Shown: positions 1 to 64,000 of the stretch, one piece after another
Numbering within the stretch: position 1 is the stretch's first letter
Layout of the letters: the number at the start of each line of letters is the position of its first letter
From: Sphingomonas sp. MA1305
GTDB taxonomy: Bacteria > Pseudomonadota > Alphaproteobacteria > Sphingomonadales > Sphingomonadaceae
Direction: 5' to 3'
Assembly (NCBI RefSeq): GCF_016107325.1
Contig: NZ_RCVT01000001.1
Location: 806,001-870,000, forward strand
Length of the DNA: 64,000 nucleotides
Translations under genes and position numbers: made by a program
The notes under the pieces: model-generated
Seen by the model: only the letters and a program-made list of their open reading frames with translations
What the model was told of the DNA's origin: nothing
Database searches by the model: none

Positions 1-1
1 C

Positions 2-826
2 CGCGCCTTCGCCACCATCTATGCCGCGCATCTGACCGACGTCGAAACGGCGACCGGATTCGACCATATCGTCTATGGCTGGCTGTTCTTCGGGCTCATC
101 ATGGCGGCGGTGCTGGCGATCGGCTGGCGCTGGTTCGACCGGGCTCCCGACGCGCCCGCGTTCGATCCCGCGCATCTGCCGACGCCGCGTGGCGGCATCA
201 TCGCGACGCCGATCGCGGTGCTGCTGGTCGTCGCGGCGGCAGCGGTCTGGCCGGTGTGGACCGCCGCCACCGCTCGGCCGGCGCCGTTGCCGGCAAGGGT
301 CGACCTGCCCAAGCTCAGCGGCTGGCAACGCGCTCCGCTGAGCCGGACTGCGCCGTGGCAGCCTTATTATCCCGGTGCCGACCATTATCTGTTCGGACGC
401 TATGCGCGGGGTGCCGCCGCGGTCGATCTCGCTGTCGCAGTGTTCGGATCGCAGGGCGAGGGGCACAAGATCGGCGCCTTCGGCACCGGCGTGCTGCGCG
501 AGGAGGATCGCTGGATCCGGGTCGGCGACACCGCGCCGATCGCCGAGGGCGCGGTGATGCGGATTACGGCGCCCGGTTCCCGCCGACGCACGGTGGAGCG
601 GCTCGTCGCGACGTGGTACGTCGTCGGCGACACGATAATGGCGGACGAGCGGCGGGTGAAGTTTCAGACGATGAAGGCGCGGCTGTTCGGTGGCTCGCCG
701 CGCGCGGTGGCGGTCCATCTGTCGGCGGAGATCACACCCGGTCGCGATGCGCGCGCCGACATCGCGGCCCTGGCCGCGGCGATCGGCCCGATGGATGCCT
801 TTGCCGACCGCATCGCAGGCCTTTAG
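2..826 (+). CDS. xrtA: Exosortase A C-terminus fused to EpsI domain (5' partial)
   Basis: The frame is open from the window edge, so only the last 274 residues are visible. The first visible residues (RAFATIYAAH) resemble the conserved end of the exosortase A catalytic region. They are followed by two membrane segments (roughly residues 20-40 and 60-80 of the visible part) and then a soluble EpsI-type domain of about 180 residues. Exosortases are membrane transpeptidase-like enzymes that process PEP-CTERM proteins in bacteria making exopolysaccharide. In sphingomonads EpsI is often fused to XrtA, which fits here. The stop is 2 bp before the next gene, an XrtA-associated amidotransferase, so the two are co-transcribed. 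The catalytic Cys/Arg/His lie upstream of the window and cannot be checked. Confidence 0.75.
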   Translation, partial: RAFATIYAAHLTDVETATGFDHIVYGWLFFGLIMAAVLAIGWRWFDRAPDAPAFDPAHLPTPRGGIIATPIAVLLVVAAAAVWPVWTAATARPAPLPARVDLPKLSGWQRAPLSRTAPWQPYYPGADHYLFGRYARGAAAVDLAVAVFGSQGEGHKIGAFGTGVLREEDRWIRVGDTAPIAEGAVMRITAPGSRRRTVERLVATWYVVGDTIMADERRVKFQTMKARLFGGSPRAVAVHLSAEITPGRDARADIAALAAAIGPMDAFADRIAGL

Positions 827-828
827 CC

Positions 829-2715
829 ATGTGCGGGATCGCCGGTATCTTTCATCCCGGCACGCCAAAGCCGGTCGATCCGGGCCGCATCCGGGCGATG
901 ATCGCGACACTGAGCCATCGCGGCCCCGATGGCGACGGCGTCTGGACCGCTGCCGGTGTCGGCCTGGGCCACCGCCGCCTGTCGATCATCGATCTCGAGG
1001 GTTCGCCCCAGCCGATGCACGACGGCGCCTTGAGCGTCACCTACAATGGCGAAATCTACAATTTCGCCGAGCTGCGCGCAGAGCTCGCCGCGCGCGGGGC
1101 GCGCTTCCGCACCGTCGGCGATACCGAGGTGCTACTGCATGGCTGGCGCGCCTGGGGCGCCGGGCTGCTCGACCGGCTGAACGGTATGTTTGCCTTCGCG
1201 CTGCATGACGCGGAGGCTGGAGCGCTCGTCTTGGCGCGGGACCGGCTAGGTGTGAAGCCGCTCCATTACGTCGAACTGGCCGACGGCAGCATCGCCTTCG
1301 CCTCCGAACTCAAGGCTCTGCTCGCGCATCCTCTGCTGCGGCGCGCGCCGGATCTGACCGCGGTCGAGGACTATCTCGCCTACGGTTACGTGCCCGACGA
1401 TGCCTGTATGGTCGCCGGCGTGCGCAAGCTGCCGGCAGGCCATCTGATGGTCCTGCGCCGCGGCTATGCCGTGCCGCGTCCGACCCAATGGTGGGACGTC
1501 AGCTTCGCAAACCGCGCCACCGGTTCGGCACGGCAAATGCAGGGGGAGCTGCTCGACCGGATGCGCGACGGCGTGCGCAGCCGGATGGTGGCGGATGTGC
1601 CGCTCGGCGCCTTCCTCTCGGGTGGGGTCGACAGTTCGGCGGTCGTCGCCTTGATGGCGGAGACGAGCGCGCGGGCAGTCAAGACGTGTACCATCGGCTT
1701 TGAGGAGGCCGGCCATGACGAACGCAGTCATGCCGCCGCGATCGCGCGGCGTTTCGCGACCGATCACCATGCCCAGGTTGTCGGCGCGGACGACGTCGCG
1801 CTGATCGACACCTTGGTCCAGCATTTCGACGAACCCTTCGCTGACGCCAGCGCGCTTGCCACCTATCAGGTCTGCGCGCTCGCCAGGCAGCGGGTCACGG
1901 TCGCGCTGTCGGGCGACGGCGCGGACGAGGCGTTAGCGGGCTACCGCCGCTACAAGTTCCAGGTGGCGGAAGAGCGGGTGCGCGGCCTGCTGCCGACGAT
2001 GTGGCGGCAGCGCGGTTTCGGGACGCTCGGCCGCTATTTCCCCAAGGCCGACTGGGCGCCGCGCCCGCTCCGCGCCAAGACGACGCTGCTCGCGCTCGCA
2101 ATGGACGGCGGCGAAGCCTATGCGCGTGCGGTCGGCATCACCCCGCCCGAACGCCGCGCCCGGCTGTTCACGGCGGAGGCCCGCCGTGCGCTCGGTGGCC
2201 ACCGCGCCGAAGACCGCTACGTCGCCGCGATGCGCGACGCCCCGGCGCGCGACGCGCTGGACCGCGCGCAATATGCCGACATCAAGATTTGGCTGCCGGG
2301 CGACATACTGACCAAGGTCGATCGGACCAGCATGGCCGTCAGTCTGGAGGCCCGTGAGCCGTTGCTCGACCACCGGCTCGTTTCCTTCGCCGCAACTCTG
2401 CCGGCGGCGATGCGTCTGCATCGGGGGCAGGGCAAATGGTTGATGAAGCGCAGTCTGGAACCGTATCTGCCGCACGACATCCTGTATCGGCCCAAGATGG
2501 GCTTCGTCACCCCAATTGCCGCCTGGTTCCGCGGGCCGTTGCGGGCAGAGGCCGAGGGGCTGGCGACGTCCCGCTTCCTGACCGAAACTGGCTGGTTCGA
2601 GATGGGCGAGGTGCGGCGGCTCGCTGCGGATCATGCGAGCGGCCGGGCGGATCACGGCCGTACCCTGTGGCAGCTGCTGATGCTGGAGCGCAGCGGCCGC
2701 CGCCTGTTCGGATAG
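829..2715 (+). CDS. XrtA/PEP-CTERM-associated amidotransferase (asparagine synthase family)
   Basis: A 628-residue class II glutamine amidotransferase and asparagine synthetase. The start is fixed by MCGIAGIF, in which Cys2 becomes the N-terminal nucleophile of the glutaminase domain (about residues 2-210). The synthetase domain carries the pyrophosphate loop SGGVDSS near residue 270 and SGDGADE further on. It begins 2 bp after the exosortase/EpsI gene, the place where the exosortase A-linked AsnB paralogue is found. It is therefore more likely to amidate an exopolysaccharide or cell-surface precursor than to be the housekeeping asparagine synthetase. The true acceptor cannot be told from sequence. 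Confidence 0.88.
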   Translation: MCGIAGIFHPGTPKPVDPGRIRAMIATLSHRGPDGDGVWTAAGVGLGHRRLSIIDLEGSPQPMHDGALSVTYNGEIYNFAELRAELAARGARFRTVGDTEVLLHGWRAWGAGLLDRLNGMFAFALHDAEAGALVLARDRLGVKPLHYVELADGSIAFASELKALLAHPLLRRAPDLTAVEDYLAYGYVPDDACMVAGVRKLPAGHLMVLRRGYAVPRPTQWWDVSFANRATGSARQMQGELLDRMRDGVRSRMVADVPLGAFLSGGVDSSAVVALMAETSARAVKTCTIGFEEAGHDERSHAAAIARRFATDHHAQVVGADDVALIDTLVQHFDEPFADASALATYQVCALARQRVTVALSGDGADEALAGYRRYKFQVAEERVRGLLPTMWRQRGFGTLGRYFPKADWAPRPLRAKTTLLALAMDGGEAYARAVGITPPERRARLFTAEARRALGGHRAEDRYVAAMRDAPARDALDRAQYADIKIWLPGDILTKVDRTSMAVSLEAREPLLDHRLVSFAATLPAAMRLHRGQGKWLMKRSLEPYLPHDILYRPKMGFVTPIAAWFRGPLRAEAEGLATSRFLTETGWFEMGEVRRLAADHASGRADHGRTLWQLLMLERSGRRLFG

Positions 2716-2760
2716 CGTCACGTCGGGAAACGCTTGGTGTCACATGGCTGTCACCAAACC

Positions 2761-2776
2761 CTAACTCGCCGTTTAC
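2761..2776 (+). promoter_or_regulatory. CtrA-like motif (CTAA-N7-TTTAC) before the chemoreceptor gene
   Basis: CTAA, seven bases, then TTTAC lies 24 bp before the chemoreceptor start. The alphaproteobacterial CtrA consensus is TTAA-N7-TTAAC, so this has two mismatches. It is reported because similar motifs precede cheA and cheY in this window. Confidence 0.25.
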
Positions 2777-2799
2777 TGTCCGATCCTAGTAGACGCACC

Positions 2800-4110
2800 A
2801 TGCTTCTGGACGTGAACCTGATCCGCGATGGTTCGGTGTCGACGCTGTTGCGCGACGGGGCGGCGGACACCTGCTCGCTAAAGCGAACGGCATCCCTGGC
2901 GGACGCCATCGCGCTATTCCGCACCTACCCCGATTTGCGCCTGCTCGCCATTGTCGATGCGGAGGAACGCCCGATCGGCGTGGTGCGCGAACTCGACGTG
3001 CGCGGCATTCTGTTCAATCCATTCGGTCATGCGCTGATGCAAAATCCCAGCTTCGGCGGCTCGCTGGACGCGCTGATCCGACCCTGTGCCAAGGCCGAGG
3101 CGGATCTGCCGCCGGACGCCTTGCTCACCACCTACGCGCGCTCGGGCAGCGAAGCTCTGATATTGACCCGCGCCGGCCGCTTCCATGCGGTCGTCGATGC
3201 GGCAGGGTTCGCCCGCTTGGCGGCGGAGCGGGATCGCATCCTCACGGCAGAGCGGAGCGCCCGCGCGGCGCGGCTGGATGAGGCGGGCCGGGCCTTTACC
3301 GCCGAAGTGACGGCGCTGACCGCCGAACTGTCGCGGATTGCAGGCGACATCGGCGCGGTGGCGTCGACATTGGTGGCGCGCGCCGGCGCTTCCCGGCAGG
3401 ATGCCGCGTCCGTCGCGGCGGCTGCAACGCAGACGGTTCACGCATTGGAGGAAATCGCCGAACGCGGGCGCGCGCTGTCCGAAACCCTCGATAACATCGC
3501 CGGCAACACCGCCTCCGCGACGACGATCCGCCGCCATGCGCGTGCGGCGATGATGCATGCCGGCGAACGCGTCAGTGCGCTCGGCGCCTCCGCCGTCGCG
3601 ATCGATGACATGCTCCAATTGATCCAGAGCATCGCCCGACAGACCAATTTGCTGGCGCTCAACGCCGGGATCGAGGCATCGCGGGCGGGGACGCTTGGGC
3701 AAGGGTTCGCGGTCGTCGCCAGCGAGGTGAAATCCCTTGCCAACCAAACGACCGTGACCGCACGCGATGTCGGCGGGCGGGTCGACGGCATGCAGGCTCT
3801 GCTCGGCGAAGTGATCGCGGGTCACCGCCAGCTCGAACAGGCGATGGAGGCGATTGCGTCGACCGCGCAGCAGATCGAGCTGGCGCTCGATCATCAGGCC
3901 GAAGCGACGCGGGTGATCGCCGTCAACGTCTGCGATTCGGTTGAGGCGGGCGGCGACATCGGTGAGCGGACGCAAACGATCAGCGCGCAAGCGGCAGCGG
4001 TCGAGGAGGATGCCGCGGCGCTCGAACGCTTGTCGCAGACCTTGGCGGGCTCGACGGCGACGCTGCGCGGGCGGGCGCAGGCATTCGTCGACCTGACTAG
4101 CGCGCTCTGA
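2800..4110 (+). CDS. Soluble methyl-accepting chemotaxis-type receptor
   Basis: A 436-residue protein. The start ATG at 2800 gives [11 protein letters not shown]; an in-frame GTG upstream at 2734 is less likely. The C-terminal half holds the chemoreceptor signalling hairpin, with the conserved tip around [15 protein letters not shown] and [12 protein letters not shown], which binds CheA and CheW. No transmembrane segment is visible, so it is cytoplasmic. The N-terminal ~170 residues resemble a CBS-pair-like sensory region (for example [14 protein letters not shown]), suggesting detection of an internal ligand; this part is tentative. It lies 18 kb from the che cluster but is the only receptor in the window. 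Alternatively it could signal to a non-flagellar Che system. Confidence 0.8.
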
Positions 4111-4539
4111 TCAGAAGACCGCCAGTGCGGCATGCAGGGTCAGGGCAATCAACATCAGTGTCGACGCCAGGAACAAGCGCAAGCGCCATGCGACGCGATT
4201 TACGGTCGCCTGCACCAGGCTGTGGACCACGCGCAGCGCCACATAGGCCCAGGCGATCCAGGCGTTGACGCCTGCACCGGTCCCGGTCAGCGCAATCACC
4301 GTGCAGACCGCATAGAATAACGTCGGCTGTTCGGTGAGGTGGTTGTAATTGTGCGCCTTCCATTGCGCCTGTGACGGAAGCGCCCGATCGGCGTCGGCGG
4401 CCTTGGTTCCGACCAACGTGTTGAGGTCGATCCCCGCCGCGCGCATGGCCGGCAGCCGCGTGGCAATAGTCCAGACGAGCATCACCAGCGTCCAGGCGAT
4501 CAGCGCGACCATGGGTGGCAGGATGGGACTGTGCATCAC
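4111..4539 (-). CDS. MAPEG family membrane protein
   Basis: A 142-residue protein with four hydrophobic segments and the MAPEG-like signature around AHNYNHLTEQPTLFYA (about residues 65-80), which in this family helps bind glutathione or lipid substrates. Bacterial members are mostly uncharacterised inner-membrane proteins. It starts with MM at 4539 and converges on the chemoreceptor gene, its stop codon abutting that gene's stop with no spacer. It lies 20 bp after a secreted protein gene on the same strand and may be co-transcribed with it. Confidence 0.75.
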   Translation of the reverse strand: MMHSPILPPMVALIAWTLVMLVWTIATRLPAMRAAGIDLNTLVGTKAADADRALPSQAQWKAHNYNHLTEQPTLFYAVCTVIALTGTGAGVNAWIAWAYVALRVVHSLVQATVNRVAWRLRLFLASTLMLIALTLHAALAVF

Positions 4540-4559
4540 GGGCCTTCCAACGCGACGGG

Positions 4560-5132
4560 TCAGCGTCGCGGTGCGATTTGGTGGACGAAGCGGAGCGGGG
4601 TCGCGGTGGTGCCGGCGGCGAGCTGACTGGGGTCGGCAATCCGCTGGTCGACGACGATCAGATTGTCGCTGTCGCCGTTGGGTAGCGCACGCGTCTGTAT
4701 CTCGCCGTGGATGTGGATGCCGCCCTGATCCAGCTCGATCGGCGGTTGCGCGCTAAAGCCCCCGGTGCGGGCGACGTAGGACGCGGCGACACGCTGATAG
4801 GCCGTGAGATCGGTCGGGCCGGCGGACGGGTGCGCGGCGCGCAACGAGCAGGCGTGGAAGGGCGGCAGTTCGAGCGTCACGGTGAACCTCTCCCCGCCAT
4901 CGCGCAGCAGCCAGCCGCGACCGGGGTCGTCGCGCAGGATGATCCGCACGTCCGACGCCGACAAGGGCGTCGCCTTTTTAGCCGACATCAGCCTGTCGAG
5001 GGCGGCATCATCCGGGAAGGTATGGAGGCAGATTTCGTCGTAGAGCGTGGCCATGCGGGCGACATCGGTCGCGGCCGGCGATGGAGCGGCAGGTGGGATC
5101 TGCAGCAGCGCGCCCATCAACAGCGGTATCAT
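4560..5132 (-). CDS. Hypothetical exported protein
   Basis: A 190-residue protein not recognised as a named family. The start at 5132 is chosen because it gives a signal-peptide-like N-terminus (MIPLLMGALLQIPPAAPSPA); a longer frame upstream adds only basic, poorly structured sequence. The rest is a soluble domain with two cysteines (in ICLHTFPDD and FHACSLRAA) and motifs such as RDDPGRGWLLRDGGERFTV. The pattern suggests a periplasmic protein, perhaps a lysozyme-inhibitor-like or sphingomonad-specific domain, but no function can be assigned. It may be in an operon with the MAPEG gene downstream. Confidence 0.6.
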   Translation of the reverse strand: MIPLLMGALLQIPPAAPSPAATDVARMATLYDEICLHTFPDDAALDRLMSAKKATPLSASDVRIILRDDPGRGWLLRDGGERFTVTLELPPFHACSLRAAHPSAGPTDLTAYQRVAASYVARTGGFSAQPPIELDQGGIHIHGEIQTRALPNGDSDNLIVVDQRIADPSQLAAGTTATPLRFVHQIAPRR

Positions 5133-5256
5133 GACATCGGCCCCCCTCTGACGCGTGCCGAGTGTGGACCGATAGCACGACGAGGTAAAGGCGGTCGGGC
5201 AGCGCCGCCGGTCCGGGTGCGGCACGCTATCCCGGTACGCCGCGCCGATACGAAGA

Positions 5257-5280
5257 GGGGCGGAAGTCGCCTTCCGCCCC
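5257..5280 (-). terminator. Hairpin after the DHS-like gene
   Basis: A perfect 10-bp stem (GGGGCGGAAG / CTTCCGCCCC) with a 4-base loop starts 7 bp after the stop codon of the leftward deoxyhypusine-synthase-like gene. The following T-run is weak (CTCTTCG), so termination efficiency is uncertain. Confidence 0.6.
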
Positions 5281-5287
5281 GGTTGAA

Positions 5288-6370
5288 TTACTTGTCGAAG
5301 ATCGCGCCCCACTTGCGGACGGGGCGGTCCTTCCAGTGGCCACGATGATAAGCGTCCGACGCGAGCAGCGGCATCACGCTGCCCGCCTCGGCGAATACCA
5401 TCTGCTCGATGCCGGTGTTGACCTTGCCCCAGCTCGCCGCCTCCTGCAGCGTCGACGAGGAGCAGGCGCCGTCGCGGACGTCGGCGACGGTGATCTGAAC
5501 GGCGTATTTGTGGACCTCGACATCTTCGTGGCCGAGGATCTCGGCGCAGACGACGGTGTCCTGGATGAAGTTCTTCGGCACGCCGCCGCCGATCATCAGC
5601 AGGCCGGTGGTGCCGGCCTGGATCTTGATCTCGGTCAACTCGCGGAAGTCGGCGACCGCGTCGATCATCAGATAGGGCTTGCCCGCCTTGGCATTGTCCA
5701 CCTGATGCTTGACCAGACCGAAGCCGGCCGAGGAGTCGACGAACGCCGGGCAGAAGATCGGCACGTCATGCTCATAGGCGAGCTTGACCAGGCTGTTCTC
5801 CTTCTTGCCGTGCTCCGCCAGATACTTGCCCATCGCGCGGATGAACTCGCGGCTCGAATAGGCGCGCGGCTCCAGCTCGTTCGCGATCTTGTTGATCGTG
5901 AAGTCGCAGTCCTGCAGCTGCTCCTCGTCGATATAGGTGTCGTAGATGCGGTCGATGTAGAGCGAGCGCAGCGTGTCGTCGTCGGGGATCTCGAGCGCCT
6001 GATAATGCTTGTGGCCGAGGCCTTCGAAGAAATCCATGTCGACGATGGTCGCGCCGGTGGCGACGACGACATCGACCATGTTGTTGCGGATCAGCTCCGC
6101 ATACAGGTCCATGCAGCCGCCCGCCGAGGTCGAGCCGGCGATGACCAGGCAGACGGTGCAATCCTTGTCGGCCAGCATCTCGTTGTAGATCTTCGTCGCG
6201 CGGCCGAGGTCGCGGCTGGTGAAGCTCATCTCGCTCATCGCGTCGACGATCGGGCGGGCGTCGAAGCTCTTGATGTCGATATGCTTGACCTGCTTCGACA
6301 GGAGCTCGGCCTTGCGGGTGTCGTTGATCGGCGCGTTGGCGCTGGCGGTTTTGGTGAGAGAATCGGTCAT
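5288..6370 (-). CDS. Deoxyhypusine synthase-like enzyme (homospermidine-type polyamine synthase)
   Basis: A 360-residue deoxyhypusine synthase family protein. The start MTDSLTK at 6370 is preferred over an in-frame upstream ATG at 6445. Family motifs include VIAGSTSAGG and GATIVDMD in the NAD-binding region and EAASWGKVN, whose Lys316 matches the catalytic lysine that forms the imine intermediate in eukaryotic DHS. Bacteria lack eIF5A/hypusine, and DHS-like enzymes in alphaproteobacteria join aminobutyl groups to make homospermidine or a guanidino precursor of it. The neighbouring PLP decarboxylase would supply the diamine. Whether the substrate is putrescine or agmatine cannot be decided from sequence. 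Confidence 0.85.
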   Translation of the reverse strand: MTDSLTKTASANAPINDTRKAELLSKQVKHIDIKSFDARPIVDAMSEMSFTSRDLGRATKIYNEMLADKDCTVCLVIAGSTSAGGCMDLYAELIRNNMVDVVVATGATIVDMDFFEGLGHKHYQALEIPDDDTLRSLYIDRIYDTYIDEEQLQDCDFTINKIANELEPRAYSSREFIRAMGKYLAEHGKKENSLVKLAYEHDVPIFCPAFVDSSAGFGLVKHQVDNAKAGKPYLMIDAVADFRELTEIKIQAGTTGLLMIGGGVPKNFIQDTVVCAEILGHEDVEVHKYAVQITVADVRDGACSSSTLQEAASWGKVNTGIEQMVFAEAGSVMPLLASDAYHRGHWKDRPVRKWGAIFDK

Positions 6371-6431
6371 GACTGGCCTTTGCCTGTTCCAAGACCCGCC
6401 GTCGTTGATGGGGACGCGGAAACCCAAACGG

Positions 6432-6460
6432 CCCCCTCCCGCCATCAGGCGGGAAGGGGA
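6432..6460. repeat. Palindromic hairpin between the two polyamine genes
   Basis: An imperfect inverted repeat with arms close to CCCCTCCCGCC and GGCGGGAAGGGG lies in the 114-bp gap between the decarboxylase and the DHS-like gene. It resembles the CCCTCCCGC-type repeat seen at 16.9 kb and around the DUF559 gene at 56.4-56.8 kb. On the minus strand it could attenuate read-through or stabilise mRNA. Confidence 0.5.
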
Positions 6461-6484
6461 AGAGGTTGAACTAGAAGGACGTCG

Positions 6485-7732
6485 TTACAGCTTGACGACG
6501 TTCGGCTGAACCGCCGGCTGCTCGCCCGTGTACATCGAGTGCATCGGCTCGTCCGAAACAGTGACCGTCTCGCCGGTGCCGAAGCCGTTGAAGGCGGTGC
6601 GCATCGCCGCGCCATAGGCGCCGAGCATACCGACCTCGATGAAGTCGCCGGTGCCGACGTCGGCGGGAAGCGGGAACGGCCCCTCCATCCGGTCGAGGTC
6701 GTCGCAGGTCGGGCCCCAGAAGCTGAACGGATGATCGCGCACCGTCGACTGCGGCTCGCGCAGCAGCGCCACCGGATAGGTCCAGCCGATATGCGCGGCA
6801 TCGAACAGCGAACCGTAGGCGCCGTCGTTGATGTACAGCTCGTTGCCGCGGCGACGCTCGACGCGCACCACGACCGAACTATACTCGGCCGACAAGGCCC
6901 GGCCCGGCTCCGCCCACAATTCCGCCGAATAGCTGATCGGCAGGCTTTCGAAGGCGCGGTGGATCGTCTCGAAATAGCGCTCCAGCGGCGGCGGCGTCAT
7001 GCCCGGATAGACCGACGGGAAGCCGCCACCGACGTCGATCACGTCGACCGTCACCGCCGCCAGCACGATCGCAGCGCGGACGCGCTCTATCGCATTGGCA
7101 TAGGCTTCCGGCGTCATCGCCTGGCTGCCGACGTGGAAGCAGATGCCGAGCGCGTCCGCCACCTGGCGGGTGCGGATCAGCAGCTCCTTCGCCTCGTCCG
7201 GGCCGACGCCGAACTTGGCGCCGAGCGACAGCGCGGAATGCTCCGACGACACGCGCAGCCGCACGCACAGCGTCAGGTCGGTCGCGACCTCGCCGGCGTC
7301 GCCGGTGGTGGCGCGGACGATCTTTTCCAGCTCCTCGATCGAGTCGAGGCTGAAGGTGCGGACGCCATGGTCGAAATACGCCTCGCGGATCGCTTCCTCG
7401 GCCTTGACCGGGTGCATGAAGCACAGGCCGGCGCCGGGAACGGTGCGCGCCACGAGGCGCACCTCGGCGATCGACGCGACGTCGAAGGTGGTGATGCCGT
7501 TGGCGTACAGCGTCCGGATCAACGCCGGATCCGGGTTCGCCTTGACCGCATACATGGCCTTGCCCGGAAACTTCTCCGAAAAGAAGCGGGCGGCCCGTGC
7601 CGCGGCGTGCGGACGGATCAGCGTCACCGGTTCGACCGGCTTAGCCTTGGCGATGTCGATGCCGCCTCCGAAAACGGGGGAGCCGGCGGTCGAGAGGGGC
7701 GCTAGCCCCAGCGCGCGATGATGCTGGTGCAA
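6485..7732 (-). CDS. Type III PLP-dependent decarboxylase (ornithine/lysine decarboxylase family)
   Basis: A 415-residue alanine-racemase-fold decarboxylase. PLP would be bound by Lys64 in AMYAVKANPD; CFHVGSQ, GGGFPSVYPG and GPTCDDLDRM (Cys-Asp pair near the active site) are typical of the family. It probably decarboxylates ornithine to putrescine, possibly also lysine. The start is unusual: a TTG at 7732 follows GGAGG (7742-7746) at a 9-bp spacing and gives LHQHHRALG. An ATG 10 codons upstream (7762) is in frame but has no ribosome binding site and would place the GGAGG inside the gene. It lies 114 bp upstream of the DHS-like synthase, consistent with a polyamine pathway. Confidence 0.87.
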   Translation of the reverse strand: MHQHHRALGLAPLSTAGSPVFGGGIDIAKAKPVEPVTLIRPHAAARAARFFSEKFPGKAMYAVKANPDPALIRTLYANGITTFDVASIAEVRLVARTVPGAGLCFMHPVKAEEAIREAYFDHGVRTFSLDSIEELEKIVRATTGDAGEVATDLTLCVRLRVSSEHSALSLGAKFGVGPDEAKELLIRTRQVADALGICFHVGSQAMTPEAYANAIERVRAAIVLAAVTVDVIDVGGGFPSVYPGMTPPPLERYFETIHRAFESLPISYSAELWAEPGRALSAEYSSVVVRVERRRGNELYINDGAYGSLFDAAHIGWTYPVALLREPQSTVRDHPFSFWGPTCDDLDRMEGPFPLPADVGTGDFIEVGMLGAYGAAMRTAFNGFGTGETVTVSDEPMHSMYTGEQPAVQPNVVKL

Positions 7733-7872
7733 CTCAAGGGACCTCCAATTGCCTTGCGGCATGACGACGACAAAAGCTGCCTTGCGGTTGGAAGTCCCAT
7801 GGGGCAGCGGAGGCGCGAGTTAGGGACGATGTTTGCCCGTGTAAAGTAGGTTGGGGCGCGAAAGGACGAAAA

Positions 7873-8883
7873 GTGACGATTTTGCGACAACCGACACGGG
7901 CAGGGGTGCGCGATGCCGCTGAAAAGGTCGCCCGGATTCTTCCGCCGACGCCGTTATTTACGTTTGAAATCAAGGGGATGCGCGTCGCCTTCAAGGCGGA
8001 GTCGCTGCAGCCGATCGGCGCGTTCAAAATCCGCGGCGCCTGGCACCGGTTGACCGCCTTGGACGAGGAATCGCGCCGTCGGGGCGTCGTCGCCTTCTCC
8101 AGCGGCAATCATGCGCAGGGCATTGCCTGGGCGGCGAAGCGACTCGGCATGCCGGCGACGATCGTCATGCCCGCCGATGCGCCCGCGGCGAAGCTCAACG
8201 GCACGCTGGCGCTGGGCGCCGAGGTGGTCCGCTACGACCGGGCGACCGAATCGCGCGAGCGGATCGCGGCACAGCTGGCGGAAGCGCGCGGCGCCACCTT
8301 GGTGCCGAGCTTCGACGACCCGTGGATCATCGAAGGCCAGGGCAGCGCCGGCATCGAGGCGGCGGCGCAGATGACGGCGGCGGGGCTCGGCGCGCCGGCG
8401 GAGGTCGTCATCCCCTGTGGCGGCGGCGGGCTGGCGGCGGGGATCGCGCTGGCGCTGCCCGAAGCGGCGATCACCGTCGTCGAACCGGAGGGCTGGGACG
8501 ACATGCGCCGAAGCCTGGAGGCGAGCTGGATCGAACCGGTCGGCCCCAACCCGCCGCCGACCGCCTGCGACTCGCTGCAGACGCAACGCGTTTCGCCGCT
8601 GACCTTCGACGTGCTGTCGCGGCGCGACGCGCGCGGCCTGGCGGTCAGCGAGGCGGAGGTGCGGATGGCGCAGCGCTGGGCGGCGGAGCATCTGCGGCTG
8701 GTCGTCGAGCCGGGCGGCGCGGTCGCGCTGGCCGCCCTGCTCGCCGGCAAGGTGGCACCGGTGCCGGGGCTACTCGTCATCCTGTCGGGCGGCAACGTCG
8801 ACATCGACGCCTATGCCCGGGCGATCGCGGCGCCGGCGGCAGCACCGGTCGATCCCGCGCCGGTGCGGGGGCTAGTGGCATGA
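7873..8883 (+). CDS. Threonine/serine dehydratase
   Basis: A 336-residue fold-type II PLP enzyme starting with GTG. Lys52 in GAFKIRGA is the PLP-binding lysine, SSGNHAQGIAWA is the substrate loop, and CGGGGLAAG is the phosphate-binding glycine loop. It deaminates threonine (or serine) to 2-oxobutyrate (or pyruvate). There is no C-terminal ACT regulatory domain, so it is of the short catabolic type rather than long IlvA. It is divergent from the decarboxylase and overlaps the next small gene by 4 bp (ATGA). Confidence 0.87.
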   Translation: MTILRQPTRAGVRDAAEKVARILPPTPLFTFEIKGMRVAFKAESLQPIGAFKIRGAWHRLTALDEESRRRGVVAFSSGNHAQGIAWAAKRLGMPATIVMPADAPAAKLNGTLALGAEVVRYDRATESRERIAAQLAEARGATLVPSFDDPWIIEGQGSAGIEAAAQMTAAGLGAPAEVVIPCGGGGLAAGIALALPEAAITVVEPEGWDDMRRSLEASWIEPVGPNPPPTACDSLQTQRVSPLTFDVLSRRDARGLAVSEAEVRMAQRWAAEHLRLVVEPGGAVALAALLAGKVAPVPGLLVILSGGNVDIDAYARAIAAPAAAPVDPAPVRGLVA

Positions 8884-9059
8884 CCGGCCCGCTTGCCACC
8901 ATCGCTCACGCAGCGCCGGCGATCGCCATGCTCGGCTGTTTCGCCTGTCTGATCGGCGGCGGCGCGCTGTGGGCGCGGGGCCGGGATCGCAAGAAGGCGC
9001 TGCTGCTGCTGGTCATGGCGGCGGTGCTGCTGGGCAACGTGCTGATCTGGCAGATGTAG
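8880..9059 (+). CDS. Small hypothetical membrane protein
   Basis: A 59-residue protein beginning on the ATGA overlap with the dehydratase stop, so it is translationally coupled to it. It has two hydrophobic segments (about residues 7-31 and 41-56) separated by the basic loop RGRDRKK, which predicts a hairpin in the inner membrane. No family is recognised. Coupling and good codon composition support it being real. Confidence 0.6.
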   Translation: MTGPLATIAHAAPAIAMLGCFACLIGGGALWARGRDRKKALLLLVMAAVLLGNVLIWQM

Positions 9060-9143
9060 GAAGCGGCGCGACCGCGGCGGCGGTGCGGCCGTGATCGGCA
9101 GCCGACGCAGGATGTTCGAGGCGCGTGGTCGGGCGGCCGGGCT

Positions 9144-9239
9144 GGAAAGTCTCAAAGGTCGCACGAAAGCGCCGTCGCACGGCAGGGATCGGTGCCGCCG
9201 AGCGGCGCTGGAACGTCTCGAAGGTCTCAAAGGTCGCAC
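9144..9239. repeat. GTCTC-type 9-bp periodic repeat, two copies
   Basis: Two related segments at 9144-9164 and 9210-9239 share the pattern GGAAmGTCTCrAAgGTC followed by a GTCGCAC end, with a 9-bp internal period of AAsGTCTC. Copies in the opposite orientation occur at 44581-44601 and 44672-44692. If translated on the minus strand the period reads as Thr-Phe-Glu repeats, but no credible gene contains them. Confidence 0.7.
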
Positions 9240-9591
9240 CGAGCGCGTGTGGCCGTACATTCACGACTGAGAAAGAGCGATGGCGGTGCCGGCGCGACCA
9301 TAGCATGGGGCAGGCTTGTAGGACAGAGTTGATCGGCCGATTCGGTCGCGAACACCGATTAAATTCAGTAAGCTGTTGTGTGTGTTTGTATAATCGCACC
9401 GACTGATGAAGTTGTGCGCTGATGTGGGTTCGTCATAAAACACCATGATTCGTCTACAAAACCGTAAACACTGATCCGTTTGCGAAGAGAGGCGAAGTAA
9501 CACCTGTGCGCCCAAGGCTTTGTCGATTTTGCTTCGCAATGTAGGCAAATGTTGCTGATATGTTCCTGCCTAACAGAAATGGGGCGGCAAG
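9240..9591. other. AT-richer intergenic stretch without a clear gene
   Basis: About 350 bp between the GTCTC repeat and the first orphan reading frame. Base composition is visibly lower in GC than the rest of the window, especially 9330-9560. Several short frames are present on the minus strand but none has a convincing ribosome binding site or protein-like composition. No tRNA, promoter or integrase remnant is recognisable; it may be residual acquired DNA. Confidence 0.5.
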
Positions 9592-9816
9592 ATGGAGACT
9601 TCGGCACAGCAGCATCAACGGGCATTTTCGCATTGGCTGAGGACCGGGCGCCTGCAACGCTTCTTCATGTCTGACAGCAAGCCACACTATGTCGCGATCA
9701 TCAGACCTACGCAGCTTGGCAGGTCGTATATCACTGCCGACCAGAAGGGCTTCGATGAGCTACTACGATTCACCAGATGGCAGATGCGATGGTTTTCCCG
9801 CAGATCACCTCAGTGA
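9592..9816 (+). CDS. Small hypothetical protein
   Basis: A 74-residue frame with a purine-rich sequence (GGGGCGGCAAG) just before its ATG. The N-terminus METSAQQHQRAFSHWLRTGRL looks like a helical start, while the last 20 residues are rich in Arg/Trp and overlap the next frame by 62 bp. No family is recognised. It lies in the AT-richer patch and may be a decayed or horizontally acquired gene. Confidence 0.4.
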   Translation: METSAQQHQRAFSHWLRTGRLQRFFMSDSKPHYVAIIRPTQLGRSYITADQKGFDELLRFTRWQMRWFSRRSPQ

Positions 9817-10153
9817 GGTGGTCGATGACCTTTATGGGATCATCTTGGCGCGGCCTCGTTTTGATCAAGTGTCCGGCTGGCAAGGGATCAGCGTGACGGA
9901 CGGGGTGTTCGATTGCTTGGTCCGCGGTCTGGACAATGTGCGCGACAAGCTGGGCGACGCCCGGCATGCCGAACTGGTCGCGCTTGCCGGACAGGCCAAG
10001 GATCTGTTCAACGCGGATCTCGATGACGAGAACGGCAAGGCGACGCAGGCGCGATGGATCATCCACGACATGATCACGAAAATCGAGGCCGGGCAGGCCG
10101 GACGGATCGTCGCCGATTTGCCCGATGTGGACGGGGAGGTGACCGGCGACTGA
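9755..10153 (+). CDS. Hypothetical acidic protein
   Basis: A 132-residue soluble protein starting MSYYDSPDGR; an earlier in-frame start at 9689 would add 22 residues of low plausibility. It is acidic, predicted mostly helical, with a tail DLPDVDGEVTGD. No known domain is recognised. It overlaps the preceding small frame by 62 bp, so at most one of the two overlapping ends is likely correct. A hairpin follows the stop, supporting a real transcript end here. Confidence 0.55.
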   Translation: MSYYDSPDGRCDGFPADHLSEVVDDLYGIILARPRFDQVSGWQGISVTDGVFDCLVRGLDNVRDKLGDARHAELVALAGQAKDLFNADLDDENGKATQARWIIHDMITKIEAGQAGRIVADLPDVDGEVTGD

Positions 10154-10214
10154 CGCCCTGGTGCGACCGTCGCGGGCCGGCGCGCCGCGCGATCACGCCC
10201 GCTGCGATGGAACA

Positions 10215-10243
10215 ACAGCGGGATAGCGCCGCTACCCCGCTGT
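10215..10243. terminator. Bidirectional hairpin between convergent genes
   Basis: ACAGCGGG pairs with CCCGCTGT and the inner TAGC with GCTA, giving a long interrupted stem 8 bp from the end of the leftward hydrolase gene and 61 bp after the rightward hypothetical gene. There is no long T-run, so it may work by structure alone. Confidence 0.5.
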
Positions 10244-10251
10244 CGCATTCG

Positions 10252-10908
10252 TCACCGGATCGGCGAGTTCGGGTCGAGGCGCATGTCGAGATAGCGGTCC
10301 ACCGACCCCATCAGTTCGGGCATCTCATGCTCGAAGAAGTGGTTCGCCTTGGGGATCACGTCGTGGTGGATGGTGATGTGCTTCTGCGTACGCAGCTTGT
10401 CGACCAGCTTCTGCGTCGCGCCGGGCGTCGCCACCTCGTCATTCTCACCCTGGATGATGATGCCCGACGACGGACAGGGGGCGAGGAAGCTGAAGTCGAA
10501 CATGTTCGCCGGCGGCGCGATCGAGATGAAGCCGCGGATCTCCGGCCGGCGCATCAGCAGCTGCATGCCGATCCAAGCGCCGAAGCCGAAGCCGGCGATC
10601 CAGGTGGTCGACGCCTCCGGATGGAAGCTCTGCACCCAGTCGAGCGCGCTCGCCGCGTCGGACAGTTCGCCGACGCCATTGTCGAACACGCCCTGGCTCT
10701 TGCCGACGCCGCGGAAGTTGAAGCGCAGCGTGGCGAAGCCGCGGCGCTGGAACGTCTTGTAGAGTTCCTGGACGATGCGGTTGTTCATCGTGCCGCCCGC
10801 ATTGGGATGCGGGTGGAGGATCATCGCAACGGGCGCGCGCGGGCGGCCAACGGGGGCGAAACGCCCTTCGAGACGCCCCTCGGGGCCGGGAAAGATCACT
10901 TCGGGCAT
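10252..10908 (-). CDS. Alpha/beta hydrolase (COG2945-like)
   Basis: A 218-residue alpha/beta hydrolase fold protein. The start MPEVIFPGPEGRLEG at 10908 is where homology-like sequence begins. Features include MILHPHPNAGGTM near the oxyanion region, RFNFRGVGKSQG, and GFGFGAWIG at the nucleophile elbow position, where the usual Ser is not evident (G-F-G-A). A late Asp (ENDEVA) and His (KANHFFEH) fit the other triad members. The altered elbow may mean a non-hydrolytic or atypical role. The natural substrate is unknown. Confidence 0.78.
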   Translation of the reverse strand: MPEVIFPGPEGRLEGRFAPVGRPRAPVAMILHPHPNAGGTMNNRIVQELYKTFQRRGFATLRFNFRGVGKSQGVFDNGVGELSDAASALDWVQSFHPEASTTWIAGFGFGAWIGMQLLMRRPEIRGFISIAPPANMFDFSFLAPCPSSGIIIQGENDEVATPGATQKLVDKLRTQKHITIHHDVIPKANHFFEHEMPELMGSVDRYLDMRLDPNSPIR

Positions 10909-11010
10909 GGGGTGGGGGCCTCGCGCCGTATCGGGAAAACACGCTCGGTGGAGCGACGGGAATGGCGCGCTATATAGGCGGCGACGCCCGTCACGCAATT
11001 GGAACCGCCC

Positions 11011-12087
11011 TTGAGCCCGTCCGCCGACCGTATCTATCTGGATCATGCCGCGACCACCCCGATGACCGCGGCGGCGCGCGACGCCTTCGCACGCGGGCTG
11101 GCGCTGTGGGCGAATCCGTCGTCGCCGCATGCCGAGGGGCGCGCGGCCCGCGCGGCGCTGGAGGAGGCGCGCGGCGCGATCGGCGCGGCGCATGGCTGGC
11201 GCGGTGAGGTGCTGCTGACCAGCGGGGCGAGCGAATCGCTGGGGCTGGCGCTGCGCCGGACGACCGCGGCGCGGCGGATCATCACCGCGGTCGAGCATGA
11301 TGCGGTGATGCGCGCCGGCGCCGAGGCGGCGGTGGCGCCGGTCGACGCATGCGGGCTGGTCGATGCCGAGGCGCTCGCCGCGATGCTGGCGGCGGACGAG
11401 GGGCGCGCGCTGGTCTGCGTGCAATGGGCGAACAGCGAGACGGGGGTGCGCCAGCCGCTCGCCGCCATCGCCCGCATCGTGCACGAGGCGGGCGGCTGGC
11501 TGCTCGTCGACGCCGCGCAGATGCCGGCGTCGGCCGAACTCGCCGACCACGCCGATCTGATCGCGCTGTCGGCGCACAAGCGCGGCGGGCCGCCGGGCGT
11601 CGGCGCGCTGCTGGTGCGCGACCTTGCCATGCTGGTGCCGAGCGGCGGGCAGGAGCGCGGCTATCGGCCGGGGACCGAGAATCTGCCCGGCGTGCTTGCC
11701 TATGCGGCGGCGCTGGCCGAGCCGGAGCCGGATCATGCGCGCCTGCGCGCCCGGCTGGACGATGCGATCCGCCGCTCCGGCGGCGAGATCGTCGCCGACG
11801 GCGCGCCGCGCCATCCGGCGATCGGATCGTACCGGCTGCCCGGCGTCGCCGCGACGGTGCAGCTGATCCGGCTCGACGCGGCGGGCTTTGCCGTATCCGC
11901 CGGCAGCGCCTGTTCAAGCGGCAGCATGAAGCCGAGCCACGTCCTCGCCGCGATGGGCTGGGACGAGGCGGCGGGGCGCGAGGTGATCCGGGTCAGCTTC
12001 GGGCGGACGACCGGCGCGGCGGAGGTGGATGCCTTCATTGCCGCCTGGCGGACGATGGCCAAGGCGACGCGGCGGTTCGCGGCATGA
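11011..12087 (+). CDS. Cysteine desulfurase-like class V aminotransferase (first of pair)
   Basis: A 358-residue NifS/IscS-family PLP enzyme. RIYLDHAATTP at the N-terminus, SAHKRGGPPGVGAL (PLP lysine) and GSACSSGSMKPSHVL (catalytic Cys) are all present, so it should release sulfur from cysteine as an enzyme-bound persulfide. The TTG at 11011 has GGAA 7 bp upstream; another TTG at 10999 is possible. It overlaps a second desulfurase by 4 bp, and that gene overlaps a ferredoxin, so the three form one operon. No IscU scaffold is adjacent. The need for two paralogues is unexplained. Confidence 0.85.
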   Translation: MSPSADRIYLDHAATTPMTAAARDAFARGLALWANPSSPHAEGRAARAALEEARGAIGAAHGWRGEVLLTSGASESLGLALRRTTAARRIITAVEHDAVMRAGAEAAVAPVDACGLVDAEALAAMLAADEGRALVCVQWANSETGVRQPLAAIARIVHEAGGWLLVDAAQMPASAELADHADLIALSAHKRGGPPGVGALLVRDLAMLVPSGGQERGYRPGTENLPGVLAYAAALAEPEPDHARLRARLDDAIRRSGGEIVADGAPRHPAIGSYRLPGVAATVQLIRLDAAGFAVSAGSACSSGSMKPSHVLAAMGWDEAAGREVIRVSFGRTTGAAEVDAFIAAWRTMAKATRRFAA

Positions 12088-13160
12088 TCTACCTCGATTA
12101 TCAGGCGACGACACCGCTCGCGCCCGAGGCGCTGGCGGCGATGCTGCCGTGGCTGGAGACACAGCACGCCAATCCGCATGCGGCGCATCGTGCCGGGCGA
12201 CAGGCGAAGGCGGCGGTTGAGGTGGCGCGCGACCGCATCGCCGCGGCGATGCCGGCCGGGGGGGCGCCGAGCTTCACCAGCGGCGCGACCGAGGCGCTGA
12301 ACTGGGCGATCAAGGGCACGACGGGGCCGATCGTGACGCTGGCCACCGAACATGCCGCGGTGCTCGACACCGTCGCCGCCGAGGCGCGACGGGGGCGGGC
12401 GGTAATCGTGTTGCCGGTGGAGCGCGACGGGCTGGTCGACCTCGACCGGACGGCGGCGGCGATCCGGCCCGGCACCGGCCTGGTCGCGGCGATGCTGGTC
12501 AACAACGAGATCGGCGTGATCCAGCCGGTCGCGGCGATCGCGGCGCTGGCGCGGGCGGCGGGCGCGGTGATGCTGTGCGACGCGGTGCAGGGCTACGGCC
12601 GGGTCGCCTTGCCGGCCGACTGTGATCTGGTGACGGTGTCGGCGCACAAGCTGCACGGCCCGAAAGGCATCGGCGCCTTGTGGATGCGCGACGGCCTGTC
12701 CCTCGAGCCGCTGCTGCATGGCGGCGGGCAGGAGCGGGCGGGACGATCGGGAACGCTGTCCCCCGCGCTCTGCGCCGGCTTCGGCGCGGCGGCGACGCTG
12801 ATCGCGGCGGATGACGCCGATCATGTCGCGCGGCTGTGGGCGCGGGCGGTGGAACGGCTCGACGGCTGGACGATCAACGGTTCGGTGACGCAGCGCTATC
12901 GCGGCAATCTTAACGTGCGCCGCGACGGACTGGATGTGGCGCGGTTGATGAGCGAATGCCGCGACGTCGCCTTTTCCGCCGGCTCCGCCTGCGCGAGCGG
13001 TTCGGGGCGGCCGAGCCACGTGCTCCGTGCCATCGGGCTGAGCGACGGTGAGGCGCGCTCGAGCATCCGGATCGGCTTCGGCCGCTATACCACGGAGGAC
13101 GAACTGCTCGCCGGGCTCGACGCGATCGTCGCCGCCGCGGCACGGCAGGGGCTGGCATGA
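12084..13160 (+). CDS. Cysteine desulfurase (second of pair, IscS/NifS family)
   Basis: A 358-residue class V aminotransferase beginning at the ATGA overlap with the first desulfurase. MIYLDYQATTPLAPEA, SAHKLHGPKGIGAL (PLP lysine) and GSACASGSGRPSHVL (active-site Cys) match group I cysteine desulfurases well. It probably supplies persulfide sulfur for Fe-S clusters or thio-modifications. The next gene is a [2Fe-2S] ferredoxin, the usual electron donor in ISC assembly, which supports an iron-sulfur role. Confidence 0.9.
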   Translation: MIYLDYQATTPLAPEALAAMLPWLETQHANPHAAHRAGRQAKAAVEVARDRIAAAMPAGGAPSFTSGATEALNWAIKGTTGPIVTLATEHAAVLDTVAAEARRGRAVIVLPVERDGLVDLDRTAAAIRPGTGLVAAMLVNNEIGVIQPVAAIAALARAAGAVMLCDAVQGYGRVALPADCDLVTVSAHKLHGPKGIGALWMRDGLSLEPLLHGGGQERAGRSGTLSPALCAGFGAAATLIAADDADHVARLWARAVERLDGWTINGSVTQRYRGNLNVRRDGLDVARLMSECRDVAFSAGSACASGSGRPSHVLRAIGLSDGEARSSIRIGFGRYTTEDELLAGLDAIVAAAARQGLA

Positions 13161-13465
13161 TCCGCATCCGCCTCGTCGCCGCCGACGGCAGTGTCCGCGA
13201 GGTGCCGGCGACGGACGGCGCGCGCCTGCTCGATGTCGCGCAGGCGGCCGGCGCGCCGTTGGAGGGGACGTGCAACGGCGACATGGCCTGCGCGACCTGC
13301 CACGTCGTCGTCGACCCGGCGGACTTCGCGCGGCTGCCGCCGGCGAGCGCGGAGGAAGAGGATCTGCTCGACCTTGTGCCCGACGCACGCGCGACCAGTC
13401 GGCTCGCCTGCCAGATCGTGCTCGGGGCGGGGCTGGACGGACTGACGGTGCGCATTCCTGCCTGA
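13157..13465 (+). CDS. [2Fe-2S] ferredoxin, adrenodoxin/ISC type
   Basis: A 102-residue plant/adrenodoxin-fold ferredoxin overlapping the upstream desulfurase by 4 bp. The cluster ligands are in GTCNGDMACATCHVVV (Cys-x5-Cys-x2-Cys) with the fourth Cys in LACQIVLG. It likely passes electrons during Fe-S cluster assembly together with the two desulfurases. The length and spacing are typical, and LPPASAEEEDLLD is the usual acidic partner-binding helix of this subtype. Confidence 0.9.
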   Translation: MIRIRLVAADGSVREVPATDGARLLDVAQAAGAPLEGTCNGDMACATCHVVVDPADFARLPPASAEEEDLLDLVPDARATSRLACQIVLGAGLDGLTVRIPA

Positions 13466-13584
13466 TCGCCACTGTCAGTCATCCTGACATTTCGACAACG
13501 GCGGGTTCAGGACGCGTGCATCGCAGCAGGTGCATCCTCTTCACATATCCGGAGTTTTCCGGGTCAGTGAGAGGAGTATCCGTC

Positions 13585-13887
13585 ATGAAGCTGATCGCAA
13601 TGCTCGGGGCCGGTGCGCTGGCCGTCGGTACATTGACCGCCGTCGCGACCCCCGCCGAGGCACAGCGCTGGGGCGACCGCTACGATCGCGGCTGGCACGA
13701 CAATGGCCGTCACCACGGCTGGGATCGCGGTGATCGCGGCTGGGATCGTGGAGATCGCGGCCGCGGCTGGGATCGCGGCTACGGCTATGGCTATGGCCGG
13801 CCGTATTACGGTCGGTCGCGGGTCGTCTGCCGCATCGAGCGCGGCTGGTACGGGCCGGAGCGCCGCTGCTTCCGTGTCTATCGCTGA
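13585..13887 (+). CDS. Small exported Arg/Gly/Trp-rich protein
   Basis: A 100-residue protein with a good ribosome binding site (GAGGAG, 9 bp before ATG) and a clear signal peptide ending near ATPAEAQ (residue ~26). The mature part has imperfect repeats of the form WDRGDRG and RGYGYGYG and then a C-terminal block with two cysteines (VCRIERGWYGPERRCFRVYR), which could form a disulfide in the periplasm. Function unknown; it is followed 24 bp later by another small basic exported protein of similar character. Confidence 0.7.
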   Translation: MKLIAMLGAGALAVGTLTAVATPAEAQRWGDRYDRGWHDNGRHHGWDRGDRGWDRGDRGRGWDRGYGYGYGRPYYGRSRVVCRIERGWYGPERRCFRVYR

Positions 13888-13911
13888 TCATCAGAGCATA
13901 GGAGAAGACCG

Positions 13912-14154
13912 ATGACATTGACCCATTGGCTGACCGCCGCGGCCGTCGCCGTGGCGGGGATTGCCCCGGTCGCCGCCACCCCCGCCGCCGCGCAGCGTAC
14001 CGTCGTCACCGAGCGCACCGTCGTGCGCCATGACGAGCGGCGCTGGCATAACGACGGGCCGCGCTGGCGCCATCATGCACGCTCGCGCCGCGTCTGCGAG
14101 ACGCAGTGGCGCCACCACCATCGCGCCCGCGTCTGCCGCACCGTCCGCTATTGA
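13912..14154 (+). CDS. Small exported His/Arg-rich protein
   Basis: An 80-residue protein with a ribosome binding site (AGGAGA) and a signal peptide ending about AAAQ (residue 28). The mature part is rich in His, Arg and Trp and ends with two cysteines in RRVCETQW and ARVCRTVRY, a layout that echoes the preceding gene. It may be a paralogue or a functional partner. The richness in His suggests possible metal or polyanion binding, which is inference only. Confidence 0.65.
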   Translation: MTLTHWLTAAAVAVAGIAPVAATPAAAQRTVVTERTVVRHDERRWHNDGPRWRHHARSRRVCETQWRHHHRARVCRTVRY

Positions 14155-14203
14155 TGCCGGCGCGCTAGGCCCTTGATCCCGCCGCCCGACCCCGCCATAT
14201 GGC

Positions 14204-14300
14204 GCGTGGGAGTCGGGCGGACGTGGTCGTCGCCAACCCGGTCAGATCCGGAAGGAAGCAGCCGCAACGATTTCGCCGCGGGTCGTTCCGGCTCCCACCA
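14204..14300 (+). ncRNA. ffs: Signal recognition particle 4.5S RNA
   Basis: The universally conserved SRP RNA core GGTCAGATCCGGAAGGAAGC is at 14239-14258. The flanks close into a long hairpin: GTGGGAG at 14206-14212 pairs with CTCCCAC at 14292-14298. The size of about 97 nt is right for the bacterial 4.5S RNA that binds the Ffh M domain. It stands just before dnaX, a common arrangement. Exact ends are estimated from the terminal helix. Confidence 0.92.
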
Positions 14301-14412
14301 CGCAGTTAGCGATGACGATCGCGCCGCCATGCTGATGCGTGCGGCTGGTGGCGCTCTTCGCGCCGTCCGACGCTACGGATCTGCCGTGACGCTTTCCTAT
14401 TCTCCCTGAATC

Positions 14413-14508
14413 CGTCATGCCGGACTTGTTCCGGCATCCACCCGTCCGCAAACCAAGCGGCCGGGCGCGGCGCGGCGCGGTGGATGCCGGAACGAGCCCG
14501 GCATGACG
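14413..14508. repeat. REP/BIME-like inverted repeat pair
   Basis: Arms at 14413-14441 and 14480-14508 are near-perfect inverted copies of a CGTCATGCCGG...CCGGCATCCA unit, separated by a GC-rich 38-bp spacer. The same kind of pair recurs at five other intergenic sites in this window. Confidence 0.8.
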
Positions 14509-14569
14509 GCAGGGGCAGGTGCTCACAGCGCGCTACCATTCCCGGTCCGTTCTGCTTATCTACATCGCG

Positions 14570-16228
14570 ATGTCCGACTCTTTCGATCTCGGCGAGCCGC
14601 CGCAGCCCCAGGGCCAGGCGAGCCCCTATCGCGTGCTGGCGCGCAAATACCGGCCGCAGACGTTCCGCGAGCTGATCGGCCAGGACGCGATGGTGACGAC
14701 GTTGGGCAATGCGATCCGGCGCGGCCGACTGGCGCATGCCTTTCTGATGACCGGCGTGCGCGGGGTCGGCAAGACGTCGACTGCGCGACTGATCGCCAAG
14801 GCGCTCAATTGCATCGGCGCGGACGGGCAGGGCGGCCCGACGATCGATCCGTGCGGGCAATGCGAGCCGTGCCGGGCGATCGCGGAGGGGCGCCATATCG
14901 ACGTGATCGAGATGGACGCCGCCAGCCATACCGGCGTCGACGACGTCCGCGAGATCATCGACGCGGCGCGCTATGCGGCGGTGTCGGCGCGCTACAAGAT
15001 CTATATCGTGGACGAGGTCCACATGCTCTCCAAGAACGCCTTCAACGCGCTGTTGAAGACGCTCGAGGAGCCGCCCGCCCATGTGAAGTTCCTGTTCGCC
15101 ACGACCGAGGTGAACAAGGTGCCGATCACCGTCCTGTCGCGTTGCCAGCGATTCGACCTGCGCCGCATTTCGGCCGAACAGCTGGCCGAGCATTTCGCCT
15201 TCGTCTGCCGCGAGGAGGGCGTCGAGGCGGAGGCCGAGGCGCTGATGCTGATCGCGCGCGCGGCGGAAGGTTCGGCGCGCGACGGCCTGTCGATCCTCGA
15301 CCAGGCGATCGCTCATGCGGGCCTCGAAGGCGGGGCGGTCGGCGCGGACGCGGTACGGCAGATGCTCGGCCTGTCCGATCGCGGCGCGGTGCGCGACCTG
15401 CTGGCGCTGATCCTGGCGGGGGACGGGCCGGGCGCGCTGGCCAGCCTACGCCGGCAATATGATTATGGTGTGGATCCGGTTGCGGTGCTGCGCGCCCTGC
15501 TCGAATCGGTGCACGGCATCACTCTGGCCAAGGTCGGCACGCCGGAGGATCCGGCGCAGCCGGTCGAGGAGCGCCGCGCGCGCGCCGACTGGGCGGCGAG
15601 CCTGTCCTTCCCGGCGCTGCACCGGCTGTGGCAATTGTTCCTGAAGGGGCATGACGAGGTCGCCAAGGCCGCGCTGCCGATCGAGGCGGCGGAAATGGCG
15701 CTGCTGCGCGCGATCCACGCATCCAGCCTGCCCGATCCCGGCGAACTGGCGCGACAGATCGCCAGTGGCAAGGTCGCCGTGCCCGCGCAGGGCGGTGGCG
15801 CGCCGGCGGTGCCAGGTCCGGCCGCTGCGCCGGCCGCCGCCGCGCCCGAAAAGCCGGGCGTGCCGGACGATTTTGCCGGGCTGGTCGAGATGCTCGCCGA
15901 CAAGGGCAATCATGCCGTCGCCGCGCAGCTGACCAACGGCGCCCGCGTCGTCCGCTATGCGCCGCCCGAGCTGGTGCTGAGCGGATCGCGGCCGATGTCG
16001 GCGGACACGTTGCGTGACGTCGCCGACGCGCTGAAGCGCACGACCGGCCAGACGTGGAAGATCGGCTTGGAGGATGCGCCCGGCGCACCTACCTTGCGCG
16101 AGAAGGACAAGGCCGAACAGGAAGCCACGCGCCAGGCGATATTGGGGACGCCGCTGGTCAGGGCGGCACTCGCCGCCTTTCCGGAGGCGGAACTGGAAAG
16201 CTGGCCGGGACAACGGAGCATCGCATGA
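14570..16228 (+). CDS. dnaX: DNA polymerase III subunit gamma/tau
   Basis: A 552-residue clamp-loader ATPase. The start MSDSFDLGEP at 14570 is chosen over a 17-residue longer frame without a ribosome site. Walker A is GVRGVGKTSTA, a zinc-binding CGQCEPC module follows, then VDEVHML (Walker B) and SRCQRFDLRR (sensor 1/arginine finger area). The C-terminal third after an Ala/Pro-rich linker is the tau-type region that contacts the polymerase. It loads the beta clamp during replication. Its stop overlaps the ybaB start by 4 bp, the usual dnaX-ybaB pairing. Confidence 0.95.
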   Translation: MSDSFDLGEPPQPQGQASPYRVLARKYRPQTFRELIGQDAMVTTLGNAIRRGRLAHAFLMTGVRGVGKTSTARLIAKALNCIGADGQGGPTIDPCGQCEPCRAIAEGRHIDVIEMDAASHTGVDDVREIIDAARYAAVSARYKIYIVDEVHMLSKNAFNALLKTLEEPPAHVKFLFATTEVNKVPITVLSRCQRFDLRRISAEQLAEHFAFVCREEGVEAEAEALMLIARAAEGSARDGLSILDQAIAHAGLEGGAVGADAVRQMLGLSDRGAVRDLLALILAGDGPGALASLRRQYDYGVDPVAVLRALLESVHGITLAKVGTPEDPAQPVEERRARADWAASLSFPALHRLWQLFLKGHDEVAKAALPIEAAEMALLRAIHASSLPDPGELARQIASGKVAVPAQGGGAPAVPGPAAAPAAAAPEKPGVPDDFAGLVEMLADKGNHAVAAQLTNGARVVRYAPPELVLSGSRPMSADTLRDVADALKRTTGQTWKIGLEDAPGAPTLREKDKAEQEATRQAILGTPLVRAALAAFPEAELESWPGQRSIA

Positions 16229-16548
16229 AGAATCTCGACGAAATCCTCGCCATGGCGCAGAACGTGCAGAGCGAGTTGCAGAAGGCGCAGGACCAGCTCG
16301 ACACGATCGAGGTAGAAGGCGTCGCCGGCGGCGGCCTGGTCAAGGTCAAGGCGAGCGCCAAGGGCCGGATCATCAACATCGCGATCGATGATTCGCTGAT
16401 CGACGTGTCCGAGAAGCAGATGCTCGAGGATCTGCTGGCGGCGGCGTTCAACGACGCCCGCGCCAAGGCCGACGCGGCGAGCGGCGCGGAAATGTCGAAG
16501 ATGACCAGCGGTTTGCCGCTGCCGCCGGGCTTCAAATTGCCGTTCTGA
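16225..16548 (+). CDS. YbaB/EbfC nucleoid-associated protein
   Basis: A 107-residue protein coupled to dnaX by ATGA. MKNLDEILAMAQNVQSEL forms the N-terminal helix, followed by the conserved VEGVAGGGLVKV and KGRIINIAIDDSL strands and a C-terminal PLPPGFKLPF. The family forms a tweezer-shaped dimer that binds DNA and is nearly always next to dnaX and recR. recR itself is not in this window. Confidence 0.92.
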   Translation: MKNLDEILAMAQNVQSELQKAQDQLDTIEVEGVAGGGLVKVKASAKGRIINIAIDDSLIDVSEKQMLEDLLAAAFNDARAKADAASGAEMSKMTSGLPLPPGFKLPF

Positions 16549-16636
16549 CCAGCGGCAAGTGCCGTTGCGCGGGCGGAACGGTTTCGCACCGTTCGGCGTT
16601 GGCCGCTCCATCGATTGATTGGAGAGGAGACGCAAC

Positions 16637-16873
16637 ATGGCCGAAGAACGGATCGTCGAGACCCCGACCACGCATACCACGGTGATCGAGCGCCGCGGCG
16701 GCGGTGGCACCGCCATCGCGATCGTCCTGCTGATCGCGGTGCTGATCGGCGGCTATTTCCTGTTCGTCCACCAGGGCAGCGAGAGCGCCAAGAACAACGC
16801 GATCACTTCGGCCGCGAAGAGCGTCGAGAAGACCGCCGACAAGGCTGGTGGCGCGATCGACGCCAACAAGTGA
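16637..16873 (+). CDS. Small single-pass membrane protein
   Basis: A 78-residue protein with a strong ribosome binding site (GGAGAGGAG, 7 bp before ATG). A short polar N-terminus (MAEERIVETPTTHTTVIERR) precedes one membrane helix (about residues 27-46) and a helical Lys/Ala-rich tail, so the C-terminus lies either in the periplasm or cytoplasm. No family name is known to me; the tail resembles entericidin-like or envelope-stress small proteins. Confidence 0.65.
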   Translation: MAEERIVETPTTHTTVIERRGGGGTAIAIVLLIAVLIGGYFLFVHQGSESAKNNAITSAAKSVEKTADKAGGAIDANK

Positions 16874-16880
16874 TGTTGTT

Positions 16881-16905
16881 TCCCCTCCTGCTCGCGGGAG
16901 GGGAG
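16881..16905. repeat. CCCTCC...GGGAGGGG palindrome (solo copy)
   Basis: A short hairpin repeat (CCCCTCCTGCTCGCGGGAGG core) just after the small membrane protein gene. It closely matches part of the 38-bp inverted repeat around the DUF559 gene at 56.4-56.8 kb and so looks like a solo copy. It may also end transcription of the gene upstream. Confidence 0.65.
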
Positions 16906-16936
16906 GGAGATGATCCAGACGCCCGCGCCATTGTGT

Positions 16937-17031
16937 CGTCATTCCCGCGAAGGCGGGAATCCAGAGACGCTGCCATGGCGATGGAGCCGCTTGCTCCGCG
17001 CGTCTGGATCCCCGCCTTCGCGGGGATGACG
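16937..17031. repeat. REP/BIME-like inverted repeat pair
   Basis: Arms 16937-16965 (CGTCATTCCCGCGAAGGCGG) and 17003-17031 (CCGCCTTCGCGGGGATGACG) form an inverted pair with a 37-bp spacer. It belongs to the same family as the pair at 14.4 kb. Confidence 0.8.
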
Positions 17032-17155
17032 GTGCAGGTCGGCTGGGAGGACGGTCGCGTTCAGCGGGACAACGGTGGTGCTCCGCCGGTGATCGCGGGG
17101 TTCCATCGCCATGGCGGTGGAGCATCGCGCGGGTGACGACGGTCGGACGGCAGGC

Positions 17156-17833
17156 CTATTTTCGCAGGCAGGCGTCCAGGCCGCTGCGCCGTACGACGCC
17201 GACATAGCGGGCCAGCGCATTGCCGTGGCGGCGAACGAAGCCGTGCGGGTCGATCGCCGCGCGCTTCTTGGGCAGCGGCAGCACCGCGGCGATCCGGCCC
17301 GCCTCGGTCGGCGACAGATGCGTCGCGTCATGATTGAAATAGCGGATCGCGGCGGCGTCGGCGCCATAGGTGCCGATCCCCGTCTCCGCGACGTTGAGAT
17401 AGACTTCCATGATCCGGCGCTTGCCCCACAACGCTTCGATCAGCACGGTGAAATACGCCTCCGCCGCCTTGCGCAGATAGCCACCGCCCTGGAACAGGAA
17501 GACGTTCTTGGCGGTCTGCTGGCTGATCGTCGATCCGCCGCGCAGCCGCTTGCCCTGCGCGTTGCTGTAGGCGGCGCTGGCGATGCCCTTCCAGTCGAAG
17601 CCGTGATGTTCACAGAAGCGCGCATCCTCGCCGGCGATCGCGGCGCGCGCCATGTCCGGGTCCATCTCGTCGAGCGGCATCCAGCGCTTGGTGACGCCAT
17701 GGCCGGCGATCACGTCGCCCAGCATCGTCCAGGTGAACGGCACCGGCACGAAGCGATAGGCGCCGACGAACAGCAAAGAGACGAGGATGAAGACCAGCGC
17801 GGCCTTGGCGAGGATGCGGAGGATGCGGCCCAT
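17156..17833 (-). CDS. mtgA: Monofunctional peptidoglycan glycosyltransferase
   Basis: A 225-residue GT51 enzyme that polymerises lipid II into glycan strands at the inner membrane. The start MGRILRILAK at 17833 gives one N-terminal membrane anchor (about residues 8-28). The catalytic Glu is in AAIAGEDARFCEHHGFDW, and the signature GGSTISQQTAKN and RIMEVYLNVAETG motifs are intact. The length is close to that of other MtgA proteins, with no transpeptidase domain. It runs leftward, 43 bp after a flavin oxidoreductase gene. Confidence 0.93.
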   Translation of the reverse strand: MGRILRILAKAALVFILVSLLFVGAYRFVPVPFTWTMLGDVIAGHGVTKRWMPLDEMDPDMARAAIAGEDARFCEHHGFDWKGIASAAYSNAQGKRLRGGSTISQQTAKNVFLFQGGGYLRKAAEAYFTVLIEALWGKRRIMEVYLNVAETGIGTYGADAAAIRYFNHDATHLSPTEAGRIAAVLPLPKKRAAIDPHGFVRRHGNALARYVGVVRRSGLDACLRK

Positions 17834-17876
17834 GACGGTCGCTCCTCTGCCGCCTGGCGCAGCCGACGGCAAGCGG

Positions 17877-19127
17877 TCAGCCGCTGGCGCGCACCGCGTC
17901 GGCGGCGGCGATGCCGGTTGCATAGGCGCCGTGAGCGGTGGAGAAATCATGCGGCGAACAGGCCTCGCCGGCGAAGAACAGGCGATCGTCGACCGGCGCG
18001 GCAAGGCGCGCCCGTGCGCCCGCCCGGCCGACCTTGGCATGACTGTAGCTGCCGCGGATGAAGGGTTCGGTGCGCCAGTGGGTGGCGGCCAACGGGCGCA
18101 GGCGGCGCCGCCAGTCGCTGCCGAGCAGTGTCACCAGTTCGTCGAGCGCAAAGGCGGTGGCGTCCTGCGGCGTGCGCATAGCCTCCGCGCAGCTGCCGCC
18201 GAAGAAGCTTTCGACGATCGGCCGGCCGAAGGGGGAAAGGCGGTGGCTGGCGGTGCAGGCGCGGTGCGGATCGCCGGTCAGATGGCCGTGCGCCGGCCAT
18301 TCGGGCCCGTCGACGGCGATGAACACCTTGTCGGCGAGACCGAGCGGTAGGTCGGCCGCCGCCTGCTGCTTGTCGGGCAAGGGCGGATCGAAGACGATGT
18401 CGGCATAGGCGGTAGTCGGCAGCGCCAGGATAACGCGATCGGCCTCGATCGGCCCGGCCGGCGTGTCGAGCCGGATGGTATGGTTGCGATGATCGATGCG
18501 GGTCACCGGCGTGTTCAGCCGAACCGGGACCGGCCCGGCATGGTGGACGACCAATGTGCCATAGCCGGCGGGCAGCGCCCAATTGTCGTCGGTGGCGGCA
18601 TCCTCATAGGCGGCCCAGTCGTGCAGCGACACCGCGTCGAGCGGCGCACCATTGGCATAGCCCGAGATGGCGTCGAGCATCGGTCGCCAGGGATCGTCGT
18701 CGGCGATGAAGGCGGACAGCGGCCGGTCGGGGCCGTCGAGCGCGTCGTGCGCCGCCTCGTCCCAACGATCCCAGGCGGTGCGGAAGGCGCGCTGCTCGTC
18801 GGCCGGAAAGCCGAGATCGCGCCATTGCACGCCCCAATTGGGCGAGGAGCGGTCGACGGTGAAGCCGTCGCGTTCGGCGATCCGCGTCCACGGATTGCGG
18901 CCGGCGGAATGGAGCCAGCCGCAGCCGGCATCGACGGGGATGGTGTTGTCGGCACCATCCCGGCCCTCACATCCCCGCGACCAATCCGGCAGCCGCAGCG
19001 ACCAGGTACGTGCGCGGCCGCCGAGCTGTCCGCTCGCCTCGACCAGCAACACCTCGGCCCCTGCGTCATGCAACCGCCGCGCCGCCGCGATCCCGGCTGC
19101 ACCGCCGCCGATGACGACGGTGCGCAC
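17877..19127 (-). CDS. FAD-dependent amine oxidase
   Basis: A 416-residue flavin amine oxidoreductase starting with GTG at 19127. The N-terminal VVIGGGAAGIAAARRL with LLVEASGQLGGRA binds FAD, and the C-terminal RLFFAGEACSPHDFSTAHGA closes the FAD site. The amine substrate is not predictable; polyamines are an option given the polyamine genes at 5-8 kb, but that is speculation. The gene is 4 bp from rpoH on the same strand, so it may be carried on the rpoH transcript. Confidence 0.85.
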   Translation of the reverse strand: MRTVVIGGGAAGIAAARRLHDAGAEVLLVEASGQLGGRARTWSLRLPDWSRGCEGRDGADNTIPVDAGCGWLHSAGRNPWTRIAERDGFTVDRSSPNWGVQWRDLGFPADEQRAFRTAWDRWDEAAHDALDGPDRPLSAFIADDDPWRPMLDAISGYANGAPLDAVSLHDWAAYEDAATDDNWALPAGYGTLVVHHAGPVPVRLNTPVTRIDHRNHTIRLDTPAGPIEADRVILALPTTAYADIVFDPPLPDKQQAAADLPLGLADKVFIAVDGPEWPAHGHLTGDPHRACTASHRLSPFGRPIVESFFGGSCAEAMRTPQDATAFALDELVTLLGSDWRRRLRPLAATHWRTEPFIRGSYSHAKVGRAGARARLAAPVDDRLFFAGEACSPHDFSTAHGAYATGIAAADAVRASG

Positions 19128-19131
19128 GGCG

Positions 19132-20037
19132 TCAGGCCGCGGCCAGCAGCCGCTTCTCGCCGGCGATGCGCATCATCGCCTTCTGCAGCTTCTCGAAGGC
19201 GCGGACCTCGATCTGGCGGACGCGCTCGCGCGACACGCCATAGACCTGGCTCAGTTCCTCGAGCGTCTTGGGGTCGTCGGTCAGGCGACGCTCGGTCAGG
19301 ATATGCTTCTCGCGATCGTTGAGATCGTCCATCGCCGACACCAGCATGTCGTGGCGGACGTCCGCTTCCTGCGCTTCGGCGACGACCTGGTCCTGCAACG
19401 GGCCGTCATCCGCCAGCCAATCCTGCCACTGACCCTCGCCGTCCTCGCGCATCGAGACGTTGAGCGACGTGTCGCCGCCCATCGCCATGCGCCGGTTCAT
19501 GCTGATCACCTCGTCCTCGTTGACGCCGAGGTCGGTGGCGATCTTGGTGACGTCCTCCGGCTTCAGGTCTCCGTCCTCGAACGCGTCGAGCTTGGACTTC
19601 ATCCGGCGCAGGTTGAAGAACAGCTTCTTCTGTGCCGCCGTGGTACCCATCTTCACGAGCGACCACGAGCGCAGGATATATTCCTGGATCGAGGCGCGGA
19701 TCCACCACATCGCATAGGTGGCGAGGCGGAAGCCGCGATCGGGCTCGAACTTCTTGACGCCCTGCATCAGGCCGATGTTGCCTTCGGAGATCAGCTCCGA
19801 CGTCGGCAGGCCATAGCCGCGATAGCCCATTGCGATCTTGGCGACGAGGCGCAGATGGCTGGTGACGAGCTGCGCCGCCGCCTCCGGATCGCCATGCTCC
19901 TGGAACCGCTTGGCGAGCATATATTCCTGCTCGGGCGCCAGGATGGGGAATTTCTTGATCTCGGCGAGGTAGCGGTTGAGGCTCTGCTCGCCGCCGAGGG
20001 CAGGAATCGTCGCCGGGACGTTGCTGCGGGCTGCCAT
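19132..20037 (-). CDS. rpoH: RNA polymerase heat-shock sigma factor (sigma-32)
   Basis: A 301-residue sigma-70 family factor. The start MAARSNVPATIPALG has GGGAG 9 bp upstream. Region 2 (SEGNIGLMQGVKKFEPDRGF and ATYAMWWIRASIQEYILRSW) and region 4 (SQVYGVSRERVRQIEVRAF) are intact, and the lack of a region 1.1 and the non-conserved insert separates it from RpoD. QKKLFFNLRRMKSKL is the RpoH box typical of sigma-32. It directs heat-shock transcription. It is followed by the amine oxidase gene 4 bp later. Confidence 0.93.
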   Translation of the reverse strand: MAARSNVPATIPALGGEQSLNRYLAEIKKFPILAPEQEYMLAKRFQEHGDPEAAAQLVTSHLRLVAKIAMGYRGYGLPTSELISEGNIGLMQGVKKFEPDRGFRLATYAMWWIRASIQEYILRSWSLVKMGTTAAQKKLFFNLRRMKSKLDAFEDGDLKPEDVTKIATDLGVNEDEVISMNRRMAMGGDTSLNVSMREDGEGQWQDWLADDGPLQDQVVAEAQEADVRHDMLVSAMDDLNDREKHILTERRLTDDPKTLEELSQVYGVSRERVRQIEVRAFEKLQKAMMRIAGEKRLLAAA

Positions 20038-20098
20038 GATCGTCATCTCCCTTTCCTGGGGTCGCCCGTCCCGCACTGCGGCAACGGAGGACGCGAAC

Positions 20099-21046
20099 CT
20101 ATACGTGAAGCTCGGTGAACAGTTCCTGCATATCTGCAGGCATTGCGCTCTCGAAGGCCAGGGGTTCGCCCCGGATCGGGTGGATGAACCCCAGGTGGGC
20201 CGCGTGCAAGGCCTGGCGGCGGAAACCCAAGGTTTCGAGTAGCGCTTTCTGAGCACCTTTTGTTCTACCATAGACCGGATCACCCAGCAAGGCGTGCCCG
20301 ATCGAGGCCATGTGGACGCGCACCTGATGCGTGCGGCCCGTCTCCAGCCGGCATTCCACCAGCGCCGCGTCGTGCAACGGCTGGATCGTCGTGTAATGCG
20401 TCACCGCGCGCTTGCCGTGCGCCTGGATCGCGATCTTCTTGCGATTGGCCGGCGAGCGGGCGAGCGGCGCGTCGACCGTCCCCACTGGCGGCCGCGGGAT
20501 GCCGCCGGTGATCGCGCGATAGCGGCGGTCGATGCTGTGGTCGTGGAACTGGCGCGCCAGCCCCTCGTGCGCGCGGTCGGTCTTGGCGGCGACCATCAGC
20601 CCGCTGGTGTCCTTGTCGATGCGGTGGACGATCCCCGGCCGCGCGACCCCGCCGATCCCCGACAGGCTGCCGTGGCAATGGTGGAGCAAGGCGTTGACCA
20701 GCGTCCCGTCGAGATTGCCCGCCGCGGGGTGGACGACCAGCCCCGCCGGCTTATCGACGACGATCAGATGCTCGTCCTCATAGGCGACGACGAGCGGGAT
20801 ATCCTGCGCCTCGTTATGGGCTGGCGTCGGATTGGGCACGGCGACGGCGAAGCGCTCGCCCGCGGCGGCGCGCTTGGCCGGATCGCGGGCGAGCGCGTCG
20901 CCCTGCGACACCGCACCGGCATTGATCAGCACCTTCAGCCGCTCGCGCGACAGGGTCGGCACCGCATCGGCGAGCGCGCGATCGAGCCGCCAGCCATCCG
21001 CCGCCGGCTGAATCGTCGCTTCAATGATGGAAACCCCCCGGTCCAT
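20099..21046 (-). CDS. 23S rRNA pseudouridine synthase, RluD family
   Basis: A 315-residue RluA/RluD-type enzyme. An S4-like RNA-binding part (residues ~15-75, SRERLKVLINAGAV) precedes the catalytic domain, in which the Asp of GIVHRIDKDTSGLMV is the nucleophile; LETGRTHQVRVHM is also conserved. RluD makes pseudouridines in helix 69 of 23S rRNA. The start at 21046 (MDRGVSIIEA) is preferred because upstream sequence lies antisense to the JAB gene. It is 61 bp upstream of rpoH, with which it may be co-transcribed, and divergent from the JAB gene. Confidence 0.9.
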   Translation of the reverse strand: MDRGVSIIEATIQPAADGWRLDRALADAVPTLSRERLKVLINAGAVSQGDALARDPAKRAAAGERFAVAVPNPTPAHNEAQDIPLVVAYEDEHLIVVDKPAGLVVHPAAGNLDGTLVNALLHHCHGSLSGIGGVARPGIVHRIDKDTSGLMVAAKTDRAHEGLARQFHDHSIDRRYRAITGGIPRPPVGTVDAPLARSPANRKKIAIQAHGKRAVTHYTTIQPLHDAALVECRLETGRTHQVRVHMASIGHALLGDPVYGRTKGAQKALLETLGFRRQALHAAHLGFIHPIRGEPLAFESAMPADMQELFTELHV

Positions 21047-21066
21047 TGTCCTAGGATGTGGGGACG

Positions 21067-21492
21067 ATGGCGGATATTGCAAGCGACCTGCTCGACCGGA
21101 TCCTGACGCATGCGGCGGCGACGCCGGGTCGCGAGGTCTGCGGCCTGTTGCTCGGCCATGGCGACCATGTCGAGCAGGTCCAGCCCTGCGCCAACGTCGC
21201 CGCCGATCCGACGCGCCATTTCGAGATCGACCCGGCTGCGCTGATCGCCGCCCATCGGGCGGCGCGGGCAGGGGGGGCGGCGGTGATCGGTCATTACCAT
21301 TCCCACCCCAGCGGCAGCGCCGTGCCATCGGCGCGCGACGCGGCGGATGCAGCGCCGGACGGAGCCTTGTGGCTGATCGTCGCCGCCGGCGCGGTGCAGG
21401 CATGGCGGGCGGTGGACGCCGGTGTGGTGGAGGGGCGGTTCGCGGCGGAGCTTCTCGCTATCCTGCCCGGCCCGGCCAGCGTCAAAACATAG
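21067..21492 (+). CDS. JAB/MPN-domain zinc metallopeptidase-like protein
   Basis: A 141-residue JAMM protein. The metal and catalytic residues of the JAMM motif are visible: Glu in REVCGLLLG, HYHSHPSG and the downstream Ser-x7-8-Asp (SAVPSARDA). Bacterial members cleave isopeptide-like bonds in sulfur-carrier or ubiquitin-like proteins. No sulfur-carrier gene is adjacent, so its partner is unknown. It is divergent from rluD with only 20 bp between starts. Confidence 0.85.
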   Translation: MADIASDLLDRILTHAAATPGREVCGLLLGHGDHVEQVQPCANVAADPTRHFEIDPAALIAAHRAARAGGAAVIGHYHSHPSGSAVPSARDAADAAPDGALWLIVAAGAVQAWRAVDAGVVEGRFAAELLAILPGPASVKT

Positions 21493-21606
21493 CGCCGCGC
21501 CGGCCGCAGGGGCGCAGCGCCGCTCGGGCCGGTGGCGTCGAGGCCACCCCTTGCGCCGACCCACCGCCTCCGCCACACACGCACGCTCACCAATAAAGGC
21601 ACCAGC

Positions 21607-22251
21607 ATGTCCGTCAGCCCGGTCGATTTCGCCAGCCTGCTCTGTTCGCGGCTGTGCCACGACCTGCTCTCCCCCGTCGGCGCGCTCAACAACGGGCTCG
21701 AACTGCTCGGCGACGAACCCGACGAGGAGATGCGCGCCCGGGTCTTCCAATTGCTCACCGACAGTGCGCGGACCTCGGCCAACAAGCTCAAGTTCTTCCG
21801 CCTCGCCTTCGGTGCCGCGGGCGGCTTCGGCGAACAGGTCGAGGCACGCGAGGCGAGGATCGCGATCGAGGCGCTGGTGTCCGACAACCGCCGTGCCACG
21901 CTCAACTGGCTGGTCGAGGCGCCGACGCTGTCGAAGACCGCGATCAAGGTGCTGCTCAATCTCGCCCTGATCGCCAACGAGGCGCTGGTTCGCGGCGGCA
22001 CGCTCGACCTCGCCGGCGAGGAAAACGGCGGCCAGGTCGAGATCGCGGTGAAGATGGAAGGGCCGCGCATCGTCCTCGACGCCGAGGTCCGCGCGACGCT
22101 GACGGAGGGCGCGCAGGCGGGCGGCGTGACGCCGCGTGCCGCGGCAGCCTATCTCGTCCACACGCTCGTCGCCGAGGCCGGCGGCGCGGTGCAGGTGTCG
22201 CAGCCGGCGGACGATGTCATGATCCTCGGCGCGGTGTTCAACGCCGGCTGA
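21607..22251 (+). CDS. chpT: Histidine phosphotransferase ChpT
   Basis: A 214-residue protein. The phosphorylated His is in LLCSRLCHDLLSPVGALNNG, where the DHp-like helix starts, and the C-terminal half is a degenerate kinase ATPase-like domain, as in the Caulobacter protein. ChpT relays phosphate from the hybrid kinase CckA to CtrA and CpdR. In sphingomonads CtrA mainly controls motility genes, which fits its position just before cheA. The start at 21607 follows AGGCACCAGC; a longer frame has no support. Confidence 0.9.
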   Translation: MSVSPVDFASLLCSRLCHDLLSPVGALNNGLELLGDEPDEEMRARVFQLLTDSARTSANKLKFFRLAFGAAGGFGEQVEAREARIAIEALVSDNRRATLNWLVEAPTLSKTAIKVLLNLALIANEALVRGGTLDLAGEENGGQVEIAVKMEGPRIVLDAEVRATLTEGAQAGGVTPRAAAAYLVHTLVAEAGGAVQVSQPADDVMILGAVFNAG

Positions 22252-22264
22252 CCGGCGGCAACGG

Positions 22265-22280
22265 CTAACCGCCTTTTAAC
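22265..22280 (+). promoter_or_regulatory. CtrA-like motif (CTAA-N7-TTAAC) before cheA
   Basis: CTAA, seven bases, TTAAC lies in the 69-bp gap between chpT and cheA, one mismatch from the full CtrA consensus TTAA-N7-TTAAC. TTAA is rare in this GC-rich DNA, which makes the spacing notable. No footprint data are available here. Confidence 0.45.
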
Positions 22281-22320
22281 CGGTTGCCGTCCATGAGCCT
22301 TGCCGAACCGACGGGGACCC

Positions 22321-24615
22321 ATGGACGACCTGCTGCAGGAATTCATCGCCGAAACCCGCGAGACGCTGGAAGCGCTCTCGGGCGAAATCGTGGCGTGGGA
22401 GGCCGATCCGACCGATCGCGCGCGGCTCGATGCGATCTTCCGCTTCGTGCACACGGTGAAGGGAAGCTGCGGTTTCCTTGATCTGCCGCGGCTCGCCCGG
22501 CTCAGCCATGCCGCCGAGGACGTGCTCGCCGCGGTGCGTTCCGGCACGCGCAATCCCGACACCGCATTGGTCAATGCCGTGCTCGCGGTGGTCGACCGGA
22601 TCGGCGAACTGGTCGAGGCGATCGATTCGGGCGCGCCGCTCGACGATTCGGCCGAGGATCTGCTGATCGCCGCACTGGCGGAAGATGCCCGCCCCGCCGC
22701 GCTGCTTCAGTCGAACACGGCGGCACCCCGCCACAACAATCGCTCCGTCAGGCTCAACGTCGATCTGCTCGACCGGATGATGAGCGGCATGTCGGAGATG
22801 GTGCTCGCCCGCAACGAGCTCGCCCGGCGGCTGCGGGACGAGCAGGTCGATCCGCTGGTCGAAGCGGCGTTGGAACGCCTGTCGCTGACCGTCGCGGAAA
22901 TGCGCGATACCGTCACCCGGACCCGCATGCAGAAGGTGGAGGCGCTGTTCTCCGCGCTGCCGCGCATGGTCCGCGACACCGCCGCCGAGCTCGGCAAGCA
23001 GGTGCAGCTGACCATCGACGGGGCCGAGGTGGAGCTCGATCGCGAGATGATCGAGCTGATGCGCGATCCTCTGGTTCATATCATCCGCAATGCGGTCGAC
23101 CATGGGCTGGAGGCGCCCGCCGATCGCCTGCGGCTCGGCAAGAAGGAAGCGGGGCGGCTGTCGGTGTCGGCGCGCCAGTCCGGCAACCAGATCCTGATCG
23201 AGATCGCCGACGACGGTCGCGGCGTCGACGTCGACCGGATCGCTGCCAAGGCGATTGCGCAGCAGATCCACACCGCCGCCGAGATCGGCGCGATGGACGC
23301 GACGGCGAAGCTCGACCTCGTTTTCCATCCCGGCCTGTCGAGCCGCGACACGGTGACGTCGATCTCCGGCCGCGGCGTCGGGATGGACGTGGTGCGCGCC
23401 AATCTGGAAAATATCGGCGGTCGCATCGAGCTGATCAACCAGCCCGGCCGCGGGCTGACCATTGTCATCTACGTGCCGCTGACGCTGTCGATCATGTCGA
23501 CCGTCGTGGTCGGCGCCGGCGACCAGCGCTTCGCGATCGCGCGCCAGTCGGTCGAGGAGATCCTCAACATCACCGGCGACGCCGTGCGCATTGATCTGGT
23601 CGGCGAGGCGACGGTGGCCACGGTACGCGGCCGGCGGCTGCCGATGGTGTCGCTGGGAGCGTTGCTCGGCCTGCCCGATCGCAGCGAGGGCCGCGGCAAG
23701 CTGGCGATCGTCGCGACCCGAGACGGCCATTATGCGCTGGCGATCGACACCGTGCTCGACACCGAGGAACTGGTGGTCAAGCCGGCCGCGCCGGCGGTCA
23801 TGGCGACCGGCGTCTATGCCGGTCAGACGCTGCCCGATTCCGGCCTGCCGATGCTGCTGCTCGACGGCGCGGGGATCGCCGCGGTCGCCGGGCTGCGCTT
23901 CCAGCGCGCTGCAGCGCAGGAGGAGGTGGCGGAGGCGGAGCAAGAGCAGGGCATCGCGGCATTGCTGTTCGAGGACCTCGACGGCCAACGCCGGGTGATG
24001 CCGCTCGCCGCGATCGACCGTGTCGAGACGGTGTCGGCGGAGGCGATCCGCCACACGGCCGGCCGACTGCGGCTGGCGATCGGCGGCACCTTGGTGCCCT
24101 TGCACTCTGTCGCGCCGGCCGGCGCCCGGCAGACGGTGCCGGTGCTGCGCCTGACCGATGGCGACAGCGAGATCGCCTATGCGATCCACGAGCCGGTCGA
24201 GATCGTGACGCTGCCACGCGACACGTCGCCCGCAGTCGAGGCGGGGCCGATTGCCGGCGTCGCGATCATCGGCGGCGAGCAGATCGAGATCGTCGACGCC
24301 CTGTCGCTGTTCGCCGACCTCGAGGCGGCGCTGCCGGTCGAACGCTCCTGCTGGCTGTACAGCGAGGGCGGCGGCTGGATGGAGACGTTTCTGCGTCCCG
24401 CACTCGAAGCGGCCGGCTATAGTTGCGTCACCGATGCCGCGGCCGGTGCGCGCGCCGACATCGTCGTGACGATGGACGCCGCCCCCCCGCCGACCGCGGT
24501 GCCCGGCCGGGTGATCCGATTGCGCAGCAGCCGCAGCGGCGAGGGCGACAGCATCTACCGTTACGATCGACCGGCGTTGATCGCCGCACTGGCACGTGCC
24601 GCGGGGGAAAAGTGA
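22321..24615 (+). CDS. cheA: Chemotaxis histidine kinase CheA (P2-less, with C-terminal extension)
   Basis: A 764-residue kinase that phosphorylates CheY and CheB. The P1 Hpt domain carries His44 in FVHTVKGSCGF. The P3 dimer helix follows at about residue 140 with no P2 CheY-binding domain between. The ATPase has VHIIRNAVDHGLE, EIADDGRGV and GRGVGMDVV. A CheW-like P5 domain follows, then an additional CheW-like region and a C-terminal segment of about 80 residues that looks like a degenerate receiver without the acidic pocket. cheW overlaps by 1 bp. Confidence 0.93.
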   Translation: MDDLLQEFIAETRETLEALSGEIVAWEADPTDRARLDAIFRFVHTVKGSCGFLDLPRLARLSHAAEDVLAAVRSGTRNPDTALVNAVLAVVDRIGELVEAIDSGAPLDDSAEDLLIAALAEDARPAALLQSNTAAPRHNNRSVRLNVDLLDRMMSGMSEMVLARNELARRLRDEQVDPLVEAALERLSLTVAEMRDTVTRTRMQKVEALFSALPRMVRDTAAELGKQVQLTIDGAEVELDREMIELMRDPLVHIIRNAVDHGLEAPADRLRLGKKEAGRLSVSARQSGNQILIEIADDGRGVDVDRIAAKAIAQQIHTAAEIGAMDATAKLDLVFHPGLSSRDTVTSISGRGVGMDVVRANLENIGGRIELINQPGRGLTIVIYVPLTLSIMSTVVVGAGDQRFAIARQSVEEILNITGDAVRIDLVGEATVATVRGRRLPMVSLGALLGLPDRSEGRGKLAIVATRDGHYALAIDTVLDTEELVVKPAAPAVMATGVYAGQTLPDSGLPMLLLDGAGIAAVAGLRFQRAAAQEEVAEAEQEQGIAALLFEDLDGQRRVMPLAAIDRVETVSAEAIRHTAGRLRLAIGGTLVPLHSVAPAGARQTVPVLRLTDGDSEIAYAIHEPVEIVTLPRDTSPAVEAGPIAGVAIIGGEQIEIVDALSLFADLEAALPVERSCWLYSEGGGWMETFLRPALEAAGYSCVTDAAAGARADIVVTMDAAPPPTAVPGRVIRLRSSRSGEGDSIYRYDRPALIAALARAAGEK

Positions 24616-25040
24616 TGGATTTGTTCCTCATCGCGCAGATCGCCGGCCGTGGCGTGGCGATTGACACCGTGCAGGTCGACTCCGTCGTCGATCTGGCCGA
24701 GGTCGTTGCAGTGCCGCGCGCGGCGGGTTCGGTACGCGGGCTGGTGGCGCTGCGCAGTCGTGTCATCACCGTAATCGACACCGGTACCGCGCTCGGTCTG
24801 TCGCCGATGCCGGCGAGCGCCACCCGTGCCGTCATCACCCGCGTCGACGGGCATCATTATGCGATTCTGGTCGACGCACTGGAGGACGTCGCCAGCTTCG
24901 AACGGCAGCCGCTCTCCAGCGGCCTGACGCTCGATCGCGGCTGGGCCGCGGCTGGCACCGGCCTGGTCGAGCGCGACGGCGAACCGATGCTGGTGATCGA
25001 CCTGTCGTGCCTGATCCCCCATCAGGCGCTGGCCGCATAG
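24615..25040 (+). CDS. cheW: Chemotaxis coupling protein CheW
   Basis: A 141-residue single CheW-domain protein, starting on the TGATG overlap with cheA. The fold shows ALRSRVITVIDTGTALGL and a C-terminal LVIDLSCLIPHQAL, regions that contact receptors and CheA. It links the chemoreceptor tips to CheA in the signalling array. Confidence 0.9.
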   Translation: MDLFLIAQIAGRGVAIDTVQVDSVVDLAEVVAVPRAAGSVRGLVALRSRVITVIDTGTALGLSPMPASATRAVITRVDGHHYAILVDALEDVASFERQPLSSGLTLDRGWAAAGTGLVERDGEPMLVIDLSCLIPHQALAA

Positions 25041-25077
25041 CGCGCGCGGACCGGCGGAGGTGCGGCACACCAGCCTC

Positions 25078-25093
25078 TTAACGCCAAACTTAC
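25078..25093 (+). promoter_or_regulatory. CtrA-like motif (TTAA-N7-CTTAC) before cheY
   Basis: TTAA, seven bases, CTTAC in the 105-bp cheW-cheY gap. One half-site is exact and the other is degenerate. It is listed because of similar motifs before the chemoreceptor and cheA. Confidence 0.25.
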
Positions 25094-25145
25094 GCTTGCC
25101 CGCCCATAACGACGGCACGCGATTCGTACTCGAAAAGGCCACCGC

Positions 25146-25511
25146 ATGAAGACCTGTCTCGTCGTCGACGACTCCAAGGTGATCCGCAAGGTCGCCCGGC
25201 ATATCCTCGAGACGCTCGACTTCACCGTGACGGAAGCCTGCGACGGGCGCGAGGCGCTGGACGCCTGCCTGGCATCGGCCCCCGACGTCATCCTGCTCGA
25301 CTGGAACATGCCGGTGATGAGCGGCATGGACTTCCTGCGCGCGCTGCGCGAGGCGGACATCCCGACCCGGCCCAAGGTCGTCTTCTGCACCACCGAAAAC
25401 GGCATGGCCTATATCCGCGCCGCGATCGAGGCGGGGGCCGACGAATATGTCATGAAGCCGTTCGACCGCGACACGCTCGAATCCAAGCTACAGATCGTCG
25501 GCATCGCCTGA
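25146..25511 (+). CDS. cheY: Chemotaxis response regulator CheY
   Basis: A 121-residue single receiver domain. Asp8/Asp9 form the acidic pocket, Asp52 in VILLDWNMP is the phosphoacceptor, and the Thr of FCTTEN and Lys of VMKPFD complete the active site. It would bind the flagellar switch when phosphorylated by CheA. It lies between cheW and cheB in the cluster. Confidence 0.93.
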   Translation: MKTCLVVDDSKVIRKVARHILETLDFTVTEACDGREALDACLASAPDVILLDWNMPVMSGMDFLRALREADIPTRPKVVFCTTENGMAYIRAAIEAGADEYVMKPFDRDTLESKLQIVGIA

Positions 25512-25530
25512 TCGCCCGATCGCGACCGCT

Positions 25531-26631
25531 ATGGCGCCGGCCATTTCCCCAGTCATGCCGCTCGTCGAAGGCGAGGATGGCGCAGCGCCGCTGCGCATCC
25601 TGATCGTCGACGATTCGGCCGTCGCCCGCGCGGTGATGGAACGCATCGTCGGCACGGCGTCGCGCTTCGCCGTGGTCGGCAGTGTCGCCACCGTCGCCGG
25701 CGCCCATGACGTCCTGGCACGCACACGGGTCGATTTCGTTCTGCTCGACGTGCAACTGCCCGGTGTCGACGGGCTGACCGCCTTGCCCGATCTGATCGCC
25801 GCCGGCCGCGGCGCGCGCGTCCTCGTCGTCTCGTCGCAGGCGACCGAAGGCGCTGCCACCACCCTCCAGGCGCTGGCGCTCGGCGCTGCCGACACGCTGG
25901 TCAAGCCGGTGGCGGGCGGACGGATGAACGTTTTCGCCGACCAGCTGATCGACAAGCTCGTGCGACTCAGCGCGCCGGCGGCGCCGGCCGCCGTCTCCGT
26001 CCCGTCTCCCGCACCGCTGGCGCCGGTGGCGACCCCGCCGCAGCCGAGCTTCGACGAATATGACGTCGTCGCGATCGGCGCCTCGACCGGTGGCATCCAT
26101 GCGCTCAGCCAGGTCCTGCGCGCCATCCCCAACGGCTTTCGCCTGCCGATCCTGGTGACGCAGCATCTGCCCGCGTCCTTCATGCCCTATTTCGCCGCGC
26201 AGCTCGCGGTGCTCGCCGGCCGACCGTGCGACGTCGCCAGCGACCGGCTGCGGCTGCGCCCCGGCCGTATCGTCATCGCGCCGGGCGACGCGCATCTGCG
26301 CTGCGTGCCGCTGGCCGACGGCAGCGCGGCGATCCGCCTGTCGAGTGATGCCGTGGCGAGCGGCTGCATGCCATCGGTCGATCCGATGTTCGCCTCGCTC
26401 GCCGAGGTGTTCGGTGCGCGGATGCTGGCGGTGGTGCTGAGCGGCATGGGACGCGACGGGGCGGAAGGCGCCCGCGCGGTCAACAGGGCAGGAGGATGCG
26501 TGGTGGTACAGGATCAGGCCAGCTCCGTCGTCTGGGGCATGCCCGGCGCGGTGGCGGCGAGCGGCTGCGCCGATGCGATCCTGCCGCCCGATGCGATCGG
26601 CCGGCTCGTCGCCGCGCGGCAGCGGCCGTGA
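25531..26631 (+). CDS. cheB: Chemoreceptor methylesterase CheB
   Basis: A 366-residue two-domain protein: a receiver with Asp73 (FVLLDVQLPG), a Pro/Ala-rich linker near residues 150-170, then the esterase with the Ser of AIGASTGGIHAL, the His of TQHLPASFM and the Asp of SGMGRDGAEG. It removes methyl groups (and deamidates glutamines) on chemoreceptors when phosphorylated by CheA. An internal in-frame ATG at 25555 is an alternative start. The stop overlaps the GTG of cheR. Confidence 0.93.
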   Translation: MAPAISPVMPLVEGEDGAAPLRILIVDDSAVARAVMERIVGTASRFAVVGSVATVAGAHDVLARTRVDFVLLDVQLPGVDGLTALPDLIAAGRGARVLVVSSQATEGAATTLQALALGAADTLVKPVAGGRMNVFADQLIDKLVRLSAPAAPAAVSVPSPAPLAPVATPPQPSFDEYDVVAIGASTGGIHALSQVLRAIPNGFRLPILVTQHLPASFMPYFAAQLAVLAGRPCDVASDRLRLRPGRIVIAPGDAHLRCVPLADGSAAIRLSSDAVASGCMPSVDPMFASLAEVFGARMLAVVLSGMGRDGAEGARAVNRAGGCVVVQDQASSVVWGMPGAVAASGCADAILPPDAIGRLVAARQRP

Positions 26632-27506
26632 GCCTCGCCCCCGCCGTTCCCGGCAAGGGCCAGTCCGCCCCGGCGCCCGCGGTGTCGCAGGCGGTGCTCA
26701 ACGTTGTCAGCAGCCTGCTGGAGGCCCGCACCGGGCAACAGATCGCTGCCTATCGCTCGTGGCGCATCGACACGGCCCTCAAGCCGTTGCTGCGCGATCG
26801 GGGCCTGGCGACGCTCGACCAGCTCGTCGCGCGCTTGCTCGACGGCCATGACGCGGCCCTCGCCGACCAGATCGTCGATGCGCTGGTCAATGGCGAGACC
26901 TCCTTCTTTCGCGAAGCGCCGGTGTTCGACCAAGTGGTCGAGGCGGTCGCCGCGGTGGAGGCGACGGGACGCCGTGCGCGCATCTGGTGCGCGGGCTGTT
27001 CGTCGGGGCAGGAGCCGCTGTCGCTGGCGATGCTGTTCGCCGAACGCGAAGCCGATCACGGCAAGCCGATGCCCGATATCGTCGCCACCGACGTGTCGGA
27101 ACAGGCGGTGACCCGCACCCGCACCGGCCGGTTCACCCAGTTCGAGATCCAGCGCGGGCTGCCGATCCGGCGGATGATGCGCTGGTTCGATGCCGCCGGC
27201 AACGACTGGGCGGCGAAGCCAGAGCTGCTCCGCGCGATCACCGTGCGGCGGCACAATCTGGTTACCGATCCGCCGCCGGTCGGCACCTATGACGTGCTGC
27301 TCTGCCGCAACGTGCTGCTCTATCTGTCCGCACCGACCAAGGCGGACGTCTTCACCCGCTTCGCCCGCGCGCTGCGGCCCGGCGGCGTGCTGGTGCTCGG
27401 CGCCGGCGAGACGGTGATCGGCCAGACCGACGCGTTCGAGCCGAGCCGCCGCCTACGCGGCTTCTACGAACGCGCCGCGCGCCTGCCGCGCGCCTCTGCC
27501 GCCTGA
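26628..27506 (+). CDS. cheR: Chemoreceptor methyltransferase CheR
   Basis: A 292-residue SAM-dependent methyltransferase. The GTG start at 26628 overlaps the cheB stop (GTGA). NGETSFFRE is the conserved N-domain loop, IWCAGCSSGQEPLS the SAM-binding loop, and DVLLCRNVLLYL the catalytic strand. It adds methyl groups to glutamate residues of chemoreceptors and is opposed by CheB. A 15-residue unstructured N-terminus (AVPGKGQSAPAP) is longer than usual. Confidence 0.92.
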   Translation: MSLAPAVPGKGQSAPAPAVSQAVLNVVSSLLEARTGQQIAAYRSWRIDTALKPLLRDRGLATLDQLVARLLDGHDAALADQIVDALVNGETSFFREAPVFDQVVEAVAAVEATGRRARIWCAGCSSGQEPLSLAMLFAEREADHGKPMPDIVATDVSEQAVTRTRTGRFTQFEIQRGLPIRRMMRWFDAAGNDWAAKPELLRAITVRRHNLVTDPPPVGTYDVLLCRNVLLYLSAPTKADVFTRFARALRPGGVLVLGAGETVIGQTDAFEPSRRLRGFYERAARLPRASAA

Positions 27507-27557
27507 CGCCCCTTACGCCCCTTACGCGGCGCGTCGGCTTCGGCTAGACCCGGCGTC

Positions 27558-28247
27558 ATGACCCCATTCGACACGCCCTCGCCGAACTTCGACGAGCGAC
27601 GGCTGCCGATCGATATGATCGTCCTCCATTACACCGGTATGCCCGACGGGCCATCGGCGCTGGCGCGGCTGCGCGACCCGGCGGCGAAGGTATCGGCGCA
27701 TTATCTGGTCGAGGAAGACGGGTCGGTGTTCCGCCTGGTCGACGAGAGCAAGCGCGCCTGGCACGCCGGCGCGTCGCACTGGCGCGGCTGCACCGACGTC
27801 AATTCGGCGAGCATCGGCATCGAGATCGTCAATCCCGGCCATGAATGGGGCTATCGCGACTTTCCGGAGCCGCAGGTCGCCGCGGTGATCCGCTTGGTCG
27901 CGGAGATCAAGGATCGCTATGCCATCACCCGCGGCAACGTCGTCGGTCATTCCGACATCGCGCCGACCCGCAAACGCGATCCGGGCGAGCGCTTTCCCTG
28001 GGGCCGGCTGGCGCGGCTGCGGCTGGCGCTGCCCCGGCCGACGCAGAAGCTGCTCGACCCGATGTGGACGCAGGCCGGCTTCCTGCTCGCGCTCGAACGC
28101 TTCGGCTATGACGTCACCGATCCGCTCGCCGCGACGATCGCCTTCCAGCGCCGGTTCCGCCCCGAACTGATCGATGGCGAGATCGATGCCGAATGCCGCA
28201 TGATCCTGCTCGCGCTGCTGCTTCCCAAGCCGCAGGGGGACGAGTAA
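27558..28247 (+). CDS. N-acetylmuramoyl-L-alanine amidase, AmpD-like
   Basis: A 229-residue zinc amidase. The metal ligands are in MIVLHYTGM, VVGHSDIAP and the catalytic Lys/Asp pair in RKRDPGERFPW. A C-terminal helical region (from about residue 165) is a peptidoglycan-binding domain. It cleaves the bond between MurNAc and the stem peptide. No signal peptide is seen, so it is probably a cytoplasmic recycling enzyme like AmpD. RNase P RNA lies 10 bp downstream. Confidence 0.9.
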   Translation: MTPFDTPSPNFDERRLPIDMIVLHYTGMPDGPSALARLRDPAAKVSAHYLVEEDGSVFRLVDESKRAWHAGASHWRGCTDVNSASIGIEIVNPGHEWGYRDFPEPQVAAVIRLVAEIKDRYAITRGNVVGHSDIAPTRKRDPGERFPWGRLARLRLALPRPTQKLLDPMWTQAGFLLALERFGYDVTDPLAATIAFQRRFRPELIDGEIDAECRMILLALLLPKPQGDE

Positions 28248-28255
28248 GGGGGGCG

Positions 28256-28650
28256 GGCCAGAGGGTCGGGCGGCCGCGTCGCGCAGCAATGCGCGCCGAG
28301 GAAAGTCCGGGCTCCGCGGAACGACGGTGCCGGGTAACGCCCGGCGGGGGCGACCCCAGGGACAGTGCCACAGAGAGCAGACCGCCTGCCGTTCGCGGCA
28401 GGTAAGGGTGAAAGGGTGCGGCAAGAGCGCACCGCGCGGTCGGTAACGGCAGCGGCACGGCAAACCCCACCGGGAGCAAGACCGAATAGGGGCGGCATGG
28501 CGCGCGGCAACGCGCGCCGGGGTGTGTTCCCACCCGCTGCCCGGGTTGGTTGCTGGAGACGGCGCGCAAGCGTCGTCCGAGAGGAATGGTCGCCTATCTT
28601 CCCGGCAACGGGAGGGGGACAGAACCCGGCTTACAGACCCTCTGGCAAAC
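28256..28650 (+). ncRNA. rnpB: RNase P RNA (bacterial class A)
   Basis: The conserved GAGGAAAGTCCGGGCTC (about 28298-28314) and the 3' partner ACAGAACCCGGCTTAC (about 28620-28634) form helix P4 of the catalytic core. CACAGAGAGCAGACCGCC is the conserved region between. The termini pair: CCAGAGGGTC (28258-28267) with GACCCTCTGG (28636-28645). The size of about 390 nt is normal. It is the ribozyme that matures tRNA 5' ends; its protein RnpA is not in the window. Confidence 0.95.
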
Positions 28651-28698
28651 GCTCCCCCGGCAGGGCACGATCGGCCCGCCAGAGGGGGAGATTCGGGC

Positions 28699-30639
28699 AT
28701 GAACAGGATGTGGGCCGCGGCCGCGCTGATCGCGGTGGCCGGGCAGTCGACGGCGCAGCAGGCCGCGCGCACGGTGCAGCAGGATTTCGACGCTGCCGAA
28801 GCGCTGGACGCCGGGACCGACAAGGCCGCCGCGCTGGCCGCCTGGCAGGCGCTGGAGCAGCGGGTCCGCGATCGCCCACGCAGCCGTGCGATCGTGCTGG
28901 TCCGCAAGAGCGCGGCGTTGCTCGCGCTCGACCGCAAGGACGAAGCGGTCACCGCCGCCCAGGCCGGGCTCGCCATCCTGCCCGCGGACGATGCCTCGCT
29001 GCGGGCAGACCGCTTTCAGGCGAGCTTGAATCTGGGCCGGATCGCGATGACCAGCCTGGACTATGCGACGGCGGCAGACTGGTTCGCGAAAGCGGAAGCC
29101 ACCGCCGACAGCGCGCGTGACAAGATCGTCGCCGCCTTGAGCCTGGTGCAGACCGCGACCTTCACCGATCCCGCGGCGGCGGCGGCGGCTCAGACCCGCC
29201 TCGACGGCCTTGTCGCGTCGGCGAAACTGGACCGCGCGTCGCTGGGCACGATCGCCGAGGCGAAAGGGATACTGTCGCTGAACCGCGGCGACATACCGGC
29301 GGCGCAGGCGACGTTCCGGGATGCCGTGCGCGCGTTCGGCGGGATCAACTCCAACATGATCGACCTTCACGACGTGTCGGTCCGTTCGGATGCCGCCATC
29401 GCCTATCTGCTCGGCGGCAACGAGGATGAGGCGCGGCGCTATGTCGCGCTGACCGGCGCCGGGGCGAAGTCGATCGGCCTGATCGATCCCGGCGTCGCGA
29501 TGGTCCCGCCAGACTGTGGCGGCGAGGAGGGGCTGAAGCCCAACGACATGGCGGTGGTCGAATTTTCCATCGCCGACGACGGCACGGCACGCGGCGTGCG
29601 GCCGATCTACGCAGCCGGCGGCGGCAAGGTGGCGCTCGCCTTCGCCCAGGCGGTGCGGCAATGGTCGTGGATCCCCGACCAGGTCAAATCGATGCCGACC
29701 TTCCTGCGCTACAATGCGCGGGTCGAGATGCGCTGCAACCTCGCCTTTCCACGTCCCTCGATCAACGACCAGCTCGAGGCCGAGCTGATCGCCTGGGGAC
29801 GCGGCAAGGGGCTGAACTTCGCCGACCGGCCCGATTCGCCGGCGACGGCGATCGTGGCGCAGCGTCGGGCGCTGAAGGATGCGGCAAGCGGGGGCGACAG
29901 TCTGGCGACGCTGCCGGCGCTGTTCGCGCTGATCCGTAATCCCGTCGTGCCGCGCGACGAGCGCGGACCGGCGGCGCGACGGGCGCTGGCGATCGCCGTC
30001 GCCAACGGCGCACCGGCGACGGCGCGGCTCGACCTCGACCTGGAGGCGCGGACCGCCACCGCGGCCGACCTCTACCGCCGCGGCAATTTCCGCCGGATCG
30101 TCGAACCGATGCTGGGCGAAACGCCCTATGCCAGCGATTCGCAGGCGCGCGCGGCGCTCCGGCTGCTGCTCGCCGACCGCGAGAGCGATCGCGTCCGTCG
30201 CGATGTAATCCTGCAACAGGTGGCGCAGGACAAGGCGCTGGCCGCGGCCGATCCGCTCAAGGTCGGGGCGCTGATCCGCCTCGCATCGCTGGCGCAGGAG
30301 CGCGGCGACCTGGAAGCGGCGCGGACCACCTTCGCCGCGTCGGGCCTGGCGGCCAATCAATGCGCGCTGATCGACAAGCCGCCTCAGTTCGCCCATGCCG
30401 GCGGCACCTATCCCCAAGAGGCGCAGCGCTGGGGGATGAGCGGCTGGACGCGGACCCAATTCGACGTCGACCCGGACGGTCGCGTCCTCAACGAGCGGGC
30501 GATCATCTCCTATCCGCCGTTCGTCTTCACCAAGGCGGGCGTCGATACGATCCGCACCGCGCGCTTCTCCAAGACCTACCGGCCCGACGGCAGCCTCGGC
30601 TGCGGGGCGCTGACCAAGGGAGTCCGCTTCAGCCTGTAG
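28699..30639 (+). CDS. Exported protein with two TonB C-terminal-like domains
   Basis: A 646-residue protein with a signal peptide (MNRMWAAAALIAVAGQSTAQQ). The N-terminal ~200 residues are TPR-like helices. Two segments, about residues 290-350 (VVEFSIADDGTARGVRP and RQWSWIPDQ) and the last 80 residues (TQFDVDPDGRVLNERAI and TARFSKTYRPDGS), look like TonB_C folds, and more helices lie between. It lacks the N-terminal membrane anchor and Pro-rich linker of true TonB, so it may bind periplasmic or outer-membrane partners rather than transduce energy. The start sits 48 bp after rnpB. Confidence 0.7.
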   Translation: MNRMWAAAALIAVAGQSTAQQAARTVQQDFDAAEALDAGTDKAAALAAWQALEQRVRDRPRSRAIVLVRKSAALLALDRKDEAVTAAQAGLAILPADDASLRADRFQASLNLGRIAMTSLDYATAADWFAKAEATADSARDKIVAALSLVQTATFTDPAAAAAAQTRLDGLVASAKLDRASLGTIAEAKGILSLNRGDIPAAQATFRDAVRAFGGINSNMIDLHDVSVRSDAAIAYLLGGNEDEARRYVALTGAGAKSIGLIDPGVAMVPPDCGGEEGLKPNDMAVVEFSIADDGTARGVRPIYAAGGGKVALAFAQAVRQWSWIPDQVKSMPTFLRYNARVEMRCNLAFPRPSINDQLEAELIAWGRGKGLNFADRPDSPATAIVAQRRALKDAASGGDSLATLPALFALIRNPVVPRDERGPAARRALAIAVANGAPATARLDLDLEARTATAADLYRRGNFRRIVEPMLGETPYASDSQARAALRLLLADRESDRVRRDVILQQVAQDKALAAADPLKVGALIRLASLAQERGDLEAARTTFAASGLAANQCALIDKPPQFAHAGGTYPQEAQRWGMSGWTRTQFDVDPDGRVLNERAIISYPPFVFTKAGVDTIRTARFSKTYRPDGSLGCGALTKGVRFSL

Positions 30640-30689
30640 ACGCGGGTCCCGCTTGCGCGCCGTCTCCGATCGCCTATGTCGCAGACGAG

Positions 30690-31229
30690 ATGGCGCGCAG
30701 CACGACACGATCGAACGACTGGGGTTTTCCACGCTGGCGGGGCTATGGCTCCGGCCGGGAGGCGATGACGGTGCGTCTGTGCGATCGGCACGGCTGCGAC
30801 AAGCCGGGCGACTGTCCCGCGCCCAAATCGCCCAACAGCCCCGATCGCTGGTATTTCTGCACCGACCATGCCGCCGAATACAATCGCGGCTGGAATTACT
30901 TCGAGGGCCTGTCCTCAGAGGAGGCGGCGGCGCGCGAGGCGTCGGAAAGCCGCACCGCCTCCGGCTATGCGCATGCCAACCATTATGCCTGGGGCGGGCC
31001 GGGCGACGGCAGCCGCTCGCGCGACGAGATGCATGCGCTCGACGCGCTGGGGTTGGAGAGTGACGCGGATTTCGAGGCGGTGAAGGGTGCCTGGCGCCGG
31101 CTCGCCAAGGAGAATCATCCGGACGTGCGCCCCGGCGATGCCGAAGCCGCGGTCCGCTTCCAGGCGGTGCAGGCCGCCTATGAGGTGCTCAAGGCGGCGG
31201 AGGACGGGCGGACGTGGCGCCCCCGATGA
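30690..31229 (+). CDS. J-domain (DnaJ-like) protein
   Basis: A 179-residue protein with a C-terminal J-domain (about residues 113-174: ALDALGLESDADFEAVKGAW and the HPD motif in KENHPDVRPGD) that would stimulate a DnaK-type chaperone. The N-terminal part has a Cys/His cluster (CDRHGCDKPGDCPAP and WYFCTDHAAEYN) that could bind zinc. This small co-chaperone is common in alphaproteobacteria, and its client is unknown. It overlaps the next small gene by 4 bp. Confidence 0.82.
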   Translation: MARSTTRSNDWGFPRWRGYGSGREAMTVRLCDRHGCDKPGDCPAPKSPNSPDRWYFCTDHAAEYNRGWNYFEGLSSEEAAAREASESRTASGYAHANHYAWGGPGDGSRSRDEMHALDALGLESDADFEAVKGAWRRLAKENHPDVRPGDAEAAVRFQAVQAAYEVLKAAEDGRTWRPR

Positions 31230-31519
31230 AGGAGATCGCCGCGCATTGGAATGGCGCGGTGCTGGTCTGCGGCAAATGCACCAGAAAGGTCGACGGCGGC
31301 TTCGGCCGCAAGGGGCGCACGCCGCTCGCCAAGCTGCTGCGCAAGGTGCTCGGGCTGAAGAAGGGGCGCAAGGCGCCGCTCGGCATCGTCGAGACGCGTT
31401 GCCTGGGGCTGTGTCCGCGTGATGCGGTGGCGGTGATCGACGCGCGGGCGCCAGATCGTTGGCTGGTCGTGCCAAAAGGCTCGGACATCACCGACTTGGC
31501 GCTGCGGATCGCGCCCTAA
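31226..31519 (+). CDS. Small [2Fe-2S] thioredoxin-like ferredoxin-type protein
   Basis: A 97-residue protein starting on the ATGA overlap with the J-domain gene (a GTG at 31214 is an alternative). Four cysteines occur as CGKCTRK and, 40 residues later, RCLGLCPRD, a pattern like the thioredoxin-fold [2Fe-2S] ferredoxin family. A possible role is electron transfer or metal handling. The cluster has not been shown and cysteine spacing alone is the basis. Confidence 0.65.
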   Translation: MKEIAAHWNGAVLVCGKCTRKVDGGFGRKGRTPLAKLLRKVLGLKKGRKAPLGIVETRCLGLCPRDAVAVIDARAPDRWLVVPKGSDITDLALRIAP

Positions 31520-31562
31520 AACCAAACGCCATTCAGCATCGCAAACTTTGGAACCGACCTGC

Positions 31563-31655
31563 CGTCATCCGGCGAAGGCGGGAATCCAGACGCGCGAAGC
31601 CTGCTGTAGAGCCGTGACGTCGAAGATCTGGATCCCCGCCTCCGCGGGGATGACG
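31563..31655. repeat. REP/BIME-like inverted repeat pair
   Basis: Arms 31563-31590 and 31627-31655 (CGTCATCCGGCGAAGGCGGG and CCCCGCCTCCGCGGGGATGA) form an inverted pair in the 188-bp gap between the ferredoxin-like gene and convergent sufE. The same family as at 14.4, 16.9, 36.4 and 41.4 kb. Confidence 0.8.
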
Positions 31656-31707
31656 AAACATGGCCTGCCACGCCGAATGTCGATCTCCAGCGGCGTCGCG
31701 ACCCTGG

Positions 31708-32112
31708 TCAGGCGTAACGGGTCGCGGTCTCGCGGATCAGCGCGATCATGTTCGGGATGCCCTGCGTCCGGTTCGAGCTGAGCTGGTTCCTGAGATCGAA
31801 CGGTGCCAGCTCCGCCGCTACGTCCGTCGCCACGATCTGCGCGGGCGCGCGGTCCTGCACGGTCAGCAGCACCAGCGCGATGATCCCCTTGGTGATCGCG
31901 GCATTGGAATCGGCGAGGAAATGCAGCGTGCCGTCGTCGCGGACGGTGGGATAGACCCAGACGGAGGCGGAACAGCCCCGCACCAGCGTCGCATCGGTCT
32001 TCAGCGCGTCCGGCATCGGCTCCAAGGCGCGGCCGAGGTCGATCAGCAGTCGATAGCGGTCGTCGGGGTCGAGGAAGTCATATTCGTCGCGGACGTCGGC
32101 GATGCTGGTCAT
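31708..32112 (-). CDS. sufE: Cysteine desulfuration protein SufE
   Basis: A 134-residue SufE. Cys47 in LVRGCSASVWVY accepts sulfur from SufS. The length and RQ/NRTQGIPNM C-terminal pattern match the family. The start MTSIADVRDEY at 32112 gives normal length; upstream frame adds 12 unlikely residues. It is the only suf gene here; the cysteine desulfurases at 11-13 kb are of a different type. It sits downstream of the psp genes, 129 bp away, so its own promoter is likely. Confidence 0.92.
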   Translation of the reverse strand: MTSIADVRDEYDFLDPDDRYRLLIDLGRALEPMPDALKTDATLVRGCSASVWVYPTVRDDGTLHFLADSNAAITKGIIALVLLTVQDRAPAQIVATDVAAELAPFDLRNQLSSNRTQGIPNMIALIRETATRYA

Positions 32113-32241
32113 GGGCGGTGCGGTACAGGGGCGGGACGGGCAGGGCAATCGATCATGCTCGCGCCTTCCCGCATCCCTGTCGCAGTGCCGGCCCCCGTAT
32201 CAGCCAGCGGCTGGAACCTTCAGGTACGGGAAGGATCGCGG

Positions 32242-32481
32242 TTAAAGGTCGACCCCGGCCGCGATCGCTTCCAGCTTCTTGATCCGCTCCTTGAGGTCGG
32301 CGATCTCGATCCGCGAGCCGGCCGACGGCACGGGGGGCGCCTGTTCGTGGGCCTGGTCGAGCTGCTGGTGCTTGAACGCCAGCCAGCTGCGCCAGCCGGA
32401 CAGGCCTGCGGTGGTCACCATGCCCAGACCGGCGAGGCCGGACAGCGATACGGTCAGATACACGATGTCGGGATTGGTCAT
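32242..32481 (-). CDS. Small membrane/coiled-coil protein, last of the psp array
   Basis: A 79-residue protein: one N-terminal membrane helix (about residues 8-29) followed by a Gln/His/Pro linker and a short C-terminal helix RIEIADLKERIKKLEAIAAG. The final helix resembles the RLEERVxVLERI motif of the neighbouring PspB-like proteins but is truncated. It is probably the most diverged member of the array and co-transcribed with it. Confidence 0.6.
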   Translation of the reverse strand: MTNPDIVYLTVSLSGLAGLGMVTTAGLSGWRSWLAFKHQQLDQAHEQAPPVPSAGSRIEIADLKERIKKLEAIAAGVDL

Positions 32482-32492
32482 GTCCGCCTCCT

Positions 32493-32735
32493 TCAGCGGT
32501 CGCGCAGCCGGTCGATCTCGCGATCGAGGTCGATGCTGCTGCGATTGTCGGTGATGACGCGTTCCAGCACCTGGACGCGGTCCTTGAGGATGCGCACCTC
32601 GTCATAGAGGCGCCTGGTCTCGTCGATCGGGGGGCGTGGGGCGTCGACGCGATTGCGGGTGATCGACCGCACCGCCATCACGATGCCGAACACCACCAGC
32701 GCCACGACTGCGACGATCACTTCGGCAGGGTTCAC
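32493..32735 (-). CDS. PspB-like membrane coiled-coil protein
   Basis: An 80-residue protein with an N-terminal membrane helix (about 4-24) and a C-terminal coiled coil ending in RILKDRVQVLERVITD and DREIDRLRDR. This is the same tail as in the three genes upstream. Function is inferred only from position and similarity to PspB, an inner-membrane partner of PspA and PspC. Confidence 0.7.
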   Translation of the reverse strand: MNPAEVIVAVVALVVFGIVMAVRSITRNRVDAPRPPIDETRRLYDEVRILKDRVQVLERVITDNRSSIDLDREIDRLRDR

Positions 32736-32748
32736 GGTCTAGTGCTCC

Positions 32749-33018
32749 TCAATTCACCTGGATGCGGAGTTGGTCGATCGTGTCGGACAGGTCCGCGCCG
32801 CGATCGGTGGCGATCCGCTCCAGCACCCGCACCCGCGCCTCCAGCCGCTCGACATGCGCCGCATATTGCGCCGCCTTCTCGGCGGTCTGGGCGTTGAGAG
32901 CGCCGGCCATCGTTTCCTTGTGCTTCAGCCAGCGCTTGAACATCTCGGAACCGATGCCGAGGATCACGGGCAGGCCGACGATCACGAAGGCGAGCATGAA
33001 GATAGTGAAGCCGTTCAT
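32749..33018 (-). CDS. PspB-like membrane coiled-coil protein
   Basis: An 89-residue protein with a membrane helix (about 3-24), a short basic loop (FKRWLKHKETM) and a coiled-coil tail with VERLEARVRVLERIATD. Its start overlaps the upstream stop by one base (TGATG), so translation is coupled. A paralogue of the adjacent genes. Confidence 0.7.
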   Translation of the reverse strand: MNGFTIFMLAFVIVGLPVILGIGSEMFKRWLKHKETMAGALNAQTAEKAAQYAAHVERLEARVRVLERIATDRGADLSDTIDQLRIQVN

Positions 33019-33275
33019 CAGCGCAGCCTTTCGATTTCGCGGTCGAGCCGGTGCGCGCCGTCGGTGACGATCCGCTCGACATTGGCGAGGCGTTCCTGCA
33101 ACCGGTCGATCTGGCCGACGCGCTGGGCGTTCTCGGCATCGAGCAGCTGGATGCCGCGGCGCGCCTCGATGTCCGGGGCGGCGATGGCTTGGCGGACCTT
33201 GCGGCGGCCGTACCATTGGATAGCGAGCGTGATCACCGATCCGATGATCATGCAGATGACGTGGTCGGGACCCAT
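33018..33275 (-). CDS. PspB-like membrane coiled-coil protein
   Basis: An 85-residue protein with one membrane helix (about 5-22), then a coiled coil with QLLDAENAQRVGQID and DRLQERLANVERIVTD, ending LDREIERLR. The tail matches that of its neighbours. It overlaps the next gene by one base. Confidence 0.7.
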   Translation of the reverse strand: MGPDHVICMIIGSVITLAIQWYGRRKVRQAIAAPDIEARRGIQLLDAENAQRVGQIDRLQERLANVERIVTDGAHRLDREIERLR

Positions 33276-33287
33276 GACGGCTGTCCT

Positions 33288-33602
33288 TTACCGGTCGCGG
33301 AGCGCTTCGATCTCGCGAGCGGTACGCTCGGCAGGATCGGTGGCGATGCGTTCGAGGACGGCGATCCGCTCCTCCAAGCGGCTGACTTGGCCGGTCAGCT
33401 TGTCGTTCTCGTTGGTGAGCAGCATGATCTTGCGCTCCGCCTCGATGTCGCCGGTCGCTTCGGCATAGCGCCCGCGGCGGCGGCTGCGGCGACTTTCCTC
33501 GTCGATCGGGTAGCCGTGCTTGGCCTTGACCCAGGTGGTGAAGGCATGCCGCGCCGAAATCGCGCCGACCACACCCACCGGAACCATCCAACCCATGTCC
33601 AT
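33288..33602 (-). CDS. PspB-like membrane coiled-coil protein
   Basis: A 104-residue protein with a weak N-terminal hydrophobic segment (WMVPVGVVGAISA), an Arg-rich region (SRRSRRRGRYAEA) and a coiled coil with SRLEERIAVLERIATD ending REIEALRDR. It is the longest member of the array; its membrane association is less certain because the hydrophobic stretch is short. Confidence 0.68.
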   Translation of the reverse strand: MDMGWMVPVGVVGAISARHAFTTWVKAKHGYPIDEESRRSRRRGRYAEATGDIEAERKIMLLTNENDKLTGQVSRLEERIAVLERIATDPAERTAREIEALRDR

Positions 33603-33639
33603 GTGAACTCTCCCCTTCAGACGCCCCGCGAGCGACGGC

Positions 33640-34020
33640 TCAGCGCAGGCTGTCGATTTCCTCGGCCAGCCGGCTGTTGCGGCTGGTATAGTGCAACTCG
33701 ATGTCGGCGAGCCGTCGATCGATGTCGCGGAACTTGCTGCGCACCTCGGCGGTCGACCGCTTGGGATTGCTGCGCACGCCCTGCCAGAACTTCTCGTCGT
33801 GCTCGTCCTGATACAGGTCGATCGGCTTGTTGTCGGCGACCCAGGCGATCACGAAATAGGCGACGACGATCCACCATTGCTGGGCGATCAGCGTCATGCC
33901 GGCGACGCCCAGGCGGACCCACATCGGGTCGGTGCCGATGTAATCGGCAATCCCCGAACACACGCCCTTCCACTTGCCGTTCTGCGGATCGAGGTAGAAT
34001 TTGGTGCGGCTGCCGGACAT
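33640..34020 (-). CDS. pspC: PspC-domain envelope stress protein
   Basis: A 126-residue protein with the PspC domain: FYLDPQNGKWKGVCSGIADYIGTDPMWVRLG followed by one or two membrane segments (about 40-62). Written in two parts, the first 16 residues carry the KGVCSG signature. The C-terminal helix RRLADIELHYTSRNSRLAEEID resembles the tails of the downstream PspB-like proteins. PspC with PspB senses envelope stress and releases PspA. It lies 1 bp after the pspB stop. Confidence 0.88.
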   Translation of the reverse strand: MSGSRTKFYLDPQNGKWKGVCSGIADYIGTDPMWVRLGVAGMTLIAQQWWIVVAYFVIAWVADNKPIDLYQDEHDEKFWQGVRSNPKRSTAEVRSKFRDIDRRLADIELHYTSRNSRLAEEIDSLR

Positions 34021-34021
34021 C

Positions 34022-34309
34022 TCAGTTCCTCCGATCGAGCTGGTAGTTGGACGCGGCGTAGGACGATTGCGACAGCGGTGGCTGCGGCGCGTTCAGTCCC
34101 GGCTTCCAGTCCGGATTGTCGGCGGCGACGATCCGCTCGACGGTGTTGAGCCGGTCTTCGAGGCGACGGGCCAGGTTATACATCTCATCGAGCAGCCGTT
34201 CGTCCTCGTCGGTGATCTTCGGCGCCTGCTTCCACTTCGTGATGTAGTGGAAGATGACCCAGGGTAAGCCGATGAAGATCGCCGGAATGACGATGATTTC
34301 GGACCCCAT
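34022..34309 (-). CDS. pspB: Phage shock protein PspB
   Basis: A 95-residue protein: membrane helix (about 3-22, IIVIPAIFIGLPWVIFHY), then the PspB-type cytoplasmic helix with DEDERLLDEMYNLARRLEDR and VERIVAADNPDW. The latter motif is close to that of E. coli PspB, whose tail also has DNPEW. A Pro/Gln-rich end (PQPPLSQSSYAASNY) is extra. It follows pspA by 1 bp and precedes pspC by 1 bp. Confidence 0.88.
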   Translation of the reverse strand: MGSEIIVIPAIFIGLPWVIFHYITKWKQAPKITDEDERLLDEMYNLARRLEDRLNTVERIVAADNPDWKPGLNAPQPPLSQSSYAASNYQLDRRN

Positions 34310-34310
34310 C

Positions 34311-34988
34311 TCAGCCCTCCTGTCCGCTGCGGTTGCTCAGCCGCGCCTTCAGCGCCGCCAGTTCGGCATCGACCTTGTCGCTCTGGCGCAATTCGGCGAT
34401 TTCCTCTTCGAGCGTCTTCGTGACACCCAGGCCGAGCGCCTCGGCGCGACCCTCGGCATCGTCGACGCGGCGTTCCAGGACGTCGAAGCGGCTGAACGCT
34501 TCGTTGGTCTTGGGACCGGCGTACATCTCGCGCAGGCGGAAGCGGTTGTTGGCGCTTTCCAGCCGCGTCTGCACATTGGCCTGCTTGGTCCGCGCCTCGG
34601 TCAGCTTCTTCTGCAGCTTGGCGATATCCTCTTCCGACGCGCGCAGCGCATCGTCGAGCACCTGCACCTCGGCCTTCAACTGGTCGGCCATGTCGACCGC
34701 CTTCTGCTTCTCGACCAGCGCCGCCTTGGCCAGATCCTCGCGGTCCTTCGACAGCGCCAGTTCGGCCTTCTCGGTCCAGTTCGCCTGCAGCTGTTCCAGC
34801 TTCAGGATGTGGCGCCGCATCTCCTTCTGATCGGCGATGGTGCGGGCCGCGGACGCGCGGACCTCGACCAGCGTCTCCTCCATCTCGAGGATGATCATCC
34901 GGATCATCTTCGCCGGGTCTTCTGCCTTTTCCAGCAGGTCGGCGAAGTTGGCGGCGACGATGTCGCGGGTGCGGGAGAAAATGCCCAT
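34311..34988 (-). CDS. pspA: Phage shock protein A
   Basis: A 225-residue PspA/IM30 coiled-coil protein. MGIFSRTRDIVAANFADLLEKAEDP is the amphipathic membrane-binding start, and the rest is long helices (KLEQLQANWTEKAELAL) with the conserved tail around LRQSDKVDAELAALKARL. PspA stabilises damaged inner membranes and in enterobacteria represses PspF. The gene is first of the main psp block; a 46-residue protein gene stands before it. Confidence 0.94.
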   Translation of the reverse strand: MGIFSRTRDIVAANFADLLEKAEDPAKMIRMIILEMEETLVEVRASAARTIADQKEMRRHILKLEQLQANWTEKAELALSKDREDLAKAALVEKQKAVDMADQLKAEVQVLDDALRASEEDIAKLQKKLTEARTKQANVQTRLESANNRFRLREMYAGPKTNEAFSRFDVLERRVDDAEGRAEALGLGVTKTLEEEIAELRQSDKVDAELAALKARLSNRSGQEG

Positions 34989-35057
34989 CGGTACTGATGC
35001 TCCTGGAAAATGGGACCGGGGCGGGCGAGGGAAACGAGCCCGCCCCGGGTCGCCGCC

Positions 35058-35198
35058 TTACGCCGTCTGGCGGGCGGCGGACACGGTGGCCGCGTGATGC
35101 GTCGCCGCCGGACCCACCGCACCCGCCACGCAGGTGGCGCTGAAGACGATGGTGCAGGCGATGGCGGCGATGGTGCGGCCGATGTCGGACTTGAACAT
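35058..35198 (-). CDS. Small exported or membrane protein leading the psp operon
   Basis: A 46-residue protein with a GGAGG ribosome site 5 bp before ATG. MFKSDIGRTIAAIACTIVFS forms one hydrophobic segment that could be a signal peptide, followed by a short tail rich in Ala and His (PAATHHAATVSAARQTA). It is the first gene after the sigma-54 promoter and just ahead of pspA, so it is induced with the operon. No known homologue comes to mind. Confidence 0.65.
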   Translation of the reverse strand: MFKSDIGRTIAAIACTIVFSATCVAGAVGPAATHHAATVSAARQTA

Positions 35199-35256
35199 GG
35201 AAACCTCCTGAATTCTGAACCTTGGTGCCGCCTGCTTGGCGGCTTGCCCAAAGCAT

Positions 35257-35272
35257 TGCAGGAGGCGTGCCA
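35257..35272 (-). promoter_or_regulatory. Sigma-54 (-24/-12) promoter of the psp operon
   Basis: On the minus strand, TGGCACGCCTCCTGCA matches the sigma-54 consensus TGGCACG-N4-TTGCA with one mismatch and the exact GG-N10-GC spacing. It lies 59 bp before the first psp gene and between pspA and the divergent sigma-54 activator gene pspF, exactly where expected. Transcription should begin near 35246. Confidence 0.85.
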
Positions 35273-35307
35273 ATTCCGAAAACGGCTGATTTGCGCGGTT
35301 TTCTGGT

Positions 35308-35327
35308 GTGGTATTCGCATGAACCAC
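35308..35327. promoter_or_regulatory. Inverted repeat, possible PspF binding site
   Basis: GTGGT at 35308-35312 and ACCAC at 35323-35327 form a small palindrome 35-55 bp upstream of the -24 box and near the pspF start. PspF-type activators bind upstream sites at such distances. This is a weak candidate based on symmetry and position only. Confidence 0.35.
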
Positions 35328-35373
35328 ATATGAACGCTTGCGGACCATTGGGATTTTGCGCCAAGAGTTGGCG

Positions 35374-36438
<1,065 letters not shown>

Positions 36439-36448
36439 CCTACCCCTT

Positions 36449-36553
36449 CGTCATCCCGGCGCAAGCCGGGACCCATGGACAGGGTACGGTTGCGAGGTTG
36501 CGAGCCCCTTCAGCCGATCGCAACCATGGGTCCCGGCTTTCGCCGGGATGACG
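36449..36553. repeat. REP/BIME-like inverted repeat pair
   Basis: Arms 36449-36476 and 36526-36553 (CGTCATCCCGGCGCAAGCCG and CGGCTTTCGCCGGGATGACG) lie in the 231-bp gap between pspF and the superoxide dismutase gene, the same family as at 14.4 kb. Confidence 0.8.
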
Positions 36554-36669
36554 AAGAATCGGTGCAGCACCCGCAAACGTCATCACGCTTGCGTAACGGC
36601 GCGGGAGCATTACCCCGCCTGCTGCGTTGACGGGCGCGAACCCCGTTCCATCTCAGGAGGCCCAAAGCC

Positions 36670-37275
36670 ATGGCATTCGAACTGCCGCCGCTCCCCTACG
36701 ACTATGACGCGCTGGAACCGGTCATCTCCAAGGAGACGATGACCTTCCACCACGACAAGCATCACGCGGCCTATACCGCCAAGCTCAACGAGGGCGTCGA
36801 GAAGGACGCATCGCTCGCCGGCAAGTCGATCGAGGACATCCTCGCCAACATCTCGTCGCAGCCGCCGCTCGTCCGCAACAATGGTGGCGGCTATTGGAAC
36901 CACGACTTCTTCTGGAAGATCATGGCGCCCAAGGGGTCGACCCAGCCGTCGGGCGCGCTGAAGGAGGCGATCGACGCCTATGGCGGGCTCGACCAGCTGA
37001 AGGAGGACTTCAACACCAAGGGCGCGGGCCAGTTCGGTTCGGGCTGGGCCTGGGTGATCAAGACCGCCGACGGTCAGCTCAAGGTCACCTCGACGCCGAA
37101 CCAGGACAATCCGCTGATGGACGTGGTCGAGGACCGCGGTACGCCGATCCTCGGCAACGACGTGTGGGAACACGCCTATTACCTGACCTACAAGAACGAT
37201 CGCCCGGGCTACCTCAAGGCCTGGTGGGACATCGTCAACTGGGACGAGGCGGGCAAGCGGTTCGACGCCGCCTGA
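36670..37275 (+). CDS. sodB: Superoxide dismutase (iron type)
   Basis: A 201-residue Fe/Mn SOD. Metal ligands are His27 (MTFHHDKHH), the His of [11 protein letters not shown], and Asp and His of DVWEHAYYL. It converts superoxide to oxygen and hydrogen peroxide in the cytoplasm. The motif pattern favours an iron enzyme, but Mn or cambialistic use cannot be excluded. A ribosome site (CAGGAGG) precedes the ATG and a strong terminator follows. Confidence 0.93.
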
Positions 37276-37300
37276 CGCTCGTCAAGCTAATTGAATGGAG

Positions 37301-37327
37301 GGCGCTGCCGGCGACGGTGGCGCCTTT
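37301..37327 (+). terminator. Terminator after sodB
   Basis: GGCGCTGCCG and CGGTGGCGCC form a 10-bp stem (two G-U pairs) closed by a GCGA tetraloop and followed by TTT. It begins 25 bp after the sodB stop. Confidence 0.7.
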
Positions 37328-37478
37328 CGCGTTTTCCGCCCGGTGCGGACTAGCGCATCCACCATATGCCGTTAGTGCAACGATACCAGGAACAGGGCCG
37401 ATACGGACACGTTGCCGTGCCGTCATTCCCACCGGTTCGCGCCCGCTGATGGACGTGCCGGCCAGAAGGAGGTGGCGC

Positions 37479-38336
37479 ATGACGGTTCATCAGCCCATTC
37501 AGCCAGCCACCACCCGTCGCTTTCCAGCCGCGGCGGAGGCGGAGCGGCCGCGTCCGGTCGCGCTCGCCCGGCGATTGGCGGCGGAAGCGATCGGCACCTT
37601 CTGGCTGGTGCTCGGCGGCTGCGGTGCCGCCGTGGTCGCGGCGGGGGCGGGCGTACCGGGCAGCATCGGCATGGCCGGCGTCGCGCTCGCCTTCGGCCTG
37701 ACCGTCTTCACCATGGCTTTCGCCGTCGGCTTCACCTCGGGCGGGCATTTCAACCCGGCGGTGAGCATCGGCCTGACCGTCGCCGGGCGCTTCGCGGCGC
37801 GCGATCTACCAGGCTATGTCGCGGCGCAGCTGGTCGGCGCCATCCTCGCCAGTGCCGCGCTCGCCGTCCTTGCTGGCGGCGCGCCGGGCTTCGACCTCGT
37901 CGCCAGCGGCTTCGCCGCCAACGGCTATGGCGCGCATTCGCCCGGTCACTACAGCATGGCGACGGCGTTTCTGGCAGAGGCGCTGCTGACCGCAGGCTTT
38001 TTGATCGTCATCCTCGGCGCCACCGACCAGCGCTCGTCCGGCCCGTTCGCACCGCTGTCGATCGGTCTGGCGCTGACGCTGATCCATCTGATCTCGATCC
38101 CGATCGACAACACCTCGGTCAATCCGGCGCGCAGCACCGGGCCAGCGCTGTTCATGGGCGGCTGGGCCCTGTCGCAGCTGTGGCTGTTCTGGATTGCACC
38201 GATTGCCGGGGCGGCGGTGGCAGGGCTCGGCGCACGCTGGCTGTTCGCCCACAAGCGCGAGGATCAGTCGCCGGGGCCGATCAGCGATCAGCCGGTCGAG
38301 CGCCTGATCGACGACGGCCGCGTCACCATGGTGTGA
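37479..38336 (+). CDS. aqpZ: Aquaporin Z-type water channel
   Basis: A 285-residue MIP family channel with six membrane helices and two half-helices carrying the NPA boxes (HFNPAVSIG and SVNPARSTG). The Arg right after the second NPA fits a water channel of the AqpZ type rather than a glycerol facilitator. The ATG at 37479 has AAGGAGG 6 bp upstream. A ~40-residue N-terminus and a hydrophilic tail of ~30 residues make it longer than E. coli AqpZ. Confidence 0.9.
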
Positions 38337-38343
38337 CCGTCCA

Positions 38344-38370
38344 GCCGCCGCGGGTCATTCCTGCGGCGGC
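38344..38370. terminator. Convergent hairpin between aqpZ and ispZ
   Basis: GCCGCCGC at 38344-38351 pairs with GCGGCGGC at 38363-38370, enclosing GGGTCATTCCT. It overlaps the ispZ stop codon and could end both convergent transcripts. No T-run, so moderate confidence. Confidence 0.45.
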
Positions 38371-39026
38371 ACGGCCGTGGCCGCGTCCTCGGTGGTCAGG
38401 CCGTGGCGCAACAGCATCGGCAGGTTGGCGAAGGCGAACAGCAAGGTCAGCGGGATGGCCCCCCACAGCTTGAACCCGACCCAGAAATCCCAGCTGGTCG
38501 AACGCCATACCGTCTCGTTCAGCGCCGCCATGAACAGGAAGAACAGCGCCCAGTTGCGGGTCAGCTTGCGCCACCCTTCTGCCGTCAGGCCGGGATAGGC
38601 AGCGCCGAGCAGCCCCTCGAGCAACGGTCGCCCGCTGAGCAGGCCATAGCCGAGCACCGCGGCGAACATCGCATAGACGAAGGTCGGCTTCATCTGGATG
38701 AACTTGGGATCGTGGAACCAGACGGTCAGCCCGCCGAAGATCACCACGAAGGCGCCGGAGATCCACAGCATCGGCGACACCCTGCCGAGCTTCACCCGCG
38801 ACACGACCATCGCCACCACCGTCGCGAGCACGAAGGCGACCGTGGCGACGACGACCCGCGCGATCACCAGCGCGCCGGCGCGGTCCAGGTCCGACAGGAA
38901 GCCGGTCGACGCGCCGACCAGCCGCATCGCCAGCGCCGACGGGAACAGGAAATTGGCGGCGAAGAAGACGAGCAAAGGCCCGTATTCCACGCCGAGGCGA
39001 ACGCCGGGGGAGCCCTTTTGCGTCAT
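38355..39026 (-). CDS. ispZ: Inner membrane septation protein IspZ/YciB
   Basis: A 223-residue polytopic membrane protein of the YciB/IspZ family. EYGPLLVFFAANFLF at the N-terminus, then KPTFVYAMFAAVLGYG and LNETVWRSTSWDFWVGFK are characteristic. Roles in septation and envelope integrity have been proposed. The start MTQKGSPG at 39026 is preferred over a longer unstructured N-terminus. ftsY lies 55 bp upstream on the same strand, so the three genes mtaB-ftsY-ispZ probably form an operon. Confidence 0.88.
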   Translation of the reverse strand: MTQKGSPGVRLGVEYGPLLVFFAANFLFPSALAMRLVGASTGFLSDLDRAGALVIARVVVATVAFVLATVVAMVVSRVKLGRVSPMLWISGAFVVIFGGLTVWFHDPKFIQMKPTFVYAMFAAVLGYGLLSGRPLLEGLLGAAYPGLTAEGWRKLTRNWALFFLFMAALNETVWRSTSWDFWVGFKLWGAIPLTLLFAFANLPMLLRHGLTTEDAATAVPPQE

Positions 39027-39081
39027 GCGATAGCGTCCTTCGCCGTCGCCCGGGATTCCGTCCTCGTCACGCAACCGAAGG

Positions 39082-40023
39082 TCATGACTTGCGCACTCCC
39101 GCATCGACGCCGGCGATGATCCGGCTGACCTCATGGGGATCGAAGGGTCTGAGGTCCGTCATCCCCTCGCCGACGCCGATCGCATGGATCGGCAGGCCGT
39201 ATTTCTCCGCCGCGGCGACCAGCACGCCGCCGCGCGCCGTGCCGTCGAGCTTGGTCATGACGAGGCCGGTCACCCCGGCCACTTCCTTGAACACCTCGAT
39301 CTGGCTGAGTGCATTCTGGCCGGTGGTCGCGTCGAGCACGAGCACCACGTCATGCGGGCTGGCCGGGTTGATCCGGCCCAGCACGCGGCGGATCTTGGCC
39401 AGCTCGTCCATCAGCTCGCGCTTGTTCTGTAGCCGGCCGGCGGTGTCGACGATCAGCACGTCGATGCCGGTCTCCGTCGCCTTCTTGACCGCATCCCACA
39501 CCACGCCCGCCGCATCGCCGCCTTCCGGTCCGGTGACGATCGGCACGCCGACCCGCTCCGCCCAGGTGGCGAGCTGGCCGATCGCCGCGGCGCGGAACGT
39601 GTCGCCCGCCGCCAGCATCACGCCATAGTCCTGCTCCATCAGCAGATGGGCGAGCTTGGCGATCGTCGTCGTCTTGCCCGATCCGTTGACGCCGATCACC
39701 AGGATCACCTGCGGGCGCGGGAATGCCTCGATCTCCAGCGGCGTCGCGACCCTGGCGAGTGCTTTCTCCACTTCCTCGGCGACGACCAGGCGGATGCCCA
39801 GTTCCTCCATGTTGCGCTCGAACGTCCCCTCGGCCAGCCGGGTGCGGATGCGACCGGCGGTCTCCGGGCCGAGGTCGGAGGCGATCAGCGCCTCCTCGAT
39901 ATCGTCCAGCGTCGCCTCGTCGAGCCGCGCGCCGCCCAAGCCGGCGAGGTTGCCGACCAGCCGGTCCGACGTCTTGCGAAAGCCGCCGAGCAGACGCTCG
40001 TGCCAGGATGGGGTGGTGCTCAT
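39082..40023 (-). CDS. ftsY: Signal recognition particle receptor FtsY
   Basis: A 313-residue SRP GTPase. The N domain is about residues 10-95, and the G domain has VIGVNGSGKTTTIAKLA, VDTAGRLQNK and TKLDGTARGG. The acidic A domain of E. coli FtsY is absent, as in most alphaproteobacteria, leaving a short amphipathic start (TPSWHERLLGGFRKTS) for membrane contact. It docks Ffh-ribosome complexes at the membrane. Its ATG overlaps the mtaB stop by 4 bp. Confidence 0.95.
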   Translation of the reverse strand: MSTTPSWHERLLGGFRKTSDRLVGNLAGLGGARLDEATLDDIEEALIASDLGPETAGRIRTRLAEGTFERNMEELGIRLVVAEEVEKALARVATPLEIEAFPRPQVILVIGVNGSGKTTTIAKLAHLLMEQDYGVMLAAGDTFRAAAIGQLATWAERVGVPIVTGPEGGDAAGVVWDAVKKATETGIDVLIVDTAGRLQNKRELMDELAKIRRVLGRINPASPHDVVLVLDATTGQNALSQIEVFKEVAGVTGLVMTKLDGTARGGVLVAAAEKYGLPIHAIGVGEGMTDLRPFDPHEVSRIIAGVDAGVRKS

Positions 40024-41258
40024 GCGATATGTCCGGTGAGGTGGATGTCGGTGGCGGCAGCGATGCGGGCCTTAACGATGGTGCCGGCCTCTGCGTGCCC
40101 GATGAAGGTGACGTCGGCGAAATTCCCGGCATGGCCGCGATTGCCGGGGTGTTCGGCGAGCACGTCCTGAGTCGTGCCGACCAGCGTGCGCAGCCACGCC
40201 GCCTTGCGCTGCGCCGCCGCCGCGCGCAGCCGTTCCGCGCGGGCCTTGATCGCGGCGGCATCGACCTGCGGCATCCGGGCGGCGGGCGTGCCGGCGCGGG
40301 GCGAATAGGGGAAGATATGGGCGTGGACGATGTCCGCGTCGGCGATCAGCGCCAGCGTGTCGGCGGCCATCGCATCGTCCTCCGTGGGGAAGCCGGCGAT
40401 CAGGTCCGCACCGATCGCCAGCTCCGGCCGCTTCGCCTTCAGCCGGACGACCGTGTCGATCGCCTGGGCGCGGCTGTGGCGGCGCTTCATCCGCTTGAGG
40501 ATCAGGTCGTTGCCCGCCTGGAAGGAGAGGTGGAGGTGCGGCATGACGCGGGCGTCGCCCGTGACGATCTCGGCCAGCCGCTCGTCGATCTCGATCGAGT
40601 CGAGCGACGACAGCCGCAGCCGCGCCAGCCCCGGCACATGCACCAGGATCCGCTCGACCAGCATGCCGAGGGTCGGACTGCCGGGTAGATCGTGGCCGTA
40701 GCTGGTCAGGTCGACGCCGGTCAGCACTATCTCGCGATGGCCGTTCGCCACCAGATCGGCGATCCGCGCCACCACCGCACCGGCGGGGACGGAGCGGCTC
40801 GGCCCCCGCCCGAAGGGGATGGCGCAGAAGGTGCAGCGATGGTCGCAGCCATTCTGTACCTCGACGAAGGCACGGGCATGGGTGGAGAAGCTGGCGGCGA
40901 GGTGCGGCGCGGTTTCGCGCACCTGCATGATGTCGCCGACCACGACCGGCGTCGCGCTCGTCCAGGCGGCCGGCGACAGTTTGTCGGCATTGCCGATCAC
41001 CCGGTCGACCTCCGCCATGGCGGCGAAGCCGGCGGGGTCAATCTGCGCTGCGCAGCCGGTGACGACCAGCTCGGCCGCCGGCCGCGCGCGCCGGGCGCGC
41101 CGGATCGCCGCCCGCGTCGCCTTGACCGCCGCGCCGGTCACCGCGCAGCTGTTGATCACGACCGTGTCGCGCCCGGCGACGAGCGCGCGGATCGTTTCGC
41201 TTTCGGCGATATTGAGGCGGCAGCCGAGGGAGATGACCTCTGGCGCGGGAGCGTTCAT
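40020..41258 (-). CDS. mtaB: tRNA t6A37 methylthiotransferase MtaB
   Basis: A 412-residue radical SAM methylthiotransferase. The UPF0004 domain (about residues 9-110) has cysteines in SLGCRLN, NSCAVT and VTGCAAQ for one 4Fe-4S cluster. The radical SAM cluster is in GCDHRCTFCAIPFGRG (Cys-x3-Cys-x2-Cys). A TRAM-like C-terminus follows. MtaB puts a methylthio group on t6A at position 37 of tRNAs reading ANN codons. The start MNAPAPEVISLG at 41258 is just upstream of the domain. It overlaps ftsY by 4 bp. Confidence 0.9.
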   Translation of the reverse strand: MNAPAPEVISLGCRLNIAESETIRALVAGRDTVVINSCAVTGAAVKATRAAIRRARRARPAAELVVTGCAAQIDPAGFAAMAEVDRVIGNADKLSPAAWTSATPVVVGDIMQVRETAPHLAASFSTHARAFVEVQNGCDHRCTFCAIPFGRGPSRSVPAGAVVARIADLVANGHREIVLTGVDLTSYGHDLPGSPTLGMLVERILVHVPGLARLRLSSLDSIEIDERLAEIVTGDARVMPHLHLSFQAGNDLILKRMKRRHSRAQAIDTVVRLKAKRPELAIGADLIAGFPTEDDAMAADTLALIADADIVHAHIFPYSPRAGTPAARMPQVDAAAIKARAERLRAAAAQRKAAWLRTLVGTTQDVLAEHPGNRGHAGNFADVTFIGHAEAGTIVKARIAAATDIHLTGHIA

Positions 41259-41335
41259 GCGCCGCGATCTAGTGGGGCGGGGGAGGTAAGTCCATGCGGT
41301 GCCGGTGATCGCTCGCGCTGCGCCATCTCCCCATG

Positions 41336-41569
41336 CGTCATCCCGGCGGAAGCCGGGACTTGTGGAGACGGGACGGTGGCAAGCTGTCGAGTCCCTCGGG
41401 CCGGACGCGACCATGGGTCCCGGCTTCCGCCGGGATGACGAAGGAAGGTGTGGGCGGCGCCCCCCGACCCCGACCGTCATTCCCGCGCAGGCGGGGATCC
41501 AGACTGGTTGGCCGTGCGGCTCTATCCACAACGTCGCGTTTCTGGAGCCCCGCCTCCGCGGGGATGACG
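41336..41569. repeat. Two tandem REP/BIME-like inverted repeat pairs
   Basis: Pair 1: 41336-41360 and 41413-41440; pair 2: 41475-41503 and 41541-41569. Both have CGTCATTCCCGC- or CGTCATCCCGGC-type arms. They fill much of the 515-bp divergent gap between mtaB and ffh. No gene is visible in the rest of the gap apart from the ffh leader. Confidence 0.8.
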
Positions 41570-41703
41570 AGGGGTTGCGAGAGCGGGGCTGAAACGGCAG
41601 CACACACCAGCAGCCTGCCCGAAGACTTGCCTTCCTCGCCGTTTTCCCCTAAGCGGCCCCTTCGTTCCGATTGCGGAGCGTGAAAGGCAAGCGCCATGAG
41701 CGC

Positions 41704-41740
41704 ACGCCGGCCGACGAGGTTTCGTCCGCCGGCGTCTTTT
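41704..41740 (+). terminator. Terminator-like hairpin in the ffh leader
   Basis: ACGCCGGC(C)GACGA pairs with TCGTC(C)GCCGGCGT: a 13-bp stem with one mismatch, a GGTT loop and a CTTTT tail. It lies 33 bp before the ffh ATG and inside a possible in-frame leader peptide starting at 41696. It has the form of an intrinsic terminator, so it may act as an attenuator of ffh. Confidence 0.6.
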
Positions 41741-41773
41741 GCGTTGCGTGATACAGTAGAAGGTTTCGCGGCG

Positions 41774-43297
41774 ATGTTCGACAGTCTCAGCGACCGGCTT
41801 GGCGGCGTCTTCGACCGTCTGCGTGGCCGTGGCGCGCTGACCGAGGCCGACGTGCGGGCCGCGATGCGCGAGGTGCGCGTCGCGCTGCTCGAGGCGGACG
41901 TCGCGCTGCCGGTGGCGCGCAGCTTCGTCGACAAGGTCACCGAGGAAGCGGTCGGCCAGAACGTGCTGCGCTCGATCACGCCGGGGCAGCAGGTCGTCAA
42001 GATCGTCAATGACGCGCTGGTGGAGATGCTCGGCGGCGACGATCCGCAGGGCGCCGAACTGCAGCTGGCGGTGACGCCACCGGCGGTGGTGATGATGGTC
42101 GGCCTGCAGGGTTCGGGCAAGACGACGACGACCGCCAAGATCGCCAAGCGCTTGAGCGCGGGCGCAATGGGGCGCGATCGCAAGAAGGTGCTGATGGCGT
42201 CGCTCGACGTCAATCGCCCGGCCGCGCAGGAGCAGCTGGCGACGCTCGGCACCCAGATCGAGGTGGCGACGCTGCCGATCGTTGCCGGCCAGCAGCCGGT
42301 CGACATCGCCCGCCGCGCGATGCAGGCGGCGAAGCTGCAGGGCTATGACGTCCTGATGCTCGACACCGCCGGTCGCCTCCACGTCGACCAGGCGCTGATG
42401 GACGAGATGAAGGCGGTGGCGGAGATCGCCACGCCGGACGAGATCCTGCTCGTGGTCGACTCGCTGACCGGCCAGGACGCGGTCAACGTCGCGACGAACT
42501 TCTCCGAACAGGTGCCGCTGACCGGCGTCGTGCTCACCCGCATGGACGGCGACGCCCGCGGCGGCGCGGCGCTGTCGATGCGCGCGGTCACCGGCAAGCC
42601 GATCAAATTCGCCGGCACCGGCGAGAAGATGGATGCGCTGGAGGCGTTCCACGCCTCGCGCGTCGCCGGCCGCATTCTCGGCATGGGCGACGTCGTCAGC
42701 CTGGTCGAGCGCGCCGCGGAGTCGATCCAGCAGGAAGACGCCGAGCGCATGTCGAAGCGGCTCCTCAAGGGCCAGTTCGATATGAACGATCTGCGCGGTC
42801 AGTTGCAGCAGATGCGCCGCATGGGCGGCCTCGGCGCGCTCGCCGGCATGATGCCCGGCATGAAGAAGGCGCAGAATGCCGTGGCCCAGGCCGGCGGCGA
42901 CAAGGTGCTGATCCACATGGATGCGATGATCGGCTCGATGACGCTCAAGGAGCGCGCCAATCCGGCGCTGATCAACGCCAAGCGCAAGATCCGCATCGCC
43001 AAGGGCTCCGGCACCACCGTGCAGGAGGTCAACAAGCTCCTGAAGATGCATCTCGAAATGTCGACCGCCATGAAGAAGATCAAGAAGATGGGCGGGCTCA
43101 AGGGCATGATGGCGATGCTCGGCAAGGGCGGCCCGGCGGGCGGCCTCGGCGGCCTCGGCAATGCGATCGGCGGCGCCGATCTCGGCGAGATGATGAACAA
43201 GGCGGGCGGCGGGTTGCCGGGTCTCGGCGGACCCGGCGCGGACGGCATGCCCAAACTGCCGCCCGGCTTCGAGAATTTTCTGAAGAACAAGAAATAA
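41774..43297 (+). CDS. ffh: Signal recognition particle protein Ffh
   Basis: A 507-residue SRP54 GTPase. The start MFDSLSDRLGGVFD gives the standard N domain; an upstream in-frame ATG at 41696 would add 26 Arg/Pro-rich residues and overlap a hairpin. The G domain has GLQGSGKTTTTAKIA, LDTAGRLHVD and TRMDGDARGG, and the Met-rich M domain from about residue 325 binds 4.5S RNA and signal peptides. It is followed 30 bp later by rpsP, a common order. Confidence 0.95.
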   Translation: MFDSLSDRLGGVFDRLRGRGALTEADVRAAMREVRVALLEADVALPVARSFVDKVTEEAVGQNVLRSITPGQQVVKIVNDALVEMLGGDDPQGAELQLAVTPPAVVMMVGLQGSGKTTTTAKIAKRLSAGAMGRDRKKVLMASLDVNRPAAQEQLATLGTQIEVATLPIVAGQQPVDIARRAMQAAKLQGYDVLMLDTAGRLHVDQALMDEMKAVAEIATPDEILLVVDSLTGQDAVNVATNFSEQVPLTGVVLTRMDGDARGGAALSMRAVTGKPIKFAGTGEKMDALEAFHASRVAGRILGMGDVVSLVERAAESIQQEDAERMSKRLLKGQFDMNDLRGQLQQMRRMGGLGALAGMMPGMKKAQNAVAQAGGDKVLIHMDAMIGSMTLKERANPALINAKRKIRIAKGSGTTVQEVNKLLKMHLEMSTAMKKIKKMGGLKGMMAMLGKGGPAGGLGGLGNAIGGADLGEMMNKAGGGLPGLGGPGADGMPKLPPGFENFLKNKK

Positions 43298-43327
43298 CCA
43301 ACTGATTTAGCAAGGAAGAAGAATACA

Positions 43328-43774
43328 ATGGCACTCAGCATCCGTCTGTCGCGTGGTGGCTCGAAGAAGCGTCCTTATTACCGCATCGTCGTGGCCGACG
43401 CGCGTAGCCCGCGCGACGGCAAGTTCATCGAGAAGATCGGCAACTACAATCCGCTGCTCAAGAAGGACGACGAGAAGCGCATCGTCCTCGACGCCGAGCG
43501 CGCCAAGCACTGGCTGTCGAACGGCGCACAGCCGACCGATCGCGTCGCCCGCTTCCTCGACGCCGCCGGCGTCCGCGAGCGCACCGCCCGCAACAACCCG
43601 ACCAAGGGCAAGCCGGGCGAGAAGGCGACCGAGCGCGCCGAGGAGCGTGCCGAGAAGCTGAAGGCGCAGCAGGAGGCCGAGGCCGAAGCAGCGATGGCGT
43701 CCGCCGTCGAGAGCGCCACGGCCGAGCCGACCGCCGAGGGCGAGCAGGTCGCCGAGGCGACGGCTGAGCAGTAA
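43328..43774 (+). CDS. rpsP: 30S ribosomal protein S16
   Basis: A 148-residue S16. [20 protein letters not shown] and [15 protein letters not shown] are the conserved core. The last ~60 residues (Lys/Glu/Ala-rich, [19 protein letters not shown]) are an alphaproteobacterial C-terminal extension. A purine-rich AAGGAAGAAG precedes the ATG. First gene of the rpsP-rimM part of the ribosome-maturation operon. Confidence 0.95.
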
Positions 43775-43826
43775 GCATCCCGTTCGGCCATGATGCGTTG
43801 CAATCCTCTCACAGGAGAGACGCATC

Positions 43827-43967
43827 ATGGCCAACGATCCCTTCCCCGATCCCCGCACGGCAGCCGATGACGACGACGACGCCACCAACCAAGGAGTCTC
43901 GGCAACCGAACCGGCCGAAGGCGACGACGCCGCCCCCGCCGGCGACGAAGGCAGCCCCAACGGCTGA
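43827..43967 (+). CDS. Acidic 46-aa microprotein overlapping the 5' end of rimM
   Basis: ATG at 43827 follows a strong ribosome site (CAGGAGAG, 6 bp spacing). The peptide is very acidic (MANDPFPDPRTAADDDDD at the start, then EGDDAAPAGDEG) and ends with TGA at 43965-43967. It runs in a different frame from the proposed long rimM start at 43867, so the two coding regions overlap for 101 bp. If real, rimM probably begins at the GTG at 43987 or 43990, just after this stop. No homologue known. Confidence 0.5.
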   Translation: MANDPFPDPRTAADDDDDATNQGVSATEPAEGDDAAPAGDEGSPNG

Positions 43968-44448
43968 GGCGACCGGCGGCGAGCCGGTGGTGACGCTGGC
44001 GGTCGTGATCGGCGCGCATGGCATCCATGGCCAGGTGCGCCTCAAGGTCTTCGCCGAGGATCTGTCCGGCTATCGCCAGTTCAATGGCGGCGCGCTGACG
44101 CTCAAGTCGGCGCAGGCCGGTCCGAACGGCACGATCGCCCGCTTTGCCGAAGTCGACGACCGCAATGCGGCGGAGGCACTGCGCGGGACGGAACTGACCG
44201 TGCCGCGCAGCGCCTTACCCGCACTGGCGGAGGGCGAATATTATCATGCCGATTTGATCGGGCTGCCCGCCGAATTGCCGGACGGCACCGCCTTGGGCCG
44301 CGTCGCGCTGGTCGAGAATTTCGGCGCCGGCGACGTGATCGAGATCGAGCGGCCGACCGGCAAGCGCTTCATGGTGCCGATGCGCGCCGAAGCGGTGCCG
44401 TCCTGGGATGGCCAGCGGCTGATCGTCGATCCCGCCTTCGTCGAATAA
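43867..44448 (+). CDS. rimM: Ribosome maturation factor RimM
   Basis: A RimM protein: VTLAVVIGAHGIHGQVRLKVF opens the N-terminal barrel, GEYYHADLIGLP leads into the PRC-barrel, and the end is RLIVDPAFVE. It binds S19 and helps 16S 3'-domain maturation. The ATG at 43867 yields 193 residues with a Thr/Pro/Lys-rich lead; a GTG at 43987 or 43990 gives about 153 residues and matches the start of the family domain. The downstream start is favoured because the upstream part overlaps a better-initiated acidic frame. trmD does not follow directly. Confidence 0.85.
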   Translation: MTTTTPPTKESRQPNRPKATTPPPPATKAAPTAEATGGEPVVTLAVVIGAHGIHGQVRLKVFAEDLSGYRQFNGGALTLKSAQAGPNGTIARFAEVDDRNAAEALRGTELTVPRSALPALAEGEYYHADLIGLPAELPDGTALGRVALVENFGAGDVIEIERPTGKRFMVPMRAEAVPSWDGQRLIVDPAFVE

Positions 44449-44580
44449 CGCTGTCCTACAACTCGTCGATTCGTCATCATGCGGGCGAGGGGGCTGCCAT
44501 CGGTGTGCACCCCGTCTTTCTCATTGTAGTGCTGCACGACCCAGTGGCGCTGTGATGGGGCGTGCGATGCGTACGCGTCA

Positions 44581-44692
44581 GTGAGACCTTCGAGACTTTC
44601 CGACCGTATGCGACTCGGGGCGTTCTCGTGTCGGACCATATCCGCCACATCGCCCGCGGAACTCCGAACGGGTGAGACTTTTGAGACGTTCC
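44581..44692. repeat. GTCTC-type repeat, two copies (inverse orientation)
   Basis: 44581-44601 (GTGAGACCTTCGAGACTTTC core) and 44672-44692 (GTGAGACTTTTGAGACGTTC core) are reverse complements of the units at 9.1-9.2 kb. The rest of the 249-bp gap 44449-44697 has no gene. The repeat abuts the start of the inserted oxidoreductase/vapBC segment. Confidence 0.7.
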
Positions 44693-44697
44693 GGCGG

Positions 44698-45606
44698 CTA
44701 GCGGCGGATGGGTTGGCGCGCGTTCAAGGTGTTGCGGATCGTCGTCGCCGCCACGCCGGCTTCCCCCATCGCATGGCTGATCTGGTCGAGACCCTTCACC
44801 ACATCGCCCGCCGCGAACAGCCCCGGCACGCTGGTCCGCTGGTGGTCGTCGACCTCCAGGCACCCCTCGTCGCTCGCCCGTGCGCCGGCGGCGACCGCCA
44901 GGTGCGAGCGGATGCGCGAGCCCAGCGCCGGATAGACGCTGTCGAACGCCATCCGGCCCTCCGCGGTATCTAGCGCCAGCCGATCGCCCTCGATCGCCCA
45001 GCCGCCGCAGGGTCCGTCGATCCGGGCGATGCCTGCCTCGTCGAGCGCCTGCTGGCAGCTGTCGTCGAGTTGATGGCCAGCTTCGGGCGCGACCAGCGTC
45101 ACGTCCCGCGTATAGCCACGCAGGAACAGCGCCTCGCGCATGCCGTGATCGCCCGTGCCGATGACGCCAACGCGTTTGTCGGTCACCTCATAGCCGTCGC
45201 AAATCGGGCAATAGCGTAACAGGCCGCGCTCCAGCGCCGGATCGTGCACCTCGGGCAGCAGCCCAGCCGGCCGGTGATTGACCACGCCGGTGGCGAGCAG
45301 CACGGTGTGCGCCCGGTGGCTGCCATGATCAGTGCGGACGACGAAATTGTCGCCGTCCGGCTCGATCGCGGTCACCTTCACTGGCTCACGCACGGCACCG
45401 TAATGTTCGGCCTGTGCCAGCATCAGGCGCAGCAATTCCTTGCCCGCGATCCCCTCCGGATAGCCGGCGTGATTGTGCGTACACGGGATCATCGCCGCCC
45501 GGCTCGACCCGCTGTCGAACAGCCGGATGGAGAGGTGGAAGCGGGCAAGATAGATGGCCGCGGTCAGCCCTGCCGGGCCGGCGCCGATGATGATGCAATC
45601 GTCCAT
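44698..45606 (-). CDS. Thioredoxin reductase-like FAD-dependent oxidoreductase
   Basis: A 302-residue pyridine nucleotide-disulfide oxidoreductase. DDCIIIGAGPAGLTAAIYLA binds FAD, CPICDG has the redox-active cysteine pair, VGVIGTGDHG is the NADPH-binding Rossmann loop and GLFAAGDVVKGLDQI closes the FAD site. It is shorter than usual thioredoxin reductase, and the acceptor may be another thiol or a flavoprotein partner. It runs opposite to the ribosome genes and, with vapBC, splits that operon. Confidence 0.85.
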   Translation of the reverse strand: MDDCIIIGAGPAGLTAAIYLARFHLSIRLFDSGSSRAAMIPCTHNHAGYPEGIAGKELLRLMLAQAEHYGAVREPVKVTAIEPDGDNFVVRTDHGSHRAHTVLLATGVVNHRPAGLLPEVHDPALERGLLRYCPICDGYEVTDKRVGVIGTGDHGMREALFLRGYTRDVTLVAPEAGHQLDDSCQQALDEAGIARIDGPCGGWAIEGDRLALDTAEGRMAFDSVYPALGSRIRSHLAVAAGARASDEGCLEVDDHQRTSVPGLFAAGDVVKGLDQISHAMGEAGVAATTIRNTLNARQPIRR

Positions 45607-45641
45607 TGGCTTCCCGGACGCGCTGCGCCGGCGCAAGTTCC

Positions 45642-45683
45642 TTGCGATTTGGGCTTGGGAAGTATATACGCGACTGTATCTAC
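45642..45683 (+). promoter_or_regulatory. Promoter and repeat operator before vapB
   Basis: TTGCGA (45642-45647) and TATACG (45665-45670) are separated by 17 bp and resemble -35/-10 boxes. GTATATAC (45662-45669) and GTATCTAC (45676-45683) are near-identical 8-mers 14 bp apart overlapping the -10 box, as expected for an operator of an autoregulating antitoxin. AT-rich against its surroundings. Confidence 0.5.
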
Positions 45684-45694
45684 GGAGGCGTGAG

Positions 45695-46030
45695 ATGGCT
45701 TCACCGGAGTGGTCGGACGAGGAGCGCGGTGCCATTTTGGATCGTACAACCGGTCCGCTCCCGTGGCTGAAGCCGCGAGAGCGCAAGCGCATGACGGTCA
45801 AGATCTTCAAATCGGGCAACTCGATGGCGATGCGCCTGCCGGCTAGCCTCGGCTTGCTGCCCGGCAGCGAGATCGAGCTTGAGATCGAGGATAACGCTCA
45901 TGTGTCGTTCGATCTGCCGGATACGCCGAAGCGCAAGCTCGACGTGGCGAAGTTCTGGGGATTGATTCCCGAGCTCCAACTGATCCCGGAGGAGGACCGT
46001 CTCTTTACTGGCAATGATGACGATCGCTGA
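45695..46030 (+). CDS. vapB: AbrB/VapB-type antitoxin
   Basis: A 111-residue protein. ACGGAGG stands 6 bp before the ATG. After a 32-residue lead, TVKIFKSGNSMAMRLPASLG is the swapped-hairpin AbrB-type DNA-binding domain, followed by an acidic tail that probably wraps the toxin (PEEDRLFTGNDDDR). A shorter version starting at the Met of MTVKIF (45791) is possible. Its last base overlaps the vapC start (TGATG). Together they make a type II toxin-antitoxin pair. Confidence 0.85.
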   Translation: MASPEWSDEERGAILDRTTGPLPWLKPRERKRMTVKIFKSGNSMAMRLPASLGLLPGSEIELEIEDNAHVSFDLPDTPKRKLDVAKFWGLIPELQLIPEEDRLFTGNDDDR

Positions 46031-46410
46031 TGCGCTATCTCCTCGATTCCAATATCATCATCGCGGCAATGTCGGGTACGAGCGAGCCGCTGTTGCACCG
46101 CCTCGCAGCCTGTGACGAAGGCGAGGTCGTGACCTCGTCGATCGCGTTGGCAGAGGTGGTGCTGGGGTCGCGGAAGGGTAAGCCGCCGTCGGTCGATCGA
46201 TTGCGGTCGTTCGTGTCGGAGGTCCCGGTCCTCGACTTCGACTATAGAGCGGCACTCGCCTATGCCACCCTGCCGTTTCGACGGGGGGGCTTCGATCGGT
46301 TGATCGCCGCGCATGCGCTGTCGCATCGTCTGACGGTGGTGACGAACAATGCGCGGCATTTCGCGGAGATACCGGACCTGCGGGTCGAGGATTGGACGCA
46401 ATCCCCATGA
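46030..46410 (+). CDS. vapC: VapC-type PIN-domain ribonuclease toxin
   Basis: A 126-residue PIN nuclease. Asp6 in [11 protein letters not shown], the Glu of [11 protein letters not shown], Asp of [12 protein letters not shown] and VTNNARHF are the four-acid active site and C-terminal motif. VapC toxins cleave tRNA-fMet or rRNA. Translationally coupled to vapB upstream and to trmD downstream, whose ATG overlaps its stop by 4 bp. Intact, so presumably functional. Confidence 0.9.
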
Positions 46411-47147
46411 CGACGTCCTTCACCGCCACCATCCTCACGCTCTATCCGGAGATGTTTCCCGGCCCGCTCGGGGTGTCGCTCGCCGGGCGCGCGCTGCGCG
46501 AGGGCGGCTGGTCGTGCGAGGCGGTGCAGATCCGCGACTTTGCCACCGACAAGCACCGCTCGGTCGACGACACGCCGTCCGGTGGCGGCGCGGGCATGGT
46601 GCTGCGCGCCGACGTCCTGTCGGCGGCGGTCGACAGCGTGACGGACGATCGCCCGATCCTGGCGATGACGCCGCGCGGCCGGCCGCTGACCCAGGCCCGG
46701 GTGCGGGAGCTCGCCGCCGGACCCGGCATCGTCGTCCTGTGCGGCCGGTTCGAGGGGTTCGACGAGCGTCTGTTTGATGCCCGGCCGATCGAGCAGGTGT
46801 CGATCGGCGACTATGTGCTGTCGGGCGGCGAGATGGGTGCGCTGGTGCTGCTCGACGCTTGCATCCGGCTGCTTCCCGGCGTAATGGGCGCGGCTTCCAG
46901 CGGGGACGACGAGAGCTTCGAAACGGGGCTGCTCGAATATCCGCAATATACCCGCCCCTATGAATGGGAAGGGCGCACGATCCCCGAAGTGCTGCGATCG
47001 GGGGATCATGCGAGGATCGCGGCCTGGCGCAAGTCGATGGCCGAGACCGACACACGGCTACGGAGGCCGGACTTATGGGAGCGCCATGAGGGCGCTCGGG
47101 TCCGACCTCCCTCTGGTGCGCGGCGCATGAAGGATGACGTGACATGA
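46407..47147 (+). CDS. trmD: tRNA (guanine-37-N1) methyltransferase TrmD
   Basis: A 246-residue SPOUT enzyme. [12 protein letters not shown] and [27 protein letters not shown] form the knotted SAM site, and the C-terminal helical domain binds tRNA. m1G37 prevents frameshifting, and trmD is essential. The start [17 protein letters not shown] overlaps the vapC stop by 4 bp; rplS overlaps the end by 4 bp. In most bacteria trmD follows rimM directly; here an oxidoreductase and vapBC lie between. Confidence 0.94.
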
Positions 47148-47536
47148 ACCTGATCCAGCAGCTCGAAGCCGAGCAGATCGCCAAGCTGACCGAAAAGCGC
47201 GCGATCCCCGATTTCCGTCCGGGCGACACGCTCAAGGTCGGCGTGAAGGTCGTCGAAGGCGACCGCACCCGCGTCCAGAATTACGAGGGCGTGTGCATCG
47301 CGCGCTCGAACAAGGGCATGGGCTCCTCGTTCACCGTTCGAAAGATGAGCTTCGGCGAGGGCGTCGAGCGCGTCTTCCCGCTCTACTCGCCGAACATCGA
47401 TTCGATCGACGTCGTGCGCAAGGGCGCGGTGCGTCGTGCGAAGCTCTATTATCTGCGTGGCCGCACCGGCAAGTCGGCGCGTATCGCCGAGCGTCGCGAC
47501 ACGCGTCCGGCCAAGGGCACGGCCGCCGCGGAATAA
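47144..47536 (+). CDS. rplS: 50S ribosomal protein L19
   Basis: A 130-residue L19 starting on the ATGA of trm[42 protein letters not shown] and [16 protein letters not shown]-type sequence, then [18 protein letters not shown], are all standard. It is structural near the 30S-50S bridge. A strong terminator follows. Confidence 0.95.
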
Positions 47537-47566
47537 TCCGCCGGCCGTCCAATCGGGCGAAACGAC

Positions 47567-47599
47567 AAGGGCGCGGCGGGACTTCCGGCGCGCCCTTTT
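47567..47599 (+). terminator. Terminator after rplS
   Basis: AAGGGCGCG (47567-47575) and CGCGCCCTT (47589-47597) form a 9-bp stem, followed by TTTT counting the last paired bases. It ends the trmD-rplS transcript 30 bp after the stop. Confidence 0.8.
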
Positions 47600-47646
47600 G
47601 TCATGTCCTGCCGCCGTCCACGATCCGGCGGGATGGGGCAGCCTGA

Positions 47647-47997
47647 TCAGCGCGCTGCCGCGACGAACGGCGCACTGGCATCCAGACGCCGCCGCGCCGG
47701 GAGGCGGACAATCCGCAGCAGCAGGCGCGCGGGGGCCAGGGCTGGGGCTGCGGCGACCGACAGCGTCAGCACGACCGCAACCCCGCCGAGCGAGGCGCCC
47801 GCCAGCATCCTGACGAACCGTTCGCCCGTTAGGCCGGTGCCGCTGCGCAACAGCGCTACGCTTAGGATCGCCCAGCCGGCGATGCGTAGCCACCGTGCTT
47901 CGCGGGCATTGCGCACGTCGGCATCGCGCCGATGGCGGAAGGCGGCGCCTGCCATCAGCAGCCAGGCGAACGCGGAAAGCGTGGCGGTCTCAAGCAT
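47647..47997 (-). CDS. DUF3325-like small membrane protein
   Basis: A 116-residue protein with three hydrophobic segments and Arg-rich loops (AAFRHRRDADVR, ARLLLRIVRLPARRR). Small proteins of the DUF3325 type occur with PepSY and DUF3649 genes in iron-uptake loci, which fits: its start overlaps the end of the PepSY gene by 8 bp. Its role in siderophore uptake is unknown. Family assignment rests mainly on context and hydrophobic layout. Confidence 0.65.
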   Translation of the reverse strand: MLETATLSAFAWLLMAGAAFRHRRDADVRNAREARWLRIAGWAILSVALLRSGTGLTGERFVRMLAGASLGGVAVVLTLSVAAAPALAPARLLLRIVRLPARRRLDASAPFVAAAR

Positions 47998-49558
47998 GGA
48001 TCATCTTCCGTGAGGCGGTACGGCGGGTCTTCACGCGTGGCGGCTGCGCGGCCCGCCAGCTGCCGAAGGCGAGCAGGGTCGCGATGACCAGCATCGCTAG
48101 GTCAAAGGCGGCAAACAGCATGTCGCCATCTAACAAGGAGCCCGGCAGGCCGCGTTGCGTGGTCAGCATATTGGCGACGGGGATGGCGACGAAGGCGAGT
48201 GCCGCCAGTGCCAGTCCTTCGGTCCAGGCGCGGCGCGCCGGCCTGGCAAGCTGGACCAGCGCGAGCAATCCCCAGGTCCAGAACATCGCCTTCACCTCGA
48301 GGTCGGCGCGACCGGGCAACTCTGGCGGCAGCAGCCGGTTGGCGAGCAGATAGGCCGCCATCGCCGTCGGCAGCCCTGCGATCGTCGCGATATTGAGCCG
48401 CTCGACCAAGCGCAAACCGAAGAAGGGTGCCGCGCCCGGCTTCCGCCGTGCAGCCGTCCACAGCAACAGCCCGGTGCCGACCATCGCCGCCCCGGTCAGT
48501 CCGAGCAGAAACAGGGTCCAGCGCAACGCCGTGCCAGCGAATTGCGCCATGTGCAGCCCCATCATCACGCCCGCCGTGGCGATCGCCGGGCCGGCAGCAC
48601 CGGATTGTGCGATCAATCGGCCGGTCGTGCCGGAAAAGGTCAGCGACGCGCCGCGAGCGTTGATCGACGCCTCCCGCGAACGGCTGAGCGTGACGGTGGC
48701 GGCGGCATCATTGGGGTTGCGGATGATGACGACGTCGGCGGCCGCACCCCAGCGTCGCTCCGCCTCGGCAACCAGCGGAGCGATGGCGATCAGCGGCGCC
48801 GCTCGCCCGCTGGCTGCGACCTCGGGTGGGGTGCCATAAGCTACCGCGGCAAAGTCCGCGGGCTTCTTGTAATTGGCCAGGATCGGCCACGGCATGTACA
48901 TCGCCACCAGCGTGATCAGCCCGGTGTAGGTGACCACCGCGTGATAGGGCAGGGCGAGGACCGCAGACACATTGTGCGCGTCGAGCCAGCTGCGCTGCCC
49001 CTTGTTCCACCGCAACGTAAAGAAGTCGGCGAAGATGCGCTTATGGGTGATCACTCCGGAGATGATCGCGCCGAGCATGAACATCGCGCACAGCCCCGCC
49101 AGCCAGCGGCCCCAGGGATGGGGCAGCTGGAGCTGGAAGTGGAAGCGGTAGAAATGTTCGCCGCCGCGCGTCGCGCGCGCATGGACCGGCTGGCCGGTGG
49201 CGGGATCGAGCGTCAGTTCGTCGGCGCGTTTCCGTCCGCCGGCAAGGCCGGGCTTTGGCAGGGCGAAGACGCGCGTCGCCACCTCGCGCGGGCCGGGAAG
49301 GTAGATATACCATTGCTGGTCGTCCGCCCCGGTCTGCTGCAGATAGCGTATGGCAGAAGAGGCGGCGTCGGCGGCAGGCACCGGCCGGCCGCTCAGCTCC
49401 GGCTGCATCCAGCGGGTGATCTCCGGCCGGAAATAGCTCGCGGTGCCAGTCAGGAACATGGCGAACAGGATCCAGCCCGCGATGAGCCCCAGCCAGCCGT
49501 GAATCCACGCCATATTCTGCCGCAGGCTGAGGGTCACGGCCGGGTGCCCAGCAACCAT
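47990..49558 (-). CDS. PepSY-associated TM protein (iron-reductase-like)
   Basis: A 522-residue protein with several membrane helices and two PepSY-like periplasmic parts. LSLRQNMAWIHGWLGLIAGW at the start, HPWGRWLAGLCAMFMLGAII, and WLDAHNVSAVLALPYHAV have conserved His residues that may bind haem. Family members work next to TonB-dependent siderophore receptors and are thought to reduce ferric-siderophores. The start MVAGHPAVT at 49558 is chosen; it overlaps the upstream DUF3649 gene by 25 bp. Confidence 0.85.
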   Translation of the reverse strand: MVAGHPAVTLSLRQNMAWIHGWLGLIAGWILFAMFLTGTASYFRPEITRWMQPELSGRPVPAADAASSAIRYLQQTGADDQQWYIYLPGPREVATRVFALPKPGLAGGRKRADELTLDPATGQPVHARATRGGEHFYRFHFQLQLPHPWGRWLAGLCAMFMLGAIISGVITHKRIFADFFTLRWNKGQRSWLDAHNVSAVLALPYHAVVTYTGLITLVAMYMPWPILANYKKPADFAAVAYGTPPEVAASGRAAPLIAIAPLVAEAERRWGAAADVVIIRNPNDAAATVTLSRSREASINARGASLTFSGTTGRLIAQSGAAGPAIATAGVMMGLHMAQFAGTALRWTLFLLGLTGAAMVGTGLLLWTAARRKPGAAPFFGLRLVERLNIATIAGLPTAMAAYLLANRLLPPELPGRADLEVKAMFWTWGLLALVQLARPARRAWTEGLALAALAFVAIPVANMLTTQRGLPGSLLDGDMLFAAFDLAMLVIATLLAFGSWRAAQPPRVKTRRTASRKMIHA

Positions 49559-49854
49559 AGCGCCGCCACGCCCGCCAGCGCGCCACCCCATAGGCATAGA
49601 AGAACGCGACCCAGGCGGGGTTCGTGGAAACTCCATAGGCCTATGATCGCATACAGCAGGAACGAGACGATCATGCCCCAGGCGGTGGCTTCGGCACGAT
49701 CGCCGGGGAGCACGCGCGCGAGCAGCGTCGCCGCCGCGGACGCTGCGGCATAGCCGCCGATCAACGCGGTGACGCAGCGCATGGCCATCGCCAACCGGAC
49801 TCGGCCGCCGGGGCGGCGAGACGTCGATCGGGCGATATCACCATTCATGAACAT
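49534..49854 (-). CDS. DUF3649-like small membrane protein
   Basis: A 106-residue protein with three predicted membrane helices (AMRCVTALIGGYAAASAAAT, WGMIVSFLLYAIIGLW, VLLCLWGGALAGVAALWLLG). DUF3649 proteins are found with PepSY proteins in iron-uptake operons. The ATG at 49854 or, two codons in, 49848 may be used. First gene of a leftward three-gene unit divergent from the receptor. Confidence 0.7.
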   Translation of the reverse strand: MFMNGDIARSTSRRPGGRVRLAMAMRCVTALIGGYAAASAAATLLARVLPGDRAEATAWGMIVSFLLYAIIGLWSFHEPRLGRVLLCLWGGALAGVAALWLLGTRP

Positions 49855-49903
49855 TCTGTCATTTTTCCACTTGCCGCGTCAGCCGCACCTCCTTAGCGGT
49901 TTC

Positions 49904-49918
49904 TGCGAGTCACTAGCA
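49904..49918. promoter_or_regulatory. Possible Fur-like palindrome in the divergent iron-uptake region
   Basis: TGCGAGT-C-ACTAGCA is a 7-1-7 imperfect palindrome (6 of 7 positions pair) in the 72-bp space between DUF3649 and the TonB-dependent receptor. Its geometry suits Fur binding; the sequence is not a close match to the E. coli box. Confidence 0.35.
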
Positions 49919-49926
49919 ATAGCGAA

Positions 49927-52230
49927 ATGGATAAAATGCGGGTGCAGACGAAGATTGTCGGGTTGGTCGGAGTGTCGCTCATCGGCCTGGCGCCGCAGGC
50001 GTGGGCGGCGTCGCTACGTGCGCCAGAAGATGGCGCCACCCGCGCGATCCCCCGCGACGAAGGGGATGAGGAGCAGCACCGGGGTGAGGATATCGTCGTC
50101 AATGGACAGCGCGACAAGCGTCATAGCGAAACGGGTGCGAAGACCGACACGCCGCTGATCGCGCTGCCGCAGAATGTCGTCGCGATCGACAATGAAGAAC
50201 TGACACGGCGCAATGCGCTGTCGATCAACCAGGCGCTCGGCTATCTTGCTGGCGTCTCGCCCAATCAGCGCGGCAATGTCGCGACGCGCTACGATCAGCT
50301 CTATCTGCGCGGTTTCACCCCCGGCATCTTCATGGACGGGATGCGACTGCTCGGCGGCGTCTATGCCAGTCCGCAGGTCGACTTCCATCTGGTCGAGAGC
50401 GTCGAGGTCATCAAGGGGCCGGCGTCGGTGCTGTATGGCAACGCGACGCCTGGCGGACTCGTCAACCTGACCAGCAAGCTGCCCTATGCGGCATCCGGCG
50501 GGCGGATCGAGCTGGCGGCGGGCAATTACGACCTGTTGCGAAGCGCGATCGACGTGAACCAGCCAATCGATCGGGATGGCCGGTGGCAGTTCCGCGTCAT
50601 CGCAGGCGCAGAACGCTCGGACGGATTCATCGCTTTGACCCGCAACCGGCGCTATCATGCTCGGCCGATGCTGACCTTCGCGCCGGACGACGCGACCAGC
50701 GTGACGCTGATCCTGAACTATCAGCGCGATCCGGAGGCCGCTTCCTATAGCGGCGTACCCGCCTACGGCTCGGCTCTCCCCAACCCACGCGGACAGTTCG
50801 CCACCGATCTCAACGTCTCGGAGCCGGGCTATGAGGCGTTCGACCGTCAGCAACGGTCGGCGACCCTGCTGTTCCGCCGGTCGCTCGCGCCCGGGCTGAC
50901 CTGGACCACCAACGCCCGCTACCTCGATGTCGACCTGCATTATCGCCAGATCTACCTGTCCGCCTTCGCTACCAGCGGCGCAGGGGCAAACCGCCAGACC
51001 GATTTCTCGACGATTGTCCGCGGCGGCGGTGGCGCGGACGAGGCGTTCCGCACGATCACCTTCGACAACCGCATCGCCGCCCGCTTTGCGATCGGTCCTT
51101 TGACGCATACCTTGCTCGCCGGGGTCGATTGGCAGAACAATCGCGGCACCAACAGCCAGCAGTTCAACGCCGGCGTCACCACCAATCCGGTGACGAGCAT
51201 CGCCAACCTCAACCTCTACGATCCCGTCTATTACGGGCCAGTGCCGAGTTTCCCGCTCACCCAGACCCGCAATCTGCGCAAGATCGACCAAGTCGGTGTC
51301 TATGTGCAGGATCAGATCGCGATCGGCAGGCTCAATCTGATCGCGAGCGGGCGCTGGGACTGGTACGATCAGCTGACCCGCAACCGCAATCTGCCTGAAG
51401 GCAGTGCGGCGGCGGTGACGCGGCTGGCGCAGACCGCGTTCACCACGCGGCTGGGGGCGCTGTACGAGACCAAGCTCGGCCTGTCGCCCTTCGCCAGTTA
51501 TTCGGAAAGCTTCGAGCCGCAGACCGGCAGCGGCTTCGACGGTCGGCCGTTCGTGCCGGTGACCGGTCGGCAATATGAAGCGGGACTGAAGTTCCAGCCA
51601 CGGGTTCTGGACGCGCTGTTCACCCTGTCCGCCTTCGACCTGCGGCGGCGCAACGTGCCGGTCGGCGATCCGGTCAATACCGGCTTTTCGATCCAGGCGG
51701 GCGAGGTGGCGATCCGCGGTGTCGAACTGGATGGCCGCGGCGAGATCGCGCCGGGTCTTACGGCGACGGTCGCCGGCACTTATACCCACGCGCTGACCAC
51801 CCGCGGCACCCCGGTCGTCGGCTCCGGCGACCAATTGGCCGGCGTGACCGGTACCAAGCCGCTCGGCATCCCGACGTGGAGCGCGTCGAGCTTCGTCGCC
51901 TATGATTTGGCCAAGGCGGCGGCCGGGCCGCTCGGCGGGTTCAATCTGGGTGGCGGCGTCCGGTATGTCGGTCAGTCGGACGGGACGGCGCAGACGGTGG
52001 TGAACGGCGTCACGGTTACCAGGCGGTTCGCGTCGCCGGGCTATGTGCTCGCCGATCTGCTCGTCGGCTACGACCTCGGCCGGGCCGATCCGACGCTGAC
52101 CGGGCTGAACCTCAGCCTCAACGTCGCCAATCTCTTCGACACGCGGCACATCGCGAGCTGCTTCTTCAACAACAGCTGCTATTTCGGCGCGTCCCGCACG
52201 ATCGTCGGTACGTTGCGTTTCAGCTGGTAA
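49927..52230 (+). CDS. TonB-dependent siderophore receptor
   Basis: A 767-residue outer-membrane receptor. A signal peptide (MDKMRVQTKIVGLVGVSLIG onward, ending PQAWAA) is followed by a plug domain (about 55-170, QALGYLAGVSPNQRG, VEVIKGPASVLYGNATPGG) and a 22-strand barrel ending in an aromatic residue (LRFSW). The plug pattern matches ferrichrome/ferric hydroxamate-type receptors. A pair of cysteines (SCFFNNSC) sits near the end. Divergent from the DUF3649-PepSY-DUF3325 unit; together an iron-uptake block. A second ATG at 49936 is possible. Confidence 0.92.
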   Translation: MDKMRVQTKIVGLVGVSLIGLAPQAWAASLRAPEDGATRAIPRDEGDEEQHRGEDIVVNGQRDKRHSETGAKTDTPLIALPQNVVAIDNEELTRRNALSINQALGYLAGVSPNQRGNVATRYDQLYLRGFTPGIFMDGMRLLGGVYASPQVDFHLVESVEVIKGPASVLYGNATPGGLVNLTSKLPYAASGGRIELAAGNYDLLRSAIDVNQPIDRDGRWQFRVIAGAERSDGFIALTRNRRYHARPMLTFAPDDATSVTLILNYQRDPEAASYSGVPAYGSALPNPRGQFATDLNVSEPGYEAFDRQQRSATLLFRRSLAPGLTWTTNARYLDVDLHYRQIYLSAFATSGAGANRQTDFSTIVRGGGGADEAFRTITFDNRIAARFAIGPLTHTLLAGVDWQNNRGTNSQQFNAGVTTNPVTSIANLNLYDPVYYGPVPSFPLTQTRNLRKIDQVGVYVQDQIAIGRLNLIASGRWDWYDQLTRNRNLPEGSAAAVTRLAQTAFTTRLGALYETKLGLSPFASYSESFEPQTGSGFDGRPFVPVTGRQYEAGLKFQPRVLDALFTLSAFDLRRRNVPVGDPVNTGFSIQAGEVAIRGVELDGRGEIAPGLTATVAGTYTHALTTRGTPVVGSGDQLAGVTGTKPLGIPTWSASSFVAYDLAKAAAGPLGGFNLGGGVRYVGQSDGTAQTVVNGVTVTRRFASPGYVLADLLVGYDLGRADPTLTGLNLSLNVANLFDTRHIASCFFNNSCYFGASRTIVGTLRFSW

Positions 52231-52234
52231 GCAA

Positions 52235-52266
52235 AAGGGCCGCCGGGAACGTTGCCGGCGGCCCTT
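52235..52266. terminator. Bidirectional terminator between TBDR and rpoD
   Basis: AAGGGCCGCCGG (52235-52246) and CCGGCGGCCCTT (52255-52266) are a perfect 12-bp inverted repeat with an 8-base loop, lying between convergent genes, with A/T-containing ends on both strands (AAAA to the left). Suited to both transcripts. Confidence 0.85.
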
Positions 52267-52271
52267 CTGGC

Positions 52272-54301
<2,030 letters not shown>

Positions 54302-54302
<1 letters not shown>

Positions 54303-56182
54303 CAATTGTCCTCGGACCCAAATGCTCGGGCGTCTTCGTTCGACTGCACCAGATTTGCAAGCCGAAGCTCCAACGCCTGTTTCTCTTTCACCAATGCCAC
54401 TTGCCGTCCGAACGCTTCGTCGGTGAAGTGCCGCTGCATCGCCGCGGTCGCTTCGCCCAATGCCTGCTCGACCTCTGGCTGCGCCACCAAAATGGCGATC
54501 GCCTCGTCCAGGTCGGCGCGGGCACGCGCCGGGTCTCCGCCATTCTGCGTGAACGAATAGGGCATCGTATCGGCTCTCAGCAGGTCGCTAGCGACTGAAT
54601 CGAAACCGCTGCCCGCCAATATGGTGCGCAATCCCGCGCTATCAAGCGCCCGATCCTCCAACGCGACGTCGACCACCGCCTCGAACAGCCGGCCGAGCGC
54701 GCCATCGGCCATGCGCAGGCTGCCCAGCACCTCCATGTGCCGCGCGATCTCGACGGGGTGGCGGATCAGCCCGGCGAGCACCGCCTTGGCGAGCACGCGA
54801 TCGATCCCGGCCGCGCGAACCGCCTTGGCGTCCTCGGTGACGGGGGCAGGGGGCTGTTTCCAATTGCCCTTGGCGTCGCGCTTGCCGCGCGCGCGCTGGT
54901 CGTTCGGCACGAAGGCGCGCGGCTGCGGCTTGAAATGCTCGTAGAAGCGCCGCTTGAACTCGCTTTCATATTCGATCCGGACGCCCTGATGCTGGATCGT
55001 CGCGGCGAGATCGTGAAGCCGCTGCTTGAAGCCGGCGCGCTGTTCCGGCGTGTCGAGCGGCTCGGCGGCCAATTCGCTCTGCCACAATCGATCGACCAGC
55101 GGCTGGGTGTCGGCGAGCAGTGTCTCCATCGCGCCCGATCCGCCCGCCTTGACCAGATCATCCGGGTCCTGACCCTGAGGCAGCGTCACGAAGCGCAGGC
55201 TGCGTCCCGGGGCGAGCAGGGGCAGCGCGCGGGCCGCGGCCCGCAGCGCCGCCTTCTGCCCCGCAGAGTCGCCGTCGAAGCACAGGATCGGCACGTCGAC
55301 CATCCGCCACAGTCGTTCGAGCTGATGCTCGGTCAGCGCGGTGCCGAGCGGCGCCACCGCCTCGCCGATGCCCGCCTGGGCGAGGGCGATGACGTCCATA
55401 TAGCCTTCGACGACGAGGAGGCGGTTCGCCTTGCGCGCGGCGGGCGCGGCGCGATCGAGATTGTAGAGCGTGCGGCCCTTGTCGAACAGCGGCGTGTCGG
55501 GGGAGTTGAGATATTTGGGCTCGCCCTCGCCAATCACCCGGCCGCCGAAGGCGATCGTCCGCCCGCGGGCATCGCGGATCGGGATCATCAGCCGCCCGCG
55601 GAACCGGTCATAGGGCTCTTTGCCCTCGACCTGGATCAGCAGGCCGCATTCGATCAGGGCGGGATCGCCATAATCCTTCAGCGCCGTCTTCAACTTGCCG
55701 CGGCTGTCCGGCGCGAAGCCGAGGCCGAAGGCGCGTGCGGTATCCGCGGACACGCCGCGCTTCGCCAGCACGCCGCGTGCATCCGCACCGCCGATGCCAC
55801 CCAGCTGTTCGGTGAACCAGGCGGCGGCATCGGCCATCGCATCGTGCAGGCCCTTGGCACGCTCCGCCTTTTGCGCGGCGCGGCGATCCTGCGCGGGCAT
55901 CTCCATGCCCGCCGCCTGCGCCAGTTCCTTGACCGCATCGATGAACGGCAGGCCGCGCTGGTCGGTCATCCAGCGGATCGCATCGCCATGCGCCGAACAG
56001 CCGAAGCAATGGTAGAAGCCCTTGTCGTCGTTGACGTAGAAGCTGGGCGTCTTCTCGTTGTGGAAGGGGCAGCAGCCCTTGTGCTCGCGACCGGCCTTGT
56101 GCAGCTTCACGGTCTTGCCGACCAGCGCCGACAGCGAGGTTCGCGCGCGCAGTTCGTCGAGGAAGGCGGGCGACAAGCTCAT
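54302..56182 (-). CDS. dnaG: DNA primase
   Basis: A 626-residue primase. The zinc-binding CHC2 domain has [15 protein letters not shown] with FYHCFGC. The TOPRIM domain carries [17 protein letters not shown], and [14 protein letters not shown] holds the metal-binding acidic residues. A C-terminal helical DnaB-binding domain follows. It makes RNA primers at replication forks. It starts [14 protein letters not shown]; rpoD overlaps the stop by 1 bp. Confidence 0.96.
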
Positions 56183-56381
56183 GCGGGCGATTCTATCATG
56201 GCGCGGGTGGCGTGGAGAAACAATCGCGTTGCGGCGGAATACGCGAGTCTTGACACTTTTGACGCCTGAACGGGGAATTGTCGGGGTTGGTGGGCGCCGC
56301 CGGTCCGTGAGACAGGATTGAAAGGCAGAGCGGCATCCATCATGCGAGGCTTACGCGTATTCGTGCCTGTAGGACAGCCTT

Positions 56382-56753
56382 CTAACTCCCCTCCCGCTCG
56401 CGGGAGGGGCTGGGGGAGGGCAGTTGCGACAGCGCGGTCTCGATCGCCTGCACGACGCCTTCGGTGCGCTCGAGCACGTCATTGTTCCAGAACCGCAGCA
56501 CAGTGAACCCCAAGCCCTCGAGATAGCGCGTGCGATCAGCGTCACGCCGCTCTTGCCAAGCGTGCTGACCACCGTCGACTTCGATCACGAGCTTCGCCGA
56601 TCGGGCGACAAAGTCGCAGATAAACGGGCCGATCGGCACTTGGCGGTTGAAGCGAACGCCGGCTACCTGACGGTTGGAGATGTGCTGCCACAGCCGGCGC
56701 TCCGCGTCTGTGGCGCTCAGGCGGAGTTCGCGAGCTTTGGTGCGCTGCTCCAT
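56382..56753 (-). CDS. DUF559 (Vsr-like) endonuclease domain protein
   Basis: A 123-residue protein with the DUF559/PD-(D/E)xK-type fold. The sequence IGPFICDFVARSAKLVIEVD, with Asp47, Glu58, Asp60 and then GGQH (His64), holds the likely catalytic residues; RFNRQVPIGPF and ATDAERRLWQHI are family marks. The gene is enclosed in 38-bp inverted repeats: the 5' repeat ends 9 bp before the ATG and can supply a GGGGGAGGG ribosome site, and the 3' repeat encodes the last ~12 residues (PSPSPSREREGS). This suggests that gene and repeats move or are maintained as a unit. Function unknown; not next to any methylase. Confidence 0.85.
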   Translation of the reverse strand: MEQRTKARELRLSATDAERRLWQHISNRQVAGVRFNRQVPIGPFICDFVARSAKLVIEVDGGQHAWQERRDADRTRYLEGLGFTVLRFWNNDVLERTEGVVQAIETALSQLPSPSPSREREGS

Positions 56754-56800
56754 ATGCCGTGTCTGCCCTCCCCCAGCCCCTCCCGCAAGCGGGAGGGGAG
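56386..56800. mobile_element. Putative cassette: DUF559 gene within 38-bp inverted repeats
   Basis: The left repeat (56386-56423) and right repeat (56763-56800) are inverted copies with one mismatch in 38 bp; both contain the palindromic core CCCTCCCGC-n-GCGGGAGGG. The enclosed DUF559 gene spans nearly the whole interval. No direct target duplication is obvious at the ends. Solo, shorter relatives of the repeat are found at 6.4 and 16.9 kb. Naming it a mobile element is an inference. Confidence 0.55.
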
Positions 56801-56837
56801 CGAAGGGTCCCTCTCGAAAGAGGGCAGCAAGCCCCCT

Positions 56838-57290
56838 CTACGACAGCGCCGCCTTCACCAGCCCGCTCGCCTTGCTCATGTCGAGGTTCGCCGCGTGCCG
56901 AGCCTTCAGTTCGGCCATCACCCGGCCCATGTCCTTCATGCCGCCCGCGCCAAGATCGGCCTTGATCGTCTCGATCGCGGCGCGCGTCTCGTCGTCGCTC
57001 ATCTGGGCCGGCAGGAATCGCTCGATCACCGCGACCTCGGCCTTCTCCGCCTCGGCCAGCTCCTGGCGGCCGCCGCTTTCGTACATGGCGATCGATTCGC
57101 GGCGTTGCTTGACCATCTTCTGCAGCACCTCGACCACCAGCGCGTCGTCGTCCGCCACCGGACCTTGCGTGCGCACCTCGATGTCGCGGTTCTTGATCGC
57201 GGCCTGGATCAGGCTGATCGCGGCGCGCGCATCCTTGTCGCCGGCCTTCATGGCGGCGATCTGGGCGGCCTTGATGTCGTCGCGGATCAT
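56838..57290 (-). CDS. GatB/YqeY domain-containing protein
   Basis: A 150-residue YqeY protein. The start MIRDDIKAAQIAAMKAGDKD at 57290 and the later IEVRTQGPVADDDALVVEVLQ and ADLGAGGMKDMGRVMAEL match the family. The tail domain resembles the GatB C-terminus that contacts tRNA; the role of stand-alone YqeY is not known. It is divergent from carA and 38 bp from the DUF559 cassette repeat. Confidence 0.9.
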   Translation of the reverse strand: MIRDDIKAAQIAAMKAGDKDARAAISLIQAAIKNRDIEVRTQGPVADDDALVVEVLQKMVKQRRESIAMYESGGRQELAEAEKAEVAVIERFLPAQMSDDETRAAIETIKADLGAGGMKDMGRVMAELKARHAANLDMSKASGLVKAALS

Positions 57291-57436
57291 GGGACAAGCT
57301 CTTCGTCAAAGGGGAAAGGGCGAGCCTTAGCCGGGAACGGGCGGCGCGTCACCCGGTTGACGGCGCGGTATACGGGGTCTAGCGGGCGCGGCTTAGCGAC
57401 ATCGTTGTTCGACCCTCAAGGAGTGCCCGCCGCATC

Positions 57437-58617
<1,181 letters not shown>

Positions 58618-58621
<4 letters not shown>

Positions 58622-58887
58622 GCCTGTTGCTCGCACTTGCCATGCAGGTCGCGACGCAACCTAATTCGTTGCGGCACAAGGTGACCCCGGCCAGTCTGAA
58701 CGCCATCGCCGATCGATGCCACGCGCCGCGCGCATGGCTCACGCTGAGAGGTCGCCAGATCGTCTTTCGGGGCAATCCGGATGCCGACCCCGTCAAGATC
58801 GAGTGCGTCCTCAAAAAGATGAGTGCCGCCATCCAGATGAATAACGCCGCCCTCGTCGGCCGCGCGCAAGCTTCGGGTAACAACTAA
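58618..58887 (+). CDS. Small hypothetical protein between carA and carB
   Basis: An 89-residue protein starting on the ATGA of carA and ending with TAATG that gives the carB start. [20 protein letters not shown] could be a short signal peptide; the rest has two cysteines ([11 protein letters not shown] and KIECVLKKM) and a basic character. No family is recognised. Both overlaps place it firmly in the operon. Its job, if any, in carbamoyl-phosphate synthesis is unknown. Confidence 0.65.
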
Positions 58888-61800
58888 TGCCAAAACGCAC
58901 CGACATCTCCTCCATCCTCGTGATCGGCGCGGGGCCGATCGTCATCGGGCAGGCGTGCGAGTTCGACTATTCGGGCACGCAGGCGATCAAGGCGCTGCGC
59001 GAGGAGGGCTATCGCATCGTCCTCGTCAACAGCAATCCGGCGACGATCATGACCGATCCGGAGGGCGCCGACGCGACCTATGTCGAGCCGATCACCCCCG
59101 CCGTGGTCGCCAAGATCATCGAGAAGGAGCGCCCCGACGCGATCCTGCCGACGATGGGCGGGCAGACCGCGCTGAACACCGCACTGGCGCTGTTTCACGA
59201 CGGCACGCTGGAGAAGTTCGGCGTGACGATGATCGGCGCCGATGCCGAGGCGATCGACAAGGCGGAGGACCGGCTGAAGTTCAAGGACGCGATGACCAAG
59301 ATCGGTCTGGAAAGCGCCCGCAGCCACATCGCCCATACCGTCGAGGAGGCGCTGGTCGGCCTCGACCACGTCGGCCTGCCGGCGATCATCCGCCCCAGCT
59401 TCACGCTCGGCGGCACCGGCGGCGGCGTCGTCTACAACCGGTCCGAATTCGTCGACATGGTCCGCAAGGGTCTCGACGCGAGCCCGACCACCGAGGTGCT
59501 GATCGAGGAATCGCTGCTCGGCTGGAAGGAATATGAGATGGAGGTCGTGCGCGATCGCGCCGACAATGCCATCATCATCTGCTCGATCGAGAACATCGAC
59601 CCGATGGGCGTCCATACGGGCGATTCGATCACCGTCGCGCCGGCGCTGACGCTGACCGACAAGGAATATCAGATCATGCGCAACGCCAGCATCGCGGTGC
59701 TGCGCGAGATCGGCGTCGAGACCGGCGGGTCGAACGTCCAATTCGCGGTCAATCCGAAGGACGGCCGCCTGATCGTCATCGAGATGAACCCGCGCGTGTC
59801 GCGTTCGTCGGCGCTGGCGTCCAAGGCGACCGGCTTCCCGATCGCCAAGGTCGCGGCCAAGCTAGCGGTCGGCTATACGCTCGACGAGATCGAGAACGAC
59901 ATCACCGGCGCCACCCCGGCGTCGTTCGAGCCTACGATCGATTACGTCGTCACCAAGATCCCCCGCTTCGCCTTCGAGAAGTTCAAGGGCGCCGAAGCCG
60001 TGCTCGGCACCGCGATGAAGTCGGTCGGCGAGGTGATGGCGATCGGCCGCAACATCCATGAGAGCCTGCAGAAGGCGCTGCGCGGCCTCGAAACCGGCCT
60101 GTCCGGCTTCAACCGCGTCGAGCGGCTGGCGGGCGCGCAGCGCGAGGAGATCGAGGCGGCGCTGGCGGTGGCGAGCCCCGACCGGCTGCTGGTCGCGGCG
60201 CAGGCGCTGCGCGAGGGCTTCACCGTCGCCGAGGTGCATGCGATCGCCAAGTTCGATCCGTGGTTCGTCGAGCGGATCGCGGAGATCGTCGCGGCGGAGG
60301 CCGAGGTCTGCAAGGACGGGCTGCCGATCGATGCGGCGGGCATGCGCCGGCTGAAGGCAATGGGCTTTTCCGACCGGCGGCTCGCCTGGCTGGCGCTGCA
60401 ATCGGCGAATCTGCGCGGCATGCAGCGCGGCATCGCGCGCGGCGGCGGCCTGATTCACGAGGCGGTCAGGGCGATGACCGGCGGCGTCACCGAAGAGGAG
60501 GTGCGCGAGCATCGTCACAAGCTGGGCGTGCGGCCGGTATTCAAGCGCATCGACACCTGCGCGGCGGAGTTCGATGCCAAGACGCCCTATATGTATTCGA
60601 CCTATGAGGCGCCGAGCTTCGGCGAGCCCGAGGACGAGAGCCAGCCGTCCGATCGCCGCAAGATCGTCATCCTCGGCGGCGGTCCGAACCGGATCGGGCA
60701 GGGGATCGAGTTCGACTATTGCTGCTGCCACGCCTGTTTCGCGTTGGCCGATGCCGGCTTCGAGACGATCATGATCAACTGCAATCCGGAAACGGTGAGC
60801 ACCGATTACGACACGTCCGACCGGCTGTATTTCGAGCCGCTAACCGCCGAGGATGTGCTGGAGATCCTGCACGTCGAGCAGTCGCGTGGGCAGCTGGTCG
60901 GCGTGATCGTCCAATTCGGCGGCCAGACGCCGCTCAACCTGGCGCGCGCGTTGGAAAAGGCGGGCATCCCGATCCTGGGCACCAGCCCCGATGCAATCGA
61001 CCTGGCCGAGGATCGTGAGCGGTTCGCGGCATTGGTCAACAAACTCGGCCTCAAGCAGCCGGCCAACGGCCTGGCGCGCAGCCGCGATGAGGCGGTGGCG
61101 GCGGCGGAGCGGATCGGCTTCCCGGTGCTGATGCGGCCGAGCTACGTGCTGGGCGGCCGGGCGATGGAGATCGTCGATTCGATCCAGCAGCTCGACGATT
61201 ATATCCAGACCGCGGTGCAGGTGTCGGGTGACAGCCCGGTGCTGATCGACCAATATCTGCGCGACGCGATCGAGGTCGACGTCGATGCGATCTGCGACGG
61301 CGACGACGTGGTCGTGGCGGGCGTGCTGCAGCATATCGAGGAGGCGGGAGTCCATTCGGGCGACAGCGCCTGCTCGATCCCGCCCTACAGCCTGCCGCCC
61401 GAGGTGATCGCCGAGATCGAGCGGCAGACGGAGGCGCTGGCGCGGGCGTTGAGCGTCAAGGGGCTGATGAACATCCAATTCGCAGTCAAGGATGGTGTCG
61501 TCTATCTGATCGAGGTCAATCCCCGCGCGTCGCGCACCGTGCCCTTCGTCGCCAAGGCGATCGGCACGCCTATCGCCAAGATCGCCAGCCGCGTCATGGC
61601 GGGCGAGAAGCTGCGCGACCTGCCGACGATCGATCGCCACATCAAACATTATGCGGTCAAGGAAGCGGTCTTCCCCTTCAACCGCTTCCCCGGCATCGAC
61701 CCGGTGCTGTCACCGGAAATGAAGTCGACGGGCGAGGTGATGGGCATCGACCCGGACTTCACCACCGCCTTCATGAAGTCGCAGCTCGGCGCCGGCACCG

Positions 61801-62210
61801 TGCTGCCGACCGGCGGCACCGCCTTCGTCAGCGTCAAGGACACCGACAAGCCGCATATCGTCCCGGCGGTGCGCGACCTCGTCGCGCGCGGTTTCCACAT
61901 CCTCGCCACCGGCGGGACCGCCGATTACCTGACCCGCGCCGGGATCGAGGTGGAGAAGGTCAACAAGGTCGCGCAGGGGCGGCCGCACATCCTCGACCGG
62001 ATCATGGACGGCGAGGTGACGCTGATCTTCAACACCACGGAAGGCTGGCAGTCGCTCAAGGATTCCAAGCCCATCCGCCAGGCGGCGCTGGGCCAGAAGA
62101 TCCCCTATTTCACCACCGCGCCGGCCAGCGTCCAGGTGGCGAAGGCGATCGGCACCGGCTCCCTTGAAGTACGGCCGCTGCAATCCTACTATTCGCAGTC
62201 GCACGATTGA
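58887..62210 (+). CDS. carB: Carbamoyl-phosphate synthase large subunit
   Basis: A 1107-residue protein with two ATP-grasp halves: the first phosphorylates bicarbonate (for example [20 protein letters not shown]), the second carbamate ([18 protein letters not shown]). [19 protein letters not shown] and [19 protein letters not shown] are the two metal-binding loops, and the C-terminal MGS domain (from about 970) is the allosteric region. It makes carbamoyl phosphate with CarA. Length is slightly above the ~1070 usual because of a small insert near residue 560. Confidence 0.96.
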
Positions 62211-62292
62211 TCCTCCGACATAATGGCGTGATGTGCGGGCGGGCCGGCGACAAGGCCCGCGCGGGGGCGAAGTGAATTGGGGACACGAAGAT

Positions 62293-62769
62293 ATGGCGAC
62301 CGTCGAAAAGATGCCGATGCTCCAGGAGGGCTATGACAAGCTCACCCAGGACCTGAAGCGTCTGAAAGAGGAACGTCCCCTGATCGTCGACGCGATCGAG
62401 GAAGCGCGCGCGCACGGCGACCTGTCGGAAAACGCGGAATATCACGCCGCCAAGGAACGTCAGGGCCAGATCGAGGCATCGATCGCCGACATCGAGGACA
62501 AGCTGAGCCGCGCCCAGATCATCGATCCCAAGGATCTGTCGGGCGACAAGATCGTGTTCGGCGCGACGGTGACGTTGATGGACGAGGACGACAAGCCCGT
62601 CCGCTACCAGATCGTCGGCCAGACCGAGGCGGACGCCAAGACCGGCCGGATCAGCTACAATTCGCCGCTCGGCCGCGCCCTGATCGGCCGCAAGGTCGAG
62701 GATGAGGTCGAGGTGTCGGTGCCCGCCGGCGACCGTTATTACCTGGTGTCGAAGGTCGAGTTCATCTGA
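62293..62769 (+). CDS. greA: Transcription elongation factor GreA
   Basis: A 158-residue GreA. The coiled-coil tip carries the catalytic acidic pair in [20 protein letters not shown], and the C-terminal domain ends [10 protein letters not shown]. It rescues backtracked RNA polymerase by stimulating transcript cleavage. The ATG at 62293 gives the normal length; an upstream frame is not supported. It is 82 bp after carB. Confidence 0.95.
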
Positions 62770-62788
62770 CCGACCGGGCGAGGCTGGA

Positions 62789-63568
62789 ATGTCCTTGCCC
62801 GAGCCGCTCGACGCGCTGGTGGATGCGTGGGATTGCCAGCCCGTCCTCGTCGGCGAGGCGGGCGCCAGCGTCGTGCGCCTCTCGCACCCAGACGAGGGCG
62901 TGCGGTATCTGAAACACGGGACAGGCGCGGTCGCAGACGACATTGCCGACGAGGCTCATCGGCTGTTCTGGCTGACGGGACGGCTGCCGTGTGCCGAGCC
63001 GCTTCACTTTACGCGGACGTCAGATGCCGCCTGGCTGCTGACCGGGGCAGTGGCGGGCCGGACGGGCGACGAGTGGGTCGGGGACGATCGGGCGAACCTT
63101 CCGATGGTCGTCGATGCCTTCGCACGCTTCCTGCGTCGGCTCCATAGCCTGCCCGTCAGCGATTGTCCCTTCGATGCCGGGGCGGACGTGCGGATGGCAC
63201 ATGCCCGTCGCTTGATCGACGCAGGATCGGTCGACGTTGACGACTTTGATGACGACCATGCCGGCTGGTCGGCGGAACAGGTATGGGATCGTCTCGTCGC
63301 GCTGCGCCCTTGCGTCCGCACCGGCGTCGTCACCCATGGTGACTTCTCGCTGGGAAACGTCCTGGTCGATGCGCAGGGACAGGTCACCGGCTGCATCGAC
63401 GTGGGGCGGCTGGGAGTCGCCGATCCGTATCAGGACGTCGCGATCCTGTGGCAGAATTTAAGGGACCACGGGCCCGACGTCGCCCAGCGCTTCCTGACCG
63501 CCTACGGCATCGACACGCCCGACCAGCAGCGGCTGGATTTTCACCGCTGCCTCGACGAGCTGTTCTGA
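62789..63568 (+). CDS. Aminoglycoside 3'-phosphotransferase-like kinase
   Basis: A 259-residue APH-family kinase. VTHGDFSLGNVLVD has the catalytic Asp185 and Asn190, and CIDVGRLGVADPYQDVA has the metal-binding Asp204, spaced as in APH(3') enzymes; the overall length of about 260 also matches. It could phosphorylate an aminoglycoside (kanamycin-type) or another small molecule. Located 19 bp after greA in core DNA without mobile genes, it is probably intrinsic. Substrate is not provable from sequence. Confidence 0.82.
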   Translation: MSLPEPLDALVDAWDCQPVLVGEAGASVVRLSHPDEGVRYLKHGTGAVADDIADEAHRLFWLTGRLPCAEPLHFTRTSDAAWLLTGAVAGRTGDEWVGDDRANLPMVVDAFARFLRRLHSLPVSDCPFDAGADVRMAHARRLIDAGSVDVDDFDDDHAGWSAEQVWDRLVALRPCVRTGVVTHGDFSLGNVLVDAQGQVTGCIDVGRLGVADPYQDVAILWQNLRDHGPDVAQRFLTAYGIDTPDQQRLDFHRCLDELF

Positions 63569-63571
63569 CCC

Positions 63572-63799
63572 TTACGCGTTTGGCGCGACGAGATCCGGCT
63601 CGAGCAGCCGGTGCAGGTGGACCACCACGAACTTCATCTCCGCATCGTCGACCGTCCGCTGCGCGGCGGCGCGCCACGCCTTCTCGGCGCTGGCATAATC
63701 CGGGAAGATGCCGACCACCTCGAGCGCCGACGGATCGGCGAAGTCCAGCGTACGCGGATCGGTGACGCGGCCGCCGAAGACGAGGTGAAGCTTGCTCAT
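63572..63799 (-). CDS. DUF4170 domain-containing protein
   Basis: A 75-residue protein. KLHLVFGGRVTDPRTLDFAD and VGIFPDYASAEKAWRAAAQ match the small DUF4170 family of alphaproteobacteria, with MKFVVVHLHRLLEP at the end. Function unknown. It converges on the kinase gene with 3 bp between stops. Confidence 0.82.
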   Translation of the reverse strand: MSKLHLVFGGRVTDPRTLDFADPSALEVVGIFPDYASAEKAWRAAAQRTVDDAEMKFVVVHLHRLLEPDLVAPNA

Positions 63800-63902
63800 G
63801 AATCGATCCTGGCTGGAAAGGGGATGGCCCGCCCTCTAGCCTGTTGCAGCGCAATATTGAAGGGGGCGGCGATGCCGATCGACCGCCGCGCCCCCTGGCC
63901 GA

Positions 63903-64000
63903 TCAGCCCTTGTTGGTCGCGGAGCGTGCCGCTGCGCTGCCGGCGCTCTGCGCTGCCTGGACGATGTTCTGGAACAGCGATTTGACCTGATCGCGTGCCG
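63903..64000 (-). CDS. Phasin-like protein, C-terminal end only
   Basis: Translation of the minus strand from the window edge gives ARDQVKSLFQNIVQAAQSAG and ends AAARSATNKG before TGA at 63903-63905. The helical Ala/Gln-rich end resembles the C-terminus of phasin-family proteins, which coat polyhydroxyalkanoate granules. Too short for certainty; another coiled-coil protein is possible. Confidence 0.4.
   Translation of the reverse strand, partial: ARDQVKSLFQNIVQAAQSAGSAAARSATNKG

Follow-up and report, generated by a model that had tools for sequence, protein, structure and literature searches.

How PspB and PspC recognize damage and relay it to PspA is unsettled, and the literature is divided even on the side of the membrane on which the PspC tail lies. 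In the sections of one E. coli study drawn on here, a PspC fragment spanning residues 40-119, which comprises the transmembrane (TM) helix and the tail, bound both PspA and PspB in two-hybrid tests, zipper mutants showed no PspA binding, and overexpression of the fragment induced psp without lowering the proton-motive force (PMC3068692). According to the same sections, PspC fragments, among them 40-119, failed at low level to restore the induction of psp under stress, and the tail is putatively periplasmic with two topologies possible, so that the side it occupies is open to dispute (PMC3068692).

Additional copies of psp genes have been noted in two surveys, each cited here for the portion of its text that we drew on. 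Multiple PspA and PspC paralogues occur in many genomes (2022 survey; PMC9239133), and a 2024 survey (PMC11237479) records, in one clause each, 'PspB duplicates' in psp operons (example AOL22920.1), which are extra PspB-like genes, and a 'divergent PspB fused to PspC', which is a PspB-like end on PspC. AOL22920.1 may come from the same bacterial family as the DNA described below. That portion of the 2024 text mentions neither classes nor an array nor a pairing with tail-less PspC, and a search of the main texts in the open-licence literature gave no earlier account of such classes, of their array in this family or of a pairing between module proteins and tail-less PspC.

The DNA analysed here is a 64,000-nucleotide stretch from Sphingomonas sp. 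MA1305 (hereafter the window), in which an array of five small genes, o1 to o5, lies behind pspA, pspB and pspC. Like PspB (PF06667, TIGR02976), the encoded proteins are small, with one N-terminal TM helix and a helical tail. Unlike the window's PspB, with its ADNPDW end, the o1-o5 translations lack a D-x-P-[DE]-[FWY]-type terminus, and o1-o4 carry a T-D...I..LR half instead. They differ from PspC in that the head domain is missing, o1-o5 giving no PF04024 match at E <= 1. What o1-o4 do have is the architecture of E. coli PspC 40-119, that is, a TM helix and a tail, and because of this shared architecture we propose that they could serve as extra docking tails for PspA.

Gene layout of the psp locus

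The PspA, PspB and PspC proteins of the window pass curated models, and the locus holds a pspF-type activator gene, a sigma-54 site and pspA, pspB and pspC in that order, which identifies it as a psp operon of the PspF/sigma-54 type. The sigma-54 promoter-like site is the sole match in the window with fewer than two mismatches, and looser matches across the window are not in excess (29 versus 21.8 expected). A site with at most one mismatch also lies upstream of pspA at 26 of 30 loci from the window's genus, 39 of 41 from the rest of the family and 28 of 29 from other families of the order, for which mononucleotide shuffles give summed expectations of 0.10, 0.80 and 0.10, respectively.

Features of the psp locus in the window; the class A, C, D and E profiles used for scoring were built with the window's own proteins included
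Feature	Position	Strand	Score or remark
o5, 79 aa, class E: TM, GWRSWLAFK, variable linker, RIEIADLKERIKKLEAIAAGVDL end	32242-32481	-	class E profile 113.3 bits
o4, 80 aa, GTG start, class D, tail module	32493-32735	-	class D profile 81.9 bits
o3, 89 aa, class C (AEKAAQYA), tail module	32749-33018	-	class C profile 119.4 bits
o2, 85 aa, rare class B' (IQW after TM), tail module	33018-33275	-	
o1, 104 aa, class A: TM helix, K.KHGYP linker, tail module	33288-33602	-	class A profile 120.8 bits
pspC, C-terminal tail complete (DRRLADIELHYTSRNSRLAEEIDSLR)	33640-34020	-	TIGR02978 121.3 bits over 2-121/121
pspB	34022-34309	-	PF06667 79.7 bits; TIGR02976 84.6 bits
pspA	34311-34988	-	TIGR02977 271.8 bits, cut-off 242.95
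46-aa ORF, signal-peptide-like start and AVGPA motif	35058-35198	-	between sigma-54 site and pspA
sigma-54 promoter-like site TGGCACGCCTCCTGCA, 1 mismatch	35257-35272	-	upstream of pspA
pspF-type activator gene (Sigma54_activat and Fis-type HTH), divergent	35338-36438	+	PF00158 5.4e-61; PF02954 1.4e-7
sufE	31708-32148	-	PF02657 6.2e-34; usual gene after the array, taken as its boundary and outside it

The original prediction placed five small genes behind pspA, pspB and pspC, and gene calling bears this out: for all eight genes from pspA to o5 the annotated frame is the best of the six, so that the five small genes look coding. The o3 gene overlaps o2 by 1 base, and median gaps between neighbouring array classes range from -1 to 31 bases; the array is presumably co-transcribed with the psp genes. 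Short ORFs resembling the 46-aa ORF upstream of pspA are present in all six loci of the window's genus that we inspected, the window included.

Classes, copy number and age of the array

Classes were defined from 100 psp loci of Sphingomonadales genomes, in which genes were called (with the exception of L048, which gave no pspA match, and L122, a contig end with no ORF) and the proteins from the window's family were clustered, excluding those longer than 170 aa and those beyond sufE. One cluster of 246 proteins from 69 loci holds o1-o4, and a second, of 60 proteins from 60 loci, holds o5 and defines class E. A tree of the first cluster, read together with sequence signatures, yields classes A (o1), B (not represented in the window), B' (o2), C (o3) and D (o4), with clade support of 0.951 for B, 0.841 for the main C clade, 0.644 for the main A clade and 0.044 for the clade containing o4. 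The common gene order is A-B-C-D-E, with losses, and C comes first in part of the family. The scheme also classifies several small membrane proteins of Sphingomonadaceae that had been left uncharacterised, as well as isolated relatives elsewhere in the phylum, outside the window's taxonomic class.

For the copy-number survey across Sphingomonadales that had been suggested as a check, the loci of the window's genus and of the rest of the family were supplemented with the best 80 loci by PspC likeness, a set that overlaps the others and comes mostly from Sphingomonas and Sphingobium, with some Stakelama and Rhizorhapis. One record in this material, L171, titled Arthrobacter sp. TPD3018, has a Sphingomonas-like pspC (80% identical over the match), and its title is probably wrong. 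Counts of order and copy number omit loci whose gene chain does not reach sufE (1/30, 9/41 and 17/80, respectively), and presence was tallied again mechanically over all loci, such chains included. The number of array genes per locus is 3-6 among the 30 loci of the genus, 1-7 among the 41 from the rest of the family and 0-6 in the 80-locus set, where 78 of the 80 have at least one. Thus, 149 of 151 loci of Sphingomonadaceae carry at least one array gene, with 1-7 per operon where the array is present, a figure that counts loci rather than independent species because the best-80 set overlaps the other loci. Elsewhere in the order, 26 of 29 loci have no array gene and three have a single class-D gene each. 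Class E is present at 30/30, 35/41 and 77/80 loci (genus, rest of family and best-80 set), and the o2-type class B' is found at 3/30, 0/41 and 3/80. Since two of the 80 loci, both from Sphingobium, have pspABC without the array, the array is dispensable. In these natural array-free strains, Sphingobium vermicomposti (L191) and S. jiangsuense (L204), which could serve as controls, pspABC is present and an array gene was not found.

The classes are old. For 299 of 308 array proteins, the best match in another genus scores above the best paralogue in the protein's own operon (A 53/53, B 45/45, B' 2/3, C 75/83, D 63/63, E 61/61), and this cross-genus match belongs to the same class in 300 of 308 cases (A 53/53, B 45/45, C 83/83, D 58/63, E 61/61); for B' it is never of the same class (0/3). 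This orthology by class across genera argues that duplication occurred mostly before the genera split. Recent tandem duplication as the main origin of the array is ruled out by the 299 of 308, the exceptions being 8 of 83 class C proteins and one of three B' proteins. Class C was later multiplied in part of the family, with more than one copy in 15 of the 32 complete loci outside the genus. The original prediction held that repeated duplication built the set and proposed dating the duplications by phylogeny; classes A-D are indeed paralogues, and the cross-genus comparison places most duplications before the genera, in ancient orthologous classes rather than recent copies, with later additions in class C.

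Two further small ORFs were encountered at these loci. One, of 38-42 aa, lies between the class C and class D genes in a gap of ~160-250 bases (L040, L046, L061 and others; 12/30 loci of the genus, 0/41 of the rest of the family and 9/80 of the best-80 set), has a hydrophobic N-terminal part and closes with a sequence of the type E-[SRM]-x-DRP[RV]RR; the window gave no match to it. The ORF may encode a microprotein that has been missed, on weak codon-position evidence. The other, a 58-aa protein with a GIGLG[ST]AIAVAISWS motif, follows class E and precedes sufE at seven loci (L069, L074, L077, L078 and others), none of them from the window's genus.

A C-terminal module and its relation to PspB and the PspC tail

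Each array protein consists of one TM helix, its own linker and a C-terminal module. The module can be described by a full spaced pattern, R[ILV]xx[LVIM]Exxx[TS][DS]x8-9[IL]xxL, of which the first part, R[ILV]xx[LVIM]E, forms a core. The full pattern is present in o1, o2, o3 and the window's own PspC, which share, ungapped, the R-x4-E, T/S-[DS], I/L and L spacing of the second half of the PspC model TIGR02978. In o4, where the spacer behind the T-D pair is longer, the pattern is matched only if that spacer is lengthened, and o5 and the window's PspB contain the core only. The motif varies in sequence, reading NVERIV in o2 and starting with ILKDR in o4. The scan thus agrees with the earlier observation of a C-terminal motif common to o1-o4 and weak in o5. 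Among 32 other genes of the window (14,550 residues) the full pattern does not occur, and the core alone occurs five times, which makes the core alone weak evidence. Across loci, some of which are counted in both sets, the full pattern is found in 111/121 class A, 72/79 class B and 117/133 class C proteins, in only 16/131 of class D and in 0/136 of class E; PspC itself has it in only 46/91 cases, and PspB in 0/82.

All five array proteins fall short of every Pfam and NCBIfam cut-off. Against PF06667 (PspB), o3 and o4 score 12.7 bits where the cut-off is 25.6, and the best of the five scores 18.4 against TIGR02976 (cut-off 51.7); by the cut-offs that define the PspB family, the five proteins therefore do not qualify as members. 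The strongest hints of a Psp relationship are those of o3 and o4 to the PspB model (E = 0.0045 and 0.002) and of o2 to the end of the PspC model (0.0034). In profile-profile comparison (hhalign probabilities), A, B, C and D match one another at 98-100%, the PspC tail at 93, 95, 62 and 89%, and PspB at 73, 74, 90 and 16%, respectively. PspB and the PspC tail match each other at 1.3%. Class E matches A, B, C and D at 52, 13, 86 and 92%, with no direct match to PspB (0.4%) or to the PspC tail (0.1%).

Because coiled-coil composition could mimic such a relationship, each comparison was repeated with 60 column shuffles that preserve the heptad, using the hhalign score. No shuffle reaches the real score for A, B or C against PspB, or for A, B, C or D against the PspC tail, the margin for D and the tail being narrow (32.9 versus 31.1 for the best shuffle). 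For D against PspB, one of 60 does, so this pairing is no better than shuffles. For class E, 27/60 shuffles reach the score against PspB and 51/60 against the PspC tail, and the tail module is therefore not recognized in E; its scores against A, C and D are reached by 0/60 shuffles, and that against B by 6/60. A second control, with 27 coiled-coil stretches of PspA, gives at most 7.2%. In classes A-D, with the exception of D against PspB, the motif therefore exceeds generic coiled-coil composition.

By these profile comparisons, classes A, B, C and D are paralogues, consistent with the placement of o1-o4 in one BLAST cluster, and E is linked to them only via A, C and D. The PspC tail is the better match in three of the four classes (A, B and D), and PspB is the better match for C. 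Classes A-C thus link PspB with the PspC tail, and D is closer to the tail. The description of the set as PspB-like paralogues, for which comparison with PspB profiles had been proposed, holds in part: A, B and C are related to PspB (73-90%), but o1-o5 lie below the PspB cut-offs, A, B and D are nearer the PspC tail, and D (16%) and E (0.4%) do not match PspB.

In 302 of 308 array proteins, lysine and arginine are more numerous in the 15 residues after the TM helix than in the stretch before it, from which the tails are predicted to be cytoplasmic. An AlphaFold2 model of o1 (pLDDT 79.5, pTM 0.37) has a TM helix at residues 3-29 and a long helix at 36-103. The idea of a shared fold in which the helix breaks at the T-D pair is unsupported, as the o1 model runs as a single helix from 36 to 103. 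The model of PspC (pLDDT 54.4) is too poor for a comparison of tail folds, and a sequence search of the PDB returned nothing for PspC at E <= 1 and, for PspB, five weak matches, all at E >= 0.065.

Tail-less PspC and the possible role of the array

Class-D-type proteins also accompany PspC proteins that lack a tail. In a related family (f8), 16 of 32 genomes have a class-D-type match, at 22 loci in all. Thirteen of the 22 genes, from 13 genomes, belong to a run of psp genes (pspA and pspB are visible in 11 cases, PspC alone in two), and each of these 13 directly follows a PspC-like gene that ends 4-9 residues past the head domain; the other nine are alone in the stretch examined. In the window's own family, one genome (G069; completeness 100, 40 contigs), which is the sole representative of its genus in the sample, has no PspB match at E <= 0.01 and a single PspC match, an 88-aa protein without a tail that is followed by class C and class D proteins. 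Two other loci of the family, L095 and L096, have a tail-less PspC in addition to a full one. At L136 (f8) and L109 (f2), a tail-less PspC is followed by pspB and has no adjoining module protein of its own, so that the pairing is not strict when viewed from the PspC side. Judging by gene order, a separate protein probably supplies the missing PspC tail in the f8 and G069 cases, which suggests that this tail is detachable. Hetero-oligomers or a tuning of PspA release, as the original prediction suggested, are conceivable, and these cases make a role of the array with PspA and PspC more likely.

We therefore favour, at slightly better than even odds (about 0.55) and by analogy with E. coli PspC, a reading in which PspA finds in the array several docking tails, each on an anchor of its own and located within or close to the PspB-PspC complex. 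The array proteins would be single-pass inner-membrane proteins, each joining its own TM anchor and linker to a copy of the module found at the end of PspC and, shortened, at that of PspB. Like the C-terminal cytoplasmic domain of PspC, which binds PspA when the system is on, they would reside in or beside the PspB-PspC complex as extra, differently anchored docking tails, and under membrane stress might help to pull PspA off PspF or to seat it on the membrane. We infer PspA binding, complex membership and class-specific signals for these proteins; class E, whose module is reduced to its first half, more probably acts as a partner or silencer than as a PspA binder. A broader proposal, which we put forward tentatively, is that the tail on which PspA docks is an independent, interchangeable unit of PspC that has been split from its head and multiplied on different anchors, and that Sphingomonadaceae might use a combinatorial complex of PspB, PspC and array proteins to sense membrane damage of several kinds and to relay it to a single PspA-PspF switch. 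With the tail available as a separate gene in several natural versions, binding, silencing and sensing can be tested apart.

The array proteins could alternatively be multi-input sensors, each class pairing with PspC or PspB through its own TM helix and responding to its own membrane lesion, with one PspA-PspF switch downstream. Such an arrangement, which is compatible with docking tails, would accord with the conservation across loci of a class-specific TM and linker sequence, usually in the same place in the gene order, and with the nearly invariable single-copy state of A, B, D and E. However, class A is absent from 3/30, 18/41 and 13/80 loci and class B from 16/30, 7/41 and 45/80 (genus, rest of family and best-80 set), and as each is missing from so many loci, neither is needed for a working system. 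We consider sensing of this kind doubtful.

The array proteins might also act as silencers that pair with PspC or PspA and keep the system off, much as PspB-PspC contacts reportedly do in Yersinia. The core R[ILV]xx[LVIM]E that the array has in common with the window's PspB speaks for such a role, as does class E, which carries the core only, but that core is frequent enough among unrelated genes of the window to carry little weight, and the tail-less PspC pairings look more like the replacement of a missing tail than the blocking of one. Silencing by the array as a whole therefore seems a distinctly unlikely account when set against the docking-tail reading.

Relatives of class D extend beyond the family: of 299 genomes from across the phylum, 41 give a profile match, with 16 in the window's family, two and four in two further families of the same taxonomic class (f5 and f20) and 19 in five families outside it. 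The 16 genomes from the window's family contain 65 matches, of which 64 are found within ~4 kb of pspA, as compared by eye, the exception being G051:C6. In 3.2 kb stretches around two f5, four f20 and nine other relatives, no psp gene was seen by motif beside the match. Two relatives that stand alone in other classes of the phylum score 25.0 and 27.0 bits over the second half of the NCBI PspC model, below the cut-off; the one with 27.0 also matches the PspB model TIGR02976, at 2.2e-10 and 40.7 bits, again below cut-off (51.7). Class E is more restricted, with matches in four of 241 genomes of the window's class, all four in the window's family. That the array consists of unrelated small coiled-coil membrane proteins merely riding in the psp operon, as the free-standing relatives and the failure to pass any Pfam or NCBIfam cut-off might imply, is very improbable given profile matches that beat both heptad-preserving shuffles and PspA coiled coils, and given the proximity of nearly all family matches to pspA. 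A second pspA locus in one genome (L086, G109) consists of pspA followed by a divergent PspC and a class E gene only, in a chain without pspB.
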